A DNA stretch of 23,866 nt, from NCBI GenBank assembly GCA_030611945.1, contig JAUWOV010000018.1, forward strand, positions 1 through 23,866. Reading direction: 5' to 3'. The notes beneath the pieces were generated by a model. The model was not told where the DNA came from. It did not search any database and worked only from the letters and a program-made list of their open reading frames with translations. Below are positions 1 to 23,866 of this stretch, piece after piece (position 1 is the stretch's first letter; each line of letters starts with the position of its first letter). This DNA comes from a bacterium (GTDB lineage Bacteria; JAHJDO01). The translations under genes and the position numbers were made by a program.

Positions 1-1425
1 GAAGCCTTGCCTAGCATAGCTTCAGTTTCAAGATTGGAACTTATAACCAAAGCCAGAGACAAACATCTAGGATTTTATATAAAAACAGTTGGCGGGAGAA
101 TAGAAAAATCTCAAGTAACAGGCTGCGCTGATGGAACAACAGTAAGGGTTGAAGACCTGTTTTTCAACACACTTCCCAGACGCAAGTTCCTGAAATCAGA
201 AGCAACAGAGATGTCGCATATTCTGAATGCTGTAACATTTGAAGCGCTCGCTAGGCCTGCTATATACTTTAGGCTTGTTCATGATAGACGTGAACTTATT
301 AATATAGGGCCGTCTCAAAATCTCTTAAAAAGAATAACATCCCTTTTTGGAGAACAAATATCAAATAATCTGCTGCCCATAGAAGGAGGAAACGATCTTT
401 TAAATATCTACGGATTTATTTCCAAACCAGAGGAAACACGTGCCAATAGAAACAACCAGTTGATATTCATAAATAAACGATGCGCCCATAATAAATCTAT
501 ATCTCACAGCATATACGAAGCCTATCATGCACTAGTGCCAAGAGGCAGATTCCCGGTAGTCTTCATTTTTATAGATACACCCCCTGCTGCTATTGATGTG
601 AATATCCATCCTACAAAGGATGAAGTAAAATTCTTTAAGGAAAATATTGTGCGTACACTGGTTAAAGAAGCAGTAAAGCAGGCTTTAAGCAGTTCTGATT
701 TAAGTCATGGACTTTTTCTGGAGCATGAAAAAACTACTGAAACAGAGCAAGAACATGAAATTAAAGAGGCAATAGGCAAGTACATAGTCAAACAAAAAAT
801 GGGAGAACAAAAAGTTCCTGAATTTAATTTCTCAAAAGTAAGTAAAAGCACCATTCCTCCAAAATATATACAGGTTTTTGAAACATATATAATTACGCAG
901 TTTAACGGGCATGTTGTAATTATTGATCAGCATGCTGCTCATGAGCGTATTGTTTATGAAAAATTAGCTAGAGATCAGTCTCTTTACAAGGTAGAATCCC
1001 AGGGGCTTTTAATTGATGAAACGCTTAATCTCAGTTACAGGCAGGCAGTAATACTTGAGAAATATTTGGACTATTTTAAATCCCTTGGTTTTCAGATAGA
1101 ACCTTTTGGGAAAAATACCTTCAGTATACATTCAATACCGGCGATTTTAAAAAAGGCTAATCCTGCGCAGGTGATTTCCGATGTTTTGGATGAGATTATA
1201 GAGAGCGAAAAAGCTAAAACCATAGGAGACATAACAGAAGAATTGATAAAGTTAATAGCGTGTCATAGTGCAATTAGAGCTGGAGCTAAGCTTCGGAAAG
1301 AGGAAGCAGAATCACTACTCCGTCAGCTTTTCAATACGCAAAAACCCTACACATGCCCTCACGGAAGACCTACAATTATCAAGCTGTCAAAGCATGAATT
1401 AGAAAAAAAATTCAAGAGAGTTTAG
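1..1425 (+). CDS. mutL: DNA mismatch repair protein MutL, 5'-truncated by the window edge
   Basis: The reading frame is open from base 1 and begins inside the conserved GHKL ATPase motif (E-A-L-P-S-I-A-S-V), which normally follows F-R-G. Roughly the first 95 residues therefore lie outside the window, and the in-frame TTG at base 7 is not a real start. 474 residues are visible: the rest of the ATPase/transducer region, a linker near residues 225-280, and the C-terminal dimerisation domain. The endonuclease motif DQHAAHERIVYE (from about residue 309) fits DQHA(X)2E(X)4E. ACHSAIRAG (about 420) and CPHGRP (about 452) complete the metal site. The protein should therefore be a nicking-type MutL, as in bacteria without MutH, acting with MutS in mismatch repair. 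It converges on gspM with 27 bases between the stop codons. Confidence 0.96.
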   Translation, partial: EALPSIASVSRLELITKARDKHLGFYIKTVGGRIEKSQVTGCADGTTVRVEDLFFNTLPRRKFLKSEATEMSHILNAVTFEALARPAIYFRLVHDRRELINIGPSQNLLKRITSLFGEQISNNLLPIEGGNDLLNIYGFISKPEETRANRNNQLIFINKRCAHNKSISHSIYEAYHALVPRGRFPVVFIFIDTPPAAIDVNIHPTKDEVKFFKENIVRTLVKEAVKQALSSSDLSHGLFLEHEKTTETEQEHEIKEAIGKYIVKQKMGEQKVPEFNFSKVSKSTIPPKYIQVFETYIITQFNGHVVIIDQHAAHERIVYEKLARDQSLYKVESQGLLIDETLNLSYRQAVILEKYLDYFKSLGFQIEPFGKNTFSIHSIPAILKKANPAQVISDVLDEIIESEKAKTIGDITEELIKLIACHSAIRAGAKLRKEEAESLLRQLFNTQKPYTCPHGRPTIIKLSKHELEKKFKRV

Positions 1426-1427
1426 TC

Positions 1428-1454
1428 AACCTTTGGATATTCAAAACAAAGGTT
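1428..1454. terminator. Hairpin between convergent mutL and gspM ends
   Basis: AACCTTTG (1428-1435) is exactly complementary to CAAAGGTT (1447-1454), with an 11-base loop. It sits between the two convergent stop codons and overlaps the gspM stop. There is no clear T-run on either side, so a bidirectional terminator is plausible but weakly supported. Confidence 0.3.
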
Positions 1455-2010
1455 ATGACAGTATTAAGACCTTCCCAATACTTAAGGTGCTTCTTATAAT
1501 ATTGGAATTCATTTCCTTAGCTTTTAGTTTTATTTGTTTCACCTTGAGTATTTGGGAACAAGTCTGGATATTATAGATAAATTGAACAAGCGAGAACATC
1601 TGAGCTTCGCATTCAACCTCAACAGCCAATTTTTTATATCCTTCCTTTTCTCCTGACTTATCAGTGAATGACACAGGCTTCATATTCAAGATACGTACAT
1701 GATTATTTCTTGCAGCAGATTCTATTTCGCGGAAAATTTTGGCTATCTCCTTTTCATCAGAGCCTTTCCGCTTCACTCTATCAGCATAAACCTCATACTC
1801 AGAGAAAACTTTTTTCCTGTTTTTTACAGCTCTAATATTCTTCGTTAAAATCATTCTCTTTATCTGAATTTCCTTATTCGCCTTTACCCATTTCTTGGCT
1901 ACAGGTTCAAATATAAAATTATACAGTAATGCGCATGCAATAATCGCCGCGCAAAGGTAAAAAACGCCTTTCTCTCTCTTTGAAAGCGCAGCCATGGATT
2001 TTATTAACAT
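1453..2010 (-). CDS. gspM: GspM/PilO-like inner-membrane platform protein
   Basis: A 185-residue protein with a short cytoplasmic N-terminus, one membrane segment (about residues 17-35), a charged coiled-coil stretch (about 38-85) and a C-terminal ferredoxin-like domain. This is the architecture of T2S GspM and type IV pilus PilO. In the T2S machine GspM pairs with GspL in the inner membrane and links the ATPase to the pseudopilus. It starts 4 bases after the upstream gspL stop, so the two are co-transcribed. A GAGAG-like sequence precedes the ATG. It is the last gene of the secretion operon, converging on mutL. Sequence identity to classical GspM is low, and the call rests on architecture and gene order. 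Confidence 0.75.
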   Translation of the reverse strand: MLIKSMAALSKREKGVFYLCAAIIACALLYNFIFEPVAKKWVKANKEIQIKRMILTKNIRAVKNRKKVFSEYEVYADRVKRKGSDEKEIAKIFREIESAARNNHVRILNMKPVSFTDKSGEKEGYKKLAVEVECEAQMFSLVQFIYNIQTCSQILKVKQIKLKAKEMNSNIIRSTLSIGKVLILS

Positions 2011-2014
2011 TATT

Positions 2015-3433
2015 TTAACTCTCTATTTCACATTGAATGTAAAAATCCGCAACTTCTATATTGCGAAGCCGTCGCATGTTAGAAGATTTTAATTGAACAT
2101 TCTTGAAATAAGCCGACTTTTCCAGTATATCTATGAGCCCTAACGCATCGGATAATGCCTTAGACTGCCCTTTTATTTTAAGAGTATTGTTGAGCTGGTA
2201 ATCGAGGGTTGAGAAGGAAATAGTATCAGGAATTATCTTATGCAGTTCATGCAGAATATCCAAACATGAGTTTTTAGTATTTATTTGTTTCTTTATAACA
2301 CGCAGCCTTTTAGCGCGCTTATTAACTTCTTTGGCGATCGGATTAGTCTTCTTAATCTCTATATCCAGCCGTTTCAGGGTATTCTGTTTGTCATAAATGT
2401 TTCTCATAAAAATACCTAAAATAAGAAGTAATATACCAACGCATTGAGAGACTAGAACAAGATAACGTTTTCGCTTTTCTCTGATTCGCTTCTGCGTTTT
2501 TATTTCATCCGGTAAAACATTAAGCAGAACATTAGGAAAGTTCCCAATCAAGCCTATAATTGAACACAAAGAAATTCCACATTGATTTGCAATAGAAAAT
2601 TTTTGTTTATGCAATGTTAAGTTTCCTGCAGGATTAAATATTTCCACAGACATGTCAAAACTCTTGGACAAATTCTCCTTCAGTTTATTATGAACTTTCC
2701 CGCTTACAAAAATGCCTGTTATCTCTTTATTTCGTCCAGAGGACGATTGTCCTCTGGACAAGTCCTTGTTATAGGAATTAAGAGACTTTGTTATTTCTTC
2801 TAAAAGAGATTCCTGCGTTCTGTTCTCAGGCAGAGAAACATTCCTCGTCCAAACTAATTCTCCGTTAAATATAACTTGAATATCAACTGAGAACATATCT
2901 ATATCAATGAAGGCAACCGGTTGATTTTTTCCAGGATGTTTTTTGATAAAAGCAGAGGCTGCAGCTTGAGAACTTAATTCAATGTATTCCGGATTTAATT
3001 TCAGGTCCCTTAATAACTCAAGCTGCTTGTTTATAACATCCCGATGAACAAGAACTAGCATTACTCTGGAATAACCATCCTTATTGCTTCCTATAACCTT
3101 AAAAGCTGTAACAAGTTCCTCTTTAGAATACGGAAGCTGTTTTTCAGCCTGGAACTGAACCATACGCGCTATTTCCCTTTTACTAACTGACGGCAGGTTT
3201 AAATATCTGATTGTTACAAGACTCCTCGGAATACAAGCTATAACCTTTTTAGGCTTGATCTTTAGTTTATTGATCATATGCTTAAGCTTTGCTGACTTTT
3301 CATCATCACTTGTAGCTTTCTCTGCTGTAAGAGATATAATTTTTATTTCGGATTTCCTTCCCTCCGGTATGCCTTGAATAACTTTTATGCTGTTTTGCCC
3401 TATTTCAATTCCTGTAATTACACGCCTTTTCAT
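2015..3433 (-). CDS. gspL: GspL-type platform protein (PilM-PilN fusion)
   Basis: 472 residues from ATG 3433. Residues 1-300 form an actin-like PilM/GspL cytoplasmic domain: it begins TGIEIGQNSIKV and contains IPRSLVTIRYLNLPS and MVQFQAEKQLPYS, all typical of this family. One membrane segment lies at about 323-343. A PilN/GspL periplasmic domain follows, with a coiled coil at about 345-385 and then the ferredoxin-like part. The protein binds the N-terminus of the GspE ATPase and the GspM partner. An open frame continues upstream to 3580, but that stretch translates intergenic repeat sequence (IYAKARSMVCRLW and similar), so it is excluded. No good ribosome site precedes 3433. A perfect hairpin lies inside the coding region and encodes residues 225-234. 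gspL is separated from gspK by a 2.5-kb accessory island. Confidence 0.85.
   Translation of the reverse strand: MKRRVITGIEIGQNSIKVIQGIPEGRKSEIKIISLTAEKATSDDEKSAKLKHMINKLKIKPKKVIACIPRSLVTIRYLNLPSVSKREIARMVQFQAEKQLPYSKEELVTAFKVIGSNKDGYSRVMLVLVHRDVINKQLELLRDLKLNPEYIELSSQAAASAFIKKHPGKNQPVAFIDIDMFSVDIQVIFNGELVWTRNVSLPENRTQESLLEEITKSLNSYNKDLSRGQSSSGRNKEITGIFVSGKVHNKLKENLSKSFDMSVEIFNPAGNLTLHKQKFSIANQCGISLCSIIGLIGNFPNVLLNVLPDEIKTQKRIREKRKRYLVLVSQCVGILLLILGIFMRNIYDKQNTLKRLDIEIKKTNPIAKEVNKRAKRLRVIKKQINTKNSCLDILHELHKIIPDTISFSTLDYQLNNTLKIKGQSKALSDALGLIDILEKSAYFKNVQLKSSNMRRLRNIEVADFYIQCEIES
2734..2759. repeat. Perfect palindrome inside the gspL coding region
   Basis: GTCCAGAGGAC (2734-2744) and GTCCTCTGGAC (2749-2759) form a perfect 11-bp stem around the tetraloop GATT. 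It encodes the low-complexity residues LSRGQSSSGR (225-234 of GspL), probably a surface loop of the actin-like domain. Its form suggests a small palindromic element that inserted in frame. Confidence 0.6.
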
Positions 3434-3566
3434 TAAGTTAGACCACAGACGACAGACCATAGACCGTGCCTTCGCATAAATCCGAAATCCGAATATCGAA
3501 ATCTTTGAACAATGGGTTTCAACCCCTTGTTTCAACTTTTTTTGAGCATTTGTATTTTTGCCATTT
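3434..3566. repeat. Composite of interspersed repeats upstream of gspL
   Basis: Three repeat types lie side by side. GACCACAGAC-GACAGACCAT-AGACC (3441-3465) is a degenerate tandem of a GTCTRTGGTC-like unit. AAATCCGAAATCCGAA and following bases (3478-3504) plus TTTTGAGCATTTGTATTTTT (about 3541-3560) match both ends of the family also seen at 7684, 9061 and 23235. A palindrome (3508-3531) is inserted between them. The region is open on the minus strand and would add 49 false residues to GspL. Confidence 0.7.
3508..3531. repeat. Palindromic repeat, left border of the accessory island
   Basis: AACAATGGGTT-TC-AACCCCTTGTT folds as a stem of 11 positions with one mismatch (T3513/C3526) and a two-base loop. 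A sequence-related copy in inverted orientation lies at 5996-6019, on the other side of the hicBA/XRE/response-regulator island. Confidence 0.65.
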
Positions 3567-3605
3567 AAGAAGCATAGCACATAGTAAATAAATCCTCAAC
3601 AATGT

Positions 3606-3634
3606 TTGAAATAGCTTATGGTTTCTGATAGAGT
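3606..3634 (+). promoter_or_regulatory. Putative hicBA promoter
   Basis: TTGAAA (3606-3611), a 17-base spacer, then TAGAGT (3629-3634), about 40 bases before the predicted hicB start. The -35 is good (5/6) but the -10 is weak (4/6). Confidence 0.3.
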
Positions 3635-3678
3635 AGAGTTAAGAAAGATAGAGCGTTTTCAAATTGGAGGTAATTCTT

Positions 3679-3963
3679 ATGGAGAACATAATTGTAAGAG
3701 TAGAGATATTTGAGGAAAACGACCAATATGTTGCCCTTTCTCCAGAACTAAATGTTTCAAGTTTTGGAGATACTCCTAAAAAAGCTAAAGCAAGTCTGTC
3801 TGAGGCAATTTCTCTATTCGTTGAAGAATGCGAGAGAATGGGAACCTTGAATGAAATTCTGGAAGAGGCAGGTTTTACCCATTTTACAAATCCAGTTCAT
3901 GAATGGGTAGCTCCTGAACCTTTGGCTATCGAAGAACTTAAAATAGAACATGTTGCCGTCTGA
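3679..3963 (+). CDS. hicB: HicB-family antitoxin
   Basis: 94 residues from ATG 3679, chosen because GGAGG (3666-3670) sits 8 bases before it; the in-frame TTG at 3664 overlaps that ribosome site. Residues 3-60 have the partial RNase H-like HicB fold (IIVRVEIFEENDQYVALSPEL, followed by GDTPKKAKASLSEAISLFVEE). The C-terminus (HEWVAPEPLAIEELKI) shows no evident DNA-binding domain, so autoregulation of the kind seen with full-length HicB is doubtful. By family knowledge it neutralises the HicA toxin encoded next. The hicA ATG overlaps the hicB stop (TGATG), implying translational coupling. Antitoxin-first order is the reverse of the classical hicA-hicB arrangement. Confidence 0.85.
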   Translation: MENIIVRVEIFEENDQYVALSPELNVSSFGDTPKKAKASLSEAISLFVEECERMGTLNEILEEAGFTHFTNPVHEWVAPEPLAIEELKIEHVAV

Positions 3964-4199
3964 TGGCAAAACTTGTTCCCATTGATTACAGAAAACTTAT
4001 AAAGATTTTTGAATTGAAGGGATTCAGAATCAGCCGTCAAAAAGGAGACCATATCGCAATGACTAAGGCTGAGATAAAGAGACCTCTAATAATAAAGACA
4101 AGTCCCAAGAAAGTTTCTGTTACTCATATCAGAACTAACATGACTACAGCTCAAATGAGTCGTCAGCAATATTTTGAGTTCGTGGAAAAGGTTAAATAA
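3963..4199 (+). CDS. hicA: HicA-family mRNA interferase toxin
   Basis: 78 residues, of usual HicA size. The double-stranded-RNA-binding-like fold is recognisable from KLIKIFELKGFRISRQKGDHIAM, in which His30 of the GDH motif corresponds to the catalytic histidine of HicA ribonucleases. The rest of the domain (PLIIKTSPKKVSVTHIRTNM, then the C-terminal helix) is intact, so the toxin is probably active. It would cut mRNA when free of HicB. The start overlaps the hicB stop codon. The pair sits in the island that interrupts the secretion operon. Confidence 0.82.
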   Translation: MAKLVPIDYRKLIKIFELKGFRISRQKGDHIAMTKAEIKRPLIIKTSPKKVSVTHIRTNMTTAQMSRQQYFEFVEKVK

Positions 4200-4252
4200 G
4201 CAGCGAAAAACAACAATTGTATTATGTTATTTTAAAGTACAGCTTTAAATTG

Positions 4253-4357
4253 TCATAGCGTATTAATAATCTGCATAATTTTCAGGAAAGCTTTCTTTTT
4301 CTCTTTAGTAAGATTTTTCTCTCCTCTTTCAATCGCTCCCAAATATTTATAATCCAT
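4253..4357 (-). pseudogene. Remnant of an XRE-family regulator
   Basis: The minus strand encodes MDYKYLGAIERGEKNLTKEK and continues to a stop after 34 codons. This matches the recognition half of the helix-turn-helix in the intact regulator at 4439-4783 (MHYTYVGAIERGERNLSLSA). The first half of the domain and the C-terminal region are missing. An in-frame TAA lies a few codons upstream, and a long hairpin starts 6 bases beyond the truncated end. It is best read as a broken paralogue that diverged from its neighbour. A short functional peptide cannot be excluded but has no ribosome site I can see. Confidence 0.65.
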
Positions 4358-4362
4358 GAAGC

Positions 4363-4410
4363 AGGATTAAGGATTAAGTTTATAAGGTCTTTTGCTTAAT
4401 TCTTAATCCT
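4363..4410. repeat. Long hairpin at the break of the XRE remnant
   Basis: AGGATTAAGGATTAAG (4363-4378) pairs with CTTAATTCTTAATCCT (4395-4410) over 16 positions, with one G-T pair and a 16-base loop. It contains a tandem GGATTAA unit. It sits exactly where the XRE remnant loses homology, so it probably inserted there or marks the deletion. Confidence 0.55.
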
Positions 4411-4438
4411 TATGACTTGATACTGAAATATTTATCTA

Positions 4439-4783
4439 TCAGCTTTTAGACAAACGAAGGATTTCTTTTATGACTTTTGAAACTATCAGGAGAGTTTTGG
4501 TATCCAGCGAAGTAAGCAATCTCATAATCTCCGCTCCTAGCAGTTCACTCTTATTAGCGGTTCTTTTAAAAGTGTCAAAGATAAAAAGTTCCGAGATATT
4601 TACTTGCAGCCCTTTAGCAATTTTTTTAATAGCGCTAAGGGAGAGGTTACGTTCACCCCTTTCTATGGCACCGACATATGTATAATGCATATCTGCTTTT
4701 TCAGCCAATTTTTCTTGGGAAAGTCCTTGAGCTTTTCTCAAACCTCTTATCCTGTTCCCGAATTGAAAGAGTAACTTGTCCAT
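4439..4783 (-). CDS. XRE-family transcriptional regulator
   Basis: 114 residues. Residues 7-66 form a Cro/CI-type helix-turn-helix (IRGLRKAQGLSQEKLAEKAD, then YVGAIERGERNLSL and IKKIAKGLQVNISELF). Residues 70-114 are a short helical C-terminus that may mediate dimerisation. A GAGGTG ribosome site precedes the ATG by about 6 bases. A perfect TATAAT (plus-strand 4803-4808) lies upstream without a clear -35. It is divergent from the response-regulator operon and shares a 140-base control region containing 18-base direct repeats. It could control that operon, itself or hicBA. Neighbouring HicB seems to lack a DNA-binding domain, which makes the last option attractive but unproven. Confidence 0.85.
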   Translation of the reverse strand: MDKLLFQFGNRIRGLRKAQGLSQEKLAEKADMHYTYVGAIERGERNLSLSAIKKIAKGLQVNISELFIFDTFKRTANKSELLGAEIMRLLTSLDTKTLLIVSKVIKEILRLSKS

Positions 4784-4855
4784 GAATTCACCTCACAAAA
4801 TTATTATAAAAATTAAAGGCATATATTGACACAGATGATGTATGGTAATTTCTGC

Positions 4856-4910
4856 TTGACCAAAGACTATGTGTAATATATTATTGGCAAATAAAGACTA
4901 TGTGTAGTAT
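4856..4910 (+). promoter_or_regulatory. Promoter with two direct-repeat operator candidates
   Basis: TTGACC (4856-4861), a 17-base spacer and TATTAT (4879-4884) make a credible promoter for the response-regulator operon. AAAGACTATGTGTAATAT (4862-4879) lies in the spacer and touches the -10. AAAGACTATGTGTAGTAT (4893-4910), differing by one base, covers the expected transcription start. Their 31-base offset is about three helical turns, as expected for a repressor binding the same face of the DNA. Confidence 0.5.
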
Positions 4911-4926
4911 AAATTGGGAAAAAATA

Positions 4927-5352
4927 ATGACGCAACCAAAAAGGAAACATCATGACCCACAATCAGCCGTAGCAAGTGGGAAAAAGAGAATACTTTATAT
5001 TGACGATGAGAAGGATTTCTTGTTGCTCACCAAGATCAGGCTGGAAAGAAGTAGAGAGTTCGAGGTCATTACCACTACTGACCCTAAAGAAGGTATGGAA
5101 TTAGCCAAAAAACACAAGCTGGATTTAATTCTCATGGATGTCATAATGCCAGGGCTGGGAGGTGGTCGAGTAGCAGAGATTTTGCTTAGCGACGTACAAA
5201 CCAAGAGTATTCCCATCTTATTTTATTCCGCTTTGGTTAATGATATCAGCACAGAGAATGGGAAATTACGGAAGATAGGCGGGCGGGATTTTATATCCAA
5301 AACTGTGGGCTACCATGAACTTGTAAGGCGTATCAAGGAGGTCTTGTGCTAG
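4927..5352 (+). CDS. Stand-alone response regulator receiver protein
   Basis: 141 residues from ATG 4927; an in-frame ATG at 4900 falls inside a direct repeat and is less likely. After an about 18-residue lysine-rich N-terminus comes a single receiver (CheY-like) domain: KRILYIDDEKDF carries the acidic pair, LILMDVIMPG the phosphoacceptor Asp, ILFYSA the conserved Ser, and DFISK the conserved Lys. There is no output domain, so it should signal through a protein partner. No histidine kinase is in the window. The zinc-ribbon and membrane-protein genes follow immediately, spaced 3 bases and overlapping respectively. They are the obvious candidates for a shared pathway, though that is inference. 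Confidence 0.87.
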   Translation: MTQPKRKHHDPQSAVASGKKRILYIDDEKDFLLLTKIRLERSREFEVITTTDPKEGMELAKKHKLDLILMDVIMPGLGGGRVAEILLSDVQTKSIPILFYSALVNDISTENGKLRKIGGRDFISKTVGYHELVRRIKEVLC

Positions 5353-5355
5353 CTT

Positions 5356-5703
5356 GTGGAGGATGTAAGAAAAAGAGCAAGCGGTGAGGTAGGAATAATA
5401 AGAAATGCAGACTTGCAAGAGGAAAGGTTGTTTGCCGAAATGTTTAGACAAGTTTATGAGATGTTCAAGAAATTAAAAAGGATCAAGGTTTCTAAAAGAC
5501 CGATGATTTGTCCACAATGCAGGAACAAAAATACATATTTAATGAAAAAGGAAAGCAAAGATTGGGAAGATATTAGTTTCGCATGGTATGGGTGCCGGGA
5601 TTGCAGCCATAAATTTATAAAAAAAGTGAAGGAATTGAAGAAAAATTTAAGACAGTTTCAAAAAGATATTCGTAATAGAAAATATGTGGAATCTGCGCAA
5701 TGA
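5356..5703 (+). CDS. Zinc-ribbon protein of unknown function
   Basis: 115 residues from GTG 5356. The next in-frame ATG encodes Met29, so the true start is uncertain. Residues 17-48 are basic and helical. Residues 52-83 form a four-cysteine zinc ribbon, CPQC then CRDC separated by 24 residues. The loop KDWEDISFAWYGC between the pairs resembles the TFIIS/RPB9-type ribbon in spacing. The tail (residues 87-112) is a lysine-rich coiled-coil-like helix. The fold suggests nucleic-acid or protein binding. I do not recognise the family. It is the middle gene of a three-gene operon, 3 bases after the response regulator and overlapping the next gene by ATGA. Confidence 0.7.
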   Translation: MEDVRKRASGEVGIIRNADLQEERLFAEMFRQVYEMFKKLKRIKVSKRPMICPQCRNKNTYLMKKESKDWEDISFAWYGCRDCSHKFIKKVKELKKNLRQFQKDIRNRKYVESAQ

Positions 5704-5888
5704 GCGGTAATTTTGAACTTTTCTATATAATTGTGACAAGTGCAATTGTTATTTTACTTCTTTTTTTAATAGTAAGTTTGGAAATTAGGATGCATATAAT
5801 TATGAAACAGCTTGAGAAAATATCGGGAAATGCTACTGAGTTTCTCAAGTTTGGGCTTACTCATTTCTCCAAGAGAGGCAAGAGATAA
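5700..5888 (+). CDS. Small single-span membrane protein
   Basis: 62 residues. One strongly hydrophobic segment (about residues 7-27, FYIIVTSAIVILLLFLIVSL) is followed by an amphipathic basic helix (RMHIIMKQLEKISGN) and a basic C-terminus (SKRGKR), predicting an N-out, C-in inner-membrane protein. The ATG overlaps the preceding stop (ATGA), strong evidence that it is translated with the zinc-ribbon gene. Its function is unknown. It may anchor the response-regulator/zinc-ribbon module to the membrane. Confidence 0.6.
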   Translation: MSGNFELFYIIVTSAIVILLLFLIVSLEIRMHIIMKQLEKISGNATEFLKFGLTHFSKRGKR

Positions 5889-5995
5889 AGTAACGATGCA
5901 GTTATCCAATGGTAACTCAGGAGGGCAAGGAAATGAAAAGATATACAAAGCAGTAATATAGAAAAAAGAAAATCACTAGAAAAATTCAAAAAGTG

Positions 5996-6019
5996 AACAA
6001 GGGGCTTCAGCCCATTGTT
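5996..6019. repeat. Palindromic repeat, right border of the accessory island
   Basis: AACAAGGGGCT-TC-AGCCCATTGTT pairs over 11 positions with one mismatch (G6001/A6014). It matches the palindrome at 3508-3531 in inverted orientation. It directly abuts the gspK stop and is followed by TTTT on the plus strand, so it may also terminate the response-regulator operon. Confidence 0.6.
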
Positions 6020-7021
6020 TTAGCTTTCATGCCAGTATTTTATCTTTATATTATCTTCTTCTCTTTGCAAAACAACATTCACTCTTTTTACAAGCTTACT
6101 ATTATTTAACACACTTGTCACATTTGCTGTAAAAACACTTGAATTTACTGTCAAGTATCCTGTTTCTATAAGAGTGGTCAATATGTGTACCTGCGTAGGC
6201 ATCAGTGGCTGATAACTATTTAGATTCGAGATAATACTCTCAATTGTCTTGAAAGAATATAAATCCTCTTCTCCTCCATCCTGGCTTCTGTAGCCCAAGA
6301 TTTGCTGCGCGAGCGTATCATCCATGCCAAGGCTCATAAAAACTTCTTCCCCCGCAGTGTTTATATTAATCTTCCCATCTCCATAAACTGTGATATATGG
6401 TTTCAGCTTTTTAAATATCTCAGCAGTAATTCCCCTTATCAAATACATCTCCTCCAAACATTCAATCAAATCATTTTTACAATGATAGGGCGCACTTAAC
6501 CCCTGATAGAAATCTTCTTCAGCATTCCCCACCCCAGTATCTGAATCAAGCCAGTCAACAATATAGTCTGCAATTTTTGTATCTATATCAAGTATCTCAA
6601 GAAGTTTTTTTATCTGGCTTAATCTAATTTCATCTTGAACACCATTTTTAGCAAGCTTATTAATATTTATCTTTCTCTCCTCGTCAATCATCCCATATAC
6701 GCTAGTCATGTCTTTATTATCATCTTCAATCTGATAACTAACTGTAAATGCGCCATCTCCTACACCTGCATTCTTAAATGCTTCAGGATTACTGCTCCAT
6801 GAATCATTAAGAGAGTCGTAAGTATTCTCCTCTTTGTCTCTATTTAATTCATAACAGGCTCTCTTGATGCCTGCCTTGCATATATATAAATTCTTGAGAC
6901 TGCTGATATGATACTTAGTAAGCTTTATACCAACAGCTGTGTGATGAGCAAAACTAATTGCCAAAAGAGAAAGAATAGCCAAAATCCACAAGGTTATGAT
7001 CAGGATAGAACCACGTTGCAT
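6020..7021 (-). CDS. gspK: GspK minor pseudopilin
   Basis: 333 residues from ATG 7021. The N-terminus MQRGSILIITLWILAILSLL is a type IV prepilin signal with cleavage after Gly4. Glu5 of the mature protein is absent, as usual for GspK. The large periplasmic domain contains the duplicated helical region with INKLAKNG (about 120) and the KININTAGEEVF motif characteristic of GspK. GspK caps the pseudopilus tip with GspI and GspJ. An upstream in-frame extension to 7093 would translate the GGCACATA repeat and is excluded. It is now the last gene of the main T2S block, because gspL/M lie beyond the accessory island. Confidence 0.9.
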   Translation of the reverse strand: MQRGSILIITLWILAILSLLAISFAHHTAVGIKLTKYHISSLKNLYICKAGIKRACYELNRDKEENTYDSLNDSWSSNPEAFKNAGVGDGAFTVSYQIEDDNKDMTSVYGMIDEERKININKLAKNGVQDEIRLSQIKKLLEILDIDTKIADYIVDWLDSDTGVGNAEEDFYQGLSAPYHCKNDLIECLEEMYLIRGITAEIFKKLKPYITVYGDGKININTAGEEVFMSLGMDDTLAQQILGYRSQDGGEEDLYSFKTIESIISNLNSYQPLMPTQVHILTTLIETGYLTVNSSVFTANVTSVLNNSKLVKRVNVVLQREEDNIKIKYWHES

Positions 7022-7111
7022 ATAGGCACATAGGCACATAGGCACATAGTTTTTTGAAGAACTGGATAATTGCTTTCTTTGTGCCTTTGTCACTTTGTTA
7101 CTTTGTGCCTT
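7022..7111. repeat. Repeat tract between gspJ and gspK
   Basis: ATAGGCAC occurs three times in tandem (7022-7048). About 30 bases further on is GTGCCTTTGTCACTTTG and TTACTTTGTGCC (7081-7110), an imperfect inverted partner. The tract supplies the gspJ stop codon and its last residues (GTK). A related GTGCCTTTGTCAA copy lies at 15958-15970. Confidence 0.55.
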
Positions 7112-7673
7112 CTTTTATATCCGTATCAAATATTGGAATTTCTGTTATTGCTTCAATAACATCATCCTCTTTACTCTTAATTGACAATTTCACCGCATAC
7201 GGCAGGCTGTCTTCTTTCCATGAATCCTTCCATTCTTTCTCTGAATTACAATAAGAAAAAACCAGTTCATGAACGTCAGGAACCAGCTCCTGTTTCCTAG
7301 CTTGCCCTGTTAAGCTCTCAGGGTATGTCTGTGCGTCTCTTATTATCTTCTCATCATCTAAATAATACATAACCTTATAAATCCGACTTATTAAATTCTT
7401 ATCTTGATACACATCTTTTATTACTGGCATTGAAATACTGTCCTTTTCTCCCTCAAACTTAATCTCAGAGAACCTAGCCACGTTTCTAATGTCTTTTGTC
7501 ATCCTGTTAAGCGCCATTTGCGAAGATTCAGGGAAACGTGTTTGGGCATCACCTTCATTCCATACCTTGATACCTGAATACAAGGTGCTGTATACTGCGC
7601 TGACGATTACAGCAAAGATCAGAATTGCAATTAAGAGTTCTAATAATGTAAAGCCACAGGTATTTCTAGACAC
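7098..7673 (-). CDS. gspJ: GspJ minor pseudopilin
   Basis: 191 residues if started at GTG 7673, which places the prepilin signal near the N-terminus: SRNTCGFTLLELLIAILIFA, cleavage after Gly, Glu at mature position 5. The rest (IRNVARFSEIKFEGE, and VPDVHELVFSYCNSEKEW) is the mixed fold of GspJ, a tip pseudopilin. The open frame continues to 7826, but those 51 extra residues (for example RISDFGFRIS) are a translation of the ATCCGAA repeat, so they are rejected. No Shine-Dalgarno is visible before GTG, consistent with a repeat having inserted close to the start. The C-terminus also ends in repeat sequence. Confidence 0.82.
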   Translation of the reverse strand: MSRNTCGFTLLELLIAILIFAVIVSAVYSTLYSGIKVWNEGDAQTRFPESSQMALNRMTKDIRNVARFSEIKFEGEKDSISMPVIKDVYQDKNLISRIYKVMYYLDDEKIIRDAQTYPESLTGQARKQELVPDVHELVFSYCNSEKEWKDSWKEDSLPYAVKLSIKSKEDDVIEAITEIPIFDTDIKEGTK

Positions 7674-7683
7674 AGAGCTTGGG

Positions 7684-7811
7684 GAAATCCGAAATCCGAA
7701 ATCCGAAATCCGAAACAAATTCAAAACTCTAATTTTCAAAATCCCAAACATTGTTTTGAGCATTTGTATTTTGGTAATTCGATATTGTCTCGTATTTCGT
7801 GCTTCGAATTT
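7684..7811. repeat. Interspersed ATCCGAA repeat, copy upstream of gspJ
   Basis: Starts with four tandem ATCCGAA units. AACAAATTC and ATTTTCAAAAT follow, then ACATTGTTTTGAGCATTTG, TATTTTGGT and TCGTATTTCGTGCTTCGAAT. It aligns along its whole length with 23235-23360. It lies between gspI and gspJ and remains open in the gspJ frame. Confidence 0.75.
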
Positions 7812-7812
7812 G

Positions 7813-8172
7813 TCACTTCTTTTCAAGATATGTTATCAAAGTTAATTTCTTTTCAATATTATTCTGATCCCATGACACACTCAATACAGCTTCACTCAGG
7901 TCGGTATGTTCAATAACATTTGTATCCAGTTTCCATCTGTATTTCCCATTCTCTCCGTATGCAGCTTCCAATCCATTCTCTATATCCCACATCTTTCTTT
8001 CCAAATAAAAGCCGGCATCTGCGTAATTTACAATAGCTTTTGTCCCATTCAAACAGCTAATAAATGAATGTATGATAATTACTAAACCAAGGGATAAAAC
8101 AGCTACTGTGATCATTACCTCAAAAAGAAGAAAGCCTTTTTTATTCTTTCCGATAGTTAAATATTTTGGCAT
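7813..8172 (-). CDS. gspI: GspI minor pseudopilin
   Basis: 119 residues. The prepilin signal is NKKGFLLFEVMITVAVLSLG, with cleavage after Gly13 and Glu at mature position 5. The C-terminal domain ends in a YRWKLDT...LSVSWDQNNIEKKLTLITY strand region typical of GspI, which nucleates the pseudopilus tip with GspJ and GspK. It overlaps gspH by 32 bases. No other Met precedes the signal, so the start is reasonably secure. The stop lies right at the edge of the ATCCGAA repeat. Confidence 0.88.
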   Translation of the reverse strand: MPKYLTIGKNKKGFLLFEVMITVAVLSLGLVIIIHSFISCLNGTKAIVNYADAGFYLERKMWDIENGLEAAYGENGKYRWKLDTNVIEHTDLSEAVLSVSWDQNNIEKKLTLITYLEKK

Positions 8173-8617
8173 AACCCGTGGTCTCTTTATTGGTTACTGT
8201 GTAAACTTCGCCATCCGCGCCTGATACATATATTGTTAGTTCATCAGCTCTTCCATCTTGATAGAATACTGTATACGGTTTAGTACACTCCAGAAGTATA
8301 TTGGGAGAGAACCTTCTTTTTCTACCAAGCTTGTTATTTAATGTGGTAAATTTCTCTGGATTTAATGGATCTTTTGCTATGCTGACCCAGTATTCTTTAC
8401 TATTAATATCAAAATTTATCCTATGGACTACCTGTTCCATAATCGCTCTCTCTTGCGCATATCTACTGAGTTTCGATATATCCCGGCAAAGGTTCCTAAC
8501 CTGCAAGTTATCAAAAGTATGTCTAAATAGAGGAGTGGATATTGCTGTAAGAATACTGAGTATGCTGATAACCAGAATCAGTTCAATGAATGTAAGTCCT
8601 TTTTCTTTTGCTTTCAT
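8141..8617 (-). CDS. gspH: GspH minor pseudopilin
   Basis: 158 residues. The prepilin signal KEKGLTFIELILVISILSIL is cleaved after Gly7, leaving Leu first and Glu at position 5. The long N-terminal helix (VRNLCRDISKLSRYAQERAI) is followed by a beta-rich domain with INFDINSKEYWVS and the C-terminal ISxDGRADELTIY-like hairpin of the GspH/FimT family. GspH links the tip complex to the GspG fibre. It follows gspG by 6 bases and overlaps gspI, so all are in one transcript. Confidence 0.87.
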   Translation of the reverse strand: MKAKEKGLTFIELILVISILSILTAISTPLFRHTFDNLQVRNLCRDISKLSRYAQERAIMEQVVHRINFDINSKEYWVSIAKDPLNPEKFTTLNNKLGRKRRFSPNILLECTKPYTVFYQDGRADELTIYVSGADGEVYTVTNKETTGYAKIFNYRKE

Positions 8618-8623
8618 GCGCCT

Positions 8624-9028
8624 TTATTCCCAATTAGTAATATCGTCTCCTCCCCCAACTACTCCGTCCGGTCCGCAGGAGAAGAGGTCGTAATCATCGC
8701 CATGCTCTCCGGGACACTTGTACTGATATGGATTACTCCACGGGTCCGCCGGAACTTTTTTCTTAATATAGGGACCCTTCCAGCTCTCAAGGTCTGAAGG
8801 TTTTCCGCGCAACGCATTAAGCCCTTCTTCAGATGTAGGATATCTCCCGTTATCCAGTTCAAATAGCTCTAAGGCTACTGCAATATTCGCTTCAATATCC
8901 GCCTTAGCCGCTGTAACCCTTGCCTCTTTTGATCTGCCCGCAAGCCTTGGAGCCACCATTGCAATAAGCACCCCAATAATAACAACGACAAGCATAAGCT
9001 CTATCAACGTAAATCCTTTTTTTGACAT
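8624..9028 (-). CDS. gspG: GspG major pseudopilin
   Basis: 134 residues, a near-textbook GspG: MSKKGFTLIELMLVVVIIGV with cleavage after Gly5 and Glu at mature position 5. The long helix is followed by GRYPTSEEGLNAL, WKGPYIKK, DPWSNPYQYKCPGEHG and the calcium-binding loop DYDLFSCGPDGVVGGGDD. It polymerises into the pseudopilus that drives substrates through the secretin. AGGAGA lies about 9 bases before the ATG, so translation restarts efficiently after the repeat between gspF and gspG. Two cysteines in the C-terminal region (KCPGE, FSCGP) are a minor oddity, as Tyr is commoner at the second. Confidence 0.95.
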   Translation of the reverse strand: MSKKGFTLIELMLVVVIIGVLIAMVAPRLAGRSKEARVTAAKADIEANIAVALELFELDNGRYPTSEEGLNALRGKPSDLESWKGPYIKKKVPADPWSNPYQYKCPGEHGDDYDLFSCGPDGVVGGGDDITNWE

Positions 9029-9060
9029 ATTTTTCTTTCTCCTATGTTATTTTAGTTTGT

Positions 9061-9120
9061 AATTTTGAAAATTTGAATTTAGAATTTGTTTCGGATTTCG
9101 ATATTCGGATTTCGAATTTC
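9061..9120. repeat. Interspersed ATCCGAA repeat, shorter inverted copy
   Basis: Between gspF and gspG. On the minus strand it reads AATTCGAAATCCGAATATCG, then AAATCCGAAACAAATTC and an AAATTCAAATTTTCAAAATT tail. It matches the first half of the copies at 7684 and 23235, inverted relative to them. Confidence 0.7.
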
Positions 9121-9128
9121 CCTTTTTG

Positions 9129-10340
9129 TTAGTGTATTAAAATATTTATTTGGAATATTGGTAAAAGCATACTTATTACTATAAAGCCTACGATAGACCC
9201 CATAATTAGGATCATTGCAGGTTCCAGTAATGAGGTTAAGGTCTTCGTTGTTCTATCAACTTGGCGAGCATATGTATCGGATATTTTCAATAAAGTCTTC
9301 TCCAACGCTCCGCTTTCTTCTCCAACCGCAATCATGTTTGTTGCAAAATCGGGAATCCACAGTCCTTTCCCAAGGCTGGCTGCAAGTTTATTGCCTTCCG
9401 AGACATCCTTAGCAGCAATTTCTATCTCTCCGGATATAGCCTTATTAGTGATAGTATTCTTTACTATGTTCAGAGACTGCAGGATCGGCACTCCATTTTC
9501 AAGCAGTGTTGCAAGAGTTCTGGAAAAACGGCTCACTTCAATCTTTTGAACAAGTTTGCCGACCAGAGGAATTGCAAGCTTCCACCTGTCAATTATCAGA
9601 CCTCCTTCTTTTGTATTCTTTAACCGTTTAAAAAGGATTATAATTAGGAACATAATAGCAATTGGTGCCCACCAGAATTTGACAATGAAATTACTTGAAG
9701 ACACTAAAATCTGTGTTGGCAAAGGCAGCTTTTGTCCCATGTCTTCAAACATAACTACCAGTTTGGGAATTACAAATGTTAAAAGCACTATAATTGTGCC
9801 TGCGCCGGCAAAAAACATAAACATAGGATAACTGAGAGCCGATTTTATCTTTGATTTTATTTCCTCTTCTTTCTCATAAAAATCCGCAAGCCTCGCCAGA
9901 ACGCTTTCCAGTATCCCGCCTGTCTCGCCGGAAGCTACCATATTAATATAAAGCGGAGAGAATATCTTTGGATATCCGGCTAAGGATTCAGATAAGCTCT
10001 TACCATCCTTAATATCAGCGTGTATTCTATCCAGAACCGCGCCGAGAAGAGCGTTGTCTGCCTGTTTGGATAATATGGCTATAGATTCCAGAAGAGGAAC
10101 ACCCGCATCCAATAGATCCGATAATTGTCTGGTAAATAAATTAATATGCTTTAAACCGATACGCTGGAAAATTCCAAGACTGGACCTAAAACCTGTTTTC
10201 TCTTTACCTGCGCCTATGGACAGGACAAAATAGCCCATTTTGTCCAGCCTGCTTAGGGCAATAGCCTGACTTTCTGCTTCAATGACCCCTGATATAACCT
10301 TTTCAGGACCATGTTTCGCTTTGTATGAGAAAACAGGCAT
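9129..10340 (-). CDS. gspF: GspF inner-membrane platform protein
   Basis: 403 residues, the usual length. It begins MPVFSYKAKHGPEKVISGVI and has two T2SSF cytoplasmic domains (about residues 65-190 and 270-395), each with the family pattern: FTRQLSDLLDAGVPLLESI plus ASGETGGILESVL, and FSRTLATLLENGVPILQSL plus AVGEESGALEKTL. Three membrane segments lie near 170-190, 215-240 and 375-398. It is the polytopic core that couples GspE ATP hydrolysis to pseudopilin extraction. It starts 2 bases after the gspE stop. Confidence 0.95.
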   Translation of the reverse strand: MPVFSYKAKHGPEKVISGVIEAESQAIALSRLDKMGYFVLSIGAGKEKTGFRSSLGIFQRIGLKHINLFTRQLSDLLDAGVPLLESIAILSKQADNALLGAVLDRIHADIKDGKSLSESLAGYPKIFSPLYINMVASGETGGILESVLARLADFYEKEEEIKSKIKSALSYPMFMFFAGAGTIIVLLTFVIPKLVVMFEDMGQKLPLPTQILVSSSNFIVKFWWAPIAIMFLIIILFKRLKNTKEGGLIIDRWKLAIPLVGKLVQKIEVSRFSRTLATLLENGVPILQSLNIVKNTITNKAISGEIEIAAKDVSEGNKLAASLGKGLWIPDFATNMIAVGEESGALEKTLLKISDTYARQVDRTTKTLTSLLEPAMILIMGSIVGFIVISMLLPIFQINILIH

Positions 10341-10342
10341 AG

Positions 10343-12037
10343 TTACCTCTCCTCCTGCTGAGTTACACGAAGAACTTCTTCAATAGTAGTAATTCCCTTG
10401 CAAACCTTGTCCAATCCGTCCTGACGCAGTGTCTTCATTCCTTGAGAAATAGCTTTATTTCTTATTATATTAGCTGATGTCCGCTTTATTATGAGTTCAC
10501 GGATATCATCATTAATTACCAGTATCTCATGTATTGCAGTTCTGCCTTTAAAACCTGTCCACCTACACTTCTCACATCCTTTTCCCATGAATATTTTTGT
10601 TTCCTTCGGTATTTCTAAACTTTTCTTCTGTATAGCGGAATCCTTAACAATCTCTTTGCAATCCTCACATATAACTCTCAGGAGTCTCTGCGCTATCACA
10701 CACTCAAGAGATGACGCCAGTAAATACGCCTCAGTTCCCATGTCAAGAAGTCTTGTCATTGCTCCTGCGGCATCATTTGTATGCAGTGTAGAGAAAACCA
10801 GATGCCCTGTAAGAGCTGTTCGTATTGTTGTTTCAGCTGTCTCAAAATCCCGTATCTCTCCTACCATCATAATGTCCGGATCATGACGAAGCATTGAACG
10901 CAGACCTCTGGCAAACGTCAGGTCTATTTTGGGTAATACCTGAATCTGGGAAATACCCCTTAGCTGATATTCAATTGGATCCTCTATTGTAATTATTTTT
11001 TTATCATTATCATTTATTTTACTTAAGCATGCGTACAACGTCGTAGTCTTGCCGCTCCCTGTAGGCCCTGTGAGAAGAATTATTCCATGCGGTTTATGTA
11101 TGACGGATTCCAAAATTTGCAGATGCCTTGGACAAAGCCCCAAAGTCTCCAGCCCCAGAAAAATATTACTGGATAGCAGCCTGATATTAACGCTTTCCCC
11201 AAAAGGCGTTGGAAGAACTGATATTCTTAAATCCAGATCAGTATTTCCAATCTTTACTTTTATTCTTCCATCCTGAGGCATACGTCTTTCAGCTATATTG
11301 AGAGATGCCATTATTTTTATTCTGGAAACAAGAGCCTCTCTAAAGTGCTTAACGGATTTAGGCACCTTTGCGTCATGCAGTATGCCGTCAATACGATATC
11401 TTATACGCAGCTCGTCTTCATACGGTTCTATGTGAATGTCAGTAGCTCTGTCCCTGTATGCTTCTAAAAGTATCTGATTCACAAACTTTATTATAGAAGC
11501 GTCCGTTGCCAGCTCTTCTATATTATCAGTGAGAGGTTCTGTCGCCTTTATTGCCTCCGTCTGAGAGGTTTGCTTCATCATTTCTTCTATAGTTTCAGCG
11601 CCAATGCCGTAATATTTTTTTAAACCTTTCATAATATCCAGCTCGCCGGCAAGCATTGGGTTGATCTTATAGCCAAGAAGCAGTGTTAAATCATCTATGA
11701 ATTCAAGATTTGATGGGTCAGTTAATGCAACAGTCAGCACTTTGCCCTCCAATTTGATAGGAATCAGCTCATAGTGACAGGCAAATTTTGCAGGAACTTT
11801 CTTTATTACATCTGGGGGAATAGTAAGCTTCTTTATCTGAATATAAGAAATCTTAAGTTTCTTGGATAAAAGAGGCAATACTTCTTCTTCAGAAGCGATT
11901 CCCATTTTAACAACTGTGCGACCAAGGAATTCTCCAACTTTTTGATGCTGCGATAAAGCCTGCTCTAACTGAATATCTGAAATAATATTATTAGCAATAA
12001 GCAGCTCACCCAAACGCAAATTTTCTTTAAAAAGCAT
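10343..12037 (-). CDS. gspE: GspE secretion ATPase
   Basis: 564 residues. An N-terminal MshEN-type domain (about 1-150) is followed by the AAA-like secretion ATPase: GPTGSGKTT Walker A (324-332), the IEDPIEY Asp box (351-357), DIMMVGEIRD Walker B (388-397) and GHLVFSTLHTND His box (411-422). A zinc-binding tetracysteine insert, CEDC (457-460) and CEKC (488-491), is the hallmark of GspE/PilB. It is a hexameric cytoplasmic motor that powers pseudopilus assembly through GspL and GspF. All catalytic motifs are intact. Confidence 0.96.
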   Translation of the reverse strand: MLFKENLRLGELLIANNIISDIQLEQALSQHQKVGEFLGRTVVKMGIASEEEVLPLLSKKLKISYIQIKKLTIPPDVIKKVPAKFACHYELIPIKLEGKVLTVALTDPSNLEFIDDLTLLLGYKINPMLAGELDIMKGLKKYYGIGAETIEEMMKQTSQTEAIKATEPLTDNIEELATDASIIKFVNQILLEAYRDRATDIHIEPYEDELRIRYRIDGILHDAKVPKSVKHFREALVSRIKIMASLNIAERRMPQDGRIKVKIGNTDLDLRISVLPTPFGESVNIRLLSSNIFLGLETLGLCPRHLQILESVIHKPHGIILLTGPTGSGKTTTLYACLSKINDNDKKIITIEDPIEYQLRGISQIQVLPKIDLTFARGLRSMLRHDPDIMMVGEIRDFETAETTIRTALTGHLVFSTLHTNDAAGAMTRLLDMGTEAYLLASSLECVIAQRLLRVICEDCKEIVKDSAIQKKSLEIPKETKIFMGKGCEKCRWTGFKGRTAIHEILVINDDIRELIIKRTSANIIRNKAISQGMKTLRQDGLDKVCKGITTIEEVLRVTQQEER

Positions 12038-12058
12038 AACTCATCCTCTTCTAACTCA

Positions 12059-13810
12059 TCAATAATGCTTTTTTATCTCTTCATGAACAGTTGTCTCTTT
12101 TATTTTACTTTCATCCAATAATTTCTTGTCTGTTTCCTTCATGACAGCAGTTGATAAATCGTGTTCTCCAGTGATTATATGCGGCGTAAGAAAAATCACT
12201 ATCTCTTTTTTAATTATGTCCTTATCTATCTTGCCGAACAAATATCCAAATATAGGAATTTTTCTAAAAAAGGGAATCCCGCTGTTTACATCAGTTAACT
12301 GATCTTTTATAAGTCCTGCTATAACTATTGTAACACCATCCTTTACCATAACTGTTGTTTCTGTCTCGGATTTTGAGATTATAGGTATAGTACCCTGCTT
12401 TGCTTGGACCTCTCCTGAAACTGAGCTTACTTCAGGCTTGATCTTCATTGTAATAAAACCATGTTCATTTATTGTTGGTACAACAGAAAGCGTTACCCCC
12501 ACATCAACATATGTTACACTTTCTGCAGTCTCTGTTGTGGAAGTGCCCTGTACTGTAGTAGTAGTAATATAGGGCACGGTTTCTCCCACATGTATTCTGG
12601 CTTCTGCGTTGTTAATAGCTGTTATTCTCGGGCTCTGGAGAAGATTTGTCTTTCCGATTGTATTCAGCGCCTGAATAAAAGCAGTATATTTGTCTACAGC
12701 CAGTTTGCCAAGAGAAAGGGTCATACCGGTAGAAAGATTGTCTTTTGTTGAAGACAAACCAAACTTACCAATAAATTCTGCGTTTTTGTTCTTTGAGAAA
12801 AGATAATCCCAGTTTACGCCCATTTTGTATTCATCAGACAGAGTAATTTGCACAATCTTAGCTTCAATTAACACCTCTCTTGTTCTTGTATCAGCAGCCC
12901 CGATTATTTTAGAAAGTTTTTCCATATTTGAAGGCAGGTCAGTTATAATTATTTTATTTGTAGTCTTATCTCCTATGATACTGCCGATGTTTTTTGTAAG
13001 TTCCTTTGCAAGTTTTGATTCTATGTCTTCAACCTTAGCATAATTAAGCTCAAATACTTCTGTAACTGTTGCAGCTCTAGAATCACATTCCTCAATAATT
13101 TTTGCTGCCAGTTCAACATTTTTTGGTATATCAGTGAGTATAACTTTACCTGCTTTCTGGTTTATCTGAATATGCCCTTTTCTGGAGACGATTTTTTTCA
13201 GCTTTCCCTCCATCTCTTTAGGATCTGCATACCTAAGTATAAAGGTTTTTGTGATATAAGGTTTATCTAATTCCTTAACAATTTCATCAAGTCTTGATTC
13301 TGGACTAATAACGTCATTTATAATTATTGTATTTGCCCTTTCATCAGCAACGATTCTTCCAATCTTTGTTTTCATCTGATCCAGTGATTTTTTTACGTCA
13401 ATAGCATTTGCATATTTTAGCTGATATATTTTAATCTCCCTCGGATCTCTGAATTTCCTGCCATGAACCGTCTCATATTCTCTCTCCGTCATTACCCTGA
13501 TGATATCGCCCCTTTTTTCATAAGCGAGGTTATTTGCCTCAAATATCATTTCAAGCGCGTCCCACGCCTCCACATTTCTCAAAAATATACTTATCCTTCC
13601 CTTCACGCTGTTACTGGCAACAATATTTACTCCGCTCTTTTTAGAAAGGAGCTTTAACGCCTCCAGAATATCCATATTCTTAAGCTCAAGAACGGTTATC
13701 TTTGAAGGTATATCAGATGTCTTCAAAGATTCTTCGGGCTGAGAAAATACGGATATTCTGAACTGAATACAAATAAATACTACCATCAAAAACAAAGCTA
13801 TTTTTTTCAT
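12059..13810 (-). CDS. gspD: GspD outer-membrane secretin
   Basis: 583 residues. A Sec signal peptide (about 1-23, MKKIALFLMVVFICIQF) is followed by an N0/STN domain (about 36-108), three N-domain repeats (about 125-185, 188-245, 251-308) and the secretin barrel (about 375-545). The barrel carries VGETVPYI and PFFRKIPIFGYLFG, typical of the secretin core. It ends in a short charged tail (VHEEIKKHY). It forms the multimeric outer-membrane channel. GGAAGGA precedes the ATG by 8 bases, and the GspC-like gene lies 24 bases upstream. Domain order could also fit PilQ, but the gene context favours GspD. Confidence 0.94.
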   Translation of the reverse strand: MKKIALFLMVVFICIQFRISVFSQPEESLKTSDIPSKITVLELKNMDILEALKLLSKKSGVNIVASNSVKGRISIFLRNVEAWDALEMIFEANNLAYEKRGDIIRVMTEREYETVHGRKFRDPREIKIYQLKYANAIDVKKSLDQMKTKIGRIVADERANTIIINDVISPESRLDEIVKELDKPYITKTFILRYADPKEMEGKLKKIVSRKGHIQINQKAGKVILTDIPKNVELAAKIIEECDSRAATVTEVFELNYAKVEDIESKLAKELTKNIGSIIGDKTTNKIIITDLPSNMEKLSKIIGAADTRTREVLIEAKIVQITLSDEYKMGVNWDYLFSKNKNAEFIGKFGLSSTKDNLSTGMTLSLGKLAVDKYTAFIQALNTIGKTNLLQSPRITAINNAEARIHVGETVPYITTTTVQGTSTTETAESVTYVDVGVTLSVVPTINEHGFITMKIKPEVSSVSGEVQAKQGTIPIISKSETETTVMVKDGVTIVIAGLIKDQLTDVNSGIPFFRKIPIFGYLFGKIDKDIIKKEIVIFLTPHIITGEHDLSTAVMKETDKKLLDESKIKETTVHEEIKKHY

Positions 13811-13834
13811 ACGCGCATTCCTTCCCTTTTGCCT

Positions 13835-14419
13835 TTACAGAAACAAATCTATTGTTTCTGTTCCATAACTTAAAGTAACGCTTGATTCTGAAATTTTGCT
13901 GACTTTTAACTCTCCAACGGCACTTCCTTCGCTAAGATACAAAACACTTTTTGTTTTTTTATTTTCTATAATTGCCTGCGTCTTTTCATCCAGAACTATT
14001 CCAATCAGCTTTAGATCCTTTACAAGCTGATTCATATTTATCTTTACTTCCGGCAGAATAACAGGATTAGCTGCTAATTGCTTGAATAAGTTGCGCTTTT
14101 TTGCCATTGATGAATAGAATAAAGACGGCTTTAAATTCCGGCTTTTTAGATCAATTTGCTGCTTTTTATCTACGCTCTTCAAAGAAAGCGCTCTTGAGCT
14201 TGGAATTAATATTTCTTCCGATGTTCCGGGTCTTATCCAGATATAAGCTGTATAAATAAAAAGCATAGAAATAATAACAGGAAGTACTTGATTAATTGAT
14301 ATTATTGGCTTTGTTTTTAATATAGAAAGAGCTTGTTTTAACCGATCAGAGCCTTCACGCTCCTTTTTTTCTCCTCTTATTAATCTTAACAATCTATCTT
14401 CAGGATGAAAGCTATTCAT
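13835..14419 (-). CDS. GspC-like periplasm-spanning protein
   Basis: 194 residues from ATG 14419, which overlaps the ATPase gene by 8 bases; an earlier Met at 14458 would overlap it by 47. One membrane segment (about 43-62), a disordered linker, the RNLF motif (109-112), and a C-terminal homology-region-like domain (DLKLIGIVLDEKTQAIIENK, then YLSEGSAVGELKVSKISESS) as in GspC/PilP. In T2S this domain connects the inner-membrane platform to the N0 domain of the secretin, encoded immediately downstream. There is no PDZ or coiled-coil domain. The N-terminal cytoplasmic part, with a run of charged residues, is longer than usual. Confidence 0.75.
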   Translation of the reverse strand: MNSFHPEDRLLRLIRGEKKEREGSDRLKQALSILKTKPIISINQVLPVIISMLFIYTAYIWIRPGTSEEILIPSSRALSLKSVDKKQQIDLKSRNLKPSLFYSSMAKKRNLFKQLAANPVILPEVKINMNQLVKDLKLIGIVLDEKTQAIIENKKTKSVLYLSEGSAVGELKVSKISESSVTLSYGTETIDLFL

Positions 14420-15224
14420 TGCGCTCAATAGTTTTAAGAACAAGTTCTTTATCAACAATCTTCTTCCCTTCTATAATCAAATTCTCCAACGTATCGTGAC
14501 ACAACAGGGCTATTCTTCTTGGATATCCCAGAGAGTACTTATATATCTCATCCATAGCGTCATCTGTAAAGACATCTCTAGAAGTATCCAGTCCTGCCTG
14601 CCTGAGACGAAACAGAATCAGTTCATTTGTATCCTCCTGACTTAGAGGGTTGATAACGTACTTCAAACTAATTCTGTCAGCAAAATTTTTAATGTGCTTT
14701 ATCTTAGGAAGCAATTCCAACTGAGCCATAATAATAAGCTGTAAAAGTTTATATTTATTAGTTTCATAATTCAAAAGAGTGCGCAAAATCTCCAAAAAAG
14801 GCAGTGACAGCTTTTGCCCTTCATCAATTAACAGAACTATTGTTTTCTCTTCCTCTACGCCTTTCTGGAACAGATACCTTTCAATGGCATCCTGACAATC
14901 CATTGCTGAACGGAGATCTTCATTTATGCCAAAACGCCTTGCTAATGAATTAAGAAATTGAAACTCTGATTTATAGTTTGGATTCAATATCATATGAAAA
15001 ATAAAGCTATTTTCGTCATGAAAAGACTGCATAAGAATTCTGCTCAATGTAGTCTTTCCAACACCAACATCACCAAGAATTAAGCTTAGTCCTCTTTTTA
15101 AACGAACTGCAATCTCAAGCCTTCTTAACGCGCTGCCATGTTCCCGCGATTGATAGAAGAAATTAGGATCCGGACTCGTAGAAAAAGGTTCTTCTTTTAA
15201 TCCTAATTCATTAAAATAACTCAC
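14412..15224 (-). CDS. ExeA/GspA-type AAA ATPase
   Basis: 270 residues. It begins with the ExeA-family signature YFNELGLKEEPFSTSPDPNF, then Walker A GDVGVGKTT (51-59), Walker B LLIDEGQKL (131-139), a sensor region (IIMAQLELLPKI) and a C-terminal winged-helix-like part (YKYSLGYPRRIALLCHDTLE). ExeA with ExeB promotes secretin assembly in Aeromonas. This version stops after the ATPase domain, without the membrane segment and peptidoglycan-binding domain of full-length ExeA. It may act as a cytoplasmic assembly or regulatory ATPase. It overlaps the MerR-like gene by ATGA. Confidence 0.85.
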   Translation of the reverse strand: MSYFNELGLKEEPFSTSPDPNFFYQSREHGSALRRLEIAVRLKRGLSLILGDVGVGKTTLSRILMQSFHDENSFIFHMILNPNYKSEFQFLNSLARRFGINEDLRSAMDCQDAIERYLFQKGVEEEKTIVLLIDEGQKLSLPFLEILRTLLNYETNKYKLLQLIIMAQLELLPKIKHIKNFADRISLKYVINPLSQEDTNELILFRLRQAGLDTSRDVFTDDAMDEIYKYSLGYPRRIALLCHDTLENLIIEGKKIVDKELVLKTIERNE

Positions 15225-15457
15225 TTCAATGCTTCTCCTTTTATCCTGTTCTGTATTTCATCTATACAAATCCCTTGTTTTCTCCACTTTCTTATTTTAG
15301 CTAACCGCTTAACTGTAGAATCATTAAAGTATCTATAGTTTAATTGAGAGGTTCGTCCAACTTCTTTTATTAAACCAAGTTTTAAATAATACTTTATTGT
15401 ATAAACAGAAACACGTGTTATGCCTGATAAGTCTTTAACAAGATAAATATTTTTCAT
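15221..15457 (-). CDS. MerR-type winged-helix regulator
   Basis: 78 residues from ATG 15457. The reading frame extends to a TTG at 15514, but that overlaps the preceding gene and spans a palindrome. The domain NIYLVKDLSGITRVSVYTIKYYLKLGLI, then YRYFNDSTVKRLAKIRKWRK is a MerR-like DNA-binding domain (helix-turn-helix plus wing). Only a short helix follows and there is no effector domain or cysteine sensor. It is co-transcribed with the ATPase by overlap. Its placement inside the T2S operon suggests it regulates this operon or the linked biosynthetic genes. Confidence 0.78.
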   Translation of the reverse strand: MKNIYLVKDLSGITRVSVYTIKYYLKLGLIKEVGRTSQLNYRYFNDSTVKRLAKIRKWRKQGICIDEIQNRIKGEALK

Positions 15458-15466
15458 GTTTTGGTT

Positions 15467-15486
15467 TACTCTCTGGGCAGAGAGTA
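15467..15486. promoter_or_regulatory. Perfect dyad just upstream of the MerR-like start
   Basis: TACTCTCT (15467-15474), spacer GGGC, AGAGAGTA (15479-15486) is a perfect 8-bp inverted repeat. It ends 10 bases before the preferred ATG of the MerR-like gene. It could be an operator for that regulator or a hairpin limiting its translation. Confidence 0.4.
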
Positions 15487-15500
15487 GTCTAGCAAGCAGC

Positions 15501-15932
15501 TCATCTTTTGTCAAGCTTTTGTGGAGGTCTAAACTTCTGGATTCTGCTATTGATAGCGCCAGAGGGAAGTTCTAGTGTATGTCGCGCGCTTTTTCCTCCA
15601 AAAGCCAGCCGAAATGGTTTTAACTGAGATATAGTCTTCACGACACAATAATTCTTATCCATAAAAATCACATCAATCGAGAATCTCATAAAACATGTAT
15701 GAATAGCTCTGCAGTTTTTAATCAGCAATCCCTCTCCAGAATCAAGTTTACTACGTCCAATTAGTCCCTTGGTTCTCATTTGCCATGTATCTGCAATAAC
15801 TACACCTTGTCCCAAAATCTGATTATTGCCAAAACTGGCCACTATAGTTGCCCTTCTAGAATCCGCCCTGCCTAGATCCGATAAACCATATACTTTGAAC
15901 TTCATCTCTAATTTTAGTCCTGTGTCTGCCAT
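15501..15932 (-). CDS. DUF192 protein
   Basis: 143 residues from ATG 15932; ATG 15905 is an equally possible start, preferred if the promoter at 15941-15970 is real because that would place the transcript start almost at 15932. The DUF192 domain (about 40-130) is clear: ADTWQMRTKGLIGR, GEGLLIKNCRAIHTCFMRFS, IDVIFMDKNY and HTLELPSGAI. Residues 1-38 have no recognisable homology, and I see no convincing signal peptide. The biochemical role of DUF192 is not established. It is the first gene of the block running into the MerR-like, ExeA and T2S genes. Confidence 0.82.
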   Translation of the reverse strand: MADTGLKLEMKFKVYGLSDLGRADSRRATIVASFGNNQILGQGVVIADTWQMRTKGLIGRSKLDSGEGLLIKNCRAIHTCFMRFSIDVIFMDKNYCVVKTISQLKPFRLAFGGKSARHTLELPSGAINSRIQKFRPPQKLDKR

Positions 15933-15940
15933 ACTAATTA

Positions 15941-15970
15941 ATTCTAATGCTTTTTCTGTGCCTTTGTCAA
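15941..15970 (-). promoter_or_regulatory. Putative promoter of the DUF192/T2S block
   Basis: On the minus strand, TTGACA (15965-15970), an 18-base spacer and TAGAAT (15941-15946). The -35 is a perfect match and falls inside a GTGCCTTTGTCAA repeat copy, so the repeat may have supplied it. Confidence 0.38.
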
Positions 15971-15977
15971 TTTCTAC

Positions 15978-17372
15978 CTAGCGCTTGAGCTTTCTGCTTG
16001 CTGTTTTGTCTAATCGGGCTACACATAGAAATTCTTTTGGAACCTTATATGAAGCTAATCTCTGATAGCAGAATTTGCGTATATCATTGATATCAAAACT
16101 TGTTTTTGTTTTATTCTTCAGAACGATCCTTGCACAGGGAAGCTGCCCATACTGAGGATGGGTAATTCCATACACAAGAGATTCCTTGATATCCGGATGC
16201 TGATTGAGAACTGATTCCACTTCATAGGGAAAGACTTTCATACCTGCAAAATTAATGATATGTTTTTCTCTGCCAACAAGAAACAGAAAGCATTCTTTAT
16301 CAAGTCTGCCCAGATCCCCTGTCTTAAACCAGCCGTTATGCAATACCTGCTTTTTGCTTTGCCATGGAGAAAAATATGCATCAAACATTCCTTTTCCCCT
16401 GAGATAAACTTCACCAATCCCATTATCGTCAGCATTTACTATTTTTACTTCGTAATCCGGCAGAATCCTGCCTACTGACGGCAGACCTACTTCAATAATT
16501 CCATACGCTTCAGTCAGTTGAAAACCAAATTTTTCATAAAAATCATTCGCTATATCAACAGGCAGCTTTATTGCTGTACACACAGCTATGCGAAGACAAC
16601 TTAACATATGGGGAGAAAGCATCTTTGATTTTGTCAGCATATGATAGTGAAAGGGTGAAGCGTATATAAATGTTCCTCTGTGGTTTTTCAATTCCTCAAG
16701 CAGTAATTCAGGAAACGCTTGACTGCAGAGAATAATTGTTGCTCCGCGACGCAGGAAAAGGAGAATTGTTACTACAAAATGGAAGCTCATGGAAAGAACC
16801 CATATCACTATATCATTGGAAGTGATATTCAACCCTTTATCCGCAGCATTGGTTCTTTGAATAATAGCTTCATGGGAAATTACTACTCCTTTGCTTTTCC
16901 CTGTTGTGCCTGATGAAAACCGAATAAAAGCAGGATTTAATGCATAATAATCCGATGGAACCTGTTTCTTCGCTGCGCGCTGATACAGAAAAAACTCTCT
17001 TTCACACACACAATCAGAAAAAACCCGAAGACTGCCATGTTTGATACACTTTCTTTTATCAGAGAGCAAAGCATTCACATCAATTCTTTCCAGTATATCA
17101 TCAACTTCATATATGGATAACGACATAGATACTGGAACAATAACCGCAGGTAAAGACAGTACAGCCAGACTAATAATAATATAATCAATACTATCTTCAC
17201 ATAATAATGCTATACGTTGAGCCGGCTGAATTCCGTATGTCTTTAATTCGTCTGCAACTTTGTCCACAGCAGCAAACAATTCATCATAAGAAATCTGTTC
17301 ATTCCCGTCAATTACAGCAATTTTCTCTTGAAGTTTTTCTGTTTCGCTCTTTATTACATCTACAATGTTCAT
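15978..17372 (-). CDS. AMP-forming acyl-CoA synthetase/acyl-ACP ligase
   Basis: 464 residues of the ANL adenylating superfamily. Motifs in order: FSSGTTGKSKGVV (152-164, ATP loop), AYGIIEVG (289-296), WFKTGDLGRLD (348-358), GREKHIINFAGMKVFPYEVE (367-386), and the C-terminal TASRKLKR with the adenylation lysine at 461. The usual Ser-Gly-Lys is Ser-Arg-Lys here. It would activate a carboxylic acid with ATP and pass it to CoA or to a phosphopantetheinyl carrier. Two carrier proteins lie upstream in the same direction, which favours acyl-ACP loading. Length is compact (about 50-100 residues shorter than most acyl-CoA synthetases). No clear ribosome site is visible. A palindrome and a BRO-family gene separate it from the rest of the cluster. 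Confidence 0.85.
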   Translation of the reverse strand: MNIVDVIKSETEKLQEKIAVIDGNEQISYDELFAAVDKVADELKTYGIQPAQRIALLCEDSIDYIIISLAVLSLPAVIVPVSMSLSIYEVDDILERIDVNALLSDKRKCIKHGSLRVFSDCVCEREFFLYQRAAKKQVPSDYYALNPAFIRFSSGTTGKSKGVVISHEAIIQRTNAADKGLNITSNDIVIWVLSMSFHFVVTILLFLRRGATIILCSQAFPELLLEELKNHRGTFIYASPFHYHMLTKSKMLSPHMLSCLRIAVCTAIKLPVDIANDFYEKFGFQLTEAYGIIEVGLPSVGRILPDYEVKIVNADDNGIGEVYLRGKGMFDAYFSPWQSKKQVLHNGWFKTGDLGRLDKECFLFLVGREKHIINFAGMKVFPYEVESVLNQHPDIKESLVYGITHPQYGQLPCARIVLKNKTKTSFDINDIRKFCYQRLASYKVPKEFLCVARLDKTASRKLKR

Positions 17373-17388
17373 AAATTATATTTATTAA

Positions 17389-17408
17389 GGGCACAAGATA
17401 TTGTGCCC
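17389..17408. repeat. Palindromic GGGCACAA repeat
   Basis: GGGCACAA (17389-17396) and TTGTGCCC (17401-17408) form a perfect 8-bp stem with loop GATA, followed by CTAC. It sits between the BRO-like gene and the ligase. With no T-run on either strand it looks like a REP-type element rather than an intrinsic terminator. Confidence 0.55.
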
Positions 17409-17421
17409 CTACAGATGGATT

Positions 17422-18249
17422 TTAATGTGTGATCTTTTTTGGAGATAGATAATTGTCTGTGGTGATAACTTTCTTACCAGTCTTTTCTTCCAGTTCCAGT
17501 CTTGCTTTTTTGGCAATACCACCGCCTTTTTTGCCTGCAACTTTATTCTCTTCCATTCCGGTTGCTGTCATTGTTTCGGCTATCTGTCGAGTGGAGAGTT
17601 CGGCTAGCGCCGTAAAAATAAGTTCTGCTTCGCTCATGTGGTCGCGCAGGTTCTGGGTTTTTAAACCTTTAATGTTCTTGTGCTCTTTCACGGTTAGGCT
17701 TGTCCATTCCTGATGGATGATATTGGTCAGTATCGCGTATTCCTTCTCCTTTTTGATGTCATGATCTTTCCAATAGTCAGTAAGTTTGTTGCGGGTTTCC
17801 TGCCCCATCATCCGCTGCTGAATCCATTTTTTACTGCGCCCGTACTTTTGCCAAGTTTCCCTAGCTCTATCAAGTGATCTTGCGGGATCTGCCATATCCT
17901 GCATCCGTTCGTAACCGACTTTAGCAAGCCAGAGTTTAATTGGCTCTGCTTTGGGACTTGGTACAGACTGAATGAGACGAAGAAGAGTTTCTGGACTTGC
18001 AACATCGGTTAAGTATTTTTTGTCATCTGAGGCTTTTAATTTCAGTTGGTGACAATTTGTCACCGACTCACTGCCTTCCTTCTTGAGCCGTTCTTTTAAT
18101 TTATTCCAATACTTTCGGGCTGTTTGATAGTCTGGTTGCTGTATCAACGCCTGTATAATGTCCACAACCGAGAAAAGCCAAGTTTTCGTTTCTTCATTAT
18201 AAAGTCTACGGATTTTGAAATTCTCAAAGACAGCTAAAGTATTCTTCAT
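17422..18249 (-). CDS. BRO-family protein with DinD-like C-terminus
   Basis: 275 residues from ATG 18249; an ATG at 18261 sits directly on the ribosome site TGAGGT. Residues 1-95 are a Bro-N type DNA-binding domain (IRRLYNEETKTWLFSVVDII, then YWNKLKERLKKEG and YLTDVASPETLLRLIQSVPS). Residues 100-275 (KLWLAKVGYERMQDMADP, IKGLKTQNLRDHMSEAELIF, ENKVAGKKGGGIAKKARLEL) resemble the conserved tail of BRO/DinD proteins. Such genes occur in phages and also scattered singly on bacterial chromosomes. DinD is SOS-induced and inhibits RecA in E. coli. Nothing here links it to lipid or polyketide chemistry, so it is probably a mobile cargo gene inserted in the cluster. Confidence 0.78.
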   Translation of the reverse strand: MKNTLAVFENFKIRRLYNEETKTWLFSVVDIIQALIQQPDYQTARKYWNKLKERLKKEGSESVTNCHQLKLKASDDKKYLTDVASPETLLRLIQSVPSPKAEPIKLWLAKVGYERMQDMADPARSLDRARETWQKYGRSKKWIQQRMMGQETRNKLTDYWKDHDIKKEKEYAILTNIIHQEWTSLTVKEHKNIKGLKTQNLRDHMSEAELIFTALAELSTRQIAETMTATGMEENKVAGKKGGGIAKKARLELEEKTGKKVITTDNYLSPKKITH

Positions 18250-18290
18250 AAATATTACCATACCTCAAATTGCTTAAAACCTCAATAAAT

Positions 18291-19481
18291 TTAATTTTTG
18301 GATTTGAGTTTGACAGCCTCACAGCCTGCCTGTTCACCTAGAGACATACAGGTTCCCATAACTCTGGTAGAGCCTAATGCTTCTTGGGATACTGATATGC
18401 AACGTCCGGCGCAAAACAGATTGGAAATCTCCTGTGATTTAAGACAGCGCGCAGGAATTTCGTAGTAGTCTCCGGGATTAATGTAACAATACTGCGGACC
18501 TTTTTTTTGATTCCACAGTTCAATTGGCCATGCGCTCTTTAGGGCTCCATCAGGAAATTTTCGCGCATTTATTATATCGTTTGCGCTTAGTGTATACTCA
18601 CCACAGAGCCTGGATCCTTCCCGCTCAAGAACTTCAGACGATGTATCGGAAATATAGGAATCTTTGAATAAAGGCAAAACCTTACATAGATACCCATGTA
18701 CTACAACCGCATCCTTTTTTGCAAGTTGGATACTATTTCGCGCGGGAGGAATGCTGATTTTGCACAATCCTTCATCTGTATTATCTATAGGAATGAATGT
18801 TGTAAACTTAAGATAAAGTGGTATTTTTTTCTCTGCATATGCCTGCGCCAGATAATAAGGCACCTTTACTGCCGCCATATTATCTCTGTCTTTTAATCCT
18901 TTAACTCTAAATGTATATCCTGCAAGCTGGCGCTGTTTGGAATCTGACACCTGATGCTTTGCCCCGCTCAGTTGAATAATTACCCCATGTCCACTGCAGT
19001 CAATAACAGCTCTAGGAACAATGTCAAAGACACCCTTCTGTCCACGTACCCTAACAGCTGCTATAGTACTTTGTTCTGTTCTTACTGAAACCGCCTGTGT
19101 ATTGTATAAAACCTCAAGATGTTGTTTCTCATTTTTGATCAGAGAACGAAAAACAGATACAAGGTCTTGCCTTGAATATGGAAGAATATATACCCTGCCC
19201 ATACGCATTACTTTCTTCTCGGGTGACAGAACCTTCAGTTGAGAAATAATTTCCCTGACAATTCCTTTATTAATTGGACCCTTCGGCATATTTGTATCAT
19301 TTACATATAAGCCGCAGATAAAACAGTGTAAACCAGTTACTGCTGTTCCTCCCGGGAAATTATTTTTTTCTATCAGGATTGTATGCGCCCCTTTGCGCGC
19401 AGCGCTAACAGCGGCAATGGTTCCTGCAACACCGCTGCCAACAACAAGCACCTGGCATTCTTTCTTCATATTTTCCATCAT
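18291..19481 (-). CDS. FAD-dependent oxidoreductase
   Basis: 396 residues. The N-terminal Rossmann motif VLVVGSGVAGTIAAVSAARK with the acidic residue in LIEKNN binds FAD. FPGGTAVTG and the C-terminal NLFCAGRCISVSQEALGSTR, then MGTCMSLGEQAG close the FAD site and place it in the FAD_oxidored/GidA-like family. The substrate-binding middle region is not diagnostic. Its ATG overlaps the stop of the condensation-type gene (ATGA), so the two are translationally coupled and should act in one pathway. An oxidation, desaturation or reduction of the acyl chain is the natural guess. Confidence 0.85.
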   Translation of the reverse strand: MMENMKKECQVLVVGSGVAGTIAAVSAARKGAHTILIEKNNFPGGTAVTGLHCFICGLYVNDTNMPKGPINKGIVREIISQLKVLSPEKKVMRMGRVYILPYSRQDLVSVFRSLIKNEKQHLEVLYNTQAVSVRTEQSTIAAVRVRGQKGVFDIVPRAVIDCSGHGVIIQLSGAKHQVSDSKQRQLAGYTFRVKGLKDRDNMAAVKVPYYLAQAYAEKKIPLYLKFTTFIPIDNTDEGLCKISIPPARNSIQLAKKDAVVVHGYLCKVLPLFKDSYISDTSSEVLEREGSRLCGEYTLSANDIINARKFPDGALKSAWPIELWNQKKGPQYCYINPGDYYEIPARCLKSQEISNLFCAGRCISVSQEALGSTRVMGTCMSLGEQAGCEAVKLKSKN

Positions 19482-20779
19482 ACTCCTAGTCCGGACTGCA
19501 AAGTATGTACAATTGAATCTATTTCATCCTCTTCCAACATCCCATCTAAATAAGAAAAGGTCACATTCAGCTTGCCTTGGAACTGATTGAAGAATATTCC
19601 GCATCCCGGGGGAATTGGAACTCTGGGCATATGAAAAATATTATGTATTTTTTTCTCCATAAACATCGGAGAATCGTACGCAGCTTCGCCAATATAGGAA
19701 AAACAAAAAGAAGCAATCTGCCCTTTTAATGGCAGCCGCATCAGACAGCCTAAAACAGGCAAAGGAGCAATTCGCATCAAAAGACTTGCTTTCTCAATAT
19801 CTGCAGGCAAGTCTGCCTTTATCTGGTCATAGATCTGCTGCTTAATTGACTGCAAAATAACAGAAAAACTATCAGCCTCATTTGCTTTCACTTTAAGTAG
19901 GAAAAAGGACATATGATTAAAGAATACCTCTTGAGCAACTTTTTCTACCGGCCGCGTATCAATAGACGCAGGAATTATATAATCACCTGTACATATACCT
20001 CTTTTGGTAAAAATGCTGTGCAGAACCTGTATGGAAATCGCCAATGTGTACGGCATAAACATTAAATAACCTGCCTTATTATACGCAGTTTTGATAATTG
20101 CAGATGTCTGGCGCTCATCAAGCGAGATTATCTTAAATTTGAATATCTTTTTATTAGACGATGTGTCTAATGGTAAAGTACGTACTTTATTCTCTGATAA
20201 TTGTAACAGCTTTCTATTCACCCATTTACCTGCTTCAAATTTTTCTTTCCACTTACATAGATGAGCTGATTCTGCGAGAGAAATCTTATTGGAATAATCT
20301 GTTTTCTTTTTCTGTTCTTGCTGCAGCATATTCAAGAATACTTCAGCTCCCCTGGCATCAAATAGACAATGGTCAAATACTACAGCAAGAAAACTTGTTT
20401 TCCCTGCATAGATAAGATGAAATGCAAGGTGCTTCCTGACATTTTTGAATGGAATGTTTATTCCCTGCTCCAATGTAGAGATAACCTTGCTGAATGTCGC
20501 ATTATCGTCAAGGTGATAAATTCTAATATTTGGAGGAAGTATTTTTTCTTTGGAATAAATCTTCCAGTATGGGGCAAGATTGTAATCTCGCATTGACCTG
20601 CCATTCAAAACCGGAAATTTTTTAATGAACTTGTTCAGACATTCTCGTAATGTTGTCTCATCAAGCGCGCCTTCCATCTGCAGAACAATCTGAAACATGT
20701 TCCCGGCACCGATCTTCTTTTTGTTAATATGATTAATGGTATGAATGATCCAGTCAATACCGGTCAAATAACGTTTCAT
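19478..20779 (-). CDS. Condensation-domain-like acyltransferase
   Basis: 433 residues with the chloramphenicol-acetyltransferase/condensation fold. The active-site segment is VVFDHCLFDARG (134-144): His137 and Asp141 fit the HxxxD core, while the first His and final Gly of HHxxxDG are Asp and Ala. The C-terminal half (PASIDTRPVEKVAQEVFFNH, then FCFSYIGEAAY and LNVTFSYLDG) matches condensation/PapA/WES-like enzymes. These join an acyl thioester to an alcohol or amine acceptor. The start is 1 base after the second ACP stop, suggesting it uses the acyl chain on that carrier. The acceptor cannot be predicted. Confidence 0.8.
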   Translation of the reverse strand: MKRYLTGIDWIIHTINHINKKKIGAGNMFQIVLQMEGALDETTLRECLNKFIKKFPVLNGRSMRDYNLAPYWKIYSKEKILPPNIRIYHLDDNATFSKVISTLEQGINIPFKNVRKHLAFHLIYAGKTSFLAVVFDHCLFDARGAEVFLNMLQQEQKKKTDYSNKISLAESAHLCKWKEKFEAGKWVNRKLLQLSENKVRTLPLDTSSNKKIFKFKIISLDERQTSAIIKTAYNKAGYLMFMPYTLAISIQVLHSIFTKRGICTGDYIIPASIDTRPVEKVAQEVFFNHMSFFLLKVKANEADSFSVILQSIKQQIYDQIKADLPADIEKASLLMRIAPLPVLGCLMRLPLKGQIASFCFSYIGEAAYDSPMFMEKKIHNIFHMPRVPIPPGCGIFFNQFQGKLNVTFSYLDGMLEEDEIDSIVHTLQSGLGV

Positions 20780-20780
20780 C

Positions 20781-21032
20781 CTAACTCATTCTGCTGATAT
20801 ATGATGCCAGCAAATGGATGGTTTGAAAATCTTCTTTCGTTAAGCCTGATTCAATTAACTTTAAATTAAATGTTTTTTCAATAAACACCAGAAGCTCTAC
20901 AAAGCCAAATGAATCAATTCCCAGTGTGTGAAGAGGAGTGCTTGATGAGATTGTTGAAGAATCTACAGCTAAGATTACAGCAACCTCTTGAATCAATGTT
21001 TCCTCAATATCTGCTGCGGTCATTTTGTTCAT
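20781..21032 (-). CDS. Acyl carrier protein (second of cluster)
   Basis: 83 residues, the normal ACP size. LHTLGIDSFGFVELLVFIEK contains Ser41 of the DS motif, the phosphopantetheine attachment site. The four-helix ACP pattern is intact, with a final helix HLLASYISRM. AAGGA lies 8 bases before the ATG. Gly-Ile-Asp-Ser-Phe-Gly replaces the DSL of fatty-acid ACPs, indicating a dedicated pathway carrier. It lies between the ketosynthase pair and the condensation-type enzyme, which probably use it in turn. Confidence 0.9.
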   Translation of the reverse strand: MNKMTAADIEETLIQEVAVILAVDSSTISSSTPLHTLGIDSFGFVELLVFIEKTFNLKLIESGLTKEDFQTIHLLASYISRMS

Positions 21033-21057
21033 AAATAGAATCCTTATATGTTCCTTA

Positions 21058-22098
21058 CTAATTTTTCAATTTAATAACTGCCTTTTCTTCTCTACCATTA
21101 TACCTGATACAACTAATTCTCTGTATCTGAGCAGGTTCAGTCTTTGCGCATATATTTATATTGTGGGGATTATCTTGAACAGGACAGGCATAACGCATCT
21201 GATTCTTTAGCATGAGCGCCCCGGCAGCGCATCCAAATCCGCTGCCAGTCATCATACTGCCAAATATTGGCGAATACCCTGAGATACAAACACCAGATTC
21301 GGCAGCCTTTTGATATTCTCTCTCGTCTCCTGTCATACCGTCGGCATCAAGAATACACATATCCTGTTTGTTTTTTTCAACACTTTTATCATTTAAAGAA
21401 ACAGCTGTTATTTCGCAATATTTCTTATGGGATTTTTCCCGTGTCATCAAGAAGAATACGCTTCCATCTCCCGGCACTGCTACAGGTGTTTCTAAAAAGT
21501 TAAATGGTTTAATTCTGCCGTCTTCAGCAATTCTTAATTTTTGGCTGCAGATATATTCCATAACTGTTCCGCATTCATCAACACTTCCGACAAGAACATA
21601 TTCACACCGTTCCTCATAAAGCCATGCTCGCGCAAGGATAAGAGCCTGATGAAAAGAGAACGCAAACTGAGTAAGTGTTATGGTTGGACCACGGCTTTCT
21701 AACACAGATGAAATATAGGATGCTGCGGCATTATGAACAGAATGAGAAAATGTAGTTGGAGAAGCATTCCTATCACCATATTCAAGTATATCATCCAGAA
21801 AGCGAAATGTTGTTACATGCGGACCAAATGCTGTTGAAACAATAATACCAAGAGAAGATTTCTTTTTATTAAGATTGATAGCACTATCCGCTACAGCGTC
21901 CGCAGATGCTAATACTGCCATTTTACTAAATCTATCCGCGCGACGTATTTTGTCTAGAAATCTTTTGTCTATTATTGATTCTTTCTTCACATGATAACCG
22001 GAGTCTTCAGGCTTTGTCCATCCGTGCTTCAGCGCATCATCATAGCTGCTAATTCCTCGTCCTCCGCTAAAAACAACACCTATTCCTGCAACATTCAT
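21058..22098 (-). CDS. Ketosynthase-like, chain-length-factor-type protein without catalytic residues
   Basis: 346 residues from ATG 22098, chosen because GAGGTGG ends 8 bases before it; an in-frame GTG at 22110 overlaps that site. The thiolase fold is recognisable from SPTTFSHSVHNAAASYIS, as in the Ketoacyl-synt_2 family found in aryl polyene clusters. Aligned without gaps to the adjacent ketosynthase across the nucleophile segment, the Cys becomes Ala (TQFAFS for NACSS). The first His becomes Asp (LDADGM for NAHGT) and the second becomes Ser (TGS for TGH). It should be a non-catalytic partner forming a heterodimer with the ketosynthase, as chain-length factors do. It follows the ketosynthase by 2 bases. 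Confidence 0.85.
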   Translation of the reverse strand: MNVAGIGVVFSGGRGISSYDDALKHGWTKPEDSGYHVKKESIIDKRFLDKIRRADRFSKMAVLASADAVADSAINLNKKKSSLGIIVSTAFGPHVTTFRFLDDILEYGDRNASPTTFSHSVHNAAASYISSVLESRGPTITLTQFAFSFHQALILARAWLYEERCEYVLVGSVDECGTVMEYICSQKLRIAEDGRIKPFNFLETPVAVPGDGSVFFLMTREKSHKKYCEITAVSLNDKSVEKNKQDMCILDADGMTGDEREYQKAAESGVCISGYSPIFGSMMTGSGFGCAAGALMLKNQMRYACPVQDNPHNINICAKTEPAQIQRISCIRYNGREEKAVIKLKN

Positions 22099-22100
22099 AC

Positions 22101-23219
22101 TCAATTCCACCTCTTTTTTCCAATAACAATCGCAGCGTTGTTGCCCCCAAAGGCAAGGGACGTAGAAACAGCAAAAGATCCTTGTATATGCGTCTTCTCT
22201 GTAACAGGTGTTATAGGTATTTCCTCATCTTGATGCTCAAAGCCAACACTTGCAGGTATCCATCCTTCCAGAAGCGCAGCACCTGTAAAAACAGCTTCTA
22301 AACCTCCTGCACCAGCAAGCGTATGCCCCGTAAATCCCTTTGTGGAAAGAACCTTAATATCCTTACCAAAAACCCTTTCCAAAGCTATTCCCTCAACTTT
22401 ATCATTATCCCGGGTTGCAGTACCGTGAGCATTAACAAAACAGATATCTTGAGCCATGATATGAGCTTCAGCCAGTGCTCTGTTCAGTGCTGCTTCTAAA
22501 CCTGTTCCATCAGGTCTTGGAGCAGTAAGATGATACGCATCTGCTGACGCGCCGTATCCAGCAAGATACAATACAGATTTTCTGCCTCTCTTACGAGCGC
22601 ATGTTTCTTTTTCAAGCACAAGGATTCCAGCTCCTTCTCCTAAATTTAATCCCTTACGATCTCTGTCAAACGGAGCGCATAATGATTCACTAACAATACC
22701 AAGCGCCCCAAACCCGCATATAGGAATACGGTTCAATTCATCTGCGCCGCCGGCAATAGCGATATCACACTCTCCATTCATTAACCATGATAATGCTACT
22801 CCAATTGCATCAGCTCCTGAAGAACATGCATTCACCACAGTAACACATGGGCCTTTTGCTTTTATAGTATTTGCAACAGCTTGTGCAAGATTTCCTTTTA
22901 AAAACCGGTCAACAGAATCCATAGATGCCTTTCCTGTACTCCTGTACGAACGATAGAAGTCAACGTCATTCAACTGACTCGCCACAGTAGTCCCAAGACA
23001 TACTCCTACACGAAAATCTTCAATGTCTTTTTTTAGTTCTGCATCATCTAAGGCTTCATCTACTGCGCACAAAGCAAGGATTAAAGTGCTCATTCTGTGT
23101 TCAAAAACTGGTTTTTTATTTGCTTGTCCGCGCTGAAATGTATCTAGTGTTTCTGTGAGATTTGCACCCGCAGCAGAAATTGCGCCCATGCCTGTTATGA
23201 CTACGTTTGGTTTTTTCAT
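22101..23219 (-). CDS. Beta-ketoacyl-ACP synthase (FabF/type II PKS ketosynthase)
   Basis: 372 residues, about 40 shorter than FabF. The catalytic triad is complete: Cys132 in VVNACSSGAD, His265 in VNAHGTATRD, His299 in KGFTGHTLAGAGG, with Lys294. It performs the decarboxylative condensation of an acyl primer with malonyl-ACP. AFGGNNAAIVI is the usual C-terminal signature. AAAGGGG precedes the ATG. Gene order (ACP, KS, dead KS partner, ACP) resembles type II polyketide and aryl-polyene systems rather than the housekeeping fab operon, and no fabD, fabG or fabZ is nearby. Confidence 0.92.
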   Translation of the reverse strand: MKKPNVVITGMGAISAAGANLTETLDTFQRGQANKKPVFEHRMSTLILALCAVDEALDDAELKKDIEDFRVGVCLGTTVASQLNDVDFYRSYRSTGKASMDSVDRFLKGNLAQAVANTIKAKGPCVTVVNACSSGADAIGVALSWLMNGECDIAIAGGADELNRIPICGFGALGIVSESLCAPFDRDRKGLNLGEGAGILVLEKETCARKRGRKSVLYLAGYGASADAYHLTAPRPDGTGLEAALNRALAEAHIMAQDICFVNAHGTATRDNDKVEGIALERVFGKDIKVLSTKGFTGHTLAGAGGLEAVFTGAALLEGWIPASVGFEHQDEEIPITPVTEKTHIQGSFAVSTSLAFGGNNAAIVIGKKRWN

Positions 23220-23234
23220 GGAACCCCTTTGAAA

Positions 23235-23360
23235 AAAATCCGAAATCCTAAATCCGAAACAAATTCCAAATTCAAATTTTTAAAATTTAAAACATTGTTT
23301 TGGACATTTGTATTTTGGTCATTTGATATTGTTTCGTATTTCGTGCTTCGTGCTTCGAAT
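23235..23360. repeat. Interspersed ATCCGAA repeat between the first ACP and the ketosynthase
   Basis: AAATCCGAAATCCTAAATCC opens the element. AAACAAATTCCAAATTC, AAACATTGTTTTGGACATTT and GTATTTTGG follow, then TTTCGTATTTCGTGCTTCG with a duplicated TGCTTCG. It corresponds end to end with 7684-7811 and has the same orientation relative to the flanking genes. Confidence 0.75.
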
Positions 23361-23642
23361 TTATGCTTTTGTATTCTCGTATATATATTGTGTCAGAGTC
23401 TCAATTGAATAAAATATTTTTCTGCCCTGATCCATATCCTTGATTTCCAAGCCAAAATTCCGCTGTAATAGCACAACAATCTCTACCGCATCCAAAGAAT
23501 CCAGTCCAAGTCCTTCGCCAAACAGGACCTCATCGTCTTTAATATCTTCAGGTTTTATATTCTCCAATGATAGACTGCTTACAAGCAGTTCCTTCAACTT
23601 GTTTCGTATTTCTTCCAATCCTTTTTGCTTTTGCTCCGCCAT
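23361..23642 (-). CDS. Acyl carrier protein (first gene of the cluster)
   Basis: 93 residues. Ser49 in GEGLGLDSLDAVEIVVLLQR is the phosphopantetheine site. The pattern resembles carriers of aryl polyene and type II polyketide clusters (long acidic helix II, FGLEIKDMD). AGGAG lies about 8 bases before the ATG and a strong promoter about 35 bases upstream, so this is the first gene of the operon. A 126-base repeat, which could alter transcript stability or stoichiometry, separates it from the ketosynthase. Confidence 0.92.
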   Translation of the reverse strand: MAEQKQKGLEEIRNKLKELLVSSLSLENIKPEDIKDDEVLFGEGLGLDSLDAVEIVVLLQRNFGLEIKDMDQGRKIFYSIETLTQYIYENTKA

Positions 23643-23681
23643 TTAATCTTCTCCTATATTAAGCAGTATTCAATAAGCAAT

Positions 23682-23710
23682 ATCATATCTTCTTCTTATT
23701 CGTTTTTCAA
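23682..23710 (-). promoter_or_regulatory. Promoter of the biosynthetic operon
   Basis: On the minus strand, TTGAAA (23705-23710), a 17-base spacer and TATGAT (23682-23687), each a 5/6 match to the sigma-70 consensus. The expected start near 23675 gives a leader of about 33 bases before the first ACP. Confidence 0.55.
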
Positions 23711-23776
23711 GTTACAAAAAAATATATACTGGAAATGGTAAGATACATCCTTACCCCCTAGGTGGAGGATACAAGG

Positions 23777-23808
23777 GACCCCATCCCGAAAGCTTTCGGG
23801 ATGGGGTC
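23777..23808. repeat. 32-bp perfect palindrome
   Basis: GACCCCATCCCGAAAG followed immediately by its exact complement CTTTCGGGATGGGGTC. No T-run follows on either strand, so it is not a standard terminator. It lies beyond the cluster promoter. No gene is visible between 23711 and the window end. Confidence 0.7.
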
Positions 23809-23866
23809 AGGAAAATATTAATAGTATCTACGGGAATATTTAAGGAGATAAAGAAAGAAGCATCAT

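Follow-up and report, generated by a model that had tools for sequence, protein, structure and literature searches.

A dispersed bacterial gene set best described as following the aryl polyene/flexirubin plan with added 'ladderane' radical-SAM enzymes

Judged by its genes and their homologies, the cluster analysed here is best described as an aryl polyene/flexirubin plan to which 'ladderane' radical-SAM enzymes have been added. We consider it likely that it encodes a type II fatty acid-polyketide pathway of the aryl polyene/flexirubin type in an uncultured bacterium. The acyl product of this pathway would be coupled to a lipid and exported to the outer membrane, most likely giving a lipid of polyene type that resembles a pigment. 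The sequences show which genes are present, their homologies and conserved linkage, which active sites are intact or dead, and purifying selection; from these we infer the reactions, their order and the product. The window (the whole stretch of DNA analysed, 23,866 bases) is the entire contig C19 of a draft genome of 1.66 Mb in 119 contigs that is 91% complete, and most likely carries one of four dispersed pieces of the pathway rather than the complete pathway. At phylum level the source genome is alone among those compared, and it has a sister metagenome-assembled genome (MAG) from cold seeps; a single-sequence scan of genome contigs with COND, the condensation-type enzyme of the window, returned the sister MAG CSMAG_1431 as its sole match.

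Genes of the window and their conservation

The genes lie on the minus strand between positions 15978 and 23642, in the order ACP1, KS, CLF-like partner, ACP2, COND, FAD enzyme, BRO-N gene and LIG:

23682..23710, minus strand: promoter-like site TTGAAA-17-TATGAT before ACP1, kept in genomes G004 and G002
23361..23642, minus strand: ACP1, acyl carrier protein of the ApeE kind (NCBIfam NF006617 (PRK09184), 76.4 bits, cut-off 70)
22101..23219, minus strand: KS, active-type ketosynthase, ApeO-like (top model PRK09185)
21058..22098, minus strand: CLF-like partner, a catalytically dead KS (ketoacyl-synt 51.5 bits, Ketoacyl-synt_2 46.6)
20781..21032, minus strand: ACP2, second carrier protein, directly before COND (PP-binding 32 bits; serine in LGIDSF)
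19478..20779, minus strand: COND, stand-alone condensation-superfamily enzyme with DHxxxD (PF00668, E 3.5e-4)
18291..19481, minus strand: FAD-dependent oxidoreductase (FAD_oxidored, PF12831, 234.9 bits)
17422..18261, minus strand: BRO-N protein, an insertion inside the operon and candidate phage-defence gene PDC-S13 (Pfam Bro-N PF02498; PADLOC PDC-S13, 385 bits)
15978..17372, minus strand: LIG, acyl-adenylating ligase (AMP-binding 182.9 bits, AMP-binding_C 64.5 bits)

The sequence-only reading of this DNA had placed seven co-directional pathway genes here. Their positions and families are as it named them (PP-binding twice, ketoacyl-synt twice, a weak Condensation match, FAD_oxidored and AMP-binding), and the family matches support the roles it assigned. 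From ACP1 to LIG, with the BRO-N gene included, the intergenic gaps are 141, 2, 25, 1, -4, 29 and 49 bases. The seven pathway genes are tightly spaced, with the correction to the earlier reading that the BRO-N gene splits the FAD enzyme from LIG. G001, G002 and G004 lack this gene at the corresponding site, and it is outside the pathway. The CLF-like partner most likely starts at 22098, at a conserved MN start, and not at the GTG at 22110.

Within the genus, the orthologues that sister genomes hold of the window genes are 80-92% identical and kept in order, and pairwise dN/dS against them is 0.06-0.24, the dead KS and COND included. By these comparisons the seven genes are therefore real and not chance frames, under purifying selection in the sister species, and the expectation that relatives would conserve the set is borne out. 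On a 184 kb contig of G004, LpxL, a PagL-like gene, ACP1, KS, CLF, ACP2, COND, FAD and LIG follow in sequence, and the same genes form one block in G002. None of the pathway's diagnostic genes was found in G003, a genome of the same genus that is 91% complete, so the pathway looks accessory within the genus.

The contig ends 224 nt upstream of ACP1 and, because the window is the entire contig, the region upstream of that gene cannot be read from it. A good promoter had been proposed ahead of ACP1. Promoter-like sites are no more frequent than chance (2 found, 2.4 expected from shuffles), but this one is retained in two sister species whose flanking sequence has diverged, and a promoter here is therefore plausible.

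ACP1 is 36% identical to ApeE of the aryl polyene cluster, carries its serine in GLDSLD and scores above the cut-off of NF006617, a model against which E. coli ApeE itself reaches 89.5 bits. KS is 34% identical to ApeO (E 8e-62); against PRK09185 it scores 285.7 bits, short of the cut-off of 407, and ApeO scores 556. The KS catalytic residues C132, H265, H299 and K294 are invariant in five genomes. In the partner, the position of the catalytic Cys is Ala/Ala/Glu/Ala/Ser across five genomes (Cys to Ala in the window) and Asp and Ser occupy the positions of the catalytic His residues, confirming that it had rightly been called a dead KS; its dN/dS is 0.18-0.22. The partner matches ApeC weakly (E 0.001 in sisters), and the top solved-structure matches of KS and CLF are two different chains of one entry, 9s5h. 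An AlphaFold model of CLF from five sequences reached a pLDDT of 32 and was set aside. The window thus holds a KS, a dead CLF-type partner and a dedicated ACP, as in aryl polyene/flexirubin clusters.

Probable pathway genes on three further contigs

The linkage of the four pieces (C4, C14, C19 and C113) is known from other genomes, not from the source genome. C113 carries a ketoreductase (KR), a CrtI-like desaturase (PD), KS4 and ACP3, with 89-93% identity to the G004 cluster (92% for KR). On C4 are an LPLAT acyltransferase, a PCL/FlxY/PaaK-like ligase and a radical-SAM/SPASM protein that ends in a hotdog (dehydratase) domain. C14, located via orthologues of the G004 LpxL and of the radical-SAM protein next to the ACP2-to-LIG module in G024, holds LolA-like, MMPL and DUF3261-like lipoprotein genes (the last just below cut-off, 20.6/22.3), an ApeI/FabA-like dehydratase (DH), KS3 and a KS-like fragment. 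Also encoded there are two B12 radical-SAM enzymes, a GT2 truncated in the source genome and represented by its DUF2062 part, LpxL and a PagL-like protein. The source genome thus has a dedicated KR, DH and hotdog domain, and on C14 acyltransferases and GT2 with the LolA-MMPL-DUF3261 set.

In G002 and G004 the genes of the C113, C4 and C14 types form one continuous block from KR to GT2. In an unrelated genome, G038, two radical-SAM genes, GT2, LpxL, ACP1, KS and CLF stand in a row, with a second block running from KR to the KS fragment; corresponding blocks occur in G268, where a B12 radical-SAM gene adjoins ACP1-KS-CLF. The apparent lack of KR and DH in the window is therefore a contig-edge effect, since these genes are on other contigs and are joined to window-type genes in relatives. 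That lack had been taken to set the locus apart from aryl polyene and flexirubin clusters, a separation that the dedicated KR, DH, hotdog domain and export set do not support. Of the KR, DH and cyclase genes of a known class named as evidence against the sequence-only reading, KR and DH are present and no cyclase was seen.

The second C14 radical-SAM enzyme (rSAM2) belongs to TIGR04072 ('ladderane' B12), scoring 646 bits against a cut-off of 360. TIGR04072 is found above cut-off in 11 of 385 genomes and 9 of 325 genera, and the CLF profile in five of the 385 (three of the source genus, plus G038 and G268). Every genus with CLF or COND falls among the nine TIGR04072-positive genera; for CLF this is 3/3 inside nine of 325 (P 1.5e-5, with genera treated as unrelated).

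Comparison with known pathways

We compared the four pieces by BLAST with the ape cluster of E. coli CFT073 (apeA-apeR), taking gene functions from PMC8253772. KS4 matched ApeR (43%), KR ApeQ (43%), DH ApeI (32%) and the hotdog domain ApeP (30%), and both GT2 (31%) and LpxL (25%) matched the glycosyltransferase/acyltransferase ApeJ; further matches were MMPL to ApeM, LPLAT to ApeD, ACP1 to ApeE and ACP3 to ApeF. The two systems thus share a KS with CLF, an ApeR-type KS, KR, ApeI- and ApeP-type dehydratases and ACPs of the ApeE and ApeF kinds, together with LPLAT, GT2, an LpxL-type acyltransferase, MMPL, LolA-like and DUF3261 proteins. In contrast to the E. coli cluster, the pathway of the source genome is spread across four contigs and encodes GT2 and LpxL separately, and a radical-SAM/SPASM enzyme carries the ApeP-like domain as a fusion. 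Additions are two B12 radical-SAM enzymes, the CrtI-like desaturase, the PagL-like gene and ACP2-COND-FAD-LIG, whereas an ApeH-like ligase, ApeB and ApeG were not seen at the source-genome loci. LIG gave no BLAST match to ApeH.

With the flexirubin cluster (flx) of Chitinophaga pinensis the source genome shares near-threshold matches to the FlxY ligase, an experimentally shown 4-coumarate-CoA ligase (PMC3992019), to the FlxB reductase and to LolA2. All fall below the curated equivalog cut-offs (471/520, 290/340 and 104.5/125), so these proteins are relatives, not equivalogs, and we do not file the pathway as a flexirubin cluster proper. DarA/DarB and an ammonia-lyase were not seen at the source-genome loci, nor a methyltransferase at the loci read, and the radical-SAM enzymes are additional here. 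A cispentacin-type (Amc) pathway was rejected, as the AmcB, AmcF and AmcG models match the ACPs, KS and CLF far below cut-off (41-49/80, 218/325 and 31/80).

On the aryl polyene/flexirubin plan, the FlxY-like ligase on C4 and KS4 would start the chain, which the window KS, its dead partner and ACP1 would elongate with malonyl units. KR, the dehydratase and the hotdog domain would leave conjugated double bonds, and the B12 radical-SAM enzymes and CrtI-like desaturase would modify the chain. A lipid head would then be joined to it by LPLAT, GT2 and LpxL, and transport of the product to the outer membrane would fall to MMPL, LolA and the DUF3261 lipoprotein.

The TIGR04072 enzyme raises another reading, in which the product is a ladderane-type or polyunsaturated hydrocarbon lipid and the B12 radical-SAM enzymes and the CrtI-like desaturase perform the key steps, as proposed for Kuenenia and Desulfotalea. 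The ladderane-type FASII of these organisms shares with the source genome TIGR04072, phytoene-desaturase-like and phenylacetate-CoA-ligase-like genes and divergent FabF paralogues without catalytic residues; these, with the SAM and glycosyltransferase genes, fit the set of Rattray et al. 2009 (PMC2649909), and 'ladderane' clusters have been reported across many anoxic non-anammox phyla, where their function is unknown (PMC9902471). However, the LolA, MMPL, DUF3261, LpxL and KS/KR/DH genes resemble aryl polyene clusters, Desulfotalea has no detected ladderane lipid (PMC2649909), and the role of the cluster is unproven even in anammox bacteria (PMC4790861). Unlike the ladderane-type FASII, the source genome has an APE-type export and attachment set, a KS/CLF with an ApeE-like ACP, and the ACP2-to-LIG module. 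We regard a ladderane-type product as unlikely. Far less credible is the earlier proposal that the seven genes are complete in themselves, rely on the KR and DH of housekeeping fatty acid synthesis and make an unusual acyl conjugate. A housekeeping FabG-ACP-FabF set does exist on C2, and the seven genes do stand together in G002 and G004, but the source genome has dedicated KR, DH, KS, ACP and export genes of its own, joined to window-gene homologues elsewhere, and the G002/G004 operon already begins with LpxL and the PagL-like gene. With dedicated KR and DH, borrowing from housekeeping synthesis is not forced; ACP2-COND-FAD-LIG may yet make such a conjugate. As a complete cluster the window is ruled out by its contig-edge position together with C4, C14 and C113.

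The aryl polyene/flexirubin reading has a wider bearing, as a 'ladderane'-type cluster here follows that plan gene by gene, export set included, with B12 radical-SAM enzymes added. An aryl polyene-like product is thus a concrete alternative class to test for 'ladderane' clusters.

The ACP2-COND-FAD-LIG module

ACP2, COND, the FAD enzyme and LIG (module B) are the pathway's unusual part, a putative four-gene activation-and-joining unit, rare among the searched genomes, that occurs in two distant lineages. The COND profile is found in 6 of 385 genomes, namely four of the source genus plus G024 and G309, and the latter two are alone in carrying COND among 9 genomes of G024's phylum. ACP2 adjoins COND in G000, G002, G004 and G024. 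In the sister species module B starts 15-25 nt after CLF, in the same operon; in G024 and G309, rSAM2, ACP2 (read in G024), COND, FAD and LIG are contiguous, without a CLF of the window kind.

COND scores 19.8 bits against PF00668, below the gathering score of 30.6, and its sequence gave nothing significant against solved structures (best SrfA-C, E 0.57). The motif D136-H137-xxx-D141 is invariant in six sequences and keeps the second His and the Asp of HHxxxD, with Asp for the first His. We used an AlphaFold model of COND for fold class only, given its mean pLDDT of 50.5 and low TM-scores. The best 50 Foldseek matches are all C-domain superfamily proteins (E 9e-10), VIA Z values reach 11.8, and this low-confidence model is predicted to have the condensation-superfamily fold. 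The predicted fold and the retained His and Asp are shared with the stand-alone condensation enzymes SgcC5 (4znm) and the enacyloxin chain-release C domain (6cgo), from which COND differs in its DHxxxD motif, its sub-gathering Pfam score, an identity of about 10-14% and a free ACP partner in a FAS-like pathway.

Tentatively, we propose that module B serves to activate a further acyl group and couple it to the chain, a possible role that we rate at less than even. Judging by its neighbourhood, LIG would charge ACP2 with this second acid. The FAD enzyme would oxidise the acid on the carrier, and COND would then link it, through an ester or amide bond, to either the chain or the lipid head. Module B may instead serve something else, because G024 and G309 keep it without a CLF of the window kind. 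Two pathways might then meet in the window, ACP1-KS-CLF making the polyene and ACP2-COND-FAD-LIG forming an independent small ester/amide module, in one operon in the source genus only. This is compatible with the aryl polyene class and competes only with the role proposed for module B. The separate occurrence of the parts speaks for it, G038 and G268 having ACP1-KS-CLF without module B as G024 and G309 have the reverse, but in G024/G309 module B neighbours the same TIGR04072 radical-SAM gene, and in the sister species it shares the CLF operon; on balance we find two meeting pathways rather unlikely, though worth serious consideration. Combining all elements, an anaerobic aryl polyene/ladderane hybrid would be an outer-membrane polyene with double bonds rearranged or cyclised by the B12 radical-SAM enzymes, capped by an acyl group that a free-standing condensation enzyme would take from an ACP of its own, in a lineage far from the anammox planctomycetes; we hold such a product to be unlikely, and advance it as speculation.

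FAD enzyme orthologues are 86% identical in G001 and 47-48% in G024/G309, and in G002/G004 the gene is swapped for another FAD_oxidored (24%). LIG is 90-91% identical to the sister species and 53-54% to G024/G309, and a loop of 12 residues is absent from it relative to its relatives. The module is compact and amenable to in vitro testing.

Probable replacement at the FAD position and an insertion behind it

The gene for the FAD oxidoreductase differs between the genome under study and two sister genomes of the same genus (G002 and G004), and the gap that follows it, before the ligase, differs from that of a third (G001).

Window 18291-19481, FAD oxidoreductase of the operon
L042:7618-8919 and L043:2577-3878, differing FAD oxidoreductase in G002 and G004
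Window 17422-18261, minus strand, BRO-N gene with matches to phrog_15286 and to PDC-S13, a candidate defence family in PADLOC (385 bits)

At the equivalent operon position, G002 and G004 have another gene of the FAD_oxidored family, 24% identical to that of the window. Because its dS between G002 and G004 (0.047) lies below that of the neighbouring genes (0.09-0.37), sequence comparison suggests a recent replacement through recombination. The BRO-N gene, located inside the operon between the FAD gene and the ligase, occurs at that spot only in the genome under study. In G001 this spot (L044:1385-3036) is taken up by two other genes, one for a REP-associated tyrosine transposase and one for a protein of 323 aa.

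Ligase and operon flanks

The window ligase (15978-17372, minus strand) lacks a 12-residue loop kept by all relatives, and Arg replaces Gly in its C-terminal A10 motif (KTASRKLKR), which could affect its activity.

Window 15501-15932, minus strand, DUF192 gene starting with the ~24 first codons of a PP2C phosphatase gene
Window 23777-23808, perfect 32-nt palindrome with no loop, GACCCCATCCCGAAAG/CTTTCGGGATGGGGTC

In G002 and G004, the PP2C phosphatase gene occupies the spot of the DUF192 gene. Since the latter opens with PP2C codons and a search of the genome under study did not find the remainder of the phosphatase gene, a rearrangement, or else an assembly join, has attached the beginning of the phosphatase gene to a different gene. 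About 70 nt separate the palindrome from the conserved promoter-like site downstream of it, and the core of the palindrome was found again in G004 at L124:892.

Pathway genes outside the window

L073:12589-13167, L074:12763-13335, L106:7400-8044 and L147:1255-1923, KS-like fragment of 180-220 aa
L074:3549-5018 and L146:9300-10769, fusion of a radical-SAM/SPASM enzyme with a hotdog dehydratase domain of ApeP type

The KS-like fragment, which has no recognisable active site, is conserved near KS3 and radical-SAM genes in several unrelated genomes. The radical-SAM/SPASM-hotdog fusion is conserved within the genus and likewise in G038, an unrelated genome, and in G268. The glycosyltransferase GT2 is cut down to its DUF2062 part in the genome under study (L073:9578-10093); in G002, a radical-SAM enzyme and GT2 form a single fused 830-aa frame (L075:14488-16980).
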